NCBI RefSeq assembly: GCF_004661485.1
Contig: NZ_PQVH01000012.1
Coordinates: 124,001-188,000 of the forward strand
Reading direction: 5' to 3'
Length of the DNA: 64,000 bases
Source: Methylotenera oryzisoli
GTDB taxonomy: Bacteria; Pseudomonadota; Gammaproteobacteria; Burkholderiales; Methylophilaceae
A program made the translations under genes and the position numbers. The notes beneath the pieces are model-generated. The model made no database searches and was not told the DNA's origin. It worked only from the letters and a program-made list of their open reading frames with translations. Numbering within the stretch: the first letter of the stretch is position 1; every line of letters begins with the position of its first letter. Positions 1-64,000 of the stretch are shown in pieces.

Positions 1-408
1 GCATTAAGCCACGGCTGGCAGGTATGGTTGTTTGGCTCAGATAAAGATCTGCCTGTCACTCAAGAAATCAATCAGCTTACAAGCAACCGCTGCCTGGATT
101 TAGGCGGCAAAACAAAATTGGGTGACGCCATTGATTTAATGTCGCTTTGCGACACGGTCATCAGCAACGATTCAGGTTTAATGCACGTTGCTGCAGCGCT
201 AGATAAAAAAGTGATTGCGATTTATGGCTCAAGCGACCCGCACCATACCCCGCCTATGCACCCAGAAGCAGTAGTCGCATATTTGGGGCTAAGCTGTAGC
301 CCCTGCTTTAAACGCGTGTGCCCGTTAACTGGGCCTGATGCACATCTTGCCTGTTTAAAACGGCTGACACCGCCATCCATTATTCAAGATATTAAATTTT
401 TAGCGTAG
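1..408 (+). CDS. waaF: ADP-heptose:LPS heptosyltransferase II, C-terminal part
   Basis: The reading frame is open from base 1, so the 5' end lies outside the window; about 135 residues remain. This is the nucleotide-sugar-binding half of a GT9 heptosyltransferase, which adds the second L,D-heptose to the LPS inner core on the cytoplasmic face of the inner membrane. Visible family signatures are SNDSGLMHVAAAL, the IYGSSDPHHTPP loop and the Cys-rich CSPCFKRVCPL segment typical of WaaF rather than WaaC. Four bases separate its stop from the next gene, so it probably heads or belongs to the surface-sugar operon that follows. WaaC is encoded elsewhere in the window (17903-18871). Confidence 0.9.
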   Translation, partial: ALSHGWQVWLFGSDKDLPVTQEINQLTSNRCLDLGGKTKLGDAIDLMSLCDTVISNDSGLMHVAAALDKKVIAIYGSSDPHHTPPMHPEAVVAYLGLSCSPCFKRVCPLTGPDAHLACLKRLTPPSIIQDIKFLA

Positions 409-412
409 CAAA

Positions 413-1978
413 ATGCAAAAGATTACAGCGGTCATTCAACAATTAAGTGATAAAAAATTCATTTTATTGATGTCGTTTTTAGCGGTCATCACGGCTTGGC
501 GCATCCTGTACATTCAGCATGGCTGGATCAACGTAGACTCTTTGCTCTATTTTGAGTCTGCCAGGTTATTTTCGATCGGTGAGTTTAAACAAGGGGTTGC
601 AGTATTTAACTGGCCGCTGTACTCGCTATTGATTAGCGCAGTGCATAGCATCACAGGACTCAGTATCCACACCTCAGCGCAAGTGCTGGATGTTGTATTT
701 TTTGCGATTAGCACTTTTAGCTTCAGCTATCTGATTAAACTGGCTGGTGGCAACAAATTAACCATCGCTTGCGGTGTATTTCTGCTACTAAGCACACCTT
801 ATATTGTTGGTGATGTGTTGCCCATGCTACTTCGTGATCAAGGCTTTTGGGCAGCTTTATTAACCAGCTTGGTATTTTTTGTGCAGTATTATCGTATCCA
901 GAAAATCAGCGACGCCTTGCTCTGGCAGGTATTAACCATCGTTGCCATGCTGTTCAGAATTGAAGGCATTACCTTTCTAATCGGCCTACCATTCATCTTA
1001 TGGCTACGCCACGACCTAAGCTTTAAACAAAAGCTTAGGCAGTACTTATTAATCAACAGTATATCTATACTAGCGGCGCTATGTATGCTGGCGATGCTAC
1101 TACTGTCATCTTCAGTCACGCTTAGTGATTTTGGCCGCATCAAAGAGGTTATATCTCTGGCATCGGATGTTTCTCATGCATTTAACCTCAAAGCGGCGAT
1201 GATGGGGAATGTGCTTGGCGGCTACTTTGAAGACTATGGCCTCATGGCTTTAGTCGCTGGCCTGCTCAGCATTTTGCTATTAAAAGTTGCCAGCATCATC
1301 AGCTGGCCAGTGATTGCACTTTACGTGCTCAATCGCAATACATGTCATCGCACTCAACAAGACTCAGCAAGACTACCATTGCAAGCCGACACACGTATTA
1401 TTTTTTACGGTGTGGGTGCGATTACGATCATCAACGCCAGCGCCAGCATGGCTAGGGTGTTTGTATTGTCCAATCGATATATTGTCACCATAGGATTTAT
1501 CGCACTAATTTTTGCTGCGTTTTGCCTTGCATCGCTTATTAACAAACTGCGTACCAATGCATTTAATCGCCCATGGCAAAGGTGGCTTACCATCGCCTTA
1601 ATCGTTATTTTTAGCGCATCCTATATCAAGAACACCTTGCCTAAAAAGGCAGGTTACACTTTTGAGAAAGACGCGGTTGCTTATGTAAAGCAAAAAAATA
1701 TTACGAACGATAGAATATTCTTCGTGACAGACAAAACTGTTTTTTATGCAGGGGCTAACTTTAATGGCCGCCACTCGGACCACTGGCAACTTACGCTGGA
1801 TGCAATCAAAAATGGCTCTATCTATCACTATGACTACTTGATGCTTTATGCTGAAGCCGATGAAAACACGCATGAGCAACAAAAGATAATCAGTGAGCAA
1901 TTAAGCCAGTATCGACTAGAAAAAGAGTTTTACGGCGTTAATCAAAAAAAGAAGATTATGCTTTATGTTAAGCAGTAA
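413..1978 (+). CDS. Polytopic membrane protein, GT-C glycosyltransferase-like
   Basis: A 521-residue protein with roughly ten hydrophobic segments: one near residues 17-35, a dense block from about 90 to 395, and a soluble tail of about 120 residues. An acidic residue in the first outer loop (INVDSLLYFESA, about residues 40-50) followed by many helices and a non-membrane C-terminus is the general plan of GT-C transferases, which use polyprenyl-phosphate sugars on the periplasmic side. I cannot assign a donor or acceptor. It starts 4 bases after waaF and precedes other sugar genes, so modification of LPS or another surface glycan is a reasonable inference. No family-specific motif proves catalysis. 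Confidence 0.6.
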   Translation: MQKITAVIQQLSDKKFILLMSFLAVITAWRILYIQHGWINVDSLLYFESARLFSIGEFKQGVAVFNWPLYSLLISAVHSITGLSIHTSAQVLDVVFFAISTFSFSYLIKLAGGNKLTIACGVFLLLSTPYIVGDVLPMLLRDQGFWAALLTSLVFFVQYYRIQKISDALLWQVLTIVAMLFRIEGITFLIGLPFILWLRHDLSFKQKLRQYLLINSISILAALCMLAMLLLSSSVTLSDFGRIKEVISLASDVSHAFNLKAAMMGNVLGGYFEDYGLMALVAGLLSILLLKVASIISWPVIALYVLNRNTCHRTQQDSARLPLQADTRIIFYGVGAITIINASASMARVFVLSNRYIVTIGFIALIFAAFCLASLINKLRTNAFNRPWQRWLTIALIVIFSASYIKNTLPKKAGYTFEKDAVAYVKQKNITNDRIFFVTDKTVFYAGANFNGRHSDHWQLTLDAIKNGSIYHYDYLMLYAEADENTHEQQKIISEQLSQYRLEKEFYGVNQKKKIMLYVKQ

Positions 1979-1993
1979 CAGGCCTTCAAGACC

Positions 1994-2929
1994 ATGAACA
2001 AGCTCACATCTATTTTTCGTCGTTTACGATTAGGTGAAAAATTCAAACACCAGTATAGCTGCCACCCTGACTTTGACATTAAACGTGGTACAGACCGCTG
2101 CACCATTATCTGGAAAGGCAAAGCAATTGCTGACATTGCGTTTGCACACACTTTACGCCATCAATATACAGGTACATGCTTTACTGTTGCTACAGGACCC
2201 TCATTAGCCGAGGTAAACCTCAAACAGCTTGCTGCTTTTGAGACCATTAGCCTAAACTGTGCTATCAAAAAATTTAAAGATGCTGACTTAAATCCAACGC
2301 ACTGCATTATTGTGGATCGCCGAGTATTTGAAAATCAATGGGCATGCGTTAGAGACTCGATCTTATCTGGTGCAAACTGCTTTTTTTCATACGTGGGCTT
2401 ATCTAGAATATGTGAGCGAGAGCCGGAACTACTCCAGCACGGCAATATTTTCCTCATCGAATCCATCTCAAGAAAGTTTGGCGTGCCTCGTATCAGCAAA
2501 ACCGATTTGCTGAAAGAAGCTGCAAACGATGCTGAAATATTTTTAGATGCAAAATTTCCAGAACTATGCAGGGCAGTTGGCTATAGCACCAACCTGAAAA
2601 AAGGCCTATTTTCGGGTAAAACGGTCGCTACTTGGGCAACACAGCTAGCGCCTGCGTTAGGATATCAACAGAATTTTATTATTGGCATGGATTTGGGCGG
2701 TACCGGTAAAAAACATTTTTACGCTGACGGTAACCATGCGCCACCTGACTTTATGCGTGACTATGAGCCATATATACGCGTTTGCTTTGAACAAGCCAAA
2801 CGTGCAAGCCTGGCAATTGGATTTGAGGTTTATAATCTGTCAAAAGATAGTACACTACCACATGAGATTATTCCAAAAATCACGATAGAGCAAGCACTAG
2901 ATCTAGCTAAAGTACATCATCAAAAATAA
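1994..2929 (+). CDS. DUF115/WaaZ-like putative LPS core protein
   Basis: A 311-residue soluble protein. About residue 58 onward reads TVATGPSLAEVNL, a glycine-rich Rossmann-like start, followed by SLNCAIKKF and CIIVDRRVFE. This resembles proteins in which an ATGPSL/SGGPSL loop precedes a nucleotide-sugar or pterin-binding fold (MptE-like DUF115, and the Kdo-transferase-like WaaZ). A second conserved-looking block is FIIGMDLGGTGKKHFY near residue 230. It lies between a GT-C-like gene and a CMP-sugar synthetase-like gene, so transfer of a CMP-activated sugar is the most attractive guess, but this is inference and the substrate is unknown. The start is ATG with only a weak ribosome-binding site. 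Confidence 0.45.
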   Translation: MNKLTSIFRRLRLGEKFKHQYSCHPDFDIKRGTDRCTIIWKGKAIADIAFAHTLRHQYTGTCFTVATGPSLAEVNLKQLAAFETISLNCAIKKFKDADLNPTHCIIVDRRVFENQWACVRDSILSGANCFFSYVGLSRICEREPELLQHGNIFLIESISRKFGVPRISKTDLLKEAANDAEIFLDAKFPELCRAVGYSTNLKKGLFSGKTVATWATQLAPALGYQQNFIIGMDLGGTGKKHFYADGNHAPPDFMRDYEPYIRVCFEQAKRASLAIGFEVYNLSKDSTLPHEIIPKITIEQALDLAKVHHQK

Positions 2930-2954
2930 CTATTAAATTGCACCAGCACACAAT

Positions 2955-3620
2955 ATGAAAATTATCATTCCGCTACAAACCTGCTCAACACGTATTCCGT
3001 TAAAAAACATTCGTCCTTTTTATAATGACGATTCTTTGTTTGATATCAAGGCAAAACAGATTTTAGAGTTTGAATTGGCAGATAATGTCTATGTGTCCTC
3101 AGAAGATGAAGAAAAAGTGCGTCCGTTATGCGAGAAATACGGCTTTCATTTCATGCTGAGAGACCCGTCTTTAACCGGCAATAAAATCTATCAGCCAGAC
3201 TTGGTTAAAGCACTTACCGAACCACTGCCGGGCGATGATGACATCATGTGGATACAAGTCACATCACCGCTATTTAACCAGTTTAAAGAAGCACTAGCAG
3301 AGTGGAAAAAGGTGCGCGATGATTATGACTCATTAGTGGCAGTCAAACCGTTTAAAGGCCACTTACTTGACGAAAAGGGCAACCCAGTCAACTATAGCTT
3401 TGGCTACTGGCATAAGGTATCGCAAGACTTACCTAAACTTTACTCGGTGCTATGGAGTTTATTTATCTTAAAACGCACGACGGTTAATCGTTTTAATTAC
3501 CACATAGGCGTCAACCCTTATCTATTTGCTTCTGACAATATGGTCGTTGATATTGATTACCATGAAGATTTTGAGCTTGCACGCCATATCTATACCAAGA
3601 TACATGGCAATAACGACTAA
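2955..3620 (+). CDS. CMP-sugar synthetase-like cytidylyltransferase
   Basis: A 221-residue protein of the NeuA/KdsB cytidylyltransferase family, which activates acidic sugars with CTP. The N-terminal loop (IIPLQTCSTRIPLKNIRPF, residues 3-21) is the pyrophosphorylase signature with conserved R and K. WIQVTSPLF near residue 98 is the usual QxTSPL strand, and VVDIDYHEDFELA near the C-terminus is the metal-binding IDIDxxxDFELA motif. It is not kdsB, which normally has a different N-terminal sequence and about 250 residues. It follows the WaaZ-like gene by 25 bases and precedes a GT25 gene, suggesting a dedicated acidic sugar in the core or another glycan. The sugar cannot be named from sequence. 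Confidence 0.7.
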   Translation: MKIIIPLQTCSTRIPLKNIRPFYNDDSLFDIKAKQILEFELADNVYVSSEDEEKVRPLCEKYGFHFMLRDPSLTGNKIYQPDLVKALTEPLPGDDDIMWIQVTSPLFNQFKEALAEWKKVRDDYDSLVAVKPFKGHLLDEKGNPVNYSFGYWHKVSQDLPKLYSVLWSLFILKRTTVNRFNYHIGVNPYLFASDNMVVDIDYHEDFELARHIYTKIHGNND

Positions 3621-3666
3621 CAGCGATTAGCCGCACTACCCAACAAGCCACCTCAAGAAGCTGAAT

Positions 3667-4419
3667 ATGAACTTACCTTTTTTTAAATACATTTGCTGTA
3701 TTAATCTAGACTCGCGTCCTGACCGCTGGGAAGGTATGCAAGACCAGTTTAACAAAGTGAACATCGTGGATGCACAAAGGTTTTCTGCAGTGTCATTTGA
3801 AAAGCTCCAGGACAACCCTCCCCCAGCAAGCTTTAAAGCCAAGATCATGGCCGCATTGCAGCGTAAAAATGAAGCGCATAATGCTGAGCATCAAATTAAA
3901 GCAATGTGGGGCTGCTTATCCAGCCATGTAGCGGTGATTAAACACGCAAAAGCCCAAAACTGGCCTTATGTGCTTATTTTAGAAGATGACTGCGAATTTG
4001 AACCTTATACGAATACGGTCATGCAGCATGTGATGCAACAGATAGGCGACCTTGATTGGGATATGCTCTATTTGGGTGGCAATCAAAAGAAATATGGCCT
4101 ACGTCAGCGTAAAACCAAAAACTTGGTCGCCGTAACAGGCATCACCCTGACCCATGCCTACATGGTGAGAGCCAGTATATACGACAGAATTATCGATGAA
4201 GCCCCACAGGCCAGCATGACTATCGATGACTTCTATGCCAAACAGCTTCAGAATCATGTAAAAACCTTGCTTGTAGAGCCGCCAGTAGCATACCAAGCAC
4301 CTGATGAAGTCAGCGACATTAGCCAGATGGCCAGAAGAAAAAAATACAACTGGAAGAGCATGCTCCGGCGCAGCAAACGCTGGCTGGCAAATGTTAGATA
4401 TGGCGCACAGACTAGCTAG
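3667..4419 (+). CDS. Glycosyltransferase family 25 (LOS/LPS type)
   Basis: A 250-residue GT25 protein. ICCINLDSRPDRW (about residues 8-20) is the typical GT25 opening, and LILEDDCEF (about residues 104-112) carries the acidic metal/nucleotide-sugar motif. WGCLSSHVAVIKHA near residue 80 is the family's G-hxxSHxxxh block. GT25 enzymes commonly add galactose or related hexoses to lipooligosaccharide, but the sugar here is not determined. The gene sits 46 bases after the cytidylyltransferase and 23 before galE, which could supply UDP-galactose as donor. The C-terminus is basic (RRKKYNWKSMLRRSKRW), consistent with membrane association. Confidence 0.8.
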   Translation: MNLPFFKYICCINLDSRPDRWEGMQDQFNKVNIVDAQRFSAVSFEKLQDNPPPASFKAKIMAALQRKNEAHNAEHQIKAMWGCLSSHVAVIKHAKAQNWPYVLILEDDCEFEPYTNTVMQHVMQQIGDLDWDMLYLGGNQKKYGLRQRKTKNLVAVTGITLTHAYMVRASIYDRIIDEAPQASMTIDDFYAKQLQNHVKTLLVEPPVAYQAPDEVSDISQMARRKKYNWKSMLRRSKRWLANVRYGAQTS

Positions 4420-4442
4420 TTTCTGTAGAACTGAAAATTAAG

Positions 4443-5426
4443 ATGAAAATACTGTTGGTCGGTGGTGCAGGTTATATTGGCTCGCATATGCTAAAAATGC
4501 TGCTGGCTGAAGGTCATCAAGTCGTTACTTTTGACAACCTTTCCAGTGGCCATCGCGAAGCGATACTCGGTGGTGAGTTTATACAAGGCGACTTGGCCGA
4601 CACGGTAAGCTTAGAGCAAGCATTTAAGCAACACCAGCCAGAAGCAGTGATGCATTTTGCCTCTTACATTCAAGTGGGCGAGTCAGTTAAGCGGCCTGAC
4701 ATTTACTACCAAAACAATGTCGCCAATACGCTTAACCTGCTCAATGTGATGTTGAAACACGATGTCAAAAAATTCATTTTTTCATCTACGGCAGCAATCT
4801 TTGGAGAGCCTAACGCTGTACCTATAGATGAACTGCACCCTAAGCAACCCGTGAACCCTTACGGCAAGTCTAAATGGATCATAGAGCAAGTATTAGCCGA
4901 TTACGATTTGGCGTTTGGATTAAAGTCAATCTGCCTGCGTTACTTTAATGCAGCAGGGGCCGATCCAGAAGGTCAGCTTGGCGAGCGCCATGATCCTGAA
5001 ACACATCTCATCCCTCTGCTACTGCAAGTTGCCTCAGGACGTAAACCTGATATACATGTATTTGGCAGGGATTATGATACGGACGATGGTACTTGTGTTC
5101 GAGATTACATTCACGTTGTGGATTTATGCAAAGCGCATTTGCTCGCCTTGCAGTATTTAGAAAAACAACAGCAAAGCAATCAGTTTAATCTAGGCAATGG
5201 TAAAGGCTTTTCAGTACAGGAAGTTATTAACACCGTACAGAAGGTCACAGGAAAACCTATCCACATCATCAATAGCGCACGTCGCGATGGTGACCCTGCA
5301 CGCCTGATTGCTGACGCTACACGCGCACAACGTGAGCTAGGCTGGAGCCCGAACCTTTCCAGCCTAGAGACAATAGTGCAGCACGCATGGCGCTGGGAAC
5401 AAAGAATTACTGGCACATATCCTTGA
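4443..5426 (+). CDS. galE: UDP-glucose 4-epimerase
   Basis: A 327-residue extended SDR epimerase that interconverts UDP-glucose and UDP-galactose in the cytoplasm. The NAD-binding GGAGYIGSH is at residues 7-15, the catalytic Ser/Thr region SSTAAIFGEP at about 114-123, and Tyr140/Lys144 in the YGKSK motif. RYFNAAGADPEG and the C-terminal RRDGDPARLIAD segment are typical GalE. It is last in the forward surface-sugar operon and likely feeds the GT25 upstream. Its last 20 bases overlap the 3' end of the convergent HAD phosphatase gene. Confidence 0.93.
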   Translation: MKILLVGGAGYIGSHMLKMLLAEGHQVVTFDNLSSGHREAILGGEFIQGDLADTVSLEQAFKQHQPEAVMHFASYIQVGESVKRPDIYYQNNVANTLNLLNVMLKHDVKKFIFSSTAAIFGEPNAVPIDELHPKQPVNPYGKSKWIIEQVLADYDLAFGLKSICLRYFNAAGADPEGQLGERHDPETHLIPLLLQVASGRKPDIHVFGRDYDTDDGTCVRDYIHVVDLCKAHLLALQYLEKQQQSNQFNLGNGKGFSVQEVINTVQKVTGKPIHIINSARRDGDPARLIADATRAQRELGWSPNLSSLETIVQHAWRWEQRITGTYP

Positions 5427-6069
5427 TTGCCTCTAACGCTAGGATATGATGTTGTGCGCAAAAACTTTGCCAGTCTTTCACCTCGGTCCAGCCGCTTAGA
5501 AAAACAAAATCCAAGCCCGCACGTGTTGCTGCTTCAAAGTCATACTTACTATCACCGATAAATAATGCGGGGAATTGCAAATTACCATTTTCTTTTTCGC
5601 GGGCAAGTACCATATCTTTATTATCCGGGCTACCAAACAAGCCGCCATCAAAATATTTAGCTAAATCGCGCTTGGCAAATAAGGTACGTATCTCCTGCTG
5701 ATCGCCGCCAGACAATATCATCCAGTTAGCTTGCGGTGAGGCGGCACGCAGCGCAGGCAACCCCTCTGCAACTGCACACTCCATCAACACAACTTCAAGT
5801 TCGCGCGCAAACTCATCTAACAACACCTGCACCGCCTCCTTTGTGGCGGGCTGATGCAGCACTTCACGCAAGTACCAGTCAAATTTATGATAGCGCGAAA
5901 TGCCACCTAGCCTTACGTGGTAATCAACCAATGCCTGCGCTTGCGCATCGCTTGCCCCTAAGCTTTTAGCAGTGCGGAAATAGGCTTCGGTTTTCACCAG
6001 ATTAGAGTCAAGTACGACGCCGTCACAGTCAAATACTATGGATTTATATTTTTTAATATCTACCTGCAC
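5407..6069 (-). CDS. HAD-superfamily hydrolase (phosphatase)
   Basis: A 220-residue HAD hydrolase. Motif I is FDCDGVVLDS with nucleophile Asp14 and Asp16; motif II is near MILSGGD (about residues 116-122); the last acidic motif is FIGDSKYD (about 171-178). A helical cap lies between residues 20 and 95. This is a small-molecule phosphatase of the PGMB/Gph type, substrate unknown. The start is GTG: no ATG occurs before motif I, and a TGGGAA-like ribosome-binding site lies nine bases upstream. The start is only about 20 bases after the eda terminator hairpin, so it may have its own promoter or rely on read-through. Its 3' end overlaps galE by 20 bases. Confidence 0.8.
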   Translation of the reverse strand: MQVDIKKYKSIVFDCDGVVLDSNLVKTEAYFRTAKSLGASDAQAQALVDYHVRLGGISRYHKFDWYLREVLHQPATKEAVQVLLDEFARELEVVLMECAVAEGLPALRAASPQANWMILSGGDQQEIRTLFAKRDLAKYFDGGLFGSPDNKDMVLAREKENGNLQFPALFIGDSKYDFEAATRAGLDFVFLSGWTEVKDWQSFCAQHHILALEAIKDMCQ

Positions 6070-6085
6070 ACTTTATGTTCCCAAT

Positions 6086-6122
6086 AAAAAAGGGCTTTGC
6101 ACTAAAACTTAGTACAAAGCCC
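6086..6122 (-). terminator. Rho-independent terminator of eda
   Basis: An inverted repeat (GGGCTTTG ... CAAAGCCC, with an inner ACTAA/TTAGT extension and one mismatch) at 6092-6122 is followed on the minus strand by a run of six T. It lies about 60 bases after the eda stop codon. Confidence 0.8.
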
Positions 6123-6182
6123 GATGATAGTTTGCTGATATTAAATTTGAGTGAACCTCATTCACCAGCTCACAGCATTCAG

Positions 6183-6809
6183 TTAAGCGGCTTTAATTGC
6201 ACTCGCTTCTTTAGCCAATTTAGTAATATGCGCCCAATCGCCACGTGCTACTGCATCGGCTGGTGTTAACCATGTGCCGCCACAAACCACTACGTTAGGC
6301 AACGCCAAGAACTGTGGCGCGCTTTCAACTGTTACACCGCCAGTTGGGCAGAACTTCACATCACCGAATGGACCAGCAAAACCTTTTAATAGGTTAATGC
6401 CACCCACCGCAACCGCTGGGAATAGTTTTAAGAAGTAGTAGTCATCTGCATTAGCCATCATGATTTCAGAGCCGGTAGAAACGCCTGGCAACAACGGCAA
6501 GCCGATTTTACGTGCGTATTGACCCAACTCACTAGTGTAGCCTGGGCTTACTGCAAACTGACAGCCAGCATCTTTAGAAGCTTGTGCATCTTTAAGATTA
6601 CGCACTGTACCTGAGCCCAAAATTGCATCAGGTACGTGTTTAGCAATTTGCTCCATACCTGCGAGTGCGCATGAAGTACGTAATGTTACTTCTAACACCT
6701 TGATACCACCTTCAAGTAGTGCTTCTGCCATTGGCACAGCATCTTCTACTCGGTTAATCACAATCACTGGAATCACTGGACCGTGATTAGCTAAATCTAA
6801 TGTACTCAT
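6183..6809 (-). CDS. eda: KDPG aldolase (2-dehydro-3-deoxyphosphogluconate aldolase)
   Basis: A 208-residue class I aldolase that splits KDPG into pyruvate and glyceraldehyde 3-phosphate, the last step of the Entner-Doudoroff route. The base Glu40 lies in EVTLRT, LGSGTV is at 64-69, the Schiff-base Lys128 in FLKLFPA, and the phosphate-binding CPTGGV at 154-159, all as in the E. coli enzyme. The ATG is preceded by an A-rich stretch with a TAGGTAG-like ribosome-binding site. It lies downstream of edd on the same strand, separated by 182 bases with a repeat element and a leader hairpin, so it may have its own promoter. In RuMP-cycle methylotrophs this enzyme can close a KDPG-cleavage variant of the cycle (known biology). 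Confidence 0.95.
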   Translation of the reverse strand: MSTLDLANHGPVIPVIVINRVEDAVPMAEALLEGGIKVLEVTLRTSCALAGMEQIAKHVPDAILGSGTVRNLKDAQASKDAGCQFAVSPGYTSELGQYARKIGLPLLPGVSTGSEIMMANADDYYFLKLFPAVAVGGINLLKGFAGPFGDVKFCPTGGVTVESAPQFLALPNVVVCGGTWLTPADAVARGDWAHITKLAKEASAIKAA

Positions 6810-6843
6810 TTTTTCTACCTATGATATTAATTTAATTCAATCG

Positions 6844-6865
6844 GGTTCATGCGTAAGCATGAACC
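6844..6865 (-). promoter_or_regulatory. Leader hairpin upstream of eda
   Basis: A perfect 9-bp inverted repeat, GGTTCATGC / GCATGAACC, with a 4-base GTAA loop, lies 35-56 bases before the eda start. It could be a 5'-UTR stabilising hairpin or an operator. No T-run follows, so a terminator is unlikely. Confidence 0.45.
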
Positions 6866-6892
6866 GTGTGTTATAAAACTTCCCGATACTTG

Positions 6893-6993
6893 AACCGTTT
6901 CAAAATTAATTTAGGCAAGGCACTTGGGCGAAGACAGTACGAATAGTACGGCAAGCGAAAGTAACGCCACATAAATTATATTTTCAAACGGTT
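6893..6993. repeat. 101-bp element with terminal inverted repeats after edd
   Basis: AACCGTTT plus an A/T-rich tract at 6893-6913 is mirrored by an A/T-rich tract plus AAACGGTT ending at 6993, giving about 20-bp imperfect terminal inverted repeats. The core contains an inner inverted motif (CAGTACGAATAGTACGG) and a GC-rich stretch. The right end runs into the edd stop codon at 6992-6994. The structure is that of a short non-coding, REP/MITE-like dispersed repeat. No second copy is obvious in this window, so the family assignment is inference from structure. Confidence 0.5.
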
Positions 6994-8806
6994 ATAACCA
7001 GGTTACGGCGCCTTCTTCGGCTGATAGTACATTTTTACGCATACCACCAAACAACTCACGGCCAAAGCCATGCGAGTTATTGTGGCGTTTGCTATCAGAA
7101 AGCTCGGCCACTTCACGCTCTGCCCACTCATCTTCATCCACCAGCACGTTGACCATACCTACCGTTGCATTTAAGCGAATAATGTCGCCATCACGCACTT
7201 TAGCCAGTGGACCGCCCGCTGAAGCTTCTGGGCTTAAATGGATAGCAGCAGGAATCTTGCCTGATGCGCCACTCATACGACCATCCGTCACAATAGCAAC
7301 CTTAAAGCCTTTATTTTGTAGCACAGCCATTGGCGGTGTTAACTTGTGTAGTTCTGGCATGCCGTTGGCTTTAGGGCCTTGAAAACGTACCACGGCGACA
7401 AAGTCTTTCTCTAACTCACCACGGTCAAACGCAGCCAACAACTCTTCTTGTGCATCAAACACAATTGCAGGTGCTTCAATAATGTGACGGTCTTCAGGCA
7501 CTGCTGAAATTTTAATCACACTGCGACCCAAGTTACCTTTTAGCAATCGTAGGCCACCTGACTCGTTAAACGGGAATGCTGCTGTACGCACGATAGTTTC
7601 ATCGCTGCTTTCTTTTGGCAGGTCTTTCCACACCACTTTGTTTTCTTCTTTGACTGGCAACTTACCGTATTCACGTAAGCCGCCGTGTGCTACTGTCAGT
7701 ACATCAGGGAACATGTAACCAGCATCAATCAACTCGCGGATCACAAATGCAGGGCCGCCAGCAGATTGGAACTCATTCACGTCAGCTTTACCGTTAGGAT
7801 AAACACTTGCCAGTAATGGCGTTGTTTTAGCTAAATGGTAGAAGTCTGTCCAGTCAATAATAATGCCTGCCGCACGCGCAATCGCTACCCAGTGGATCAA
7901 GTGGTTGGTTGAACCACCTGTCGCCAGCAAGGCAACCATGGCATTAACAATCACGTGCTCATCCACCATACGGCCAATCGGCGTAAAGTTTTTGTTTTTG
8001 ATGTTATTTAACACCATTTTTACAGACTCACGCGTTAACAACTCGCGCAAACCTTCGTGCGGATGCACAAATGCAGCACCTGGAACGTGCAAGCCCATGG
8101 CTTCCATCAACATTTGGTTACTATTAGCGGTACCGTAGAACGTACAAGTACCAGCACCGTGATATGCAGCAGACTCAGAAGCGAGCAACTCTTCGCGCCC
8201 TACTTTACCTTGCGCATATTGCTCACGCACTTTAGATTTAGTAGTGTTATCAATACCGGTGCTCATTGGGCCAGCCGGTACAAATACACATGGCAAATGC
8301 CCGAACTGTAGAGCTCCGATCAAAAGGCCTGGTACGATTTTATCGCACACGCCTAGCAACAATGCAGCGTCGAACACATCATGTGAAAGCGCAATCGCGG
8401 TGCTCATGGCAATGGTATCGCGGCTAAATAATGAAAGCTCCATGCCTGGCTCACCTTGGGTAATGCCATCACACATTGCAGGCACACCGCCCGCCACCTG
8501 AACGGTAGCGCCATATTTATGGGCTTCGTCACGAATAATATCCGGGTAGTTTACATACGGCTGATGCGCTGAAAGCATTTCATTGTATGCGGTCACAATA
8601 CCAATATTAGGGGCTTTTTCTACAACAACACGTAACTTATCATTAGCTGGCATCGCAGCAAAGGCATGCGCAACATTGGCGCAGCCCAATCGATCAGCAC
8701 CGCGTGGTCGGTTAACAATATCATCTAAACGATTCAAATAGGCAGCACGCGTTGGGCGGCTTTTCTCAATAATACGTTCAGTAACTTCTATATGGGACTG
8801 TTTCAT
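6992..8806 (-). CDS. edd: 6-Phosphogluconate dehydratase
   Basis: A 604-residue IlvD/Edd-family [4Fe-4S] dehydratase that converts 6-phosphogluconate to KDPG. Cysteine-containing motifs are visible in RLGCANVAHAF, GGVPAMCDGITQGEPGMELS and LLGVCDKIVPGLL; the C-terminal SGASGKIPAAIHLSPEA block is also family-typical. I chose the ATG at 8806 (MKQSHIEV), giving the usual family length; an in-frame GTG four codons upstream (8818) is possible. The stop codon coincides with the end of the adjacent inverted-repeat element. It is the first of the edd-eda pair on this strand. Confidence 0.95.
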   Translation of the reverse strand: MKQSHIEVTERIIEKSRPTRAAYLNRLDDIVNRPRGADRLGCANVAHAFAAMPANDKLRVVVEKAPNIGIVTAYNEMLSAHQPYVNYPDIIRDEAHKYGATVQVAGGVPAMCDGITQGEPGMELSLFSRDTIAMSTAIALSHDVFDAALLLGVCDKIVPGLLIGALQFGHLPCVFVPAGPMSTGIDNTTKSKVREQYAQGKVGREELLASESAAYHGAGTCTFYGTANSNQMLMEAMGLHVPGAAFVHPHEGLRELLTRESVKMVLNNIKNKNFTPIGRMVDEHVIVNAMVALLATGGSTNHLIHWVAIARAAGIIIDWTDFYHLAKTTPLLASVYPNGKADVNEFQSAGGPAFVIRELIDAGYMFPDVLTVAHGGLREYGKLPVKEENKVVWKDLPKESSDETIVRTAAFPFNESGGLRLLKGNLGRSVIKISAVPEDRHIIEAPAIVFDAQEELLAAFDRGELEKDFVAVVRFQGPKANGMPELHKLTPPMAVLQNKGFKVAIVTDGRMSGASGKIPAAIHLSPEASAGGPLAKVRDGDIIRLNATVGMVNVLVDEDEWAEREVAELSDSKRHNNSHGFGRELFGGMRKNVLSAEEGAVTWL

Positions 8807-8930
8807 AATTTTAGACACTCTACTCAGATAACTGACTTAACTAGCGGAACTTAGATAATAAAAACGACTTACTAAGTAAAGACAAACTTCAACCCCGATT
8901 ATCGCTAAAGTAAGGCTTATCGTCAAACAA

Positions 8931-8952
8931 AAGCCGCTAATTTAGCGGCCTG
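8931..8952 (-). terminator. Terminator of the carbamoyltransferase/kinase operon
   Basis: The inverted repeat GCCGCTAA / TTAGCGGC (8933-8949) is followed on the minus strand by a T-rich stretch (TTTTGTTT). It stands 40 bases after the stop of the NodU-like gene and upstream of edd. Confidence 0.75.
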
Positions 8953-8989
8953 TTTGATATGAATTTACACTTACTTGATTGATATCAAA

Positions 8990-10708
8990 TCATTTTTTTG
9001 TGACCAAAACATCTTCCATCATCAAATATTCCAGGTCACAACCATAAAACATATTCAAGGCATCAGTTGGTGAACAAATCATGGGTTCGCCTCGGCGATT
9101 CAACGATGTATTCAACACCACAGGCACCCCTCGCAACTGCTCCAGATGCTCAATTAGCTCGTAATAGCGCGGGTTGGTTTCACGCGTAACGACTTGCGCA
9201 CGTGCAGTGCCATCCTCATGCACTACTTCCGGAATACGTGATTTCCAATGCTCTGCCACATCAAACGTAAAAGTCATGTAAGGCGCAGGATGCTCAGTCT
9301 GCAAAATATCTGGAGCAACACGATCCAACATACTTGGACAGAACGGACGCCAGCGCTCACGGTATTTGATTTGCGCATTGATACGGTCTGCCACGCCCGG
9401 GTAACTAGGGTCACCCAAAATACTACGGCAACCCAATGAACGCGGACCAAACTCCATTCGGCCTTGTAACCATGCTAACGGATTACCGCTCGCCAACAGT
9501 TCGGCTGCCTTTTGTGGCGCATTTTCCACGCGCGTGAAAATAGGCTTTTCTGGGTGCGCCTCACAGGCAGCAACACACTCTTCTGAGGTGAAGGCTGGGC
9601 CTAGGTATGCGTGCTCCATTTTTTGGATAGAGTCACCCGCCAAGTGTGCGGCATAAGTAGCGGCGCCTAATGAGGTGCCGTTATCGCCAGATGCAGGCTG
9701 TACGAACAACTCTTTTACATGAGGCATTGCAATAATACGTTGGTTCAATTTCACATTCAGCGCTACACCGCCTGCCATCGCAATACGGCCAGTTTCCTTG
9801 ATGATGTCACCAAGGTAATAATCGATCATTTTCAGCGCAACGTCTTCTAACAGCGCCTGCACAGAAGCAGCATAGTGAATATAAGGATCATCAATTTCAT
9901 CGCCGTGGCGCTTAGGGCCCAGCCATTCAATCAGCTCTGGTGTGAAGTAATAGCCCTTGCCATTCTCTTTGTAGCGGCGTAAGCCGACCACATTCACCAG
10001 CTCGGTATTGACGCGTAAATCACCGTTCTCAAACGTGACTAACTTAGATAAATCATATTTACTCGCATCACCATACGGTGCCATGCCCATGACTTTAAAT
10101 TCGCCATCTAGCATTTCAAAACCAAGGTACTCTGTAATCGCACCATACATGCCGCCTAACGAATCAGGGTCATAGAATTCTTTGATTTTATGAATTTTCC
10201 CGTTTTCACCATAGCCAAAGAATGTGGTCGCGTACTCACCTTTACCATCAATACCTACAATCGCCGTTTTTTCTTTAAAGCCGCTCAGGTGATAAGCACT
10301 AGAGGCATGCGCCAAATGGTGCTCAACTGGCACGAACTTGGCATTGCTTAAACCCAAATCCGCCATAAGCTTCAAAGACTTATCACGGTTACGACGGAAA
10401 CGACGGTTACCGTTAAAAATAGCGTCTAATGCACGATCAGGTGCATACCAGTGACGCTTAGCGTAGTGCCAGCGTGCATTTGTGCTCAAAGGGATTTCCG
10501 CGTAGGGGAAAGCGACAATATCCACGTCTTCCGCCTTAATACCAGCCTGCTTCAAGCAGAACTTGGCAGCTTCATATGGAAATTGATTTTTAGCGTGTTT
10601 ATCTCTAATAAAACGCTCTTCTTCAGCTGCAGCAACAATTTTGCCATCGACCAATATAGCAGCCGAAGCATCGTGACCTAAAGCACCAGATAAACCTAAT
10701 ACAATCAT
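8990..10708 (-). CDS. NodU/CmcH-family O-carbamoyltransferase
   Basis: A 572-residue carbamoyltransferase that uses carbamoyl phosphate and ATP. The N-terminal two-thirds is a Kae1/TsaD-like ATPase fold: LGLSGALGHDASAAIL at 4-19, EEERFIRDKHAK near 33-44, and HHLAHASSAY near 130-139 with metal-binding His residues. The C-terminal YrdC-independent part has FGPRSLGCRSILGDP and KYRERWRPFCPS. It is last in a minus-strand run with LPS kinases, so the likely acceptor is a core-LPS sugar, as for WapO of P. aeruginosa, which carbamoylates heptose II (known biology). Nodulation-factor or antibiotic roles do not fit the context. The nearest upstream gene is 75 bases away on the same strand. Confidence 0.85.
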   Translation of the reverse strand: MIVLGLSGALGHDASAAILVDGKIVAAAEEERFIRDKHAKNQFPYEAAKFCLKQAGIKAEDVDIVAFPYAEIPLSTNARWHYAKRHWYAPDRALDAIFNGNRRFRRNRDKSLKLMADLGLSNAKFVPVEHHLAHASSAYHLSGFKEKTAIVGIDGKGEYATTFFGYGENGKIHKIKEFYDPDSLGGMYGAITEYLGFEMLDGEFKVMGMAPYGDASKYDLSKLVTFENGDLRVNTELVNVVGLRRYKENGKGYYFTPELIEWLGPKRHGDEIDDPYIHYAASVQALLEDVALKMIDYYLGDIIKETGRIAMAGGVALNVKLNQRIIAMPHVKELFVQPASGDNGTSLGAATYAAHLAGDSIQKMEHAYLGPAFTSEECVAACEAHPEKPIFTRVENAPQKAAELLASGNPLAWLQGRMEFGPRSLGCRSILGDPSYPGVADRINAQIKYRERWRPFCPSMLDRVAPDILQTEHPAPYMTFTFDVAEHWKSRIPEVVHEDGTARAQVVTRETNPRYYELIEHLEQLRGVPVVLNTSLNRRGEPMICSPTDALNMFYGCDLEYLMMEDVLVTKK

Positions 10709-10782
10709 GCGATTACTTTCAAATTATGTTCTTACGCAAATACCGTTTTTATGACCATTACAATTATTGCTATTTTACTGGC

Positions 10783-12300
10783 TTAAGCTATTTTTGCACG
10801 AATTAAAATATTATCTTGCTCAGACACGCCGTGCTCACCGTACTTTTGAACAAAAGCCTCTTTTAATAAAGCCTGTATTTCAGCATCATCAGCCCAATTT
10901 TCCATCAGCCTTTTTAAATCTTTTAGATGCTGCAACTTGAACCAAGACGCAGCCAGCATATGCATTGGGTATGCCTTCATACTGTCCAAATCAATTAGCA
11001 TCGGGGCGCTATCCACAATTTTAATATTAGTGGCTTTGCAATCCCCATGTGCAATTTTCAGTAAATACATTTTATAAAATAGCGCTGCCAGATTTTGCGC
11101 TACTGCTTTTTTATCATGCAAACCTTCAGCTTGGGCAAAATACTGCAATGCATCTGGCGCCTCAACATAGGTACTCACAAAGTAAGCGCGGCGCCTAAAG
11201 CATCCCCACCGCTGTTCTATCAAGGCAATTGGTGCTGGCGTCAATATGCCGGAAATCATTAGCCGATATGCATTCGCCCATGACTTAGCTGCCCTTGTCG
11301 CGCGCAATGCCCGACTTAGACCATGCCAAAAGTTTTTGATGTTGTAACGCTTAATGACCACGTCACTACCTGCTAGCTTAGCTTTGGCAACCGTGCAAGT
11401 ATTGCCATTTTTGAAGTTGGCATTTTTATCTAGCAATGCACTATCCAATACCGACACGGAAAATTCCTCCGCATTCAATGCACTGGCAACGGCAACAAAA
11501 GAGTTAAAGCTCTTCGTTACCTTAACGTCGGTGCAGGTTCTAAACACTTTTTTATCCGCATAGCCGCTTGCAACCTGACGGCGCACCTGCTGCGTCAACT
11601 GCAAAATTTTGGCCTCATCTCGCGGCGAGCTATGCTGACCTAAGCGCTCGCAGTACACGCGGTACAACTCAGGGATGCGGTGATCGTCCAACGCATCCAT
11701 TTTAGAGAACAGTGTTGCCAGATTCTGCTTTTTCTTACATGACGAAAATAAACGCGGTAGCCGGCGAATCCCATCACCATCCAAGGTAAAGACTTTAGCG
11801 CTTTGCCCATTAGCAGAGTCAACCGTTTGCAGCAGAAAATTCTTCAGATACAAGTCTGTTTGCAATAACCCCGCTTGATGGTGCGCGGCAACCTCTAGCA
11901 CTAATTTCTCAGCCAACTTTATGCGCACAGGTGCGTCTAGCGCTAACTCACTCCAACAAATTTCTGCATTTTGTGCTGGCGTAATTGCCTGTAATACCAG
12001 CACATGCTGCTGATGATCAAGCGACAAACCCGTGAACAATATCGGTGGTGTAGCGATACCGGCCTGTAACAGCAGCTCTACACCTTGCTTATCACGCGCT
12101 AAATACTTGGCAGCGCCTTGACCAAAGAAGAGTTTGGCATAGACCAATTGCCCACACCATCGCCCTTGGCAGACCAAGCGCTTAGCAGGCACAACACGCA
12201 CGACATGCAAAACCTCCAGCACAGTGCCATCGGCAAGCGTGATTGAAGGGCTATTGATGCCAAATTGCTTCAACTTTAAAGCAGCTGCGGTTGTATTCAT
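10783..12300 (-). CDS. Fused double kinase, LPS kinase-like
   Basis: A 505-residue protein with two protein-kinase-like domains in one chain. The N-terminal domain (about 40-255) has a catalytic-loop motif LLQTDLYLKNF (Asp149, Asn154) and a metal-binding TLDGDG (about 173-178). The C-terminal domain (about 290-500) has IVIKRYNIKNF (ATP lysine), HGDCKATN (about 418-425) and LIDLD (about 435-439). Both loops keep the Asp and Asn expected for activity. Neighbours are the carbamoyltransferase and, upstream, a 2OG oxygenase, GT2 and another kinase, so phosphorylation of core sugars is likely. A protein of similar size and position exists in the P. aeruginosa core locus (PA5006), from memory. Whether both domains are active is not known. 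Confidence 0.75.
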   Translation of the reverse strand: MNTTAAALKLKQFGINSPSITLADGTVLEVLHVVRVVPAKRLVCQGRWCGQLVYAKLFFGQGAAKYLARDKQGVELLLQAGIATPPILFTGLSLDHQQHVLVLQAITPAQNAEICWSELALDAPVRIKLAEKLVLEVAAHHQAGLLQTDLYLKNFLLQTVDSANGQSAKVFTLDGDGIRRLPRLFSSCKKKQNLATLFSKMDALDDHRIPELYRVYCERLGQHSSPRDEAKILQLTQQVRRQVASGYADKKVFRTCTDVKVTKSFNSFVAVASALNAEEFSVSVLDSALLDKNANFKNGNTCTVAKAKLAGSDVVIKRYNIKNFWHGLSRALRATRAAKSWANAYRLMISGILTPAPIALIEQRWGCFRRRAYFVSTYVEAPDALQYFAQAEGLHDKKAVAQNLAALFYKMYLLKIAHGDCKATNIKIVDSAPMLIDLDSMKAYPMHMLAASWFKLQHLKDLKRLMENWADDAEIQALLKEAFVQKYGEHGVSEQDNILIRAKIA

Positions 12301-12327
12301 TAAAAAATTAAATACACTAAGGCTTAA

Positions 12328-13227
12328 TCACTTAAACAAACCGAGCAAGCTAGTCTTTAGGCTGACCAACTTCTGTTTAAAGGATTGCTGCTCATGGGCT
12401 TTAAACATTTTCTTTGCGCGTTTCTCTCGTTTTTTTGCGAGCTTTCTAACGTCAGCTTTTACCTGCTCACTATCATTTGGCCTTGCCACGTAAAGCGTAT
12501 GCCTGGACTCTCCAGAATCATTGCTGATCGGGACGGCGGTATAGTAATAAAGCGCGATTGACCTGCGACTAATACCATCAGGCATAGTCAACGGGTCTGG
12601 ATGCCCATGAAAACTGTCTTCATCTGTATTAAAAATTACGCACCGGTTAAAGATAGGGGCGACACTTTTCACCATAGACGTCATATCTCTATCCCACAGT
12701 TCCAGCATACCGCCGTATGAATCTTGCCAATCTTTATTGAGATAAATCAGCAGATTCACACGCCTTAAGGTTTGCAGTGACTCATTCACTCTAAAGTCGG
12801 CATGAATACCTAGCAGCCCACCGTTGCTAGTCTCATGCAACCCGCCACCAGAAAAATAAGGGTCCGGCAATAAACCGCGAATATTGGTCACGCCTTCTAA
12901 AAACTGTAGCATCGGCGCTGAGTTAAAAAAGGCAAACGCATTACGCATATAAAGATCGCAATCGTAAGGCAGTATCTGACGCTTATGTGTACCGCCATAG
13001 CCTTTTTGATAGGTCTTGTCGTGTGCTTTAGCATCTTCTGGAAAATGTGCTAACAATTGCTCCGCCATCTCGGCTGGTAAAAAGTTATCAATCACGATAT
13101 GTGGGTAGGGTTCCGCAAAGGCATACTCGCCCATTAAATCTTCGCCTATCGCACGCGACACCGCATGATCCAGCACAAAGCCATCATCAGTTTTAATTGG
13201 TAACAGTGACTTCACATCGCTCATCAT
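12328..13227 (-). CDS. 2-Oxoglutarate/Fe(II)-dependent oxygenase (P4H type)
   Basis: A 299-residue protein with the double-stranded beta-helix dioxygenase signature. The iron ligands would be His142 and Asp144 (GIHADF) and a distal His in DSFHGHPDPL (about 205-212), with Arg221 or Arg222 of SRRSIALYYY binding 2-oxoglutarate. NLLIYLNKDWQDSYGGMLELWD is typical of prolyl-4-hydroxylase-like enzymes. The lysine-rich tail (KKREKRAKKMFKAHE) is probably a solvent-exposed helix. It overlaps the GT2 stop codon by one base and lies in a core-LPS locus, so hydroxylation of a core sugar or lipid is plausible; the substrate is unknown. Confidence 0.8.
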   Translation of the reverse strand: MMSDVKSLLPIKTDDGFVLDHAVSRAIGEDLMGEYAFAEPYPHIVIDNFLPAEMAEQLLAHFPEDAKAHDKTYQKGYGGTHKRQILPYDCDLYMRNAFAFFNSAPMLQFLEGVTNIRGLLPDPYFSGGGLHETSNGGLLGIHADFRVNESLQTLRRVNLLIYLNKDWQDSYGGMLELWDRDMTSMVKSVAPIFNRCVIFNTDEDSFHGHPDPLTMPDGISRRSIALYYYTAVPISNDSGESRHTLYVARPNDSEQVKADVRKLAKKREKRAKKMFKAHEQQSFKQKLVSLKTSLLGLFK

Positions 13228-14030
13228 TAACTCTCAAACTTTTTCAAAATTGATTTTTTTCTTTTCACGCGACGATTCATATCGCTATAAAGCGCTCGCA
13301 ACCCAACCGTGCCAGCTTCAATATGATCCAAAAACTTAAACAATCTCATCGGTGAAACAATTTTTAGTTTGTATCCATCCTGCTTCAATTTATCTTGCAA
13401 TGCATAACCCGGAATGCGGTTTTCCATTAAAAACACATAACCTTGCTGCTTCATCAACTTAACATTCCACAAGGCAAAAAAGCTTTTTAAATATGCCTCA
13501 ACATAAGGCTTAGGCTGCCGTGCATTCAAGCCCAAAAATAATCTAAATCTTCTTGAGTAGTGCTTACAGAACCTTGAAGTAATACGCCACACCGTACGCA
13601 AATATCCACGGTTCAATTGTTCCAGACAACCGACTGCCGCGACTTTTTCATCGGCCAGACAAAACTTAAGCGCCCATTCAAAAACACTGGCGTCATACAC
13701 AAAAGTATCCGTATGCATTAAAAACAGATAATCTGATTTGATTTGCTGCAAAATCAGATCCAAACCCCTGCCATGCGCAACAAATCCCTCTTCATGCTCA
13801 GTGGGCGCTCTTTCAATCAAATGAATCCAATCCAACGTACGCAAGTATTCAACACTCTCATCTTGCGAATGATTGTCCACCACCCACACATCCACGCTCT
13901 TCGGGTCAAGGTCTGCACTATCCAGATGCTTCTTTAATAGCTCTAGGCAAATCTTAGTCAGTTCTAAGGTCTTGTAATTAACAAGCGCAATGCTAAATTT
14001 AGGCAAAGGGTGAGTAAGTGTAATGTTCAA
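13227..14030 (-). CDS. Glycosyltransferase family 2
   Basis: A 267-residue GT-A-fold transferase. SIALVNYKTLELTKICLELL (about 13-32) is the GT2 entry strand, VWVVDNHSQDES (about 48-59) the nucleotide-binding acidic strand, and YLFLMHTDTFVYD (about 99-111) the DxD-equivalent, here H-T-D. The probable start is TTG at 14030 with a GGA ribosome-binding motif; no ATG precedes the conserved strand. The stop codon overlaps the next gene's start (TAATG), so the two are translationally coupled. Donor and acceptor sugars are unknown. Confidence 0.8.
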   Translation of the reverse strand: MNITLTHPLPKFSIALVNYKTLELTKICLELLKKHLDSADLDPKSVDVWVVDNHSQDESVEYLRTLDWIHLIERAPTEHEEGFVAHGRGLDLILQQIKSDYLFLMHTDTFVYDASVFEWALKFCLADEKVAAVGCLEQLNRGYLRTVWRITSRFCKHYSRRFRLFLGLNARQPKPYVEAYLKSFFALWNVKLMKQQGYVFLMENRIPGYALQDKLKQDGYKLKIVSPMRLFKFLDHIEAGTVGLRALYSDMNRRVKRKKSILKKFES

Positions 14031-14060
14031 TTTAATTCCATGAATAGAATAGGTTTAATC

Positions 14061-14837
14061 TTATCTTCTCGAGCGCTGAATAATCAATCTGCACAACACT
14101 TTACTCAAAAAATTCAGTTTTTCAATGCGTAGATAGCGCTTAAAAAAAGCCAGCCGTTGCGTGAGTCGCCAGCCTTCGGCATGTCGATTTAATGCTGCCA
14201 AATCAAAGTAAGCTCGAAAAAAGAACCAGCGACTGACTCTAGCCTTCTCCAAATCAATCAAGGCAACATCCGGAGCGCCCTCTGCATTTTTAACAAAAAT
14301 ATGCTTAGGATACAAGGCCCTATGCACCAAGCCAAAATCGTGAAAACGCCGAACTTCTTCAGCTATTTTTCGTATCAACACCATTTGCTGTTGACGCCCT
14401 ACTTTTGCACGAAAATCTTCAGACAACACATCCAGCGCTTGATATTCGGTTAAAGCTTCTGTCACTAACACTGCACGTTGATTTTCACCTGTGCCACGTT
14501 CTGCGTAAAAGGCCACTTTAGGCGCATGAAAATGACGCGCCTCTAAAAATTGCAGCCATGCAAACTCTCGCCTGAATGTTGGCTCTCCGCTGAAAGGGTG
14601 TAATAAGGTTTTGCGACCATGATTTTGCTGTTTTTTTACAAACAAAAATAGCGGTGTTGCGCTGCCATTCTCCAGCGCAATGCGGCCCACGCCACTCCAA
14701 CCACCGCGACGCTGATTCGGCTCTTCAAACCATTGAATTTCATAATCCCAAATTGCATCAAAACTATTAAGCTGATGACGCTTTAAAATGGGTGCATGCC
14801 GAGATGAAGCAAATGGCGAAGTAAATGATGTTGTCAT
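14061..14837 (-). CDS. InaA-family LPS kinase-like protein
   Basis: A 258-residue protein of the InaA/WaaP kinase-like superfamily. An ATP-binding Lys68 or Lys69 is in FLFVKKQ, the catalytic loop reads VHRALYPKHIF at 171-181, and the metal-binding motif is ALIDLEKAR (Asp195). The loop has Ala174 where canonical WaaP has Asp (compare HRDFYLCH in the WaaP of this window). The family includes WapQ-like proteins of the P. aeruginosa core locus, where a similar loop may occur. It is first in the minus-strand operon with GT2, oxygenase, double kinase and carbamoyltransferase, and is divergent from the acyltransferase gene. Confidence 0.75.
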   Translation of the reverse strand: MTTSFTSPFASSRHAPILKRHQLNSFDAIWDYEIQWFEEPNQRRGGWSGVGRIALENGSATPLFLFVKKQQNHGRKTLLHPFSGEPTFRREFAWLQFLEARHFHAPKVAFYAERGTGENQRAVLVTEALTEYQALDVLSEDFRAKVGRQQQMVLIRKIAEEVRRFHDFGLVHRALYPKHIFVKNAEGAPDVALIDLEKARVSRWFFFRAYFDLAALNRHAEGWRLTQRLAFFKRYLRIEKLNFLSKVLCRLIIQRSRR

Positions 14838-14949
14838 GAATGAAAATTTAGCTAATAATTCTTTTGCGTAGACTATACTTTTGTGCGGACTAGGCGATTA
14901 TATCAGTTAATCCAGATTCACTCCTCTAGCCATTATCCTCCGCTATGCT

Positions 14950-15834
14950 ATGATTTCAACAATGTTTAAATTCCTACTCAAACCCCTCACTTTACTCTCG
15001 CTTCCCACTATCCATAAATTAGGTACCGCGCTTGGTAACATCCTGTATTTATTGATGCCTCAAGCCAAAACGGTCATTACAGAAAATTTAACGCAAAGCG
15101 GATTAGTGCCTCAAGGCACAGAATTGAATGCACTGATTAAACTGAACATGGCTGAGGCGGGAAAATCCCTCCTTGAGAGCTTAGCGCTATGGCAAAAAGA
15201 TGAGCAAGAAGTACTGTCGTGGGTAAAACCCTGTACCGACTGGCATCTGGTTGAAGAAGCCAGAGCAAAGAAAAAAGGGATTATTTTCCTCACGCCGCAT
15301 ATGGGCTGTTTTGAGATCACTTCGGTTTTTTACGGCGCACAACACCCTATCACCGTGCTATATCGCCGCCCTAAACTACACTGGCTCCATGCACTGACAG
15401 TGACTGGCCGCACCCGTCAGCAAGTAAAGTTAGCCCCAGCTAACTTGCAAGGCGTACGCAACCTAATACAGGCATTAAAACGTGGTGAAGCAATCGGCAT
15501 TTTGCCTGACCAAGTACCAGGCAGAGGCGAAGGCGAATGGGCACCATTTTTCGGCAAACCTGCATACACCATGACACTGGTCGGTAAACTTGCAGAAAAA
15601 ACTGGTGCCACCGTGATTATGGTATTTGGTGAACGCCTCAGTCACGGCGAGGGCTTTCAGGTGCATATGACCAAACTTGAAGACGGTGCCATTGCCACCC
15701 CTGCACTGTTAAATCAGGCAATAGAGCAGCAAGTAAGCAAGAATATTACGCAGTACTTATGGCAATATCCTCGATATAGAGTGAGAAATCGTGTACTCAA
15801 ACGAGAGCAGAAAAAAGCAGAAGCTGAGCTTTAA
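14950..15834 (+). CDS. LpxL/HtrB-family lysophospholipid acyltransferase
   Basis: A 294-residue membrane-associated acyltransferase of the lipid A late-acylation family. An N-terminal hydrophobic segment (about 5-35) precedes the H-x4-E motif in LTPHMGCFE (about 113-121). RRPKL and GILPDQVPGRGEG (about 180-192) are the typical acceptor-side blocks. Its position between core-LPS genes fits secondary acylation of lipid A, though LpxL, LpxM and LpxP cannot be told apart here. The start is ATG at 14950; a second ATG four codons later is possible. A 9-bp inverted repeat overlaps its stop codon. Confidence 0.85.
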   Translation: MISTMFKFLLKPLTLLSLPTIHKLGTALGNILYLLMPQAKTVITENLTQSGLVPQGTELNALIKLNMAEAGKSLLESLALWQKDEQEVLSWVKPCTDWHLVEEARAKKKGIIFLTPHMGCFEITSVFYGAQHPITVLYRRPKLHWLHALTVTGRTRQQVKLAPANLQGVRNLIQALKRGEAIGILPDQVPGRGEGEWAPFFGKPAYTMTLVGKLAEKTGATVIMVFGERLSHGEGFQVHMTKLEDGAIATPALLNQAIEQQVSKNITQYLWQYPRYRVRNRVLKREQKKAEAEL

Positions 15835-15852
15835 ATCGCTAAGTTTAAAGCT
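15827..15852 (+). terminator. Weak hairpin at the end of the acyltransferase gene
   Basis: AGCTTTAAA / TTTAAAGCT with an 8-base loop overlaps the stop codon at 15832-15834. There is no clear T-run, so termination is uncertain. The spacer to the convergent waaP is only 57 bases. Confidence 0.4.
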
Positions 15853-15891
15853 ATAGCCAGCTTAATAATACAGCCCAACTCGGCCTGCGCC

Positions 15892-16713
15892 TTAATCTAC
15901 CTCGGCATGCTCTTGTTGTAATCTCTTTTGAAATTTATCACTGTGAAATTTAGCGTATAGCTTATCCGCCCTTGCTGCGACGTGTTGCCAAAAATCCAAG
16001 GTCACGCCATCAAAATCAACCGCATAATGTCGCTTGAAACGCAGGTAATCACGCGCAGTTAGCCCAACATCCATGCTAGAAAAATACAATCCAGCAATAT
16101 CCTTCATCGTAGCTTTCAGCGCAGGGTGAGGGCGGATCTGCATACGGTGTAAATCAATTAAGTACAACTTGATTTGGTTTTGCTGCAATGCCTGTGCATC
16201 CAAACACAAATGGCATAGGTAGAAATCTCGATGATTCAGGCCGTTTTTATGTAGCTTTCTTGCCAGTTCCGCCACAGCAATAATTAAGCGTTTTTTAAAA
16301 CGCGCATCCGGCGGGTTGTTTTTCCAGTTTGCGCATAGATCTTCTAAAGAAATAATATCGCCTAAATCTTTAGTGATAATAAAGGATTGCTGGGTCGCCG
16401 GATTACAGCCACGTACCCCATAACCAACCAAAGGCGTAGTTTCGATGCCTATTTGATTGAGTTTCTGAATAGCACTTACTTCTGTGAGTGCGCCTAGAAT
16501 TGGCACTTTAAAACTTAAAAAGCTCTTAAAAATCTCTTTCCAGCCTACGCCAAAGTGCTGCTTAACAAAATAGCTTTCGTCACCAAATTGCACCTGCACG
16601 GTACGCCTACCTGTGACATTACGATACACGCGCCCCTGCAGGTGCATGACTTGATCAAAAGCATCCGCGCCTAAAAACTTACTGATCAATACTGGCAATT
16701 CTAGTTTAGTCAC
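15892..16713 (-). CDS. waaP: LPS core heptose(I) kinase
   Basis: A 273-residue LPS kinase that phosphorylates heptose I of the inner core in the cytoplasm. The ATP lysine is in SYFVKQHFGVGWK (about Lys51), and the catalytic loop LNHRDFYLCHLC carries Asp163 and His168, matching the position of the essential Asp162 of E. coli WaaP. LYLIDLHRM holds metal-binding Asp187. I chose the GTG at 16713 because an AGAGG motif lies eight bases upstream; a GTG three codons earlier lacks room for a ribosome-binding site. It overlaps the end of waaG by 8 bases, indicating translational coupling. Confidence 0.92.
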   Translation of the reverse strand: MTKLELPVLISKFLGADAFDQVMHLQGRVYRNVTGRRTVQVQFGDESYFVKQHFGVGWKEIFKSFLSFKVPILGALTEVSAIQKLNQIGIETTPLVGYGVRGCNPATQQSFIITKDLGDIISLEDLCANWKNNPPDARFKKRLIIAVAELARKLHKNGLNHRDFYLCHLCLDAQALQQNQIKLYLIDLHRMQIRPHPALKATMKDIAGLYFSSMDVGLTARDYLRFKRHYAVDFDGVTLDFWQHVAARADKLYAKFHSDKFQKRLQQEHAEVD

Positions 16714-17851
16714 GTGAGCCACCTCTGGTTTGCGCTAGCGCGATAATATAATCCGCTTCAGCACTGTCTGACGATGTATTCTTAATATTGTTCGTATAGT
16801 GCATCCCGTTATCACGCCATTGCGCTTGCTGTGACGATTGCAACATTTGCGCTAACGCATGATTCATCTCAGTTTGGCTATATGGCGCAGGCAGCACTAG
16901 GCCGGCTTCGGCCTCTGCAATATGCGGCGCATAGCCACAAACGTCAGTCACCAGTACCGGCAAGCCTGCGGTCATCGCTTCAATCAACACCAAGCCCGCC
17001 AGCTCAGAACGCGCAGGATGCGCAAACACATCTGCGCCCACCATCAAATCCGCAACATCAGCACGGCCGCCCACATGCAAGCATCGGTGTGCAATCGCCC
17101 GTTTTTCGCAATAAGCCGCAATATTGCTATTCGATTCATATTCGCCTATCGCAACCAGCCAGGTTTTATCTTGCAGCCCCTTAGGTAAAGCCGCCATGGC
17201 ATCGATTACCCGATCTACCCCTTTACGCATAAATGCAGAACCCACCGTCAGTACGATATTAGCATCTGACGGCAAGCCAAATTGCTGACGTGTGTAACTG
17301 CGGCACTGCTCACGATTTTTATTAGCAAACTTGTCCGATGGAATGCTGGGCGGGAGTAAATGAAACCTCTCATCCGGCGTCGCATACCATTGCTGAAAAC
17401 TAAGTTTCTCGCGCTCAGTGAGTAATAGTATCTGGCAAGTGCTTTGCAGCCCCATCACCGCCTTTTCAGCCGCCGCAAAAAAACGATAACGCCCAGTCAG
17501 GCGATAAAACCAGGAACGCTCTTCGTACGCACGCTGAATGTAGCAAGGGTCTGCCGCATAATACACATCCAAGCCCGCCATGCGATTAAAGCCGACCACT
17601 AGATCTACAGGCTGCTGCTGTAACTTATGTTGCATTGCGTTGATTAGCGACTGATGACGCTGATGGTTTAACCAACCACGACTAGGCAGAATCTCCACGT
17701 GGATGCGTGCATCCGGCATATCTCCACGCCACTCACCTGTGTAAATAGTGACTTCGTGCCCAGCCTCCACACAGTCATGAGCGATGCGCAACATATCGCG
17801 CTGTACGCCGCCATATGGAAATACCTTAAAAATGAGGAATGCAAACTTCAA
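16706..17851 (-). CDS. waaG: LPS core glucosyltransferase I (GT4)
   Basis: A 381-residue GT-B transferase that adds the first hexose to heptose II. The N-terminus FAFLIFKVFPYGGVQRDMLRIA is characteristic of WaaG. LTVGSAFMRKGVDRVIDAMA (about 209-228) is the nucleotide-sugar domain strand, and HPARSELAGLVLIEAMTAGLPVL (about 284-306) carries the E-x7-E motif. The start codon is TTG at 17851, supported by the family N-terminus; there is no better start nearby. It is divergent from waaC, with 51 bases between start codons, and overlaps waaP downstream. Confidence 0.92.
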   Translation of the reverse strand: MKFAFLIFKVFPYGGVQRDMLRIAHDCVEAGHEVTIYTGEWRGDMPDARIHVEILPSRGWLNHQRHQSLINAMQHKLQQQPVDLVVGFNRMAGLDVYYAADPCYIQRAYEERSWFYRLTGRYRFFAAAEKAVMGLQSTCQILLLTEREKLSFQQWYATPDERFHLLPPSIPSDKFANKNREQCRSYTRQQFGLPSDANIVLTVGSAFMRKGVDRVIDAMAALPKGLQDKTWLVAIGEYESNSNIAAYCEKRAIAHRCLHVGGRADVADLMVGADVFAHPARSELAGLVLIEAMTAGLPVLVTDVCGYAPHIAEAEAGLVLPAPYSQTEMNHALAQMLQSSQQAQWRDNGMHYTNNIKNTSSDSAEADYIIALAQTRGGSRD

Positions 17852-17902
17852 TGGGCTAACAGACTTTATACAGGTGATGAAAAAATCTAATTGTATGCGA
17901 AA

Positions 17903-18871
17903 ATGTCACATATGCTGAAACTGCTTATCGTTAAAACTTCGTCATTGGGCGATGTTATCCACAATCTACCTATTATCCATGACATCCGCACGCACTACCC
18001 TGATGCAGAGATTGACTGGGTAGTGGAAGAAAGCTTTGCTGACATCCCCAAGCTGCACTCTGGAGTAAATCGTGTGATTCCAGTTGCACTGCGCAGATGG
18101 CGCAAAGCGATTTTTAGCAAAAACACCTGGTCGGAAATTAGTGCAGCAAAGCGCAGGATAGCCCAACAACCCTACGATATAATTTTAGATACACAAGGGC
18201 TAATAAAAAGTGGCTTGATTACATCAATGAGCCGCGGGCACAAACATGGCTTTGATAAAAACTCTGCCCGCGAACCGCTCGCCAGCCATTTTTACAATAC
18301 GCCCCATCCAGTAGCTCGCAACCAACATGCGGTGGCCAGAATCCGCACCTTGGCAGCGCTCAGCTTTGGCTACACAATCCCGACTGACTTACCTAGTTAC
18401 GGCATAGCTGTATCAGCACAACCTGACCTGAGCCTTAACGCCCCTTACATAGTGGGCCTACATGGCACCAGCCGCGACAGTAAATTATGGCCAGTCACAC
18501 ACTGGATTGAACTAGGGACGGAATTAGCGAAGCTGAACTTACAGCTAGCCTTGCCTTGGGCCAGCGCCGCTGAGTTTCAACGCGCACAGCAAATTGCAGG
18601 CGCACTTAGCAACGCAACCGTACTGCCCAAGCAAAGCATTGCACAGCTAGCCACTATTATCAGCCAAGCGCGGGCGGCTGTGGGTGTGGATACAGGCTTA
18701 TCACACTTAAGCGTCGCATTAAGCATTCCGACAGTCGCCATTTACACCGACACCAACCCTGCGCTCACTGGCGTATATGCAGGAGCTCACGCCCCTGCCA
18801 TTAACCTTGGCAACATCAATATAATTCCTGAACCGTTACAGGTAACCGACGCCCTAAAAAATATTCTATAA
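17903..18871 (+). CDS. waaC: LPS heptosyltransferase I
   Basis: A GT9 transferase of about 322 residues that adds the first heptose to Kdo2-lipid A at the inner face of the inner membrane. LLIVKTSSLGDVIHNLP at the N-terminus is the WaaC signature, and AAVGVDTGLSHLSVALSIPTVAIY (about 260-283) is the ADP-heptose-binding block. The ATG at 17903 (MSHMLKLL) is chosen; an ATG at 17912 is equally close to the conserved N-terminus, and neither has a strong ribosome-binding site. It is divergent from waaG and is followed within 80 bases by grpE. Confidence 0.92.
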   Translation: MSHMLKLLIVKTSSLGDVIHNLPIIHDIRTHYPDAEIDWVVEESFADIPKLHSGVNRVIPVALRRWRKAIFSKNTWSEISAAKRRIAQQPYDIILDTQGLIKSGLITSMSRGHKHGFDKNSAREPLASHFYNTPHPVARNQHAVARIRTLAALSFGYTIPTDLPSYGIAVSAQPDLSLNAPYIVGLHGTSRDSKLWPVTHWIELGTELAKLNLQLALPWASAAEFQRAQQIAGALSNATVLPKQSIAQLATIISQARAAVGVDTGLSHLSVALSIPTVAIYTDTNPALTGVYAGAHAPAINLGNINIIPEPLQVTDALKNIL

Positions 18872-18887
18872 AAATTTTGCAAGTTGG

Positions 18888-18915
18888 CTTGAATTTCAAT
18901 TCAGCATCCCCACAT
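18888..18915 (+). promoter_or_regulatory. Sigma32-type heat-shock promoter of grpE
   Basis: CTTGAA at 18888-18893 and CCCCACAT at 18908-18915 are separated by 14 bases. The sigma32 consensus is CTTGAAA with CCCCATNT and an 11-16 base spacer. The predicted start lies near 18922, about 28 bases before the grpE ATG. Confidence 0.8.
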
Positions 18916-18949
18916 TCACAGAAGTGTTAATAATGAACCGGGGACAACC

Positions 18950-19456
18950 ATGCAAGACGAACAATCTACGCCGCAACCTGAGCTAGAAACAACAACAGAA
19001 AATGTACAAACACCAGAGGCAAAAATTGCTGAACTGGAAGCTGCACTTGAAGAGGCAAAAGCCAGCGTACTTTATGTAAAAGCCGAAGGTGAAAACATTC
19101 GCCGCCGCGCTGTTGATGATATCGATAAAGCACGTAAATTTGCTTTAGAGAAATTTTCAGGCGAGTTACTAGCAGTAAAAGATAGCCTAGATGCCGCGTT
19201 AGCTATTGAAGCTACCGAAGTGCAAAGCTATAAAGATGGTGTTGAACTGACTGCTAAACAATTATCCAGCGTATTTGAGAAATTCAACATTGCTGAAATC
19301 AGCCCATTGGGTGAAAAATTTGACCCGAACAAACATCAAGCTATTTCAATGTTAGAAAACAGCGGCGAGCCAAACACAGTGACTAGCGTACTACAAAAAG
19401 GCTACACCTTGAATGATCGCGTATTGCGTCCTGCATTAGTGATGGTAGCCAAGTAA
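18950..19456 (+). CDS. grpE: Nucleotide exchange factor GrpE
   Basis: A 168-residue cochaperone that releases ADP from DnaK. A charged N-terminal tail (about 1-25) precedes a long coiled coil ([15 protein letters not shown], about 25-85), with the GrpE signature [20 protein letters not shown] at about 46-65 and a beta-domain at the C-terminus ([18 protein letters not shown]). A GGGGA ribosome-binding site lies just before the ATG. It is the first gene of grpE-dnaK-dnaJ and is preceded by a sigma32-type promoter. Confidence 0.96.
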
Positions 19457-19479
19457 TTCGTTTTTCTATCGCAAAAGTA

Positions 19480-19507
19480 CTTGAATTTAGAAAAACAATC
19501 ACCATCT
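19480..19507 (+). promoter_or_regulatory. Second sigma32-type promoter, upstream of dnaK
   Basis: CTTGAA at 19480-19485 and CACCATCT at 19500-19507 are again separated by exactly 14 bases, with one mismatch to CCCCATNT. The predicted start near 19514 leaves a leader of about 77 bases that contains a hairpin at 19531-19559 (CTGCTTTTA / TAAAAGCAG). Confidence 0.7.
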
Positions 19508-19590
19508 AGCAAACAAGGTTATCAATTAAGCTGCTTTTAAGCTTTAGCGCTAAAAGCAGTTGGAACAAATTTAAAGTAAAAGGAAATAAA

Positions 19591-21513
19591 ATGGGAAAAA
19601 TTATTGGTATTGACTTAGGTACAACAAACTCTTGCGTAGCTGTAATGGAGGGTGGCAAGCCACGCGTGATTGAGAACGCTGAAGGCGCACGCACCACACC
19701 TTCAATCATCGCGTATCAAGAAGATGGCGAAATCTTAGCGGGCGCACCAGCTAAACGCCAAGCCGTGACCAACCCAAAAAACACGCTATACGCGGTAAAA
19801 CGTTTGATTGGCCGCCGTTTTGAAGAAAAAGAAGTACAAAAAGATATCGGCTTGATGCCTTACACCATTGCCAAAGCTGACAACGGCGACGCATGGGTAG
19901 AGATTCGCGGTGCAAAAATGGCGCCGCCACAAATTTCAGCTGAAGTTTTACGCAAAATGAAAAAAACTGCGGAAGACTATTTAGGCGAAGAAGTAACAGA
20001 AGCGGTGATTACTGTGCCGGCTTACTTCAACGACAGCCAACGTCAAGCGACTAAAGACGCAGGTCGTATCGCTGGTTTAGAAGTAAAACGTATCATCAAC
20101 GAACCTACAGCAGCGGCATTGGCTTTCGGTTTAGACAAACAAGAAGGCGACCGTAAGATTGCGGTTTACGACTTGGGCGGCGGTACATTTGACGTTTCTA
20201 TCATTGAAATTTCTAGCATTGATGGCGAGCACCAGTTTGAAGTACTTTCAACCAACGGTGATACATTCCTAGGCGGTGAAGACTTTGACAACCGTTTAAT
20301 CGACTTCTTGGCTGATGAGTTCAAAAAAGAAAACGGCTTGGACTTACGTAATGACTTGTTAGCAAAACAACGTTTGAAAGAAGCGGCTGAGAAAGCAAAA
20401 ATTGAACTTTCAGGCGCACAACAAACTGAAGTGAACTTGCCATACATTACTGCTGACGCATCAGGCCCGAAACACTTAGTGGTAAAAATCACGCGCGCAA
20501 AACTAGAATCTTTAGTAGAAGACTTAATCGAGCGCACGATTGCTCCTTGCCGCACTGCATTGAAAGATGCTGGCGTTTCAGCTTCTGACATCACCGACGT
20601 GATTTTGGTTGGCGGTCAAAGCCGTATGCCTAAAGTGCAAGAAAAAGTTAAAGAGATTTTTGGTAAAGAACCACGTAAAGACGTAAACCCTGATGAAGCA
20701 GTGGCCGTAGGCGCTGCAATTCAAGGCGGCGTGTTGCAAGGCGACGTGAAAGATGTGTTATTGCTAGACGTAACACCATTGTCATTAGGCATTGAAACAT
20801 TGGGTGGCGTGATGACTAAACTCATCAAGAAAAACACCACAATCCCTACCAAGGCATCACAAGTGTTCTCAACTGCTGATGACAACCAAAATGCGGTAAC
20901 GATTCAAGTGTTGCAAGGCGAGCGCGAAATGGCGTCTGCCAACAAATCACTTGGTCAATTTAATTTGAGCGACATTCCACCAGCACCACGTGGCATGCCA
21001 CAAATTGAAGTGACTTTCGACATTGACGCTAACGGTATTTTGCATGTTTCTGCAAAAGACAAAGCAACTGGCAAAGAGAACAAAATTACCATCAAGGCAA
21101 ATTCTGGTCTTTCTGAAGAAGAAATCAAGAAGATGGAAGAAGATGCAATTAAGTATGCTGATGAAGACCGCAAATTGCGCGAACTTGTAGATGCACGCAA
21201 CGCTGCTGATGGCGCAGTACACTCTGTGAAAAAATCACTGACAGAACACGGCGATAAATTAGAAGCAGCGGAAAAAGAAGCAATTGAAACTGCAGTTAAA
21301 GACTTGGAAGAAGCATTAAAATCAGACGACAAAGCTGAAATTGAAGCTAAAACAGAAGCTTTAACCACAGCGTCACAAAAATTAGGTGAGAAAGTTTACG
21401 CAGAGCAACAAGCGCAAGCTAACACGCAAAGTGCTCAACCTAGCCCAGAGGGTGAAAAAACTGTGGATGGTGACGTAGTAGATGCAGAGTTTGAAGAAGT
21501 GAAGAAAGACTAA
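19591..21513 (+). CDS. dnaK: Hsp70 chaperone DnaK
   Basis: A 640-residue Hsp70. The ATPase domain opens with [19 protein letters not shown], followed by [13 protein letters not shown] (about 190-202) and [10 protein letters not shown] (about 335-344). The substrate-binding domain follows the hydrophobic [19 protein letters not shown] linker (about 388-406), and the lid ends in [16 protein letters not shown] is a strong ribosome-binding site 7 bases before the ATG. The antisense open frames here are shadows of strong codon bias. Works with the flanking grpE and dnaJ products. Confidence 0.98.
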
Positions 21514-21536
21514 TTTAGCGCTAGCTTATGGTCAAC

Positions 21537-21570
21537 AGTCGTTAGCGTCAAACGATGCTAACGACTTTTC
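21537..21570 (+). terminator. Terminator-like hairpin between dnaK and dnaJ
   Basis: A perfect 10-bp stem, AGTCGTTAGC / GCTAACGACT, with a 10-base loop is followed by TTTTC. It lies 24 bases after the dnaK stop and would lower dnaJ transcription relative to dnaK. An upstream in-frame ATG for dnaJ lies inside the hairpin, which argues for the later start. Confidence 0.7.
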
Positions 21571-21614
21571 CATTTAACCAGCAAGTCACAACTAACTACT
21601 ACAGACTACATAAT

Positions 21615-22745
21615 ATGGCAGCTAAAAAAGATTACTACGAAGTCCTCGGCGTTAATAAGGATGCCTCTGAAGAAGAGATTAAAAAAGCTTATCGCAAACT
21701 TGCGATGAAGTACCATCCTGACCGCAACCCGGACAACCCTAAAGCAGAAGATCAGTTTAAAGAGGCCAAAGAAGCCTACGAAATGCTCTCTGATGACCAG
21801 AAACGTGCTGCTTACGATCAATACGGCCATGCCGGTGTGGACCAAAGCATGGGTGGCGGCGCAGGCGGCTTTGGTGGCGCAGGCTTCGGCGATGCGTTCG
21901 GTGATATCTTCGGTGACATTTTTGGCGGTGGCGCACGCGGCCAACGCAGCAATGTGTATCGCGGTGCCGATTTGCGTTACAACATGGAAATTTCGCTTGA
22001 AGATGCAGCCAAAGGCACTGAAACCAAGATTCGCATTCCGGTACAAGCTAAGTGCGACCCTTGCAACGGCACAGGCGCAAAATCAGGCAAATCACCTGTC
22101 ACTTGCTCAACCTGTGGCGGTCACGGCCAAGTACGTATGCAACAAGGCTTTTTCTCAGTACAGCAAACTTGTCCTAAGTGTCACGGCACAGGCAAAGTCA
22201 TTAAAGATGAAGACAAGTGCCCTAGCTGCCACGGTGCTGGCCGCGTTAAACAAAACAAAACACTGTCCGTTAAGATTCCAGCAGGTGTGGATGAAGGCGA
22301 CAGAATTCGTTTAAGTGGTGAAGGCGAAGCCGGTGTTAACGGCGGCCCAACGGGTGACTTATATGTTGTAATTCACCTAAAAACCCACGAGATTTTCCAA
22401 CGTGACGGTGGCAACTTGCACTGCGAAATGCCTATCAGCTTCAGCACCGCAGCACTGGGTGGCGAAATTGAAGTACCGACACTGGATGGTTCAGCAAAAA
22501 TGAAAATCCCTGCTGAAACCCAAACCGGTGGCGTGTTTAGGTTACGTGGCAAAGGCATTAAACCACTACGTTCTAGTGACTACGGTGACTTAATGGTGCA
22601 CGTGGTGGTAGAAACGCCGGTAAAACTAACCACGCGCCAGAAAGAACTACTACGCGAGTTTGAAGAAAGCACGCAGGCAGACGCTGGCAAGCACAGCCCC
22701 AAAAATAAAAGCTGGGTAGATAAAGCTAAAGACTTTTTTGGATAA
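21615..22745 (+). CDS. dnaJ: Hsp40 cochaperone DnaJ
   Basis: A 376-residue type I J-protein. The J-domain (4-70) has KYHPDRN with the HPD triad, followed by a Gly/Phe-rich region (about 78-120) and four CxxCxGxG zinc motifs ([32 protein letters not shown], about 140-215), then the substrate-binding C-terminal domains. I chose the ATG at 21615 ([13 protein letters not shown]), which matches the family N-terminus; the longer frame from 21555 would begin inside the terminator-like hairpin. It stimulates DnaK ATPase. Confidence 0.97.
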
Positions 22746-22760
22746 TTAATGTTTAGATAA

Positions 22761-22778
22761 TTTGTTTAGCTAAACAAA
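22761..22778. repeat. 18-bp perfect palindrome after dnaJ
   Basis: TTTGTTTAGCTAAACAAA is fully self-complementary and lies 16 bases after the dnaJ stop, before the main terminator. It has no loop and no T-run, so it may be a secondary hairpin or a protein-binding site. Confidence 0.4.
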
Positions 22779-22792
22779 ACCTTTACGCTCAA

Positions 22793-22824
22793 ATTAAAAG
22801 GCCTGCAATTGCAGGCCTTTTAAT
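22793..22824. terminator. Bidirectional terminator between dnaJ and the CPA2 antiporter
   Basis: A 32-bp perfect palindrome with centre TGCAATTGCA, GC-rich arms (AAAAGGCCTGC) and A/T tracts on both sides gives a stem followed by T-rich sequence on either strand. It separates convergent dnaJ and the antiporter gene. Confidence 0.85.
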
Positions 22825-22951
22825 TTGACTCATGGCACGCTCTCAGCTTTATAGACAATCCTACCAACATAATAAAAAATCGTTTCTAAAAACTCTTTAA
22901 TTGATGTCGACTTTCGGCCGAAACTAGCCCCTCAGATTTAACTACCTTTCA

Positions 22952-24646
22952 CTACAACTTAGGTGCAAACTGGTTCACAACGAATTTAGACATGCCGATC
23001 GCCAACTCTTCTTCCCCATAAAACACTGTGCCTAATTTATCTTTGCGCAATAATTCGGACTCATCTTCGTTATGCGTCCTCAGCACAATTTCAATTTCAG
23101 GCCTGAGTGCTTTCGCGGTATCCACCATCTTGCGCACATCAATCGGCTCTGGTGTCGCCACAACTAACATAGAGGCGTTCGCAATATGCGCCTGGATTAA
23201 CACCCCAGGTTCAGACGCATTGCCAGAAACGGCAGGAATACCTTTTTTCCTCAAGCTTTCTACAATAGCGCGATTCTGCTCGGCAACCACAAAAGGAATA
23301 TTATGCTCTTTTAGCTCGTTGGCGATTCTACTGCCCACACGCCCGTAGCCCACAAGCACGACCTGCCCTTCTAAATATTTACGCTCTGTACTCATAGGTA
23401 GCTCAGCAAATGGGTCAACTCGTTGCTCTAACTCACGCGCTAAGCTAGACAGCCCTACTAGCCACTTTCTAAATGGCTTAATGGCTGAGAACAACAAAGG
23501 ATTAATAGCGATAGAAATTAATGCACCGGCCAGAATCAGGCTCATGCCCTCAGCCGGAAGAATGCCGAGCGACACTCCTAGGCCTGCCAAGATAAAAGAA
23601 AACTCGCCAATTTGCGCAAGGCTTGCCGCTACGACTAGCGCCGTATTAAGCGGGTAACGGAATGCCAGCGTAATCGCCATCGCGGCAATTGATTTTCCAA
23701 CGACAATCACTCCAACGACCGCCAGCACACTCAATGGCTTAGTGAGCAGAATCGATGGCTGAAACAGCATGCCCACCGAAACGAAGAAAAGCACAGCAAA
23801 CGCGTCTCTTAGTGGCAATGACTCTTGCGCTGCACGATGGCTAAACTCAGACTCACGCATCACCATGCCCGCAAAGAAGGCGCCCAACGCAAACGAAACG
23901 CTAAACAGCACAGCGGCACCGTATGCAATGCCAATAGCAGCCGAGATCACAGACAGCGTAAAAAGCTCACGTGAGCCTGTTTTAGCTACATGCCATAGCA
24001 ACCACGGCAGCAAGCGCTTACCGACCACCAACATAATCACGATGAATGCAGCCACCTGCAATAGCGTCAGTCCCAGAGTTTGCCAAATCGAGGTTGTGCC
24101 GCCATCTACTGCAGTGCCGCCTAATAAACTTGCTAACGGAGGCAACAGGACCAGCACTAGCACCGTCAGCAGGTCTTCCACCACTAACCAGCCTATCGTA
24201 ATTTTAGCGTTGATGCTTTGCATCAAGTTTCTGGATTCGAGCGCTCTTAGCAGCACCACGGTACTGGCGCAAGATAATGCCAGACCGAATACCAGCCCTT
24301 CACCAAACGTCCACCCCCAAGCGTTGGCAACGTACATACCAAGTACGGTAGCGATACTCATTTGCACAATTGCGCCCGGTATAGCGATACGTTTAACCGA
24401 CATTAAATCATCAACGGAGAAGTGCAGCCCCACGCCAAACATGAGCAGCATGACGCCAATTTCTGATAATTGAGAGGCAATATGGGCATCGGCCACAAAA
24501 CCTGGGGTCGCCGGCCCAATCAACATGCCAGCCACTAAGTAACCCACTAAGGCAGACAGCTTGAAACGCTCTGCAATAAAACCAAAAATCAAAGCAAGGC
24601 CAAATCCGGCGGCGATAGTACTAATGAGTGTGACGTTATGATCCAT
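22952..24646 (-). CDS. CPA2-family K+/H+ antiporter with TrkA-N domain (YbaL/Kef-like)
   Basis: A 564-residue monovalent cation:proton antiporter. About 12 transmembrane helices occupy residues 1-390 (for example ITIGWLVVEDLLTVLVLVLLPP and IGEFSFILAGLGVSLG), followed by a Rossmann RCK/TrkA-N domain from about 420 (VVLVGYGRVGSRIANELKEH), which binds nucleotides and gates transport. The order matches YbaL rather than KefB/C, which have longer tails. The window also contains the Kdp system about 35 kb away, but there is no direct link. The promoter is not obvious. Confidence 0.85.
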   Translation of the reverse strand: MDHNVTLISTIAAGFGLALIFGFIAERFKLSALVGYLVAGMLIGPATPGFVADAHIASQLSEIGVMLLMFGVGLHFSVDDLMSVKRIAIPGAIVQMSIATVLGMYVANAWGWTFGEGLVFGLALSCASTVVLLRALESRNLMQSINAKITIGWLVVEDLLTVLVLVLLPPLASLLGGTAVDGGTTSIWQTLGLTLLQVAAFIVIMLVVGKRLLPWLLWHVAKTGSRELFTLSVISAAIGIAYGAAVLFSVSFALGAFFAGMVMRESEFSHRAAQESLPLRDAFAVLFFVSVGMLFQPSILLTKPLSVLAVVGVIVVGKSIAAMAITLAFRYPLNTALVVAASLAQIGEFSFILAGLGVSLGILPAEGMSLILAGALISIAINPLLFSAIKPFRKWLVGLSSLARELEQRVDPFAELPMSTERKYLEGQVVLVGYGRVGSRIANELKEHNIPFVVAEQNRAIVESLRKKGIPAVSGNASEPGVLIQAHIANASMLVVATPEPIDVRKMVDTAKALRPEIEIVLRTHNEDESELLRKDKLGTVFYGEEELAIGMSKFVVNQFAPKL

Positions 24647-24876
24647 AGGCCTTTACAACTTTATCGAGCCAACCTAGCAGTTAGCATTTATTTGAATTAT
24701 TTTCTAGATTACGTTTTAAGCACTAACTCAGTATCGCAGCACTTTATCTGCCTAATACACTAGCACAGCGGCAACCTGACGCAACACGTACACATCAAGT
24801 CGCGCTTTATTCTGACGCTCAATCTAAATACATTACATATAGCAGACAAGGTTTGCCTGCATATCGTTCTTAATGA

Positions 24877-25122
24877 TTAGATTAAACTTTGATATATCGC
24901 CCCCAATTCGGCCTCAATATCAGAAAAATCCTGATAACTCCGCCCTGCGCTGCGGCCATACCAATACTTGCTATTCCACTCATCGCCTGCAATCTTGTGC
25001 AGCACGGCATGCAGCCAATTAGCGGTGGGACTACTTTCATCTTGTGCAATTTGATGTGCGAGATCCCAATCGCCCGCTTGTGCTGCCTGCACTGCTTTGA
25101 GTAAAGCACTTTTATCCATCAT
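24877..25122 (-). CDS. Small conserved-looking protein, function unknown
   Basis: An 81-residue helical protein ([25 protein letters not shown], then [25 protein letters not shown]). The helix-turn-helix spacing and W/Y/A pattern hint at one TPR/Sel1-like hairpin but no family is proven. A GAGGG ribosome-binding site supports the ATG at 25122 (or 25119). It overlaps the end of the upstream GIY-YIG gene by 11 bases, so it is in the same operon. A weak inverted repeat at 24851-24869 follows it. Confidence 0.6.
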
Positions 25123-25366
25123 TAACACCCTCAAAAAAATTGAGTTTTTTATGTCTGGGTAAACTCTTCAACTGCGCCTCAGCAATGCTTGCGGTCGATC
25201 GATCTGGGTAAGGCTTAGAAGCTAGTATTTTAATAGGCGGGTTGGCGCGTGTATAACGTGCTCCTTTACCGGCCACATGCGCAGAAAACCTTGATGCTAA
25301 ATCATTGGTGATCCCTGCATAGTAAGCGCCGTTCTTACATTCCAGCAGGTATAAACACCAAGTCAT
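25112..25366 (-). CDS. GIY-YIG domain protein (YhbQ/UPF0213 type)
   Basis: An 84-residue single-domain GIY-YIG nuclease-family protein. [28 protein letters not shown] holds the two Tyr/Gly strands (YLL and YAG) and the Arg of the third motif; the Glu is in [15 protein letters not shown]. Family proteins are small DNA-processing or nucleic-acid-binding proteins. The start at 25366 ([10 protein letters not shown]) matches the family N-terminus; a longer frame exists upstream but has no homology-like sequence. It overlaps the next gene. Confidence 0.8.
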
Positions 25367-25444
25367 TTTACTAGCACTTAACATACGTTCTTGTTGGCAA
25401 TTAAACAGGCAACACACACCATGCACGTTAATTGCCACTAAGAA

Positions 25445-25834
25445 TTAATAAGTGCCAGCCTGAATAAACTCGACCTTATAGCCATCTGGGTCTTCAATAA
25501 AGGCAATCACGGTAGTGCCATGCATCATTGGCCCGGCCTCACGCACCACTTTGCCGCCAGCATTACGCACGGCTTCGCAGGCTTTGTAAGCATCATCAAC
25601 CTCGATGGCAATATGGCCGTAAGCCTTGCCCATGTCATAGCTTTCTACACCGTAGTTGTAGGTCAGCTCTAATACGGTATGGTCACTCTCAGCACCATAG
25701 CCCACAAAGGCCAAGGTAAATTGACCATCTGGGTAATCATGCTGACGTAATAACTTCATGCCTAACACTTCGGTATAAAACTTAATTGAGCGCTCCATGT
25801 TACCAACACGAAGCATAGTATGTAGCATGCGCAT
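25445..25834 (-). CDS. gloA: Lactoylglutathione lyase (glyoxalase I)
   Basis: A 129-residue GloA that converts the methylglyoxal-glutathione hemithioacetal to lactoylglutathione. [30 protein letters not shown] gives the first beta-alpha-beta unit with His5; [10 protein letters not shown] carries a Glu ligand, [10 protein letters not shown] a His, and [14 protein letters not shown] the last Glu, as in Ni(II)-type bacterial enzymes. Methylotrophs and sugar users both make methylglyoxal; no special context is visible. It lies between the ferredoxin and GIY-YIG genes on the same strand. Confidence 0.94.
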
Positions 25835-25850
25835 TTACTGTCCTTAATTA

Positions 25851-27153
<1,303 letters not shown>

Positions 27154-27291
27154 ATAAAATGCGGTGCGATTGATTGCAATAAAACCGCATTTTACTATCA
27201 ATTCTCATCGCACCACATTGCAAATCACTGCCTTACTATCACGGCAATCAAATGCTTTCATTAATTTAAGCACAATGAGATGACATAAAAG

Positions 27292-28632
27292 TTACTGTGC
27301 GTTCGGGTCCCCTACAATCACAGTAACAAAGTTCTGAGTCTGCAAACGGCGATTAAATGCATCTTTAATTTGCGCAGCGGTCACACTCTCTACGTTTTTA
27401 TTGTACCCATCTAAATAATTTAGCGGTAATTTGTAAAAACCAATCACACTTAAATAATCCAAAATCTTCTTATTACTATCAATGCGCATCGGGAAACCGC
27501 CAATAATATTGGCTTTGGCTGCTTTTAGCTCTGCCTCGGTGACGCCATTTTTAAGAAATTTTTCCAGTGTTTCACGCACTAATACCAATGCGGCTTCTGC
27601 CTGATCTTTTTTAGTTTGTAAACCAATCTGGAACGGCCCTGCCTCAGCCATAGGCATGAAGTAACTGTATACGCTATACACCAAGCCACGCTTCTCGCGC
27701 ACCTCCTCTGTTAGTCTGGAAACAAATCCGCCGCCACCTAAAATATAGTTGCCTACATAAAGTGGGAACAAATCAGGATCATTACGCTTAATGCCTGTAT
27801 AACCCAATAGAATATGCGACTGAGATGCCGGATGCGCAATACGCTGCTCTTTTGCCTGACCAGGCGCGGTAACAGCGGCAATCGGCGCTGGTGCTGATGA
27901 TGCAGGTAATCCAGTACTGAGGCTTTCCGCAATCTGCTGTGCTTGCTCGCGCGTTACATCGCCAATAATGGCAATGACTGCACCCTTGGCACCGTAAAAC
28001 TGCTGATAAAACGCACGTAAATCATCAGGCTTAATTGCAGCTACTGTATCAATTTCACCGCTGTCATCCAGGCTGTACGGGTGGGTGCCATATAGCGCTG
28101 ACATAAACGCTTTTGTTGAAATACTTTCTGGCTGTGTCGCAGACTCTTGCAAGCCTGAAATAATCCGTGCCTTCTCACGCGCTAACACGGCGTCAGGAAA
28201 GTCTGGTTTTTGCAGTATCTGCGTAAAAACATTGAGTGCCTGTAACCGCTCACGCTCACTACTTAACGTACGTAACGATAATGCAGCACGATCCGCATCA
28301 AAACTACCGCCTAACACCGCCCCTACGTCGGCAAATTTATTGGCAATCGCTTCATCGCTCATACCGGCAGCGCCTAATGTCATCAAGTAGCGCGTAATGC
28401 TTGCCACTCCGGATTTTTCTAACGTATCACGCGCACTGCCTGCAGCAAAGTTCACACTTAAATCTAAAATCGGTAAATCATGGTTTTCTACAAAATACAC
28501 GGCTGAGCCAGCTGAAGTTTGCCATTGCTCGATCTTAACCGCTGCTTGTACGCTGGTTGCTGCAAACATTGCCGCAGTGCTGATCATTAAAAAACCTGAT
28601 GCTACTATTCTTTTTATATATTGCAAATTCAT
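27292..28632 (-). CDS. M16-family peptidase-like protein, inactive partner type
   Basis: A 446-residue periplasmic protein with a signal peptide (hydrophobic core about 12-28, ending VQA). The M16 fold is clear (NHDLPILDLSVNFAAGSARD; GGGGFVSRLTEEVREKRGLVYSVYSYF), but the HxxEH zinc motif is replaced (SGVASITRYL), so it is probably the non-catalytic partner of the upstream gene. The ATG at 28632 is preceded by AAGG eight bases away; an upstream TTG is less likely. The pair is typical of proteobacterial operons next to ftsY-ftsEX or rsmD, seen here in the order M16(active)-M16(inactive)-rsmD-coaD. Confidence 0.88.
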   Translation of the reverse strand: MNLQYIKRIVASGFLMISTAAMFAATSVQAAVKIEQWQTSAGSAVYFVENHDLPILDLSVNFAAGSARDTLEKSGVASITRYLMTLGAAGMSDEAIANKFADVGAVLGGSFDADRAALSLRTLSSERERLQALNVFTQILQKPDFPDAVLAREKARIISGLQESATQPESISTKAFMSALYGTHPYSLDDSGEIDTVAAIKPDDLRAFYQQFYGAKGAVIAIIGDVTREQAQQIAESLSTGLPASSAPAPIAAVTAPGQAKEQRIAHPASQSHILLGYTGIKRNDPDLFPLYVGNYILGGGGFVSRLTEEVREKRGLVYSVYSYFMPMAEAGPFQIGLQTKKDQAEAALVLVRETLEKFLKNGVTEAELKAAKANIIGGFPMRIDSNKKILDYLSVIGFYKLPLNYLDGYNKNVESVTAAQIKDAFNRRLQTQNFVTVIVGDPNAQ

Positions 28633-28667
28633 TATTTTTACCTTAAAAATCAAAGTGTAATGTCTAA

Positions 28668-30029
28668 TTAATGCACGTGCGGCTTACCCTGCGGCTTTGC
28701 ATTCGGTGCAATCGGCTGCGGGTCTAGTGTCGCAATGGTTAGGTTATCCTGATGCAAATATTTTTTTGCCACTGCTTGTACTTGCTCCGCCGTCACCGCG
28801 CGCAATTTGTTAGGGTAATCTTCTAGCATTTTCCAAGAGAATCCGATGGTTTCTATCGTGCCAAGCTGCATGCCTTGATAAAACATGGAGTCTCGTTGGT
28901 ACACATCCGCAGCAATCACGCCAGCTTTAACACGATCAAGCTCTTGCTGCGAAACACCTGTCTTCTTGATTTTCTCAACCTGCTCAATTAAAGCCTGCTC
29001 TAACTCAAGCACAGTTTTACCTTCGCTTGGTGTGCCATCTAGTGAAAATAAGCTTTGACGACCACGCGCCAATAGGTCGTAACCTGCGTCCACATCTATC
29101 GCCAATTGCGTATCTCGCACTAGCGTTTGATTTAAACGTGCGGCAGGGTTGCCACTTAATACGCCAGCCAACACTTCTAAGGCATAAGGCTCCCAGTCTG
29201 ACTCAGGGTTAACTACAGGCGGCACATGGTAGCCCATCAACAAGTATGGTAGCTTTGCTGGCGCTTTTACCACCACGCGCCGCTCACCTAGCTGGACAGG
29301 CTCTACTTGCGGTTTACGTTCAGGCAATGCCTTAGGTTTTATTTTGCCAAAATATTGTTTTGCCAACTGATAAACATCATCGGCTTTCACATCGCCGACC
29401 ACTACCAGCGTCGCGTTATTAGGCGCGTACCAATTGTGATACCACTCGCGCGCATCAGCAACGGTCATATTTTCCAGATCATTCATGAAGCCAATCACGG
29501 GGCGTGAATACGGGTGTGCGCGATACACTACGCCTTGAAATGCCTCATTTACCTGAGATTGCGGTTTATCATCAGTGCGCCAGCGCCGCTCTTCCATCAC
29601 CACTTTAATCTCTTTAGAGAATTCCTCTTCACTTAACTGCAGATTTTCCATGCGGTCAGCTTCTAGCTTGAAGGAAAGGGGTAAGTGTGATTTTTCCAGT
29701 TGCTGGAAATAGCAAGTGTAGTCGGTGCTGGTAAAGGCGTTTTCTTTACCGCCGGCGGCCGCAATTAAACGTGAGAACTGCCCTGCAGGCACCTTTTTCG
29801 TCCCCTTAAACATCATATGCTCAAGTACATGTGCCACACCGGTTTTACCATTGACTTCATCCAGACTGCCTGCGCGATACCACACTTGGGACACCACGAC
29901 CGGTGCACGATGGTCTTCCTGTACCACCAACTTAAGGCCGTTATCCAGCTTATATTCTTTAATGAGTGGATTAGCAAAAACAGCGACGGGCATTACTAAC
30001 AAAAGTAGTAAAAAACATTTTGTACGCAC
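28668..30029 (-). CDS. M16-family zinc peptidase, catalytic
   Basis: A 453-residue periplasmic insulinase-like peptidase. The signal peptide is RTKCFLLLLLVMPVAVFA; the inverted zinc motif HVLEH follows (His67, Glu70, His71), and EADRMENLQLSEEEF carries the third Glu ligand. The GTG at 30029 is chosen because CTGGAG stands ten bases before it and the signal peptide then starts at the N-terminus; the longer TTG-initiated frame would put a polar stretch before it. It is divergent from ftsY, and 35 bases separate it from the partner gene. Substrate unknown. Confidence 0.9.
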   Translation of the reverse strand: MRTKCFLLLLLVMPVAVFANPLIKEYKLDNGLKLVVQEDHRAPVVVSQVWYRAGSLDEVNGKTGVAHVLEHMMFKGTKKVPAGQFSRLIAAAGGKENAFTSTDYTCYFQQLEKSHLPLSFKLEADRMENLQLSEEEFSKEIKVVMEERRWRTDDKPQSQVNEAFQGVVYRAHPYSRPVIGFMNDLENMTVADAREWYHNWYAPNNATLVVVGDVKADDVYQLAKQYFGKIKPKALPERKPQVEPVQLGERRVVVKAPAKLPYLLMGYHVPPVVNPESDWEPYALEVLAGVLSGNPAARLNQTLVRDTQLAIDVDAGYDLLARGRQSLFSLDGTPSEGKTVLELEQALIEQVEKIKKTGVSQQELDRVKAGVIAADVYQRDSMFYQGMQLGTIETIGFSWKMLEDYPNKLRAVTAEQVQAVAKKYLHQDNLTIATLDPQPIAPNAKPQGKPHVH

Positions 30030-30252
30030 AGGACTAAATCTCCAGTTATTGTGATCAATATTCAAAAGCTAACATCTGCTCAAAAGATGCATTGAATGCA
30101 GACTTTGGGACAAGGATACCACCGACTTAGTTCAGCCTTGCTGGCATCTCAATAAATTACTGGCGTGATTTTAAGATTGAGCAATATCAACCATCAACAC
30201 AGCACTATTAAAAATACATAAACATTCATTAACATACATCAAATGAACTGGT

Positions 30253-30279
30253 TTGCCACAAGCGAAATTAAGCTAAAAT
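30253..30279 (+). promoter_or_regulatory. Candidate ftsY promoter
   Basis: TTGCCA at 30253-30258 and TAAAAT at 30274-30279 with a 15-base spacer (or TTTGCC with 16) lie just upstream of ftsY. The start codon has almost no ribosome-binding site, so initiation may depend on the leader. Confidence 0.4.
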
Positions 30280-30306
30280 AGTGCTACTAAACTCAGTTAA
30301 AAATTT

Positions 30307-31287
30307 ATGTTCGATTTTTTCAAAAAAGACAAAACGCCAGTTGCCGCAGAGGCTAGCCCCATAGATGCAACTCCCAGCCAAAGCTGGGCTGCTCGCTTAA
30401 AACAAGGCTTAGCAAAGACCAGAAATCAGCTGGGTAACCAACTTGCCAGTATCTTTGGTGGCGGCAAAATTGATGCAGAGGTTTATGAAGAATTAGAGAC
30501 CATACTCCTCACCTCAGATGTAGGCATCAATGCCACCCAGCACTTACTGGATGACATCAAAGGCCGTGTAAAACGCCAAAGCCTAGACGACACAGTGCAA
30601 CTCAAGGCGGCATTAAAGGATGCACTATCTGACTTACTTTCTCCGCTAGAGCAACCATTAGTCACAACCAATCATCAACCATTTATTATTATGCTGGCTG
30701 GTGTCAATGGCGCGGGCAAAACCACTACTATCGGCAAATTAGCCAAGCTATTTCAATCAGAAGGCAAGAGTGTACTGATTGCTGCTGGCGATACGTTTAG
30801 AGCAGCAGCACGCGAGCAATTACAAATTTGGGGTGAGCGTAACAATGTACATGTGGTTGCGCAAACCAGCGGCGACCCTGCGGCAGTGATGTTTGACGCA
30901 ATCAACTCGGCACGTGCAAAAAATATAGATATTGTGCTGGCAGATACCGCAGGGCGCTTACCGACACAAATGCACCTGATGGATGAAATTGCAAAAGTAA
31001 AACGTGTAATGGATAAAGCCCTGCCTGGCGCGCCACATGAAGTGTTGCTGGTATTAGATGCCAACACTGGGCAAAACGCAGTATCTCAAGTGAAAATTTT
31101 TGATGACGCCTTGGGCGTGACAGGCTTAGTACTCAGCAAGCTGGATGGCACGGCAAAAGGCGGGGTGATTGCCGCCATCGCGCAGGCGCGACCGATTCCG
31201 ATTCGCTATATTGGGATTGGCGAGGCCATCGACGATCTCAGGCCGTTTAATGCCAATGAGTTTATTGACGCGATGATCGAGTCGTAA
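30307..31287 (+). CDS. ftsY: Signal recognition particle receptor FtsY
   Basis: A 326-residue SRP receptor GTPase that docks ribosome-SRP complexes on the inner membrane. A short acidic-basic N-terminal region (1-40) replaces the long A domain of E. coli; the NG domain follows with GVNGAGKTTTIGKLAK (about 136-151), AGDTFRAAAREQL, DTAGRLPTQ and TKLDGTAKGG-like SKLDGTAKGG. It is first in ftsY-ftsE-ftsX, the usual proteobacterial order. rpoH, often next in gamma- and betaproteobacteria, is not found here. Confidence 0.96.
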   Translation: MFDFFKKDKTPVAAEASPIDATPSQSWAARLKQGLAKTRNQLGNQLASIFGGGKIDAEVYEELETILLTSDVGINATQHLLDDIKGRVKRQSLDDTVQLKAALKDALSDLLSPLEQPLVTTNHQPFIIMLAGVNGAGKTTTIGKLAKLFQSEGKSVLIAAGDTFRAAAREQLQIWGERNNVHVVAQTSGDPAAVMFDAINSARAKNIDIVLADTAGRLPTQMHLMDEIAKVKRVMDKALPGAPHEVLLVLDANTGQNAVSQVKIFDDALGVTGLVLSKLDGTAKGGVIAAIAQARPIPIRYIGIGEAIDDLRPFNANEFIDAMIES

Positions 31288-31331
31288 ACTATTTTTAATC
31301 CGCGTGCATATATTAAGACTAAAATACCAGC

Positions 31332-32045
31332 ATGATTCAATTTGATAAAGTCACCAAGCGCTACCCAGGTAGCGATGAAATACTCAAAAACATTAGCTTT
31401 AACATTGATGCTGGTGAGTTTGTGTTTCTGACCGGTCACTCCGGTGCCGGTAAAAGCACGCTGTTAAAACTGATTGCAGCCACAGAGCGCCCCACTAGCG
31501 GCACGGTATTAATTGCCAATCAAAATGTCAGCCAGTTAAAACCTTCTGCCATCCCATTTCTACGCCGTCGCTTTGGTTTGATTTTCCAGGATCATAAGTT
31601 ACTCTACGATAGAAACTGTTTTGAAAACGTAATTTTACCTTTACACATCAACGGCATATCCGGACAAGAGGCAGCCAAGCGTGTGCGTGCCGCGTTAGAT
31701 AAAGTAGGCTTGCTGCATAAAGAAAAAGCCATGCCCATCACACTATCCGGTGGCGAACAGCAACGTTTGGCAATCGCACGTGCAGTGGTCAGCCGCCCAT
31801 CTATCCTACTTGCGGATGAGCCGACCGGTAATTTAGACGCAAGCTATGCAGCAGACATTATGGCAATTTTCTATGCCTTTAACCAAGTTGGGGTCACCGT
31901 GATCATGTCTACACATGACGCTCTAGGCATGAGCACCGCACAAAACCGCGTGCTGCACATTAACCAAGGCTCATTGAGCGAGCCTTTACTCAACACATCC
32001 AACTTTAACCAAGAGTCATCCTCTATCGAGCGTTTTACATCATGA
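31332..32045 (+). CDS. ftsE: Cell-division ABC transporter ATPase FtsE
   Basis: A 237-residue ABC ATPase. Walker A is GHSGAGKSTLLK (about 36-47), the signature LSGGEQQRLAIARA (about 138-151) and Walker B ILLADEPTGNLD (about 159-170). FtsE with FtsX activates periplasmic amidases at the septum rather than transporting a solute (known). Its stop overlaps the ftsX start (ATGA). Confidence 0.96.
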   Translation: MIQFDKVTKRYPGSDEILKNISFNIDAGEFVFLTGHSGAGKSTLLKLIAATERPTSGTVLIANQNVSQLKPSAIPFLRRRFGLIFQDHKLLYDRNCFENVILPLHINGISGQEAAKRVRAALDKVGLLHKEKAMPITLSGGEQQRLAIARAVVSRPSILLADEPTGNLDASYAADIMAIFYAFNQVGVTVIMSTHDALGMSTAQNRVLHINQGSLSEPLLNTSNFNQESSSIERFTS

Positions 32046-32962
32046 GTAACTGGCTAAACCAACATATACAAACCCTTAAGCTGGTACTTAAGCGCATGCA
32101 AGCCAATACGCTGTCAACGTTTATGATCTGTCTGGTGATTGGGGTGGCAATGTGCCTGCCCAGCTTATTTTATTTGGCGGTAGATAACTTATCAAAACTT
32201 ACAGACCACATACAAAAAGACACAGAAATCAGCCTGTTTCTCAATGTGGAAGCTGGTGCTGGCGCGATTAAAACAATTGAACGTCAACTAGCACAGAATG
32301 AAGAGATTGAGCGCTTTCACTTAGTGACAAAAGAGGAAGCCTGGAAACAACTACAGCTTAAATCACAAAGTAATCAGGATGTTAACGACGCCGTATCGCA
32401 GTTGGGCAAGAACCCATTGCCTGATGCATTTTTCATTCAAGCCAAATCCGCCGACCCAGATAGCTTGATTCAACTCAAAGACACACTGCAAAACCTACCC
32501 AACGTAGAACTAGCGCTATTAAATACCGAATGGGTAAAACGCCTATCATCATTACTGAGCTTAGGTAAAAAGCTAATCTCCATGATTGCCGGCTTATTGG
32601 CGATTGTATTGCTGGTGATTATCGGCAACACAGTACGCATGCAAATCTTGACGCAAAAAGATGAAATTGAAGTGAGCAACCTGATTGGGGCGACTAGCAG
32701 TTTTATACGCATGCCCTTTTTATATGCCGGTGCACTATACGGACTATTTGGTGGGTTAATGGCAGTACTGATGCTGATAGGGATTATTCACGTGTTCAAT
32801 CTCTCCATGTCGCAAATCGCCCATTTGTATAGCAATGACTTCAGCTTATCGTTATTCAATTTACAGCTGTTTCTAGCAGTTATCATTATTGCAGTCTGTA
32901 TAGGCTGGGCTGGGTCATACATCGCAGTATCACGTGCGATTGCAAGCTACAAAATCAACTAA
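32042..32962 (+). CDS. ftsX: Cell-division ABC transporter permease FtsX
   Basis: A 306-residue membrane protein with four transmembrane segments (about 23-45, 178-200, 230-250, 275-298) and a periplasmic loop of about 130 residues after the first helix, which in the family contacts amidase activators. NTVRMQILTQKDEIEVSNLIGAT is the FtsX-typical cytoplasmic loop that couples to FtsE. It is co-translated with ftsE. A weak 7-bp inverted repeat (32991-33011) follows about 30 bases after the stop. Confidence 0.95.
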   Translation: MSNWLNQHIQTLKLVLKRMQANTLSTFMICLVIGVAMCLPSLFYLAVDNLSKLTDHIQKDTEISLFLNVEAGAGAIKTIERQLAQNEEIERFHLVTKEEAWKQLQLKSQSNQDVNDAVSQLGKNPLPDAFFIQAKSADPDSLIQLKDTLQNLPNVELALLNTEWVKRLSSLLSLGKKLISMIAGLLAIVLLVIIGNTVRMQILTQKDEIEVSNLIGATSSFIRMPFLYAGALYGLFGGLMAVLMLIGIIHVFNLSMSQIAHLYSNDFSLSLFNLQLFLAVIIIAVCIGWAGSYIAVSRAIASYKIN

Positions 32963-33032
32963 TGCCTGCCTCACGATAACGCACGCCTGAACGCCTGAGT
33001 ACAACAGGCGTCAATCATCTTATGCGCCATCA

Positions 33033-33052
33033 TTAAGCTTGAGTTAAGCTTA
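33033..33052 (+). promoter_or_regulatory. PmrA/QseB-like direct-repeat operator of the PepSY-RR-HK operon
   Basis: TTAAGCTTGAGTTAAGCTTA contains TTAAGCTT twice with an 11-bp period; with the preceding A it fits the PmrA-type pattern ATTAAG-N5-(A/G)TTAAG. It lies about 80 bases before the PepSY-protein start. An almost identical copy, in the same orientation relative to its gene, occurs at 35828-35847. Confidence 0.7.
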
Positions 33053-33133
33053 CGCATGCACAATACATGACCATGACCTTCACTTGGAGTCTTTGCTAAA
33101 GCAGCAACTAGCCCTTAGCAAATAAAGCATATT

Positions 33134-33463
33134 ATGATGAAAAAACTCGGCATTTTTGTATTGTTAACTGTAGCATGCGTATTGTTAGCAGCTACTTTTA
33201 CTTTCACCAACAATTCAGCAAAAGCTGATATTAATCAGCAAACTGCACGTCAGCTATTAAGTGCAGGAAAAATACTCCCTTTAGAAAAAATCACCAAACT
33301 AGCCAAAGAAATTAAACCTGGTGAAGTGCTGGAAACTGAGCTTGAGCACAAAAAAGGCATGTATATTTATGAGGTAGAACTGCTGGATGCACATAGCCAA
33401 GTTTGGGAAATCAAACTGGATGCAAAAACCGGCAAGCTCATCAAAATGGAACTTGAGGATTAA
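33134..33463 (+). CDS. Exported PepSY-domain protein
   Basis: A 109-residue protein with an N-terminal signal or anchor segment (about 4-24) and one PepSY domain (about 36-108: IKPGEVLETELEHKKGMYIYEVELLDAHSQVWEIKLDAKTG). PepSY domains bind or modulate periplasmic peptidases and sensors. It lies 3 bases before the response regulator gene and shares an operator with the other PepSY gene at 35465, so it may act as an accessory sensor or regulator for the downstream kinase. A second ATG follows the first immediately. Confidence 0.85.
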   Translation: MMKKLGIFVLLTVACVLLAATFTFTNNSAKADINQQTARQLLSAGKILPLEKITKLAKEIKPGEVLETELEHKKGMYIYEVELLDAHSQVWEIKLDAKTGKLIKMELED

Positions 33464-33466
33464 CCC

Positions 33467-34132
33467 ATGCGTTTGCTTTTGGTTGAAGACGACCCCATAC
33501 TCGGCAAACAGCTGCAAACCAGCCTACAGCGCGCGGGTTATGCCACAGACTTAGCCACTGATGGTATAGAAGCAGAAATACAGGGTAAGTTAGAACCTTA
33601 TGATTTAGCTATACTGGATTTAGGCCTGCCCAAACGCAATGGATTAGAGATATTGACACACTGGCGCAATGCGCAAATCAACACACCGGTCATCATTCTC
33701 ACCGCCCGGGGCGGATGGCAGGACAAAGTGGCTGGATTTAACACGGGGGCGGATGACTATGTCAGCAAACCCTTCCAAATTGAAGAACTGCTGGCACGTA
33801 TCAGTGCCGTATTGAAACGCAGTATGCTAAATCAGGCAAGCGAGTTGCACGCTGCGCAATTCAAGCTGAACGAGCAGACGCAAACCGTGATATTTGGCGA
33901 TGGCACTCAGCATAACCTCACCAACGTAGAGTTCAGGCTGCTGCGCTATTTTATGCTGCACCCTGGGCATATTCTGTCTAAATCGGTATTAACAGAGCAT
34001 GTATATGAATATGATGCAGATAAAGACAGCAATGTGATTGAAGTTTACGTCAACCGCCTGCGCCAGAAGATTGGTAGCCATCTCATACAAACCCGGCGCG
34101 GCCAAGGTTATGTGTTCGGAGTTAGCTCTTAA
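33467..34132 (+). CDS. OmpR-family response regulator (PmrA/QseB/PhoP-like)
   Basis: A 221-residue regulator. The receiver domain has LLVEDD at the N-terminus, phosphoacceptor Asp in AILDLGLP (about Asp51), Thr in ILTAR and Lys in SKPF. The winged-helix DNA-binding domain (about 125-220) includes EFRLLRYFMLHPGHILSK and VYVNRLRQKIG. It is the best candidate to bind the direct-repeat operators at 33033 and 35828. Its stop overlaps the kinase start by one base. Confidence 0.93.
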   Translation: MRLLLVEDDPILGKQLQTSLQRAGYATDLATDGIEAEIQGKLEPYDLAILDLGLPKRNGLEILTHWRNAQINTPVIILTARGGWQDKVAGFNTGADDYVSKPFQIEELLARISAVLKRSMLNQASELHAAQFKLNEQTQTVIFGDGTQHNLTNVEFRLLRYFMLHPGHILSKSVLTEHVYEYDADKDSNVIEVYVNRLRQKIGSHLIQTRRGQGYVFGVSS

Positions 34133-35463
34133 TGCACTCACTCAAAGGCAGGTTATCATGGAGCATCACGCTTAGCTTGGTATTGTTGCTATTGCTACAA
34201 TGGCTAGTGGTTAGCTATGCGATTAATAAACTCAGTGAAGATCAGCTGATCAAACGTCTGGAGCATGAAGGGGAAAGCCTCCTTGCGAGCGCCAGATTAA
34301 ATGCATCTAACCAACTGGAAATTGACGCACAGCGCTTAAGTGCCATTTACCAGCGTCCATTCTCAGGCAATTACTATGTGGTCATTTCTGGGCAGCAGCG
34401 CTTAATTTCCCGCTCACTGTGGGATACCGACATTAGCGTCACTTCCTTAGCTGCAGGTGAGCAGCAATTAATTTACCGCCAAGGCCCAGAACAGCAGTCT
34501 TTGCTGATTGTGGCTCATGGCTACCAAAAGCAAACGCTGCCAATCACGATAGCCATTGCTGAAAACCTTGGCCCGCTAAAAGCCAGTATTGAACGCTTTC
34601 AGCTGATTTATGCCGCCATCTCGTTGCTTGGCCTCATCCTTTTACTCGCGATACAACGCCTGATGATACACCGCGCACTTCTACCACTAAAAGAGATGCA
34701 AAGCGACATTGCCAAACTAGAGCGTGGCGAGGCTGACCAAATTGCTTCAAAAGGCCCAGAAGAAATTGCACCGCTTATTACAGAGCTTAACCACCTATTG
34801 CATACGGTGCAACAGAAGTCCAAACGTTCCCGAGAGTCTCTAGGCAACTTAGCACACGCCCTCAAAACCAAACTGACGCTGCTGAACCAAACAGCGGAAC
34901 GCGCAGAAATTGATGGCCTACCCGAGATTCGCACATCCATTTATGCGGTGACAGCATCACTAGACCAAATTATCGAACGCGAACTCAAACGCGCGCGTTT
35001 AGTGGGCAATGCAAAACCTATGCAGCAGGTGGATTTAAAAACCGAGATTGCACAGCTGACGCATACCATGCGTATGATTTATCAAACCAAAACCGTGAAT
35101 ATCACGTGGGAAGTCGCAGAAGGGACAAGGTTTCATGGCGATGGTGAAGACCTATTAGAAATACTGGGCAACTTGCTAGATAACGCTTGTAAATGGTGCG
35201 CACGCAATGTGTCACTGACAGTCACTGGCAATGAAGCACCTATTTTTGTAGTAGAAGATGACGGCCCAGGCTGCCCAGTGCATGAGCTGAACTCACTCAC
35301 ACAACGAGGCTTTAGAGCAGATGAAACGGTTGCTGGTAGCGGCTTAGGACTTGCCATCGTGTACGACATTGCAAACAGCTACGAGGCTAAGCTCAGCTTT
35401 AGTCGCTCAGCCGCGCTTGGCGGCTTACGCGTTGAAATTAGATTTAGCCCTCGTATCCCTTAA
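34132..35463 (+). CDS. Sensor histidine kinase with variant H-box
   Basis: A 443-residue membrane kinase: TM1 about 10-31, periplasmic sensor about 32-155, TM2 about 157-176, HAMP about 177-230, H-box LAHALKTKL with His242, then N-box NLLDNACKWC, G1 EDDGPG and G2 GSGLGLAIV. The residue after HALKT is Lys247, where most kinases, including PhoQ/QseC relatives, have Pro. That Pro contributes to helix kink and phosphatase activity in many kinases, so the substitution may alter the kinase/phosphatase balance (inference). Coupled to the response regulator gene. Confidence 0.9.
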   Translation: MHSLKGRLSWSITLSLVLLLLLQWLVVSYAINKLSEDQLIKRLEHEGESLLASARLNASNQLEIDAQRLSAIYQRPFSGNYYVVISGQQRLISRSLWDTDISVTSLAAGEQQLIYRQGPEQQSLLIVAHGYQKQTLPITIAIAENLGPLKASIERFQLIYAAISLLGLILLLAIQRLMIHRALLPLKEMQSDIAKLERGEADQIASKGPEEIAPLITELNHLLHTVQQKSKRSRESLGNLAHALKTKLTLLNQTAERAEIDGLPEIRTSIYAVTASLDQIIERELKRARLVGNAKPMQQVDLKTEIAQLTHTMRMIYQTKTVNITWEVAEGTRFHGDGEDLLEILGNLLDNACKWCARNVSLTVTGNEAPIFVVEDDGPGCPVHELNSLTQRGFRADETVAGSGLGLAIVYDIANSYEAKLSFSRSAALGGLRVEIRFSPRIP

Positions 35464-35464
35464 C

Positions 35465-35785
35465 CTAAAACCACTCGCGGCTCACATCACGTACCGCACC
35501 GGTTTTTGCATCCACTAACACCTCCCACTCACGACCATCAGCATCTACGATCTCAAACTCATAATCCCAGCCTTTGCCAAACCTTCTATTTTCCAGATCG
35601 ACATCGGCTACCGCGCCAGGCTTTGCAGCCAACGCTTTGGTTCTTGCCTGCTCTAAAGTAATTAACCCTAACTCTTTTGAGATAGCTTCAATTTCATGAA
35701 TATCATCATCTGCAAATGCTAATGGTGATAATAAGCTAAGTGAAATAAGTGATGCTAAGGTCAATGTATGGATTGATTTTCTCAT
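35465..35785 (-). CDS. Exported PepSY-domain protein
   Basis: A 106-residue protein with a cleavable signal peptide (core LTLASLISLSLLSPLAFA) and a PepSY domain (about 45-104: KPGAVADVDLENRRFGKGWDYEFEIVDADGREWEVLVDAKTG). It ends 1 base after the histidine kinase stop on the opposite strand. AGGAG lies 8 bases before the ATG. Its upstream region carries the same operator as the PepSY-RR-HK operon, so it is likely a member of that regulon and perhaps a feedback modulator. Confidence 0.87.
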   Translation of the reverse strand: MRKSIHTLTLASLISLSLLSPLAFADDDIHEIEAISKELGLITLEQARTKALAAKPGAVADVDLENRRFGKGWDYEFEIVDADGREWEVLVDAKTGAVRDVSREWF

Positions 35786-35827
35786 GATGTAACTCCTGTA
35801 ATAAATGGTGAGTACACTTTATGCACC

Positions 35828-35847
35828 TAAGCTTAAATCAAGCTTAA
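35828..35847 (-). promoter_or_regulatory. PmrA/QseB-like direct-repeat operator of the second PepSY gene
   Basis: On the minus strand the sequence is TTAAGCTTGATTTAAGCTTA, 19 of 20 identical to the box at 33033-33052. The half-sites TTAAG are again 11 bp apart. It lies about 43 bases upstream of the PepSY start codon. Confidence 0.7.
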
Positions 35848-36133
35848 AAAGTCATCACAACAATTACTTAAGGTTTATCACTTCGCAATATGTGTTGAAA
35901 CTTAATCAAACTGACATTGCTGCTAATAACACTCAAATAGGGACGGCATCACAATTATTAAACCATATACCCAACAGGGTAACTTTACCTGTACAGACAA
36001 TTTTGTTAGAGTTGAACCATGTACTAAACTCAACATTTCAAACAGCAGACAGACATGCGAATGTCTCCTCATTGATGTAGAAATTTGGCGTATAGTCAAT
36101 TGTCATATGCAGTGACAAGAACTGAGAAAATAC
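35848..36133. other. Spacer with no gene found
   Basis: A/T-rich sequence between the operator and the GGDEF gene. One 91-codon open frame (35805-36080) crosses the operator and has no domain-like sequence or ribosome-binding site, so I do not call it. The promoter of the GGDEF gene presumably lies here but no clear -35/-10 pair stands out. Confidence 0.5.
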
Positions 36134-37843
36134 TTGTTCACAAAACTACACATCAAAGATGACTTAGGCATCGCTCAAGCGCTCACTTGGCGTTACGTCC
36201 TTGCACTATCTCTCGTCGCAACACTTTCAACCGCCGCATGGTTTAGCCTGAAACTCGTTATCTCTGAGCAAAATGGTACGGCCGCTGTGGTTAACGTAAG
36301 TGGACGACAACGGATGTTAAGCCAACGCACAGCCTTATTTGCCAATTTGCTGGTCACAGCTCCCAAAAATGAACGCGCAGCCATACGCCTCAAGCTAAAA
36401 GAGTCTGTCGAACTGATGGCAGCCTCACATCACGGTTTATTGCATGGCAATCCAGACATGGGGCTACCCAGCACCATGTCGCCCGCTATCAAGGCCATGT
36501 ATTACGATGGAGAGCAACCTCTTAACCAACAAGTAAGAACTTACATCAATACGGTACGTGCATTAATTGCCGCCGATAATGAAAAACTGTCGATAGACAA
36601 CCCAGCGTTGCGCTATATCACGCTCACTGCACCCGGTACTTTAGTTTCATCGCTAGATAAAGCAGTACACCAATATCAATTAGAAGGTGAAGCGGCCATC
36701 AAGCGGTTAGAAAAAGCCGAAACCGCCTTATGGATGTTTACTTTGCTCCTGCTTACGCTAGAAGCCATGCTAATTTTCAACCCGTTTATCAAGCACATTA
36801 AAGTGGTCTTAGATAAACTCAAACGCGCCACTGACGAAATTTTGCTCAATCAGGAAACGCTGGAAGAGAGAATCAAACAGCGCACCTCCGAGCTTGCAAA
36901 CAGAAGCAAAGCACTGGCTGACAGCGAGCAAAAACTATCAGTGCTGTTAAACAACACCAATATACATATGTGGGCGTTTGACGGCAAAGTGTTCACCTAT
37001 ACCAATAGGCAGTGGTTTGATTTTACCGGCCAAAACCCAGAAAACAGTCTAACCATAGAAAACTGGGTTTCGGTGGTGCATCCAGAGGATTTAGCCGAGG
37101 CGCAAAAAATCTGGCAAGTAGACTTTGAAAAGAAATCTAGCCATGACCATTACTTTAGATTAAAACGGCACGATGGCGTGTACCGTGACTTCTATTGCCG
37201 TGTCACACCGATTAAAGACGAAACCGGAACGCTGCTATATCTGCAAGGACACAATTTAGATATTACAGAACGTAAACAGTTGGAAGATGAAGTACGCCAG
37301 CTAGCGTTTTACGATGCGCTAACCACACTCCCCAACCGGCGCCTGCTTAAAGACCGCTTGAGCCAGACCATAGCATCAAGCAAGCGTAATAGCCGTTACT
37401 GCGCACTCATGTTCTTGGATTTAGATAACTTCAAGCCCATCAATGATACTTATGGCCACGCATTTGGAGATGCACTATTGCTAGAAGTGGCAGAACGCAT
37501 CAAAAGCTGTGTACGTCAAAGCGACACTGTAGCGCGATTTGGCGGTGATGAGTTTATTGTGCTACTGAACACGTTAACCACTGACAAAGAAAAATCCGTA
37601 CAGCAAGCCAACCGTATTGCAGAGAAAATACGTAAAGCATTATTGGCGCCATATTTACTGTCATTAAATACCAATGACAACAAAACAAAAATTGAGCATT
37701 TATGTTCTGCCAGCATAGGCGTAGTCGTCTTTATTAATCATGAGTCGGATGAAGATGAAATTTTAAAACGGGCAGACGATGCCATGTATGCCGCAAAAGC
37801 CGCGGGTCGCAACCAAATTAGACTTGACAGCGACTTTATTTAG
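36134..37843 (+). CDS. Membrane diguanylate cyclase, PilJ-like sensor-PAS-GGDEF
   Basis: A 569-residue signalling protein. TM1 is about 19-40; a PilJ/NarX-like periplasmic sensor follows, with its typical VNVSGRQRMLSQRTALFANLL (about 54-74); TM2 is about 195-215; a helical signalling segment (225-262), a PAS domain with PAC tail (about 268-385), and a GGDEF domain (about 395-565) with RFGGDEFIVLL complete it. An RxxD inhibitory site (RQSD) sits five residues before GGDEF, so product inhibition by c-di-GMP is likely. The start is TTG at 36134: an in-frame stop lies only 19 bases upstream and no ATG precedes the first helix. Confidence 0.88.
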   Translation: MFTKLHIKDDLGIAQALTWRYVLALSLVATLSTAAWFSLKLVISEQNGTAAVVNVSGRQRMLSQRTALFANLLVTAPKNERAAIRLKLKESVELMAASHHGLLHGNPDMGLPSTMSPAIKAMYYDGEQPLNQQVRTYINTVRALIAADNEKLSIDNPALRYITLTAPGTLVSSLDKAVHQYQLEGEAAIKRLEKAETALWMFTLLLLTLEAMLIFNPFIKHIKVVLDKLKRATDEILLNQETLEERIKQRTSELANRSKALADSEQKLSVLLNNTNIHMWAFDGKVFTYTNRQWFDFTGQNPENSLTIENWVSVVHPEDLAEAQKIWQVDFEKKSSHDHYFRLKRHDGVYRDFYCRVTPIKDETGTLLYLQGHNLDITERKQLEDEVRQLAFYDALTTLPNRRLLKDRLSQTIASSKRNSRYCALMFLDLDNFKPINDTYGHAFGDALLLEVAERIKSCVRQSDTVARFGGDEFIVLLNTLTTDKEKSVQQANRIAEKIRKALLAPYLLSLNTNDNKTKIEHLCSASIGVVVFINHESDEDEILKRADDAMYAAKAAGRNQIRLDSDFI

Positions 37844-37935
37844 CACTAAAAAACCTCAAAATATTGAAATCTTGGGCCAATAAATTGCGCCCATAAAAAA
37901 AATATCATTTTTATTTAAATTAAGTGAAAAAGGTG

Positions 37936-37964
37936 TTGATAACATGCCGCATTATCTGTAATAT
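37936..37964 (+). promoter_or_regulatory. Promoter of the tRNA-Val/tRNA-Asp unit
   Basis: TTGATA (37936-37941), 17-base spacer, TAATAT (37959-37964), followed by a GC-rich discriminator (GCGGCC). This is the classical pattern for a stringently controlled stable-RNA promoter. The predicted start is near 37971, 15 bases before tRNA-Val. Confidence 0.75.
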
Positions 37965-37985
37965 GCGGCCTTCGTTAGTGCTGCA

Positions 37986-38061
37986 GGGTGCTTAGCTCAG
38001 TTGGTAGAGCGTCGCCCTTACAAGGCGAATGTCAGCGGTTCGACCCCGTTAGCACCCACCA
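37986..38061 (+). tRNA. tRNA-Val (anticodon UAC)
   Basis: A 76-nt cloverleaf with CCA encoded. The acceptor stem is GGGTGCT/AGCACCC, D arm GCTC...GAGC, anticodon stem TCGCC/GGCGA with loop CTTACAA (anticodon TAC in DNA), and T arm AGCGG-TTCGACC-CCGTT. Confidence 0.97.
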
Positions 38062-38131
38062 AAAATTTGCACTGACGAAAATTTGAGCTTTAACTGAATA
38101 TGTACTGATTTTATCAATACATAAAGTTCAA

Positions 38132-38208
38132 GGAGTGGTAGTTCAGTTGGTTAGAATACCGGCCTGTCACGCCGGGGGTCGCGGGTTCGAGTCCCGTCCA
38201 CTCCGCCA
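38132..38208 (+). tRNA. tRNA-Asp (anticodon GUC)
   Basis: A 77-nt cloverleaf with CCA encoded. The acceptor stem is GGAGTGG/CCACTCC, discriminator G, anticodon loop CTGTCAC (GTC), and T arm GCGGG-TTCGAGT-CCCGT. It is 70 bases after tRNA-Val, probably on the same transcript. Confidence 0.97.
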
Positions 38209-38215
38209 ATATTTT

Positions 38216-38255
38216 AAAACCTTTATAAGTGAAAACTTATAAAGGTTTTTTCTTT
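38216..38255 (+). terminator. Terminator of the tRNA unit
   Basis: A 15-bp stem AAAACCTTTATAAGT / ACTTATAAAGGTTTT with a GAAA loop, followed by T-rich sequence, starts 8 bases after the tRNA-Asp CCA. Confidence 0.88.
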
Positions 38256-38320
38256 TCTAGTTATCAAAAATGGCCAACGCCTCTCGACGCCAGCCATACG
38301 GATGCTACAAGCCAAACTTA

Positions 38321-38349
38321 TCAGCCATACCGCTAAGCAGCATGGCTGA
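38321..38349. repeat. Inverted repeat downstream of the efflux operon
   Basis: TCAGCCAT / ATGGCTGA with a 13-base loop lies about 35 bases beyond the stop of the DUF3240 gene. It lacks a T-run but could act as the 3' end of the minus-strand efflux operon. Confidence 0.35.
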
Positions 38350-38383
38350 CGATATAAGCGTTCCGATACCTTAGCTTAAACTT

Positions 38384-38698
38384 TTAAATAGATTGCGCCT
38401 CGGCAACCGGCATTAATATATAGTGCATGCCGGTATCACTAAACACTTGCTTCAACTCGACCACCAACCCTTGTAACTCCGCGAAACTGGCATGCATCAT
38501 AAACTGCACACGCTTTTGGCGGCCAGCTACCTGCTCAACCAGACTCAGCTCGGCATGCTGCCTGCCATGCCCGTTGACATTAGTGGTAGTAAAACCAGAT
38601 ATCTGGTCTTTTTGTAACAACAAATCAACCAATGTTTCTTCTAAACTCACTGGCGCCATCAGTATTAATAAGCCTTGTTCGCTTGGAGACTGACTCAT
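38384..38698 (-). CDS. DUF3240 small protein of the metal-efflux operon
   Basis: A 104-residue soluble protein of the type found after czcA/cusA genes (DUF3240). The pattern GLLILMAPVSLEETLVDLLLQ ... GFTTTNVNGHGR resembles a ferredoxin-like, PII/CutA-like fold in which the TTTNVNGHGR loop is conserved; its role is not established. The gene overlaps the RND pump gene by ATGA and ends the minus-strand operon, so a regulatory or metal-sensing role is inferred. Confidence 0.75.
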   Translation of the reverse strand: MSQSPSEQGLLILMAPVSLEETLVDLLLQKDQISGFTTTNVNGHGRQHAELSLVEQVAGRQKRVQFMMHASFAELQGLVVELKQVFSDTGMHYILMPVAEAQSI

Positions 38699-41600
38699 TT
38701 TGTAACCCCATTAAAAAACCTGCGATAAAAGATTGGCAACAACACTAATGTAAGCGCGGTAGAGCTAACCAGACCACCGATCACGACAATAGCTAAAGGC
38801 CGCTGAATCTCAGAGCCAGGCCCAGTTGCAAACAGCAGAGGAATTAAGCCAAAGGCAGCAATGCTCGCAGTCATTAACACAGGCCTCAACCTGCGTTTAG
38901 CACCTTCCACCACGATATTAACCATCGCCATCCCCTGCGCCTGTAACTGGTTAAAATAACTCACCATTACCACACCATTCAACACAGCAATCCCAAGCAA
39001 TGCGATAAAGCCAACAGAGGCAGGGACGGATAAGTACTCCCCTGACAGCCAGAGTGAGAACACGCCGCCTATCATTGCAAAAGGAATATTAGACAAAATC
39101 AATGCTGCCTGCCTAACCGACCCAAATGTCGCAAACAACAATAAGAATATCAATCCGATCGCTACTGGTACCACAATAGCTAAGCGAGCAGACGCTCTTT
39201 GCTGGTTCTCAAATTGCCCGCCAAATTTTGCAGCATAGCCTTCATCAAACTTAACCTCTGCCTGTACACGCTGCTTGGCCTCCTCCACAAAGCTCACCAA
39301 ATCACGATCACGCACATTGGCTGTCACCACAACGAAACGTGCACCACGCTCCCTATCAACTTTGACGGGGCCTTCTTCACGCTCAATTCTAGCCACAGCC
39401 GAAAGCGGGATATTCGTACCATTGTCCAGTGTTAACATTAAGTTACCGAAGTCTGCGGGAGATGCACGTAGATCCTGACTGCCTCGAATCAATACCGGGG
39501 TGCGCTTCTGCCCTTCCTGCACTACGCCCAACTGCTTACCCTCAAGCTGTGCGAGCAATATCGCCTCTATCTCGGTGACGCTCAGGCCAAGGCGTCCTGC
39601 CGCCATTCGGTCAATTTTGATTTGTAAATACTGCACACCACTGTTTTGCGGGGTATATACGTCCTGACTACCCGGAATAGAGGTTAAAATTTTAACAATC
39701 TGCTGTGCTTTTGCATTCAGCGTATTGAGGTCTGGCCCAAAGATTTTAATCGCCAGATCACCTCGCACGCCCAATATCATTTCATTCACACGCATATCAA
39801 TCGGCTGTGTAAAACTAAAGGCGAGACCTGGTAGCTGGTTCATCACTTTTCGCAGCTCATCAATCAACTCCTCTTTGGTCGCCATGCGCCACTCACGCAT
39901 CGGCTTTAATATCAAGAAATTATCAGTTTGGTTTAAGCCCATCGGGTCCAAACCCAAGTCATCGGAACCAACTCGCGAATACACGCCTTTCACTTCCGGT
40001 ACTTGGCTTAATATCGCGCGCTGCACGTTCATATCGGTAATGATGGTTTGATTAAGATTAATCGATGGTAATTTCTCTACCCCAATAATAATGTCGCCTT
40101 CATCCATCACTGGCATAAAAGTCTTACCAATCTGGCTATACACTACGCCAGTAAGGGCAAGCATGACTAGCGCTGCGATGACAATCACCTTTGCATGAGC
40201 CAGACACCAGATCAATATTGGTTCATAAATCGCCAGTGCCTTACGCACCAACCATGGATTATCGTGACTCACTTCTTTTAATAAAAAGGAAGACAGCATA
40301 GGAATCACCGTCAACGACAATACGAGCGAGCCGGCTAACGCAAACATAATGGTCAAGGCTACTGGCGTGAATAACTTACCCTCTAAGCCCTGCAATGTGA
40401 GCAGAGGTAAAAATACCGTAATAATAATCAGCACACCAGCAGTGACTGGCACGCTAACCTCGCGCACTGCTCGATAAATAATATGCATACGCGGTAATGT
40501 GCCGGCCTGCTTTCTATCTGCCAGATGCGATACCACATTTTCCACCACCACCACTGCCGCATCTACCAACATACCGATGGCAATAGCAAGTCCGCCTAGA
40601 CTCATTAAATTGGCAGACATACCGAAACTGCGCATCAATAAAAATGTAAACAATGCAGAAAGCGGCAGAATAAAAGCAATGGTCAGCGCTGCTCTAAAGT
40701 TACCCAAAAACAGTACCAATAAAATCAACACGAGGACTACAGCTTCAAGAAGTGCTTTCGTCACGGTATTAACAGCACGTTCAACCAAGCCGCCTCTATC
40801 ATAAAACACATTAATCTTGACGCTCTTAGGCAACTGTGGCGCTATTTCTGCCAGTCTGGCTTTTACGCCCTCAACCACCTTTTGTGCATTAGCTCCGCGT
40901 AAGCCCAGTACCAAGCCCTGCACGGTTTCATTCTGACCATTACTGGTTACGGCACCATAGCGTGTAATTGATCCAATACGTACAGTCGCAACATCGGCTA
41001 CCCGCACAGACATGCCATGATCCGTGCGCACCACGGTGTTCTCCACATCCTCAATGGTTTTAAAACCACCCTCTGAGCGTACCAGTAAAGAGCCTTCACC
41101 ATCGTTCAATCGCCCAGCACCACCGTTACGATTATTGGTTTGCAGTACTTGCTGCAGCAGATCTATTGCCACACCTCTTGCGTACATGCGTGCATTGTCC
41201 GGTACGATTTCAAAACTACGCACTAAGCCACCTAGCGCATTAACATCTGCCACACCGGCAACTGTGCGTAATTGTGGGCGAATCACCCAGTCCAATAGGC
41301 TGCGTCGTTCCTGCAGGCTCAGCTCATCACTCTCCACGGTGAACATAAACATCTCACCTAAGGGTGTTGTCATTGGCGCCATACCACCAGACACATTGTC
41401 AGGCAAATTCGGCCAGACTGCACTTAGCCGCTCTGACAACTGCTGTCTGGCCCAGTAAATATCCGTACCATCTTCAAAATCAATCGTAATGTCAGTGAGT
41501 GCATACTTAGCGACTGAGCGCACCCCCACTTGATGGGGTATGCCTAACACCTCAACCTCTATCGGTGCTGTAATTCTTGCCTCTACCTCCTCAGGCGTCA

Positions 41601-41769
41601 TACCAGGGGCTTTAACCACAATTTTCACCTGTGTAGAAGACACATCGGGAAAGGCATCAATAGGCAATGCGCGATAAGCAACGGTACCTGCAGCCGCCAA
41701 ACCGAGTGTAGCAATCACCATTAATAGTCGTTGCGTTAGTGCAAATTGAATCAGCTTAGCTAGCATCAT
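38695..41769 (-). CDS. HME-RND heavy-metal efflux pump (CzcA/CusA family)
   Basis: A 1024-residue inner-membrane RND pump with 12 transmembrane helices and two large periplasmic loops (about 35-335 and 555-860). The TM4 region reads GGLAIAIGMLVDAAVVVVEN: it keeps the Asp and Glu of the proton relay but lacks the DFG of divalent-cation CzcA and looks closer to the CusA/Ag-Cu class. I do not see enough to set the metal. It is translationally linked to the adaptor gene (ATGA overlap) upstream and DUF3240 downstream. Confidence 0.88.
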   Translation of the reverse strand: MMLAKLIQFALTQRLLMVIATLGLAAAGTVAYRALPIDAFPDVSSTQVKIVVKAPGMTPEEVEARITAPIEVEVLGIPHQVGVRSVAKYALTDITIDFEDGTDIYWARQQLSERLSAVWPNLPDNVSGGMAPMTTPLGEMFMFTVESDELSLQERRSLLDWVIRPQLRTVAGVADVNALGGLVRSFEIVPDNARMYARGVAIDLLQQVLQTNNRNGGAGRLNDGEGSLLVRSEGGFKTIEDVENTVVRTDHGMSVRVADVATVRIGSITRYGAVTSNGQNETVQGLVLGLRGANAQKVVEGVKARLAEIAPQLPKSVKINVFYDRGGLVERAVNTVTKALLEAVVLVLILLVLFLGNFRAALTIAFILPLSALFTFLLMRSFGMSANLMSLGGLAIAIGMLVDAAVVVVENVVSHLADRKQAGTLPRMHIIYRAVREVSVPVTAGVLIIITVFLPLLTLQGLEGKLFTPVALTIMFALAGSLVLSLTVIPMLSSFLLKEVSHDNPWLVRKALAIYEPILIWCLAHAKVIVIAALVMLALTGVVYSQIGKTFMPVMDEGDIIIGVEKLPSINLNQTIITDMNVQRAILSQVPEVKGVYSRVGSDDLGLDPMGLNQTDNFLILKPMREWRMATKEELIDELRKVMNQLPGLAFSFTQPIDMRVNEMILGVRGDLAIKIFGPDLNTLNAKAQQIVKILTSIPGSQDVYTPQNSGVQYLQIKIDRMAAGRLGLSVTEIEAILLAQLEGKQLGVVQEGQKRTPVLIRGSQDLRASPADFGNLMLTLDNGTNIPLSAVARIEREEGPVKVDRERGARFVVVTANVRDRDLVSFVEEAKQRVQAEVKFDEGYAAKFGGQFENQQRASARLAIVVPVAIGLIFLLLFATFGSVRQAALILSNIPFAMIGGVFSLWLSGEYLSVPASVGFIALLGIAVLNGVVMVSYFNQLQAQGMAMVNIVVEGAKRRLRPVLMTASIAAFGLIPLLFATGPGSEIQRPLAIVVIGGLVSSTALTLVLLPIFYRRFFNGVTK

Positions 41770-42854
41770 TCACCCCCTAAACCCAACCATGTGCCTTTAA
41801 TCGCAGAGATACCGGTCACTGCAATTTTCTCGGCACCTATAAACGACGCATCTACTACAGCCTCATCCCCTTGCTCAGAAATCACCGTCACCTTACTCGG
41901 CCTAAAGCCTGTTTGCGTCTGTACAAACACCACGGCATTGCTGCCTTGCCTTGCAAGTGCTGATTTGGGCACACTAAAATGCTTAGATTGATCACCCAGG
42001 TTAATTTCAGCCTCTACGAACTGTCCTGGCGATAGTTTTTCCGCGCCTTTGGTTATCTCCGCCCGTAAATGCAATGTCTGGTCGGCTTTATTGACACTAC
42101 GAATCACAGCAATAAGATGACCGCTTGCCTGCAACTTAGGCACCTGCACTTGCATGCCCTCCTTCACAAATGGCAAGCCTTCAAGTGGCGCATGAATTTC
42201 AAGCCACAACGGAGACAATTTCGCAATTCGGTATAAAGGCGTTGCCATATCAACACGCTGTCCAGTCGTCGCCATCTGCTCTAATACTTGGCCAGAAATT
42301 GGCGCTAATAAGCTGAGTCCGCTAGCCATTCCTGCTGATGGGCTTAGTTTTGCAATAACGCCATCACTCACGCCAGACAATTTTAATGCCTGCTTACGCT
42401 GAGCTAAATTGGCACTAGCCTCATCATGCGCACTCTCAGTTTCTAAGTACCTGCGCTGTGCAATAATGCCGTCCTTTAATAACTCCGTATCACGTGCTAA
42501 CGCTTTTGCTGCCAGCTTTTTCTGCGTTAATGCTTGCAGGTAGTCGCGCTGCAATCCCAACAAGTCCGGGCTGATTAAATGCGCCATTACTTGCCCCTTT
42601 TTTACCGTCTGCCCAGCTGCAACATGCATTTGATCTAACAAACCTGACTGCGGCGCGCTAACAACGCGCTCCTGACCAACTGGAATCACAATTTCGGCAG
42701 GAAAGCGGCGGCTACTCAATAAAGTATTTTTACTGATTGGAGCCACTACAACGCCCAGACTTTTTTGTTGCGCCAGACTCATCACCACATCATCTGCCTG
42801 CGCATTGCCGCTGAGAAATACCAGCGTACTGATTAATACAAGAAAATATCTCAT
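41766..42854 (-). CDS. RND efflux periplasmic adaptor (CzcB/CusB-like)
   Basis: A 362-residue membrane-fusion protein. Signal peptide 1-20 (ends AQA). The lipoyl halves are SAPQSGLLDQMHVAAGQTVKKGQVMAHLISPDLL (about 66-99) and LSLLAPISGQVLEQMATTGQRV (about 181-202), flanking a coiled coil of about 80 residues. The beta-barrel domain follows. It links the RND pump to the outer-membrane channel. There is no Met- or His-rich N-terminal extension to suggest a metal. Overlaps its neighbours by 4 bases on both sides. Confidence 0.88.
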   Translation of the reverse strand: MRYFLVLISTLVFLSGNAQADDVVMSLAQQKSLGVVVAPISKNTLLSSRRFPAEIVIPVGQERVVSAPQSGLLDQMHVAAGQTVKKGQVMAHLISPDLLGLQRDYLQALTQKKLAAKALARDTELLKDGIIAQRRYLETESAHDEASANLAQRKQALKLSGVSDGVIAKLSPSAGMASGLSLLAPISGQVLEQMATTGQRVDMATPLYRIAKLSPLWLEIHAPLEGLPFVKEGMQVQVPKLQASGHLIAVIRSVNKADQTLHLRAEITKGAEKLSPGQFVEAEINLGDQSKHFSVPKSALARQGSNAVVFVQTQTGFRPSKVTVISEQGDEAVVDASFIGAEKIAVTGISAIKGTWLGLGGE

Positions 42855-44149
42855 GGGAGCACTCCTACTGTTTGGTTATAGCGGGCGATATCCCACTGCA
42901 CTTTTATTTTTTGATTAGTGAATATACGCTCAGACTCAAAAGCTCGCGCCTGCACTCTCAACAGGCTCACCAAGTCAGTTTCGCCTAATTTAAACGCCTT
43001 ATCCGCAAGCCTGGCACTTTCGGCCGCAATCTCATGCTGCTTAGTCGCCAACCCAAGTTCTGCACGGCTTACTTCCAGATTATGCTCGGCTTCATGCATC
43101 GCAGTTTCCAAGGTGTACTGCAAGGTTGCCTGCTCACTTAAAGCGTTACCTACATTTTGCTCGGCTGCTGCTTTGATTGGTGCAGCACGCACCTCACTGC
43201 CCAATGGTATGCGTAATTTCAAGCCAACACTTTCATTGAAAAGTACATCGAAGCCGCCACGGATACTGCGCATATTCAATGAAAGCTGCACGTTTTCACG
43301 GCTTTCCACTTGCGCAAGCTCTCGCTCTGTTTGTGCTAAATCCAACTTGGACTGCGCCTCAAGCCAGATAGGTGACTGCTGATAATCACGCAAAGCCGAC
43401 TGTGACTCAACAAAGCCTGCGGGTATCTCGCGCAAACCTGTCAGCACATAATATCGGTGACGAGCATGCATGACTTCGGCCTCCGCACGTAGGTTATCCT
43501 GCTCTGCGCGTAAGGTTTCCTGCTGTACCAACATCACTTCTGTCTTTGCAAGCTCACCCGCTAAAAAACGCTTTTCCACATCGTGCTGAAGCTGATTGGC
43601 AAGCTTTAATTTATTCGCAGTCAGGGCTAAGCCATTTTCACTGATCGCTAGCTCCCACAGCGCCTCCCTGAGCAAGCCAGCTACGTGCAGCTTTAAACTG
43701 CCACGGCTAGCCATCAGGCTACTGCTACTCGCATCGGCAACCATGAGGCGCTTATTACGCTGATTGGGCATCCAAACTGGCAACTCAACTTCAGCTAACC
43801 ATTCACGCTCACCACGACCGCTAGCCAGAGCATCATTTTGATGCGACACAACCATCGCCGGAGCGGCAGGTAAGACAGCATGCGCCAAGGTTTGCTTGGA
43901 AGCCACCAGCGCATTTCTAGATTGCAATGCAGACTGCATAGGGCTACGTATAAAGGTTTTTTCCAGCACCTCGGATAAATGCAAATTTGGGTTAACTTTA
44001 AGTAAGTCTAAGTGACGCCCAGCATTACTTTCATCCACAAGTGATGATGACAACGCAACATCACCTTGAAGATGAGTCTCGGCATGAAGCAAATTGCTAT
44101 AACTGACAGATAGCGCTATTACTAGCCAAAGTCGGCTGAATATAGACAT
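42851..44149 (-). CDS. TolC-like outer-membrane efflux channel (CzcC family)
   Basis: A 432-residue outer-membrane protein with signal peptide (MSIFSRLWLVIALSVSYSNLLHA) and two repeats of long helices around beta strands (about 60-240 and 250-430) typical of the OEP family. LLREALWELAISENGLALTANKL and AFKLGETDLVSLLRVQARAFE are the usual hairpin signatures. AGGAG precedes the ATG by 7 bases. It is followed by the adaptor and pump genes with overlaps. A 7-bp hairpin (44177-44195) lies just upstream. Confidence 0.88.
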   Translation of the reverse strand: MSIFSRLWLVIALSVSYSNLLHAETHLQGDVALSSSLVDESNAGRHLDLLKVNPNLHLSEVLEKTFIRSPMQSALQSRNALVASKQTLAHAVLPAAPAMVVSHQNDALASGRGEREWLAEVELPVWMPNQRNKRLMVADASSSSLMASRGSLKLHVAGLLREALWELAISENGLALTANKLKLANQLQHDVEKRFLAGELAKTEVMLVQQETLRAEQDNLRAEAEVMHARHRYYVLTGLREIPAGFVESQSALRDYQQSPIWLEAQSKLDLAQTERELAQVESRENVQLSLNMRSIRGGFDVLFNESVGLKLRIPLGSEVRAAPIKAAAEQNVGNALSEQATLQYTLETAMHEAEHNLEVSRAELGLATKQHEIAAESARLADKAFKLGETDLVSLLRVQARAFESERIFTNQKIKVQWDIARYNQTVGVLP

Positions 44150-44176
44150 ATCGCACTCCTAAAAAAGCAGAAAATC

Positions 44177-44195
44177 ATTCGTGACAAGCACGAAT
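44177..44195 (-). promoter_or_regulatory. Small hairpin before the efflux channel gene
   Basis: ATTCGTG / CACGAAT with a 5-base loop lies 28-46 bases before the start of the channel gene, followed on the minus strand by a T-rich stretch. It may attenuate or process the operon mRNA. Confidence 0.35.
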
Positions 44196-44211
44196 ATTGA
44201 ATCTTGGACTT

Positions 44212-44607
44212 TTAGGAGAAGAGAGGTGGAGCGCGCGGCCCCGCTACAGACTGGAGAAAAGGAGGAATACTGATATGCGCCGTAAACGCATATTTATAAC
44301 GCCGGAGAGAAATGGCGAGTAAAGGAATAATAAATAACATCAAAAATAGCGGCACAGGTAATGCCTCTAAATTTTTAGTTTTAGTTAAAGCTTTATCCAC
44401 CCCTATCACCTGCACATCATTAACATTCTTAAATGTATGTACAGCATCTAGCGATTGAAACAACCCTGCCTCATGCATATGCAAGCCATGCCCATAAACA
44501 GGAGCATCCGCCTGCACATGCGCATGGATAAATGGGGTAAAGGCTTGCAATACCGCAAACCAAACCACAATGACCATCAATAGTTTTTTATTAAAACCTT
44601 TGAGCAT
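44212..44607 (-). CDS. Small His-containing membrane protein at head of efflux operon (CzcI-like position)
   Basis: A 131-residue protein with an N-terminal signal or membrane segment (about 9-27), a short periplasmic part with clustered His (IHAHVQ; YGHGLHMHEAGL, about 28-55), a second hydrophobic segment (about 83-100), and a Pro/Arg tail ending PRAPPLFS. Small proteins with this tail and position occur before czcC (CzcI-like), where a metal-binding or regulatory role is suspected. Homology is not certain. It is 44 bases after infA, and the efflux operon follows. Confidence 0.55.
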   Translation of the reverse strand: MLKGFNKKLLMVIVVWFAVLQAFTPFIHAHVQADAPVYGHGLHMHEAGLFQSLDAVHTFKNVNDVQVIGVDKALTKTKNLEALPVPLFLMLFIIPLLAISLRRYKYAFTAHISIPPFLQSVAGPRAPPLFS

Positions 44608-44651
44608 GGAATAAATGTATCAGCTATTGAGGAAGATGACAAACGATGTGT

Positions 44652-44909
44652 TTAGTAGGTTCTTTTTCTAGGCGTAAAACTATGATGGTTATCAATATGC
44701 CTAAATGTAATGCGGCCATTGTTTACATCGTAAGGAGATAACTCCAGCGTAACCTTGTCACCCGCTAAAATGCGAATATGGTTCTTTTTCATCTTACCGC
44801 CGGTATATGCGATTAATACATGACCGTTATCTAAAGTTACACGATAACGCGAATCCGGTAAAATCTCCGTTACCACACCGCTCATTTCAATCAACTCTTC
44901 TTTTGCCAT
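44652..44909 (-). CDS. infA: Translation initiation factor IF-1, long form (second copy type)
   Basis: An 85-residue S1/OB-fold protein: [26 protein letters not shown], then [33 protein letters not shown]. It is IF-1 with a C-terminal extension ([19 protein letters not shown]) beyond the standard 72 residues. Betaproteobacteria often carry such a longer IF-1 outside the ribosomal operons in addition to the canonical one. It is divergent from the cold-shock gene and upstream of the efflux genes. Ribosome-binding site TTTTGGAGC precedes the ATG. Confidence 0.9.
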
Positions 44910-45276
44910 TGCTTTGCTCCAAAATCATGTAAGACCCGTGTTAAAGCAAAAAGCGAATCAAAAGTTGATGCAATCGTAAAACGTTGGGAATATTGAGTAT
45001 AAAATAGTTTACGCAAGCACTACTTAACGCACGCGCACTATAGCCCCAGAAACCTAATTTAGCAAGCTAATCAGTTAAATAAGTGCCTGATTTTAATAAC
45101 TATCAAGTATGACCCTACAAAGATAATTCAAATTGTGCTTGACAGGCTCCCAAATTGTCCGTAAAAAGCAATGTAGGCGTTTGAATTTTTAATTTTTTAG
45201 TCTTTCGTAGATTGATTGTATTTAAAAACCCGAACTTTCAGGGTGCCTCCCTTTTTTAAAAAGTATGGAATAAGAT
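44910..45276. other. Divergent spacer between infA and the cold-shock gene
   Basis: A 367-base A/T-rich non-coding region. It contains the cold-shock promoter candidate (45139-45167) and a leader of about 100 bases before the cold-shock ATG with T-rich tracts, consistent with a temperature-responsive 5'-UTR. I see no gene. A TATACT on the minus strand near 45000 may be the infA -10. Confidence 0.5.
45139..45167 (+). promoter_or_regulatory. Candidate promoter of the cold-shock gene
   Basis: Consensus TTGACA at 45139-45144, 17-base spacer, then a weak -10 TAAAAA at 45162-45167. The predicted start near 45174 gives a long leader of about 100 bases, as usual for cspA-type genes. Confidence 0.5.
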
Positions 45277-45480
45277 ATGGCAACAGGTTTAGTAAAATGG
45301 TTTAATGACTCTAAAGGTTTTGGTTTCATTACTCCTGACGCAGGCGGTGACGATTTATTCGCACATTTCTCAGCTATCAACGATAGCGGTTACAAAAGTT
45401 TGAAAGAAAACGAACGCGTATCTTTCGACGTGACTGACGGACCAAAAGGTAAACAAGCTTCTAACATTCAGAAGATTTAG
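45277..45480 (+). CDS. CspA-family cold-shock protein
   Basis: A 67-residue OB-fold RNA chaperone. RNP1 (KGFGFITP) and RNP2-like DLFAHFSAI are both intact, with [10 protein letters not shown] at the N-terminus. It melts mRNA structure at low temperature. The family is multi-copy, so I do not assign cspA itself. It has a strong terminator and a long leader. Confidence 0.95.
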
Positions 45481-45500
45481 TACTTAAAGAATCCATTTAA

Positions 45501-45528
45501 AATGACCCTTTATCGGGTCATTTTTTTT
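45501..45528 (+). terminator. Terminator of the cold-shock gene
   Basis: AATGACCC / GGGTCATT with a 6-base loop, followed by eight T, 21 bases after the stop codon. Confidence 0.9.
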
Positions 45529-45673
45529 GCCTATAGATTTAGTATTTGCACTATCAAGCGATGAGCGTTTATTCTTATACTTATATAAAAATTGACTCCA
45601 GAGTAAGATGGTGGCTTGTTACAAGCGCGACATCATGTAACAATCACCCAAAAGGATTAATCAGTCGGATCTT

Positions 45674-47494
45674 ATGGAACAAAAACTAACACCACTTGAA
45701 ATTGCTCGCCAAACTTTAATTCAGCTATCAAAGAGCCAGAAACCGCCTACGCCGGAAAACTACAGTAAAGTTTACGATGAGATTGCAGGGGGCACTCCAT
45801 CCAACGGCAAACCTTTACTGGATATTACACTTAATAAAATACTGGTAGAAAAAGGCAAAGAGCATCCTAAATACGCATCAATTGCAAAACGTATTCCGAA
45901 TCTGATTGAAAAGAATGATGCTATTAATCTCGATGCGCAACTGCGTGCGCTTATTCTTAACGACGCAGATAAAGATAGTGATGTACAGTGGGGCCCCCTA
46001 TTGCGCTACTTGCTTAAGCAGCTGGAGCTTAACCATACAGAACTATCCGCATCAAGCAAACGTGATGGGTTAAATCGCCTCATCACCACGTTTGGTAACG
46101 ATCCAGCTCAGCTGGCCGAAAAGATTCAAACTCTCATTACCTCGTGGGGCGAGGGCAAAGCGGCAGACATTGAAATATCTGCCAATCACACACCAGCCCT
46201 CAATCATCATGATGTGCAGGCAACTAAGCATGTGCCTCAGCACAGCGACAATAACAGCTCGACGCCTGCAGATATCGCGATTGCCTGGCGTGACATATTG
46301 GTGAGAACCATTCGGATTATTGTCATGCCAAAATTCGCGGACTCACCCAGTGCGGCGAACCGTGTGGAAGAGCTGATTAAAGAAGCTGAAGCAGCGCAAA
46401 CATTAGCGCAAATCGAAGAACTGAACGGCACACTACGCTCAACCCTGCTTCGAGCAGAAATGCAAACTGACGCACAGCGCAGAATGCAAGAAGCGCTGAT
46501 TGAAATATTGCGCCTACTTGTTTCCAGTATGGCAGAACTCACTATTGAAGATGAATGGCTACACGCGCAAATTGCCATCGTTAAAGAGATTGTTTCTAAG
46601 CCATTAAAAATTGATACAGTCTATAACGCCGAAAGCAGCTTGAAAGAGCTCATTTTCAAACAGGCGCAAATTAAACCAGGCCTGATTGAAGCGAAAGAAA
46701 CCCTGAAAAGCATGGTGAATACCTTCGTCAGCAGGCTGGCCGACATCACCTCTTCTACCGGCAACTACCAGAACAAGATTCAGGAGTATCACAATCAAAT
46801 TAATGCCGTTAACGACATTACTGAACTCAATACAATACTAGAGCATTTAGTAGACGATATTGGCGAAATGAATACCGAAGCCAAGGCCAATCATGAGACG
46901 CTGCTTGAGTCTCAGAAAAAAGCACAAGAGGCCGAAAAGAAAATCAACGAGCTCACACTCAAGCTGGACTACATTAGCGAAGCTGCACATGAAGACTTCC
47001 TCACCGGCGCTTTAAACAGGCGAGGTATGGATGAGGCCTTGATTCGTGAATTTGAACGCTCAGACAGGCATGGCACATCACTCTCGCTGGCAATGCTAGA
47101 CGTTGATCACTTTAAAAAGATCAATGACACGATGGGGCACTCTACAGGCGATAAAGCGCTTGCCCACTTATCCAAGGTGGTGAAAGGTATTTTACGCAGC
47201 ACCGATGTCTTAGCGCGCTATGGCGGCGAGGAGTTTGTGATTCTGCTGCCTGGCTCCAACCAGAACGATGCTGTCAGTGTGGTTTCTGGCTTGCAGCGTG
47301 ACCTTACCAAGAACTTCTTCTTACACAATAATGAACGTGTACTGATTACATTTAGTGCTGGCGTTGCGGAGCGTGTGCACGGTGAAACTGTGGATAGCGT
47401 TCTGCCAAGAGCAGACGCAGCGCTATACTTAGCGAAGCAATCTGGGCGTAACCGCGTTGTGGGGGCGGAGCCACCCAAGGTGCACACTGAATAA
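45674..47494 (+). CDS. Cytoplasmic GGDEF diguanylate cyclase
   Basis: A 606-residue protein without membrane segments. The N-terminal 430 residues are mostly helical with predicted coiled coil near 400-440 (AKANHETLLESQKKAQEAEKKINEL). The GGDEF domain (about 445-600) has YGGEEFVILLPG with an RxxD inhibitory site (RSTD) upstream and the substrate-binding DVDHFKKINDTMGH. It makes c-di-GMP and is likely product-inhibited. The helical N-terminus may bind a partner; the sensor is unknown. It is followed by the convergent xoxF/cytochrome operon. Confidence 0.88.
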   Translation: MEQKLTPLEIARQTLIQLSKSQKPPTPENYSKVYDEIAGGTPSNGKPLLDITLNKILVEKGKEHPKYASIAKRIPNLIEKNDAINLDAQLRALILNDADKDSDVQWGPLLRYLLKQLELNHTELSASSKRDGLNRLITTFGNDPAQLAEKIQTLITSWGEGKAADIEISANHTPALNHHDVQATKHVPQHSDNNSSTPADIAIAWRDILVRTIRIIVMPKFADSPSAANRVEELIKEAEAAQTLAQIEELNGTLRSTLLRAEMQTDAQRRMQEALIEILRLLVSSMAELTIEDEWLHAQIAIVKEIVSKPLKIDTVYNAESSLKELIFKQAQIKPGLIEAKETLKSMVNTFVSRLADITSSTGNYQNKIQEYHNQINAVNDITELNTILEHLVDDIGEMNTEAKANHETLLESQKKAQEAEKKINELTLKLDYISEAAHEDFLTGALNRRGMDEALIREFERSDRHGTSLSLAMLDVDHFKKINDTMGHSTGDKALAHLSKVVKGILRSTDVLARYGGEEFVILLPGSNQNDAVSVVSGLQRDLTKNFFLHNNERVLITFSAGVAERVHGETVDSVLPRADAALYLAKQSGRNRVVGAEPPKVHTE

Positions 47495-47599
47495 AATCTC
47501 GTGAATAATATCTAAGATACGCTGTATGCTCAGTACTTTAATCGGAAGCAAGCGGCGTAGGGGCCTGTAGAGAAGTGAGCATTCACAATTGACGATAAA

Positions 47600-47629
47600 A
47601 AAAGGGCCAACCTCACGGTTGACCCTTTT
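47600..47629 (-). terminator. Terminator of the xoxF-cytochrome operon
   Basis: A 13-bp stem (AAAAGGG...CCCTTTT arms with one G-U pair on the minus strand) with a 4-base loop is followed on the minus strand by seven T. On the plus strand the stem has a C-A mismatch and a weaker T-run, so it mainly serves the minus strand, though it may also act for the GGDEF gene. Confidence 0.82.
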
Positions 47630-47654
47630 CTTTTATGACAGAATACTCAACCAG

Positions 47655-47978
47655 CTAGGCCTGCTTAAGTACCCATTTCACAATCGTTTTAATATCATCA
47701 TCTTTTACCTGCGGGCTGTTAGGTGGCATCGCCATCTTGCCCCAAACACCACCACCACCGGCTTTCACTTTTGCAACCAAACGTGCTTCAGCAGCTGCAT
47801 CACCTTTATATTTAGTGGCTACATCTTTGTAAGATGGGCCAAGAATCGCATTCTGAATTCCGTGACACATCAAACATCCGCTCTTTTGTGCAAGACTTTC
47901 TGCCGGATCAGCAGCGCTAGCCGCTTGTGCACTCAAGAGCAATGCACTTAATAAAATTGTTTTCTTTAATAGAGACAT
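47655..47978 (-). CDS. Periplasmic class I c-type cytochrome
   Basis: A 107-residue small cytochrome c of the c551/c5 type. Signal peptide MSLLKKTILLSALLLSAQAASA, haem motif CLMCH (about 35-39) and the Met ligand in KMAMPPNSP (about 82-90). It starts 26 bases after the xoxF stop and ends in a shared terminator, so it is the likely partner electron carrier (XoxG-like role), though it is shorter than typical XoxG/cL cytochromes. That identity is inference; a general c551 is the alternative. Confidence 0.85.
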   Translation of the reverse strand: MSLLKKTILLSALLLSAQAASAADPAESLAQKSGCLMCHGIQNAILGPSYKDVATKYKGDAAAEARLVAKVKAGGGGVWGKMAMPPNSPQVKDDDIKTIVKWVLKQA

Positions 47979-48004
47979 TTTATATTTCCTTATGACTTAA
48001 CAAG

Positions 48005-49891
48005 TTACAGACTAAATACGTTCATTGCGCCACCACCAGGTGCAGCGTTGTATTTCACTAGATCTTTATAACCACCAGCAGCACCCAAGCCATCAGTGGA
48101 GTTAGTTAAACCTAGGTTCATTGCCACGCCTGCCCAGCCACCAATACCTGATAGCACGCCAACATATTGCTTACCTTTATTGCTATAAGTAATGGCATTA
48201 CCAACCACGCCTGAACCTACTTGGAATTTCCACAACTCTTTACCATTGTTGGCGTCCACTGCTTTAAACCAGCGATCCAATGTACCGTAGAACACTAGGT
48301 TAGTTGATGTAACCAGCGCACCGCCCCAAGCTGAGAATTGTTCTTTTTTATACCAAGCTGACTTGCCTTTTAAGCCGTCCCAAGCCATAAATCCACCCAT
48401 TACACCGTCTGGTCCTGGGAACATGGTGAGGGTTGAACCTACCCATGGCTGGCCTGCAACGTACTTAGATTCAACAGGCTCATATGTCATACATACATGG
48501 TTAAGCGGTACGTAGAACATGCCAGTCTTTGGGGAGAATGCAGCAGGCTGCTGGTCTTTTACCCCAAGTGCAGAAGGACAAATACCCTGTGCGTTGTAAT
48601 CTTGGTGGGTTGAGAATTTAGGGTCTTTATTTGGTATACCAGTTTTAAGGTCTACATTAAAAGCCCAGTTCACAAATGGATGCATTTTGTTGGCAACGAG
48701 CAATGAGCCATTGGTACGGTCAAATGTATATCCAAAACCATTACGGTCAAAGTGGCTAGCTAGTTTCTTACCTTTAGCTTCCCACAAAATGATTTCATTC
48801 ATGCCGTCGTAATCCCACTCGTCATGCGGTGTCATTTGATAACCCCATTTCGCCTCACCGGTATCGACATCACGTGCAAAAATAGTCATTGACCATTTGT
48901 TGTCACCTGGACGTACATCTGGGTTCCAAGTACTTGGGTTACCAGTACCGTAGTACATCAGGTTTAATTTTGGATCATATGAGTACCAACCCCAAGTCGG
49001 GCCACCACCGTTTTGCCAGCCGTCTTTTTTGGCTTGTGGTTTCAACCAGGTTTTAATGCCTAGGTCTTTTTCTGGGAACTTCAATTGGTCTTTAGGCAAA
49101 GCTTTGAATGAGCCGCCAATTTTATTGCCGCCGTTCACATCTTGGTAAAGTGATAACGCGCTGTAGTGCGGATTACCCTTATTGAAATCATTACCGATCA
49201 ATACGTCTTGGTCTGAACCTGTGCTGTATGCACGCCACACCAAAGCACCATCTTTGATGTTGTAAGCACTGATATAGCAGCGTACACCGTACTCGCCACC
49301 TGAACAGCCTGTAATCACTTTATCTTTAATCACGTGTGGTGCATTAGTGTTTGATGCGCCTTCTTTAGGATTTGTTACTTGTGTATCCCATAGTTTTTTA
49401 CCAGACTTAGCATCCAGTGCAACTAACAAACCATCATTCTGTTGCAAGAAAATCTTGCCTTCACCATAGCCTAAGCCACGGTTAACGTTATCACAGCACA
49501 GTAAAGCTTGTGTTGATGGGTCTTGTTTCGGGAAATATGACCAAAGGATTTTCTGGTTGTCATTAAGATCCAATGCGTAAACATTATTAGGGAATGCTGT
49601 ATGCACGTACATCACGCCATTCACTACTAGCGGCGCACCTTCATGACCACGGTTAACACCGGTTGCAAAAGACCAGGCAAGCTTCATGTTTTTCACATTG
49701 CCTTTATTAATTTGACTCAGACGGCTGTAACCAGAGTTGCTAAAATCTTTACGTGGGTGCACCCACTGACTATCATCCTTCATGAGTGTTGATAATTCAT
49801 CTTCAGCAAAAGCTGGAGTACTTAGCATGCCAAATAGGCCTGCACTTAAAGCTAGGCTAACGCCAAATTTACGTTTAAATAGATGATTCAT
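48005..49891 (-). CDS. xoxF: Lanthanide-dependent PQQ methanol dehydrogenase XoxF
   Basis: A 628-residue eight-bladed PQQ alcohol dehydrogenase. Signal peptide to about residue 29 (TPAFA), adjacent Cys132-Cys133 (the vicinal disulfide over PQQ), Glu200 and Asn318 as metal ligands, catalytic Asp360 in HDEWDYDGMNE, and Asp362 two residues later. Calcium-type MxaF has Ala at that last position; Asp marks lanthanide-type XoxF (established for the family). It oxidises methanol (and probably formaldehyde) in the periplasm. The ATG at 49891 is preceded by GGGGAT; a longer upstream frame would begin before the predicted transcription start, so it is rejected. The cytochrome gene follows in the same operon; no xoxJ gene is next to it. 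Confidence 0.95.
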   Translation of the reverse strand: MNHLFKRKFGVSLALSAGLFGMLSTPAFAEDELSTLMKDDSQWVHPRKDFSNSGYSRLSQINKGNVKNMKLAWSFATGVNRGHEGAPLVVNGVMYVHTAFPNNVYALDLNDNQKILWSYFPKQDPSTQALLCCDNVNRGLGYGEGKIFLQQNDGLLVALDAKSGKKLWDTQVTNPKEGASNTNAPHVIKDKVITGCSGGEYGVRCYISAYNIKDGALVWRAYSTGSDQDVLIGNDFNKGNPHYSALSLYQDVNGGNKIGGSFKALPKDQLKFPEKDLGIKTWLKPQAKKDGWQNGGGPTWGWYSYDPKLNLMYYGTGNPSTWNPDVRPGDNKWSMTIFARDVDTGEAKWGYQMTPHDEWDYDGMNEIILWEAKGKKLASHFDRNGFGYTFDRTNGSLLVANKMHPFVNWAFNVDLKTGIPNKDPKFSTHQDYNAQGICPSALGVKDQQPAAFSPKTGMFYVPLNHVCMTYEPVESKYVAGQPWVGSTLTMFPGPDGVMGGFMAWDGLKGKSAWYKKEQFSAWGGALVTSTNLVFYGTLDRWFKAVDANNGKELWKFQVGSGVVGNAITYSNKGKQYVGVLSGIGGWAGVAMNLGLTNSTDGLGAAGGYKDLVKYNAAPGGGAMNVFSL

Positions 49892-49975
49892 GTTGCATCC
49901 CCAAATTATAAAATTATTTAAGTTCTGTATTACTAATCTCATGCATTGAAACGATATTGGTAACAGTGCTAATAT

Positions 49976-49991
49976 TGCAACAGGCATGCCA
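49976..49991 (-). promoter_or_regulatory. Sigma54 -24/-12 promoter of xoxF
   Basis: On the minus strand, TGGCATGCCTGTTGCA matches TGGCACG-N4-TTGCA with a single mismatch and the required GG/GC spacing of 10 bases. The predicted transcription start is near 49965, 74 bases before the xoxF ATG. The sigma54 activator gene is divergently encoded 187 bases away. Confidence 0.8.
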
Positions 49992-50058
49992 ACACAATAA
50001 AAAGCCGAAAAATTAAATAAACTTTTATTGAAAATTTATTTAAAATCAACAAACTAGA

Positions 50059-50072
50059 ATTTTCGCGAAAAT
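50059..50072. promoter_or_regulatory. 14-bp palindrome in the xoxF/activator spacer
   Basis: ATTTTCGCGAAAAT is self-complementary and centred about 100 bases upstream of the predicted xoxF transcription start. It could be a secondary protein site; no role is proven. Confidence 0.4.
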
Positions 50073-50121
50073 GAATGCTTTTCCAGATTTGAGCGCATTT
50101 AACTTTTGATACTGTGTCAGA

Positions 50122-50153
50122 ATTGAACAGTTGTCACGTGACAGGTGTTCAAT
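50122..50153. promoter_or_regulatory. Candidate upstream activator sequence, 32-bp palindrome
   Basis: ATTGAACA-NN-TGTCACGTGACA-NN-TGTTCAAT is a near-perfect 32-bp dyad (only the two NN pairs break symmetry) centred about 173 bases upstream of the predicted xoxF start. It lies 25-56 bases before the activator gene, so it may serve both enhancer binding for xoxF and autoregulation. Confidence 0.7.
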
Positions 50154-50177
50154 TAATTTAAGGTAGTTAGCCAATAT

Positions 50178-52103
50178 ATGAGTAATGCTGCAACAGATAA
50201 AACGCCTGCCATCCTGCAAGCCAGAAAAGAATTTCTGAGCAATGGCAACGTAGAGCAAGGGGCGATTGCAGAAGCGATTGAACGCTCATGGCGACGCTGC
50301 CTGGCAAATGGGATTGATACAAACTCGCCACCCAGTTTAGAAGTAGTCACCGCACAGGAGTTGGCACTCAAACGCGAGCAAAACCAGCAGCTGCTTAAAC
50401 TCGCGCAACCAGAGATGGAAACGCTCAACGAGCAAATTGCTCACACCCGCAATGTAGTCATACTGACAGACGATGAAGGCGTGATTCTGCATAGTCTGGG
50501 TGGTCATCATTTTTTAAATGAAGCACAGCGTATCGCCTTATCTGCCGGCGCATCCTGGCATGAAGATCACAGGGGCACCAATGCAATTGGCACGGTGCTC
50601 ATTGAGCAGTCGGCACTCACCGTGCAAGGTGCTGAACACTTCATGGCATACCATCACTCGTTAAGCTGCTCAGCAGTACCTATTTTTGGGGCAGAGAATC
50701 AACTGATTGCCACACTGGATGTCTCTAATGACTCCAATATGTCACAGCAGCATACGCTGGCACTGGTGAAGATGTCTGCGCAGATGATTGAAAACCGCCT
50801 GTTCTTGGCAAGCCATCAAGGTGAGATTGCATTGCATTTCCATGCGCGCCCAGAGTTTATCGGCACTCTATGGGAAGGTGTGGCTATCTTTACTGACGGC
50901 GGTCAATTAGTTGCAACCAATCGCAGTGGCCAATTTCAACTCAGCTTAAACACTAGCAACGCAGCATCGCGACAAGGTATTCATTTCAACAATCTGTTTG
51001 ATATCCCGTTCACAAGCTTATTAAGGCAAATTGGCAGCACTGATAAATTAATTGTGCCCTTAAGATTAAACAATGGCGCGCGTATTTATGTGCAAGTTGA
51101 ACTACTACAGAAAAAACAACAGATTAGCGCCACGCCTCCTGTCGCTGTAAAAAGAACTAGCGCCGCCAATTTGGATTTACTCGATAGCGGCGATGCAAAA
51201 ATCTCACGCGCAGTCCAGCAAATCAAACAAGTGCTGTCGCGTGATATTCCTATCCTGATTCAGGGGGAAACCGGCGTGGGTAAAGAGCTGTTTGCACGGG
51301 CGATTCACGAAGCCAGTGCGCAGCACAAAGGTCCGTGGATTGCGGTGAACTGCGCTGCATTGCCCGAAGGTTTAATCGAGGCTGAACTATTTGGCTATGA
51401 AGAAGGCGCATTTACCGGCGCGCGCCGTAAAGGCAGCCCCGGTAAAATTGAGCAGGCCAATGGCGGTACTTTATTTTTGGACGAAATTGGCGACATGCCG
51501 CTCTCATTACAGGCACGTTTATTGAGAGTGCTGCAAGAGCGCACCGTGACCCCATTGGGCAGCACCAAAACCATCCCGGTCAATTTTTCATTGATTAGTG
51601 CGACCAATCTAAAACTGAAAGAAAAGGTCGAAGCTGGTGAGTTCCGCAGCGATCTTTACTATCGACTCAATGGCCTCAGTGTTGCACTACCGCCGCTACG
51701 TGAACGCTCTGACCTGCAAGCGTTGATTGATGTCATATTACATATTGAACAAGCTGGCACAGTAGAAATTACGCCTGAAGTGATTGGGATATTCCAGGCA
51801 CATTCATGGCCAGGCAATATCCGCCAGCTGCATAACGTGCTCAGAACCGCGATTGCACTGGCTGATGGCGAGGCAATCAGTACGCTGCATCTCACGCAAG
51901 ATTTTATTGATGAGATGTCATTAACCAAGCCAAGTTCGATTGCTGACAAAGCATCCAACACATTGGATTTAGATGACCTTACTAGCCAAGCCATCAGGCA
52001 AGCCATGCAAACTGAGGCAGGCAATGTTTCCGCAGTTGCCCGCCAGCTTGGTATTAGCCGCAATACACTGTATCGCAAACTTAAAGCGATGGGCATCGCT
52101 TAG
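50178..52103 (+). CDS. Sigma54-dependent transcriptional activator (AcoR-like)
   Basis: A 641-residue bacterial enhancer-binding protein. An N-terminal sensory region includes a GAF-like domain (about 60-220) and a helical linker; the AAA+ domain (about 345-560) has Walker A GETGVGKE, the sigma54-contact loop GAFTGAR (about residue 412-418) and Walker B GGTLFLDEIGD. The C-terminal Fis-type helix-turn-helix (GNVSAVARQLGISRNTLYRKL) ends the protein. AcoR-type proteins respond to small metabolites; here the inducer may be methanol-related or lanthanide-linked (inference). It is divergent from xoxF and shares a spacer with a sigma54 promoter and a palindrome. Confidence 0.93.
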   Translation: MSNAATDKTPAILQARKEFLSNGNVEQGAIAEAIERSWRRCLANGIDTNSPPSLEVVTAQELALKREQNQQLLKLAQPEMETLNEQIAHTRNVVILTDDEGVILHSLGGHHFLNEAQRIALSAGASWHEDHRGTNAIGTVLIEQSALTVQGAEHFMAYHHSLSCSAVPIFGAENQLIATLDVSNDSNMSQQHTLALVKMSAQMIENRLFLASHQGEIALHFHARPEFIGTLWEGVAIFTDGGQLVATNRSGQFQLSLNTSNAASRQGIHFNNLFDIPFTSLLRQIGSTDKLIVPLRLNNGARIYVQVELLQKKQQISATPPVAVKRTSAANLDLLDSGDAKISRAVQQIKQVLSRDIPILIQGETGVGKELFARAIHEASAQHKGPWIAVNCAALPEGLIEAELFGYEEGAFTGARRKGSPGKIEQANGGTLFLDEIGDMPLSLQARLLRVLQERTVTPLGSTKTIPVNFSLISATNLKLKEKVEAGEFRSDLYYRLNGLSVALPPLRERSDLQALIDVILHIEQAGTVEITPEVIGIFQAHSWPGNIRQLHNVLRTAIALADGEAISTLHLTQDFIDEMSLTKPSSIADKASNTLDLDDLTSQAIRQAMQTEAGNVSAVARQLGISRNTLYRKLKAMGIA

Positions 52104-52148
52104 ACTTGATGTTCACATCAGGTTTAAGTAATCACACAGGGACGTTTC

Positions 52149-52724
52149 ATGATAGGCATTTTACTGGCGGCTGGCTTTTCTCGCCGTTTTGGCCCAAGCA
52201 ATAAACTGTTACAGCCGATGGCGGATGGCCGCCCTATCGCACTAGCCTCGGCAGAAAATCTAATGCAAGCCATACCAACCTGCGTTGCCGTGGTAAGGCC
52301 AGAAAATACAACGCTAGCAGCATTATTACAACAAGCTGGTTTAACCGTATTTGCATGCAAAGAGAACAAACAAGAGATGGCGGATAGCTTATCTGCAGCG
52401 ATTCGCTTTTCAGCAAATTTCGAGGCAGCTAATCATGGGTTTGTGATTGCATTAGCCGATATGCCTTACATTCAGCCAGCGACGATCAGCATGGTTGCCA
52501 ATAGAGTCAATAGCAATGACTCTATCATCATTCCTACTTATCATGGGCAGCGTGGGCACCCAGTTGGTTTTGCTGCCCGATATCGCAGCGAACTAGAAAA
52601 CCTGCAAGGAGATGAAGGCGCACGCGCTATCGTCAAACGCTATGCCGATGCTGTTTGCCTGTTGCCGTGTGAGGATGCCGGCATTTTGGCAGATATTGAC
52701 ACACCGGCTGATTTAAAGCGCTAG
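52149..52724 (+). CDS. mocA: Molybdenum cofactor cytidylyltransferase-like (MocA/MobA family)
   Basis: A 191-residue nucleotidyltransferase that probably links CMP to molybdopterin for the adjacent Mo-hydroxylase. GILLAAGFSRRFGPSNKLLQP is the signature loop with the Lys; ALADMPYIQP holds the metal-binding Asp and Pro. It starts 45 bases after the activator gene on the same strand, so it may be co-transcribed with it, and is convergent with the XdhC-like gene. The context with an XdhC-like protein and Mo-hydroxylase supports MocA over the guanylyltransferase MobA. Confidence 0.8.
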   Translation: MIGILLAAGFSRRFGPSNKLLQPMADGRPIALASAENLMQAIPTCVAVVRPENTTLAALLQQAGLTVFACKENKQEMADSLSAAIRFSANFEAANHGFVIALADMPYIQPATISMVANRVNSNDSIIIPTYHGQRGHPVGFAARYRSELENLQGDEGARAIVKRYADAVCLLPCEDAGILADIDTPADLKR

Positions 52725-52735
52725 AAATTTAAACA

Positions 52736-53713
52736 CTAAGCGGCACAACTTACTTCGCGCGCCAAGCCTATCGTTGTTTGCTGCGCTCGCACCTGTATCA
52801 ACTCGGCAAGAATAGCCACGGCGATTTCTGCTGGTGTACGGCTGCCGATACGTAAGCCCACTGGCCCGCGCATGGTAGCAATTTCCGGCTCACTGAGATC
52901 GAACATGCGCATACGCTCACGCCGTTTTTCCTGATTTTTTTGCGAGCCTAATACCCCTACGTAAAACGCATCTGATTTTAACGCCTCAAGCAAGGCCATA
53001 TCATCAAGCTTGGGATCGTGCGTCACAGCCACTATGGCAGTATGCGTATCCGGCGCAATATCCAGCACCACATCATCCGGCATCCCATACACCCATGTTA
53101 CGCCATCCACATGCCATTCATCCCGAATCTCCGGGCGTGGCTCACACACCAGCACTTCAAAATCCAAGGCTTGCGCCATGCTAGCCAACGTTGCCCCGAG
53201 CTGATTAGCGCCAATAATGAGTAAGCGCCATTGCGGACCAAAATAGGTATGAAACCAATCGCCCTCGATGCGTGGCGCACCTTCAGGTAATACTTCTGCT
53301 AAAGTAATTTCACCAGTACTGATGCGGATTGAGCGCTTGGTGAGCTTTCTGTCTCGCAGATTCTGAACGATGGGTAACAATTGTGATGCATGCTGCAATG
53401 GCTCAACAAAAATCTGCAATCTGCCACCACAAGGGATTCTAAAGCGCTGCGCATCTTCACGACTAATGCCATATTCCATGATACTAGGCTGGGTCGGCAG
53501 TGTTTGATTGCGCGCTTTATCAGCTAAATCATCCTCAATACAGCCGCCGGATACCGAGCCGATTAAGTGCCCGTCATCTCGCACCACCAGCACAGCACCG
53601 GGCAAACGCGGGGCGGAGCCCCATGTTTGCACTACGGTAAACAAGTGTGCCTGATAGCCATGATTCAGCCAATCAAGCGCTCGCTCCAGTACTTCTAAAT
53701 CCGCAGACTTCAC
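52736..53713 (-). CDS. XdhC/CoxI-family molybdenum-enzyme maturation factor
   Basis: A protein of about 325 residues. The N-terminal XdhC_CoxI domain (about 1-95) has TVVQTWGSAPRLPGAVLVV and GSVSGGCIEDDL; the C-terminal Rossmann domain (about 155-290) has LLIIGANQLGATLASMAQ and ATHDPKLDDMALLEAL-like VTHDPKLDDMALLEAL. It inserts or sulfurates Mo-cofactor into the hydroxylase encoded immediately upstream. I chose the GTG at 53713, four bases after the stop of the large-subunit gene, rather than the longer start within that gene. Confidence 0.87.
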   Translation of the reverse strand: MKSADLEVLERALDWLNHGYQAHLFTVVQTWGSAPRLPGAVLVVRDDGHLIGSVSGGCIEDDLADKARNQTLPTQPSIMEYGISREDAQRFRIPCGGRLQIFVEPLQHASQLLPIVQNLRDRKLTKRSIRISTGEITLAEVLPEGAPRIEGDWFHTYFGPQWRLLIIGANQLGATLASMAQALDFEVLVCEPRPEIRDEWHVDGVTWVYGMPDDVVLDIAPDTHTAIVAVTHDPKLDDMALLEALKSDAFYVGVLGSQKNQEKRRERMRMFDLSEPEIATMRGPVGLRIGSRTPAEIAVAILAELIQVRAQQTTIGLAREVSCAA

Positions 53714-53717
53714 AACA

Positions 53718-55895
53718 CTAAGCCAGCTGGTTGCCAATCGGCAATTGACGGATACGCTTGCCCGTTGCCGCAAAAATGGCATTGGTCACTGCAGGTGCCA
53801 CTGGTGGCAAGCCCGGCTCACCTACACCGCCCATTTTCTCGGTACTTGGCACGATATGTACATCTACCTTAGGCATATCTTTCATACGCAGAACGAGATA
53901 ATCATGGAAGTTAGATTGCTGCACTTTACCCTCTTTAAAGGTAATTTCACTTTGCATAGCAGCACCCAAGCCAAACGAAATGGACGACTCCATTTGCGCT
54001 TTCAGCGAGTCTGGGTTCACTGCCAAGCCGCAATCGATAGCACACACCATACGATGCACTTTCACCTCACCCTGATTCACAGACACTTCTGCCACTTGCG
54101 CAACAAAACTGCCAAAGGACTCATGTACTGCAATCCCGCGATAAACACCTTTAGGCAAAGGCTTGCCCCACTCCGCTTTTTCAGCAGCCAGATTAAGCGC
54201 AGCTAAATGACGCGGATGACCCTTAAGCAATTCACGGCGATAATCCAATGGATCTTTATTTGCAGCATGCGCAAGCTCATCAATCAAACTTTCCATTACA
54301 AATGCAGAGTGGCTATGTCCAACGGACCGCCACCAAAGCACAGGAATGCTCGCCTTCACCGTATGTAAACTCACATGATAGTTAGGAATGCTTTTCAAAT
54401 AGGGCGAGTCAGCAATGCCTTCTACCGAAGTCGCATCAACCCCGTTTTTAATCATAAATGCTTCAAATGGCGTGCCTAACATAATAGACTGCCCCACCGT
54501 CACATGCTCCCAAGCCACTGGGGAACCATCAGCACTCACCCCAACTTTAGCTTGATGCAAATACATTGGACGGTAATAACCGCCATGCACGTCATCCTCA
54601 CGGCTCCAAACCGTTTTTACCGGAACCCCTGCTGCCTTGGCCACTTGCACCGCTTCAGATACAAAGTCTGCTGCCGGATTGGCACGACGGCCGAAACCAC
54701 CACCAAGAAACAAGGTGTGAATTTTGACTTGCTCAGGCTTAAGGCCAAGTATTTTTGCCGCCGCCTGCTGGTCTGTACCCTGCATTTGTGTGCCGGTCCA
54801 GATTTCACATGCGTCTTTATCAATACGCACTGAACAGTTTAGCGGCTCCATCGGCGAGTGTGCCAAATATGGCAGTGCATATTCGGCCTCTATAGATTTT
54901 GCCGCCTTGGGTAACTCGGTTTTACTGTCACCAAGTTGCGCAGCGACTAAACCTGGTTTAGTCGCCAACGCTCTGTATTCTGTGAGCATCACAGCAGAAT
55001 CTAAATTTGCATTAGGTCCTAAATCCCATTCCACTTTAAGTGCATCACGCCCCTGCTTTGCTGCCCAGTAATGATCCGCAATCACAGCCACGCCAGTCGG
55101 CACCTGCACGACATTGCGCACACCTTTAATTTGCTTAGTCGCGCTGGCATCAAACGATTTCACCGTGCCACCAAACACTGGCGAGCGTGCCACCATGGCG
55201 GTCATCAAGCCATCAAAATGAATATCCTGACCAAACACTGCGGTGCCATTGATTTTCTCTGGGCCGTCTAAACGCTTGGTCGCTTTACCAATCACTTTCC
55301 AATCTTTAGGGTCTTTCAGTACAACTGCTTTAGGTGTTTCTAATTTAGCTGCAATCTCTGTCAGCTCACCGTAGCTAACCTTAGTGTCACCACTAATTAC
55401 AAATCCGTTTTCAGTTTTCAGGCTTTCTGCAGCAACACCTAATTTCTCAGCAGCTGCGCCAATCAATAACAAACGCGTCAAAGCGCCGGCTTGACGGTAG
55501 CGGTCAAACTCAGACCAAGTAGTAGAAGAGCCACCAGTGATTTGTATGCCATACGCGGTGTGTATGTAAGCAGGTGCAGCGGCAGCATGCTCAACTTTAA
55601 TCTTGCTCCAGTCGGCATCCAGCTCTTCTGCAATCAGCATAGGCAATGTCGTCCAGATGCTTTGACCCATTTCACTATGGGCGAGCATCACCGTAATCGT
55701 GTTATCCGTACCAATACGCAAAAAAGCATTTGGTTCAGGGAACTTAGGTGCTGCTGCTCCAGCATTATCTTGTGCTGCACCCGGCATTAAAAAGCGTTTA
55801 GCTGTGGGGATAGAGAAAGCAATCACCAGCCCGCCAACCACAAGTGCAGAGGCTTTCAGGAAAGTACGTCTTGAAATATTTAAAGGGGAGTTCAT
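53718..55895 (-). CDS. Molybdopterin-binding large subunit of a Tat-exported xanthine-oxidase-family hydroxylase (IorB-like)
   Basis: A 725-residue protein of the isoquinoline 1-oxidoreductase/aldehyde oxidase type. A Tat signal is at the N-terminus ([10 protein letters not shown], residues 9-18) with a hydrophobic stretch to about 32. Mo-cofactor-binding and substrate motifs include [14 protein letters not shown] (about 395-408) and the catalytic Glu in [13 protein letters not shown] (about 695-707). Enzymes of this class oxidise aldehydes or N-heterocycles and pass electrons to a small [2Fe-2S] subunit. Substrate unknown; periplasmic aldehyde oxidation is possible. Follows the small-subunit gene by 12 bases. 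Confidence 0.87.
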
Positions 55896-55906
55896 GTGAT
55901 GGCTCC

Positions 55907-56365
55907 TTAAGCTAGCTTAGTGGCAGCAGCATGGATCGCTGCACGAATACGCGGATAAGTACCGCAACGACAGATATTCCCGCTCATTGCCGCATCAATA
56001 TCAGCATCGGTAGGTGTTTGATTCGTCGTGAGCAAAGCTGTCGCCGCCATAATCTGGCCTGACTGACAGTACCCACACTGCACAACATCAATTTCACTCC
56101 ACGCCGCCTGCACCGCTTGACCCACTTTATCATTTTGAACATCTTCAATCGTCACGATTTTCTTACCGACCGCGGCTGAAACTGGCGTAATACATGCGCG
56201 TGTAGGCTGGCCATCAACATGCACCGTACATGCCCCACATTGCGCCATACCACAGCCAAACTTGGTACCGGTAAGATGCATCACATCTCTTAATGCCCAT
56301 AAAATCGGCATATCATCAGATACATCCAGCTGCTGTTCTTTACCATTGACATTCAAAGTAATCAT
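55907..56365 (-). CDS. [2Fe-2S] small subunit of the Mo-hydroxylase (IorA-like)
   Basis: A 152-residue iron-sulfur subunit with two clusters: a plant-ferredoxin-type motif [17 protein letters not shown] (about 40-56, Cys41, Cys46, Cys49 plus Cys about 61) and a C-terminal all-helical cluster motif [10 protein letters not shown] and [12 protein letters not shown]. It passes electrons from the Mo site, probably to a cytochrome. The ATG at 56365 follows GAGGG by 8 bases and is chosen over an in-frame GTG three codons earlier. Heads the ior-like operon; divergent from the LysR gene. Confidence 0.9.
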
Positions 56366-56495
56366 GATGGTCACCCTCTAATCTGTTGTTTTAATATTGA
56401 TTTTTATAAACTGATGCAAGAACTACCGTTTTAACACTTATCACAATTCATGCAAAAATAGCACTATCGCACACTGTTAGCTATCATTATATGGA

Positions 56496-56524
56496 ATAAT
56501 CTGGAATTGATAATTCCAGATTAT
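56496..56524. promoter_or_regulatory. 29-bp palindrome between the Mo-hydroxylase and LysR genes
   Basis: Two 13-bp arms, ATAATCTGGAATT and AATTCCAGATTAT, are perfectly complementary around a GAT spacer. It contains a LysR-type T-N11-A pattern and lies 14 bases upstream of the LysR gene, so autoregulation and control of the divergent hydroxylase operon are likely. Confidence 0.75.
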
Positions 56525-56538
56525 GAATTACATAGACC

Positions 56539-57444
56539 ATGCAAAATCAATTAGAAATGCTACGCATATTTAAAGCCGTAGCTGAATCCTCCAACTTTAA
56601 AGAAGCCTCAATCAGGCTTGGCATCTCGCCACAATCCGTCACGCGCGCTATCAAGGAGCTTGAAGAGCGCCTAGGGGAGCCCCTGTTTTATAGAAGTACA
56701 CGTAACACTACCATTACCGAATTTGGTAAGCAAATGGCACTCAAAAGTGAGGGTGTGATTGAGCAAGTAGATGCGCTATTCCAACTCCACCAACATGCAC
56801 AAACGCCACAGGCTATTGCTGGCTCAGTCAAGATTACGATGCCAAATACATTTGGCCGCCAATACCTCCTGCCGGCACTAACCGCCTTCTCCAAAGACTA
56901 CCCAAACATTCAGCTCGATTTAAGATTCTCAGACCTAATTGATAATGTCGTGGCAGACCAGATGGATATTGGAGTGCGCATCGGCTTTTTTAGCAACAAC
57001 AGAAATGTTGCAAGACGTGTGAATGAAATTAAATTCAGTATTGTTGGGGCGCCCGAACTGATTGCCAAAACTGGCGTACCAAAGCAAGTAAGTGATTTGT
57101 GTGCCATGCCATACACTGGGCTGATTGACCAAAATACAGGCCGAATGTGGTCTTGGTCTTTTGCGAGCGAGCCCGACTGCTTCCCTACCAACCCCGCATT
57201 CATCACAGATGACATCGAGGCAGAACTATCAGCGGTGCTTGCCGGTATCGGTTATGGACAACTCCCTGACTTTATATGTGAAAAATATATCAAAACTGGG
57301 CAACTTGTTACTGTACTAGAAGATCAGTCACCCGCCCCGTGGGGCATTTATGTCTACCGCCCTCAACGTGGCCCTGTTGCAGAGCGCGTACGTGTATTAT
57401 TTGATTATTTGGCAAAAACACTGGCTGACATTAAGTTCGGCTAA
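56539..57444 (+). CDS. LysR-family transcriptional regulator
   Basis: A 301-residue regulator. The N-terminal HTH (about 5-60) reads LRIFKAVAESSNFKEASIRLGISPQSVTRAIKELEERLGEPLF; the effector domain (about 90-295) has the usual RLTYP-like GSVKITMPNTFGR entry. Members of this subgroup (with a following YRPQRGPVAERVRVLFDYL) often control adjacent oxidoreductase operons. It is divergent from the Mo-hydroxylase, and a palindrome sits in the spacer. Effector unknown. Confidence 0.92.
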   Translation: MQNQLEMLRIFKAVAESSNFKEASIRLGISPQSVTRAIKELEERLGEPLFYRSTRNTTITEFGKQMALKSEGVIEQVDALFQLHQHAQTPQAIAGSVKITMPNTFGRQYLLPALTAFSKDYPNIQLDLRFSDLIDNVVADQMDIGVRIGFFSNNRNVARRVNEIKFSIVGAPELIAKTGVPKQVSDLCAMPYTGLIDQNTGRMWSWSFASEPDCFPTNPAFITDDIEAELSAVLAGIGYGQLPDFICEKYIKTGQLVTVLEDQSPAPWGIYVYRPQRGPVAERVRVLFDYLAKTLADIKFG

Positions 57445-57655
57445 GTACATAAGCTGCTAATTGATAATAAGCAGTACTTATCCGAGCAAGATACTGATTG
57501 CACTACTGATCGTGCGTAAATCCTGTTCACACAATATATAGATAATCTAACAGCACGTTGAACCAACTACTTTGGTGAAAGACAAAACATCCATGCTATT
57601 TAAAATGCAGTAAATCCATTTAAATAATACTGCGCATGCTATTTAGGAGTCATTG

Positions 57656-58351
57656 ATGTCAGAGAATTATCATATATTAATCACCGGCGCCAACCGCGGC
57701 TTAGGCTTAGAGTTTGCCAAGCAATATGCACAAGATGGCTGGCAAGTAATTGCATGCTGCCGCGCACCACAGCATGCAACTGCCTTACAAGCATTGGCAA
57801 AATCTCATAGCAACATTCAAGTGTTCGCCTTAGATGTGGCTGATTTTGCACAAATTGACGCATTAGCCCAGCAATTAAAAAACTCTAAAATTGACGTACT
57901 GATTAATAACGCAGGTATTTACCCTGACAGCAGCACTGATCTAGTCAATACAGATGACTGGTTAGACGCCTTCACCGTAAACAGCATCTCTCCATATAAA
58001 ATAGCCAACGCCTTTAAACCACATATTGCCAAAAGCAATCTTAAAAAAATTGCTACTCTCACCAGCAAAATGGGCAGCATAGACGATAACAGCAGCGGTG
58101 GCAGTTATATATACAGAAGCTCCAAAGCTGCAGCCAATATGGTGATGAAAAGCCTATCAATCGACCTGCAACCGCTTGGAATCTCCGTCGTCACATTGCA
58201 CCCAGGCTGGGTACAAACAGACATGGGTGGTGACAATGCCTTAATTAACGCAAAAACAAGCGTTACTGGCATGCGGCGTGTCATTGACCATTTAAACCTA
58301 GCCACTACAGGCCGCTTCATCGCCTATGATGGACAACCTATCCCATGGTAG
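57656..58351 (+). CDS. Short-chain dehydrogenase/reductase (SDR)
   Basis: A 231-residue classical SDR. The NAD(P)-binding motif TGANRGLGLEF is at about 10-20, NNAGIYPDS at about 81-89, and the catalytic Tyr/Lys in YIYRSSKAA (about 156-164) with Ser before it. LHPGWVQTDMGG near the C-terminus is the typical PGxxxTDM block. The start is the ATG at 57656 (AGGAG about 8 bases upstream), rather than a preceding TTG. Substrate unknown; it resembles C-factor/YdfG-like reductases. Confidence 0.88.
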   Translation: MSENYHILITGANRGLGLEFAKQYAQDGWQVIACCRAPQHATALQALAKSHSNIQVFALDVADFAQIDALAQQLKNSKIDVLINNAGIYPDSSTDLVNTDDWLDAFTVNSISPYKIANAFKPHIAKSNLKKIATLTSKMGSIDDNSSGGSYIYRSSKAAANMVMKSLSIDLQPLGISVVTLHPGWVQTDMGGDNALINAKTSVTGMRRVIDHLNLATTGRFIAYDGQPIPW

Positions 58352-58567
58352 ACCAACCTTAGACGCAGAGACTGGGGCGCTTACTGGCATTGATAAATAA
58401 CAGTCACCATCTAGCCGCATGTACTATTGATGTGCAATGCTTATTACTGAGTCTATGCGTAACAGTCGCGCTATCATTTAGAGTTAGCACTCTCAAAAAT
58501 ATTGTTCGATGACATTAATGTTGGTAACTTGTTTTTGAAGATAACGTTGTTAACTTAATTTAATCTT

Positions 58568-58676
58568 CTAGTGTTCAATCTTCCAGCCATTAGCTTCTAG
58601 CGCTGGGCATACCTTTTGAGATGGCCTAGACATAGCAACATATATATTTCACATTTGAGTTTGTTGAGCCACACTT
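58568..58676 (-). pseudogene. Possible remnant of a UvrD-like helicase C-terminus
   Basis: On the minus strand a short frame gives SVAQQTQM, a stop codon, then NIYVAMSRPSQKVCPALEANGWKIEH-like sequence (shown as two parts: NIYVAMSRPSQKVC and PALEANGWKIEH) and a final stop. YVAMSRP closely matches superfamily I helicase motif VI of UvrD-like proteins found with ATP-dependent endonucleases. No other motif is preserved nearby, and the match is short, so it is a suggestion only. Confidence 0.35.
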
Positions 58677-58853
58677 AAGTTTAGTCTAGAAGTTTTATAT
58701 CTAAGCCGCAGCTTGGCTAATACATATGAGTGGTAATCACCCGTTTTGACACGAATAGTAAGTTATCAGAGCAGTATTGCGGAACATTGCAGATAGATTG
58801 AAACACTAGATCAGAGGTCTTGTTGTGATTAATAGTGATTTTATTAAAGGCTG

Positions 58854-58897
58854 TTAGGGTGAGTTTTATATCTCAACATGCCCGTCAACCACCCTAA
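58854..58897 (-). terminator. Weak inverted repeat after kdpE
   Basis: TTAGGGTG / CACCCTAA separated by 28 bases lies about 20 bases past the kdpE stop. The long loop and absence of a T-run make it a poor terminator, but no better candidate is visible. Confidence 0.3.
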
Positions 58898-58917
58898 ATT
58901 GGTGCCGAAGTAGCTTA

Positions 58918-59610
58918 TTAAATGAATCTAAAGCCAACTCCGATTTCTGTAATTAAATGCTCAGGCTGCGTTGGATTATCTTCAAGTTTTTGTCGTAAGT
59001 GACTCATATAGATTCTAAGGTAGTGTTCATTATCTACATAACTTGGCCCCCAGACCTCTTTTAACAATTGTCTTTGGGTAACTACTCGGCCAGCATTTTT
59101 AACTAATTCTGTAAAAAGTCTAAATTCAATTGGCGTAAGATGAATTGTTTGTCCGTTTTTTGACACTAATCTTTTGGGTAGATCTACAATAATGCTTCCA
59201 AATACATGAACACCCAGCTGATTTACATCACTAAGCATGGCTCTGCGTCGCAATTGCGCCCGTAATCTCGCTAGCAACTCAGGTGTGCCAAAAGGTTTAG
59301 ATACAAAGTCATCTGCACCAGCATCTAAAGCAGCTACTTTTTCAGACTCTTGCGTTCTGGCAGAAAGTATAATGATTGGGACATTACTCCAGTTTCTGGT
59401 GTCCTTTATTACTTCAAGCCCGTCCATATCAGGTAATCCCAGATCCAAAATAACCGCATCCGGCTTTCTTGTGCCAATCTCAATCAGCCCCTGCTTGCCA
59501 GTCTCTGCGCAATACACCTGAAAATTCTCACTCTCAAGGGCAGCAGTAACGAAACGACGAATCTGTAATTCGTCTTCGATTAATATGATATTTCCGATAG
59601 TGTTAGACAT
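58918..59610 (-). CDS. kdpE: KdpE response regulator
   Basis: A 230-residue OmpR-family regulator of potassium uptake. Receiver domain with IILIEDELQIRRFV, phospho-Asp in AVILDLGLPDMDG (about Asp56) and KPFGTPELLARLRAQLRR. The DNA-binding domain (about 130-228) includes EFRLFTELVKNAGRVVTQRQLLKEVWG and YIRIYMSHLRQKLE-like LRIYMSHLRQKLE. It begins directly after the kdpD stop and is last in the operon. Activates kdpFABC at low potassium (known). Confidence 0.95.
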   Translation of the reverse strand: MSNTIGNIILIEDELQIRRFVTAALESENFQVYCAETGKQGLIEIGTRKPDAVILDLGLPDMDGLEVIKDTRNWSNVPIIILSARTQESEKVAALDAGADDFVSKPFGTPELLARLRAQLRRRAMLSDVNQLGVHVFGSIIVDLPKRLVSKNGQTIHLTPIEFRLFTELVKNAGRVVTQRQLLKEVWGPSYVDNEHYLRIYMSHLRQKLEDNPTQPEHLITEIGVGFRFI

Positions 59611-62355
59611 TTATACTAAATCATCATCTGGTGGGAGACTTGGTGGTGTCCCTAAAGGAAGCGAAAAGGTGAATATAGCGCCATGTGGAGGTTTGTTGTT
59701 CGCCCAAATCTTGCCATCATGCGCTTCAATAATTGCTTTACATATAGACAACCCAAGACCAACACCGGCTTTTGATGATTCTTTCTCACCACGTGTAAAT
59801 TTCTCAAAGAGTTGATTTTCCAAATTTTCAGGCAAACCAGAGCCTTCGTCTGCAACTGATATCCAAACATCATTTTGCTGCGTTCTAGCACTTATAAAGA
59901 TTCTATTCCCTGCAGGTGAATATTTGCTAGCATTGTCTAGCAAATTACATAAAACTCTGTCAATTAGAACAGCATCAAACTCAATCAGTGGCAGGTCATG
60001 TGGCATGTCGATTACTATAGTATGCTTTGATACTACTTCACTCATAGTGCGCAGCGAGGTGCCAACAACCTCTTCAAGTAGTTGCCATTGTTTGTTAAGT
60101 TTAACTTTCCCAGATTGTAGTCTCGCCATATCAAGTAAATTAACGACAAGATTTTTCATTCGTATGGATTGCTCATTCAGCATGGAGACATATTCATAAC
60201 GCTTATCATTAGTTTCTGTTTCTTGTTTAAGCCAGCCGGCAGCTGCAATAATAGTGGTAAGTGGCGTGTTTAAATCATGTGAAATTGCGCTTAATACAGA
60301 ATTCCTTAATCGTTCAGACTCCATAGAGATGAGGGCTTCCTGTGCAACCTCCACATAATGAACACGCTCAATTGCAATTGCAATTTGAGAAGAGAAAGTG
60401 TCTAGCAATTGTCTTTGTTCAGGTAAGAATATTGTACGGTTTCCCTTCGATAAATTAGTATCAGGCAAAATCACTAACACGCCTCTCGTGCGCATAGGAG
60501 CCTGCAAAGGAATATATAAAGCAGGTGCTGATGGCAATGTATCGGTTCCAAAGCCAGCTTGCTGCTGATGGTCATATACCCATTGAGCGACAGCTAAATC
60601 CACATCAAAATTAGAATTTAAATCAGGTTTAGCATTTGAGATTTTATGTAGAGAAGTGTTGACAATTTTCTCTTGGTTATCTGGTAATAATATTGCTACT
60701 TTAGCTTTAAAAATACCAGATAAATGTGGAATGCTAATTTCAATAATATGCGCTGCAGTAAGGGCTGAAGCTAATGACTTACCTAAATCATACAAGGCGC
60801 GACTGCGCTTTTCGCGATTCATCGCTACCATCGCCTGATAGCGTAAATTGGCGGTCAAGTTACTAATGACTAGCGCAACGACTAACATAACAGCAAAAAT
60901 AAGTAAGTACTGTGTATCTGATACGCTAAACGAAAGTTTAGGTGGTACGAAAAAGAAATCGAACGTTGCAACGCTGATAAAAGATGAAAATATGCCGGGT
61001 CCTCTACCATATTTAGATGAAATCAAAATCACACCTAAAAGGTAAAGCATCACTACATTGGCTAATTCAAAATAATCTAATAACTGAGCGGATAATATTG
61101 CCGTAATAGCGCACACAATGGCAGCTATGTAATATCCTGCATAGCTTTTATCTCCAGAGGCTCGTTCCAAGTTATCCGTATTATCATGATTAGTGGCTGG
61201 TCTTTCAGCTAATGTTCGTTCACGAGAAACAACATGAAGATCAATGTCCGTCGCGTGGTTAGTCAAATCATCAACCACGCCAGGTAAAATCAAACGCTCA
61301 AGGGTCGTACGGGTAGATTTACCCACTACAAGTTTTGTTACATTACGACTGCGGGCATAGCTCAGCACAGTTTCCGCCACCTTGGTACCGCTTAATGTAG
61401 CTGTCTCTGCACCTAACGTTTCAGCAAGTTTTAGTGTTTTTAAAATTAGGTTACGTTGCTTATCTGAAATGCGCTGTAATTTTGGTGTTTCTACATAGAC
61501 TGCTAGCCAGTCCGATTTTAAACTTTGCGCTAATCTAGCAGCCACTCTCACCAAACGTTCAGATTCTGAATCCGGACCAACACAGACCAGCAAGCGATCT
61601 TTAGCTTGCCAAACCTGACTTATAGATGAGTTGGTGCGGTATTCACGCATTTGCGAATCTACGCGATCCGCAGTACGTCTTAGTGCCATTTCCCGTAAGG
61701 CGATGAGATTTCCTTTACGAAAGAAACTTTTACCTGCACGTTCTGCTTGTTGCGGTTGATACACTTTCCCATCTTGTAGTCTTTGCAGCAATTCATCCGC
61801 TGGCAAATCAACCAAAGTAACTTCATCAGCGATATCAAATACTTTGTCAGGTATCGTTTCACTGACTCGAATGCCAGTGATTTGGCCCACTACATCATTC
61901 AAACTCTCAATATGTTGCACATTGAGCGTGGTGTAAACATCAATGCCTGCAATCAATAACTCTTCAACATCTTGCCAGCGTTTTGGGTGCCGCGACCCTT
62001 CAACATTGGAGTGCGCAAGTTCGTCCACCAGAATTAAGTCTGGTTTACGTGCTAATGCTGCATCAAGGTCAAATTCAGTTAACTCACGCTCTCGATAAAT
62101 TAGTTTTTTAAGTGGCAATACTTCCAAGTCGGCTAATTGGCTTTGTGTCCCAATACGACCATGCGTTTCCACTATGCCAACAACAACGTCCAGACCTTCT
62201 TGGCGTAACGTACGGGCCGTTGATAGCATAGCGAAGGTTTTACCTACACCTGCGCAAGCGCCAAAGAAAATCTTTAAGCGACCACGCTTTTCCTTTTCCG
62301 CTTCTTTGTTAATCTTTTCCAGCAACAGGTCTGGATTTGGGCGATCATCATTCAT
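59611..62355 (-). CDS. kdpD: KdpD potassium/turgor sensor histidine kinase
   Basis: A 914-residue kinase. The N-terminal KdpD domain has Walker A ACAGVGKT (about 33-40) and a Walker B-like LVDELAH near 111; a USP domain lies about 255-375; four TM helices (about 405-510) follow, then a GAF region (530-660), HisKA with SAISHDLNTPLTT (His about 683) and HATPase with NLLDNASKYSP, DEGSGLP and GVGLGLSI. It senses low potassium or osmotic stress. It is 33 bases downstream of kdpC and adjacent to kdpE. Confidence 0.95.
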   Translation of the reverse strand: MNDDRPNPDLLLEKINKEAEKEKRGRLKIFFGACAGVGKTFAMLSTARTLRQEGLDVVVGIVETHGRIGTQSQLADLEVLPLKKLIYRERELTEFDLDAALARKPDLILVDELAHSNVEGSRHPKRWQDVEELLIAGIDVYTTLNVQHIESLNDVVGQITGIRVSETIPDKVFDIADEVTLVDLPADELLQRLQDGKVYQPQQAERAGKSFFRKGNLIALREMALRRTADRVDSQMREYRTNSSISQVWQAKDRLLVCVGPDSESERLVRVAARLAQSLKSDWLAVYVETPKLQRISDKQRNLILKTLKLAETLGAETATLSGTKVAETVLSYARSRNVTKLVVGKSTRTTLERLILPGVVDDLTNHATDIDLHVVSRERTLAERPATNHDNTDNLERASGDKSYAGYYIAAIVCAITAILSAQLLDYFELANVVMLYLLGVILISSKYGRGPGIFSSFISVATFDFFFVPPKLSFSVSDTQYLLIFAVMLVVALVISNLTANLRYQAMVAMNREKRSRALYDLGKSLASALTAAHIIEISIPHLSGIFKAKVAILLPDNQEKIVNTSLHKISNAKPDLNSNFDVDLAVAQWVYDHQQQAGFGTDTLPSAPALYIPLQAPMRTRGVLVILPDTNLSKGNRTIFLPEQRQLLDTFSSQIAIAIERVHYVEVAQEALISMESERLRNSVLSAISHDLNTPLTTIIAAAGWLKQETETNDKRYEYVSMLNEQSIRMKNLVVNLLDMARLQSGKVKLNKQWQLLEEVVGTSLRTMSEVVSKHTIVIDMPHDLPLIEFDAVLIDRVLCNLLDNASKYSPAGNRIFISARTQQNDVWISVADEGSGLPENLENQLFEKFTRGEKESSKAGVGLGLSICKAIIEAHDGKIWANNKPPHGAIFTFSLPLGTPPSLPPDDDLV

Positions 62356-62388
62356 AGTTAATTATATAGCAGTCTAAAATATCCAGAA

Positions 62389-63024
62389 TTAACGAGCGCT
62401 AGTCTTCGTTGCGTTATCCAAGGCAATGTTAAGTAATAGTACGTTGACACGCGGCTCGCCCAATACGCCCCATTGGCGCCCTTCAGTATTGTTATTAATT
62501 AAAGCTTGTACAGTTTCTGGACTTAACCCTCTGGCTTTCGCCACTCTATTTATCTGATAATAAGCTGCGGCGGGGCTGATGTGCGGATCCAAGCCGCTGG
62601 CAGAAGTCGTCACTAAATCAACAGGTATAGGTTGCGAATTGTCTATATCTGCATTTTTCAGCGCAGCAACACGACCTTTAACAGCTTCAGCTAATGTAGG
62701 ATTAAGCGGCCCTAGATTTGAGCCAGTCGAGGCTGCTGCATTATTTGGATAGGGCGCTGTAGCAGATGGACGGCCCCAAAAGTATTTGGCTTCCGTAAAG
62801 TTTTGACCAATTAAAGTAGAGCCAACTAATTTTCCATCTTTCTCTATCAAAGATCCACCAGCTTGTTTTGGCATTAGCCATTGCCCAATGCCTGTTGTCA
62901 CTAGTGGATACACTATTCCGGTAATGATTGTAAGTACAACAAACAACAATGCTGCAGGCCTAATAGTTTGCTTGATTGACTCTTTGAAACCTATAGCGGC
63001 ATTATTTTCGATGATTCTATCCAT
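62389..63024 (-). CDS. kdpC: Potassium-transporting ATPase subunit KdpC
   Basis: A 211-residue single-span subunit. One N-terminal transmembrane helix (about 23-45: [24 protein letters not shown]), and a periplasmic/extracytoplasmic domain with SLIGQNF-like [21 protein letters not shown] and [15 protein letters not shown], both diagnostic of KdpC. It stabilises the KdpB-KdpA pump. It is 32 bases after kdpB on the same strand. Confidence 0.95.
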
Positions 63025-63056
63025 GATTTTTCCTTTAAAAACTCTGTGATATTTGC

Positions 63057-64000
63057 TTATGCAAAACCAACTGATGTCAGCGCAACATCAATAATTTTGA
63101 TACCAATGAAAGGCACAACAAGTCCACCTAAACCATAGATGAGCAAGTTTCTACGTAATAATTGCTGTGCGCCTATGGCTTTGTAAGCAACACCTTTTAA
63201 GGCCAGTGGGATTAAAACAATAATAATGAGGGCATTAAAAATCACAGCAGAAAGGATGGCTGAGTTTGGACTGCCCAAATGCATGATATTGAGTGCATTA
63301 AGTGCTGGAAATGTACTCGCAAAGGCTGCAGGGATGATGGCGAAATATTTGGCTACATCGTTAGCGATACTGAATGTTGTAAGCGAACCGCGCGTCATCA
63401 GCATTTGTTTGCCAATTTCAACAATTTCGATCAGCTTAGTAGGGTTTGAATCTAAATCCACCATATTGCCTGCTTCTTTAGCTGCTTGTGTACCCGTATT
63501 CATGGCCACGGCAACATCTGCTTGTGCCAATGCTGGGGCGTCATTCGTACCGTCACCCGTCATCGCGACTAGCTTACCTTCTGCCTGATAATCTCGGATG
63601 AGCTTTAGCTTAGCTTCTGGTGTAGCTTCTGCTAAAAAGTCATCCACCCCTGCTTCAGCAGCAATGGCAGCAGCGGTTAAACGGTTATCGCCCGTAATCA
63701 TGATGGTTGTAATACCCATACGACGTAATTCAGAAAAACGTTCTTTTATACCACCTTTCACAATGTCTTTAAGTTCGACGACACCTAATACTACTTTGCC
63801 ATCTGCAACCACTAACGGCGTGCTACCACGACGCGCTACATCATCTACTTTTTGATTAATATCCGCGGTGAATACGCCACCCAGATTTTCCACATGCTGT
63901 TTGATAGCACTTGCAGCTCCTTTGAGAATTTCACGTTGACGATCACCATCTTTCAAATGAACCCCGCTCATCCTAGTTTGTGCTGTAAACGGTATGAATG
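63057..64000 (-). CDS. kdpB: Potassium-transporting P-type ATPase KdpB, C-terminal part
   Basis: The open frame runs off the right edge; upstream codons translate as [13 protein letters not shown], a KdpB-typical stretch, so the 5' portion (including the DKTGT phosphorylation loop) is outside the window. Visible here: [30 protein letters not shown], the hinge [42 protein letters not shown] (shown in short pieces elsewhere), and the C-terminal membrane helices with [15 protein letters not shown]. KdpB couples ATP hydrolysis to K+ uptake through KdpA. Confidence 0.95.

What the first reader, a model, noticed from the sequence alone, without database searches (positions are those of the whole stretch)
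49892..50177. xoxF appears to be sigma54-controlled by a divergent enhancer-binding protein
The 286-base spacer holds a 16-base match to the -24/-12 sigma54 promoter (one mismatch, exact GG/GC spacing) pointing at xoxF, a 32-bp near-perfect dyad about 173 bases upstream of the predicted start, and a divergent AcoR-like activator with an intact GAFTGAR loop. All parts of a sigma54 switch are present. The xoxF regulators I know of are two-component systems (MxbDM, MxcQE) and the lanthanide switch; control by a sigma54 activator would be a different logic for a lanthanide methanol dehydrogenase.
Basis: partly seen in the sequence, partly recalled or inferred. Interest (0 to 1): 0.8.

Follow-up and report, generated by a model that had tools for sequence, protein, structure and literature searches.

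The report
Sigma54 switch in front of xoxF
In the methanol-eating bacterial family Methylophilaceae, one copy of the gene for the rare-earth-dependent methanol enzyme sits behind a conserved sigma54-type promoter next to its own predicted activator gene, which may explain why this copy is switched differently from its sister copies.

Summary
Between xoxF (48005-49891, minus) and a divergent GAF/AAA+/Fis activator gene (50178-52103, plus) lie a -24/-12 site at 49976-49991 (one mismatch) and a 34-bp near-perfect dyad at 50121-50154. In all 46 Methylophilaceae loci scored where xoxF stands divergently beside such an activator, a -24/-12 site with GG and GC intact (0-2 mismatches) lies 60-122 nt before xoxF; in 60 hand-picked xoxF promoters of the family without that neighbour, none has one. 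A 17-18 bp operator (TGTGTCA-N3-TTGAACAG; core YTGT-N11-ACAG), about 100-140 nt upstream of the -24 box, follows the same pattern, also in a second xoxF/activator pair in Methylobacillus. rpoN is present. The activators form a clade inside AcoR-like regulators, some of which neighbour aldehyde dehydrogenases. The gene probably corresponds to Mmol_1770 (XoxF4-2), reported as regulated differently from the other copy. The xoxF regulators named in the passages I read are two-component systems; one review's figure legend lists a GAF-type sigma54 regulator among xox clusters. The inducer is unknown; nothing was tested at the bench.

The parts
48005..49891 (-). xoxF (XoxF4-type, probably the Mmol_1770/XoxF4-2 type) lanthanide methanol dehydrogenase gene, 628 aa from the conserved start
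   Evidence: Best PDB matches are XoxF; DYD motif at residue 360; 99% identical to the copy in G109
47655..47978 (-). small cytochrome c gene directly downstream of xoxF (xoxG-like)
   Evidence: Pfam Cytochrom_C; directly behind xoxF in 4 of the 12 long neighbourhoods that hold the pair: L121, L123, L130, L131
49976..49991 (-). -24/-12 sigma54 promoter TGGCATGCCTGTTGCA, predicted start 49965
   Evidence: conserved in 46 of 46 activator-linked loci scored
50113..50130 (+). conserved operator TGTGTCA-N3-TTGAACAG, the putative activator binding site kept across genera
   Evidence: Gibbs motif, scored on held-out and paralogous loci and on controls; the only exact copy in the genome
50121..50154 (.). 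34-bp near-perfect dyad overlapping the operator, perhaps a second site for the same activator; lies 24-57 bases before the activator start, so it may also serve autoregulation (inference)
   Evidence: found only in Methylotenera loci
50044..50056 (+). weak IHF-like site (one mismatch), not significant here, but exact 53-65 nt before the -24 box in 14 of 46 relatives
   Evidence: the place in the window was read
50178..52103 (+). AcoR/DhaR-like sigma54 enhancer-binding protein gene (GAF, AAA+ with GAFTGA, Fis-type HTH), 641 aa
   Evidence: homologues (orthologues and nearer paralogues) in 53 of 187 family genomes

Best explanation
The spacer is a sigma54 switch for one xoxF4 copy. The divergent activator binds the operator/dyad cluster about 150-190 bases upstream of the start, senses an unknown signal through its N-terminal GAF domain (most likely an alcohol, an aldehyde or a metabolite of methanol), loops to RNA polymerase-sigma54 waiting at 49976-49991 and opens it by ATP hydrolysis. 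It thereby switches on xoxF and the small cytochrome gene behind it. Shown: the parts, their spacing, and their joint conservation and joint absence across the family. Inferred: binding, activation, looping, cotranscription, the inducer. Possible: the site cluster, close to the activator's own start, also feeds back on the activator gene.
For: Divergent xoxF-activator pairs: 29 of the 30 best-scoring activator loci (L010-L039; in L024 the contig ends), 12 more of the main type and 5 of a second type. The -24/-12 site is in 46 of 46 (6 with no mismatch, 30 with one, 10 with two), 60-122 nt before xoxF, and in 0 of 60 xoxF promoters without the neighbour. Operator score: 16 of 16 held-out main-type loci (12.2-34.2 bits, several near-copies of training loci) and 5 of 5 second-type loci (14.5-26.1 bits, always 98 nt from the -24 box), against at most 7.3 in the 60 controls. 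In G177 an xoxF has no activator gene in the 2.3 kb upstream but keeps an exact -24/-12 site and an operator match. Of the 14 window genes sought in twenty long neighbourhoods, xoxF is beside the activator in 12; the molybdenum enzyme genes recur only in G109. rpoN: 176 of 187 family genomes, including the window's own and all 53 with an activator homologue (lists compared). xoxF-linked activators fall in one clade of 35 rows with support 100/97, one row of which (L135) has no xoxF beside it. Published expression: mmol_1770 raised 4-6 fold and msip34_0016 100 fold under in situ conditions compared with laboratory cultures (PMC3728764, passages).
Against: No transcript start, binding or mutant data. 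The 46 loci are related, so they are not 46 independent tests; they span seven numbered genera of the 24 in the family. The controls were hand-picked. In G055 the main-type activator persists without xoxF (L135), and two of the 41 main-type activators show an internal stop. Ten sites have two mismatches. IHF-like sites are exact in only 14 of 46. The operator search found no further convincing target in the genome. The M. versatilis homologue m301_1208 is reported as very lowly expressed (PMC3728764), so the switch need not be on in the laboratory. A weak sigma70-like match on the minus strand (49942-49913) cannot be excluded as a basal promoter.
Confidence: 0.88

Rival explanations
1. The activator chiefly controls another neighbour (the molybdenum aldehyde oxidoreductase cluster 52149-56374) or itself, and its closeness to xoxF is incidental.
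For: mocA-like, xdhC-like and the two oxidoreductase genes stand next to it in the window; some AcoR-like relatives neighbour aldehyde dehydrogenases.
Against: In the twenty long neighbourhoods mocA and the oxidoreductase genes recur beside the activator only in G109, whereas xoxF is there in 12; the -24/-12 site points at xoxF in every pair scored.
Confidence: 0.05
2. xoxF is mainly driven by a sigma70 promoter under a two-component system or lanthanide switch; the sigma54 site is a minor, condition-specific second promoter.
For: Two-component systems are implicated in the lanthanide switch of other xoxF genes (PMC11845868, passages); a 9-of-12 sigma70-like match lies at 49942-49913.
Against: Promoter-like matches were 10 against 5.5 (sd 2.7) in shuffles of that region, so a single one carries little weight; the sigma54 site and operator are the elements seen to persist across genera. 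Conservation of a sigma70 promoter was not tested.
Confidence: 0.15
3. The -24/-12 match and the dyad are chance or shared ancestry without function.
For: Matches with two mismatches are common in the window; close relatives share much of the spacer.
Against: Most of the spacer looks diverged between genera while site, operator and spacing persist (by eye), and both are absent from 60 xoxF promoters of the same family.
Confidence: 0.02

Closest known systems
AcoR/DhaR-type sigma54 activators (GAF, AAA+, Fis HTH)
   Same: Domain order; the NCBIfam match that spans the whole protein is DhaR (below its cut-off); the only PDB match to the sensor half is DhaR, 4lrx; several relatives stand beside aldehyde dehydrogenase genes.
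   Different: Target is a PQQ lanthanide methanol dehydrogenase; not a DhaR by NCBIfam's score; inducer unknown; own clade with xoxF as neighbour.
MmoR, sigma54 activator of soluble methane monooxygenase
   Same: A sigma54 regulator of a C1 oxidation step, with a -24/-12 motif before mmoX and a sensor related to the GAF group, as described in passages read (PMC5874634; PMC6778391).
   Different: Other enzyme and other taxa; not compared by sequence here.
Lanthanide switch regulators MxbDM, MxcQE, MxaY/MxaB, PedS2/PedR2
   Same: They are implicated in control of mxaF/xoxF-type or ped alcohol dehydrogenases (review passages, PMC11845868).
   Different: Two-component systems; Pfam finds neither receiver nor kinase domain in the present regulator.

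Membership tests
sigma54 (-24/-12) promoter | GG and GC at the right spacing, near TGGCACGN4TTGCW | tested here: met
   the consensus is also printed in PMC5874634
sigma54 (-24/-12) promoter | rpoN in the genome | tested here: met
   G000:C20:130196-130669, E 2e-67
sigma54 (-24/-12) promoter | transcript starts about 12 bases after GC and depends on RpoN | not testable with these tools
   no expression data in hand
AcoR/DhaR-like enhancer-binding protein | GAF sensor, AAA+ with Walker A/B and GAFTGA, Fis HTH | tested here: met
DhaR (NF008485) | score above the curated cut-off | tested here: not met
   316.4 bits against 551
XoxF methanol dehydrogenase | closest to solved XoxF; DYD motif (its role as metal-site mark is recalled) | tested here: met
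   lanthanide dependence itself was not tested here
XoxF4-2 (Mmol_1770 type) | orthology to Mmol_1770 with the small cytochrome gene beside it | tested here: inconclusive

The most novel reading that the evidence does not exclude
Much of a bacterial family uses a dedicated, substrate-sensing sigma54 activator, recruited from regulators linked to aldehyde dehydrogenases, to switch particular xoxF4 copies. One lanthanide methanol dehydrogenase would then be under carbon-signal control, apart from or on top of the lanthanide switch, and this would underlie the reported divergent regulation of xoxF copies.
Probability: 0.6. Interest if true: 0.65.

Novelty: new variant of a known kind. Interest (0 to 1): 0.58.

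Why it matters
XoxF genes of Methylophilaceae are among the most highly and most differently transcribed genes in methane-fed freshwater communities, and published transcriptomes report that copies in one genome follow different rules without, in the passages read, naming a regulator (PMC3728764, PMC5723320). This locus offers a deletable regulator, a promoter and an operator, and a species (M. mobilis) in which xoxF mutants already exist (PMC6028718). In ten searches of the held open-access library I saw no report of an xoxF under sigma54.

Tried and rejected
Control of the neighbouring molybdenum oxidoreductase cluster was considered and set aside because, of the long neighbourhoods fetched, only G109 keeps it. 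An IHF site as a general part was tested and is not general: exact in 14 of 46, and not significant in the window. A wider regulon in the own genome was sought with the operator pattern: one exact copy (here), 3 with two mismatches, 59 with three, in all 63 against 51 for the reversed control, so no further targets are claimed; the genes at those places were not looked at. The long dyad as the conserved element was rejected: in 29 spacers it came out as the best inverted repeat in 7, all Methylotenera; L012 has it too but another repeat scored higher. Of the 60 activator matches listed, 46 are pairs scored, 1 ends its contig (L024), 7 have no xoxF beside them (two copies in G055, of which one was looked at in full length; G177 twice; G034; G181; G185), and 6 of 49-51% identity were not looked at (G051:C1, G183, G039, G035, G186, G182). 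Activator homologues outside the family: 22 loci fetched (L144-L165), flanks of at most about 1.5 kb; 20 of 22 show no XoxF-like match there, two have a distant PQQ dehydrogenase (L145, L146; 39% and 35% identity). Neighbours of the 80 named loci were not analysed; they served for names only. Literature: 10 searches; passages only were read of PMC6028718, PMC6778391, PMC12403871, PMC5874918, PMC3728764, PMC4109929, PMC11845868, PMC12997753, PMC5874634 and PMC12482762, and passages plus part 1 of section 11 of PMC5723320; other listed papers were seen as listings. One review legend (PMC11845868) lists a GAF-modulated sigma54 regulator and a GGDEF gene in its xox cluster figure, whose species include M. 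mobilis JLW8; the figure itself was not seen. Papers PMC3650538 and PMC5240692 were not held.

Full report
The window lies in a genome of 2,664,030 bases (G000) whose genus includes a named Methylotenera record: the contig length of G110 (2,803,787) equals that of Methylotenera mobilis 13. By the same comparison G057, G056 and G058 are Methylobacillus gramineus, M. glycogenes and M. rhizosphaerae, G050 is Methylovorus sp. MM2 and G065 Methylophilus sp. 42. The window organism is therefore taken as a Methylotenera (inference).

Observation. The gene at 48005-49891 encodes a XoxF: the best solved matches are XoxF chains 6oc5 and 6dam, and the DYD motif is present. An upstream in-frame start at 49987 exists, but it lies before the predicted transcript start 49965, and the nearest relatives align from 49891. 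The divergent gene encodes a GAF, AAA+ and Fis-helix protein with Walker A, GAFTGA and Walker B intact. On its own the -24/-12 match is unusual but not compelling.

Relatives. An activator homologue was found in 53 of 187 family genomes at E of 1e-100 or less, 60 matches in all; these include paralogues that do not neighbour xoxF. Of the 30 best loci fetched, 29 have xoxF divergent within the flank; in L024 the contig ends. With 12 more main-type loci and 5 loci of a second activator type fetched, 46 divergent pairs were scored: 46 of 46 have a -24/-12 site with GG and GC intact (6 with none, 30 with one, 10 with two mismatches) 60-122 nt before xoxF. The fragment of L024 also has one (one mismatch; L140). 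Of 60 xoxF upstream regions of the same family without the activator beside them (fetched), 0 have a site with two or fewer mismatches; five have three mismatches, 176-357 nt away. The 60 were chosen by hand from the listed rows. Of the 42 xoxF rows of at least 80% identity, 39 were shown to have the activator beside them, 1 does not (G177:C9, L053) and 2 near contig ends were not fetched (G184, G080). L053 nevertheless carries an exact site and an operator of 21.8 bits, though its shuffles reached 14.4; that genome has two activator homologues elsewhere.

Operator. Gibbs sampling on 25 main-type spacers gave TGTGTCA-N3-TTGAACAG, core YTGT-N11-ACAG, 97-139 nt from the -24 box in 24 of 25; the other (L036) was placed elsewhere, though a TTGT-N11-ACAG stands in that spacer by eye. 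Some training rows depart from the core (for instance L028). Held-out main-type loci scored 12.2-34.2 bits (16 of 16, several near-copies of training loci), second-type loci 14.5-26.1 (5 of 5; their shuffles at most 7.5), the 60 controls at most 7.3. In a second set built with full genes, 19 promoters without the activator, several of them the same promoters as in the 60, scored at most 5.8 and had no site under three mismatches. Weaker matches also occur beside some activators outside the xoxF clade (L149 15.8, L163 16.5 bits), so the operator may be older than the link to xoxF.

Descent. The activator tree (63 rows) puts the xoxF-linked activators of both types, with one orphan (L135), in one clade (100/97); the next branch out is L133, beside an aldehyde dehydrogenase gene, and two further family genes (in G181 and G185) also neighbour aldehyde dehydrogenases. 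The XoxF tree (36 rows) shows the main-type clade (91/97, short of the tool's star), the Methylobacillus clade with the second activator (100/100), a small clade without activator that groups with it (82/86), and a large clade without activator (15 rows, 100/100) that holds the other close xoxF of this genome. Whether the two linked clades reflect one pairing or two is not settled by these trees.

Neighbourhood. Fourteen window genes were sought in twenty long neighbourhoods. xoxF is beside the activator in 12; the small cytochrome is directly behind xoxF in 4 of these (L121, L123, L130, L131) and on the other side of the activator in 2 (L127, L136); mocA and the molybdenum oxidoreductase genes recur only in G109 (L121). 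Genes not present in the window were not looked for. rpoN was found in 176 of 187 genomes, among them all 53 with an activator homologue.

Literature (passages unless stated). PMC3728764 reports mmol_1770, with cytochrome gene mmol_1769 beside it, raised 4-6 fold in situ against laboratory cultures, a homologue msip34_0016 raised 100 fold at a relatively low level, and m301_1208 very low. PMC4109929 names the Mmol_1770 and Mmol_2048 types. PMC6028718 names them XoxF4-2 and XoxF4-1 and notes lower expression of the former. PMC5723320 (passages and section 11, part 1) reports xoxF copies responding to nitrogen source, methane and oxygen in different ways. PMC11845868 describes two-component regulators and lists a GAF-modulated sigma54 regulator in the legend of its xox cluster figure. 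PMC5874634 describes the sigma54 control of methane monooxygenase by MmoR and prints the -24/-12 consensus. None of the passages read assigns a sigma54 regulator to xoxF.

Mechanism and limits. The most likely working is sigma54 activation of xoxF and its cytochrome by the divergent protein bound about 150-190 bases upstream. What it senses is not shown; kinship with aldehyde dehydrogenase-linked regulators points to an alcohol, aldehyde or related metabolite (inference). Lanthanide sensing by this protein is neither supported nor excluded.

Noticed in passing
L135 (G055:C1:943030-944901) and G055:C1:1086062-1087933: Main-type activator without xoxF beside it (L135), and a second copy with an equal score 143,032 bases further on; at L135 the operator score is still 20.3 bits but the best promoter match has 4 mismatches.
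   Followed up: partly
L053 (G177:C9:51500-54100): xoxF that keeps an exact -24/-12 site and an operator match although no activator gene lies in the 2.3 kb upstream; a homologue that might act in trans stands elsewhere, beside an aldehyde dehydrogenase (L133).
   Followed up: partly
L137, L138, L139: Activator homologues of the same family, L137 and L139 beside aldehyde dehydrogenase genes (L138's neighbour was not identified), each with an AGGCACG-N5-CTGCT-like site (two mismatches) 149-182 nt from the activator start.
   Followed up: partly
window 52149-56374: MocA-like, XdhC-like and two-subunit molybdenum/iron-sulfur oxidoreductase genes next to the activator; of the long neighbourhoods fetched only G109 (L121) has them there.
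   Followed up: partly
window 22793-22824 and 38217-38248: Two other strong 32-bp palindromes (16 of 16 and 14 of 16 pairs), not examined.
   Followed up: no
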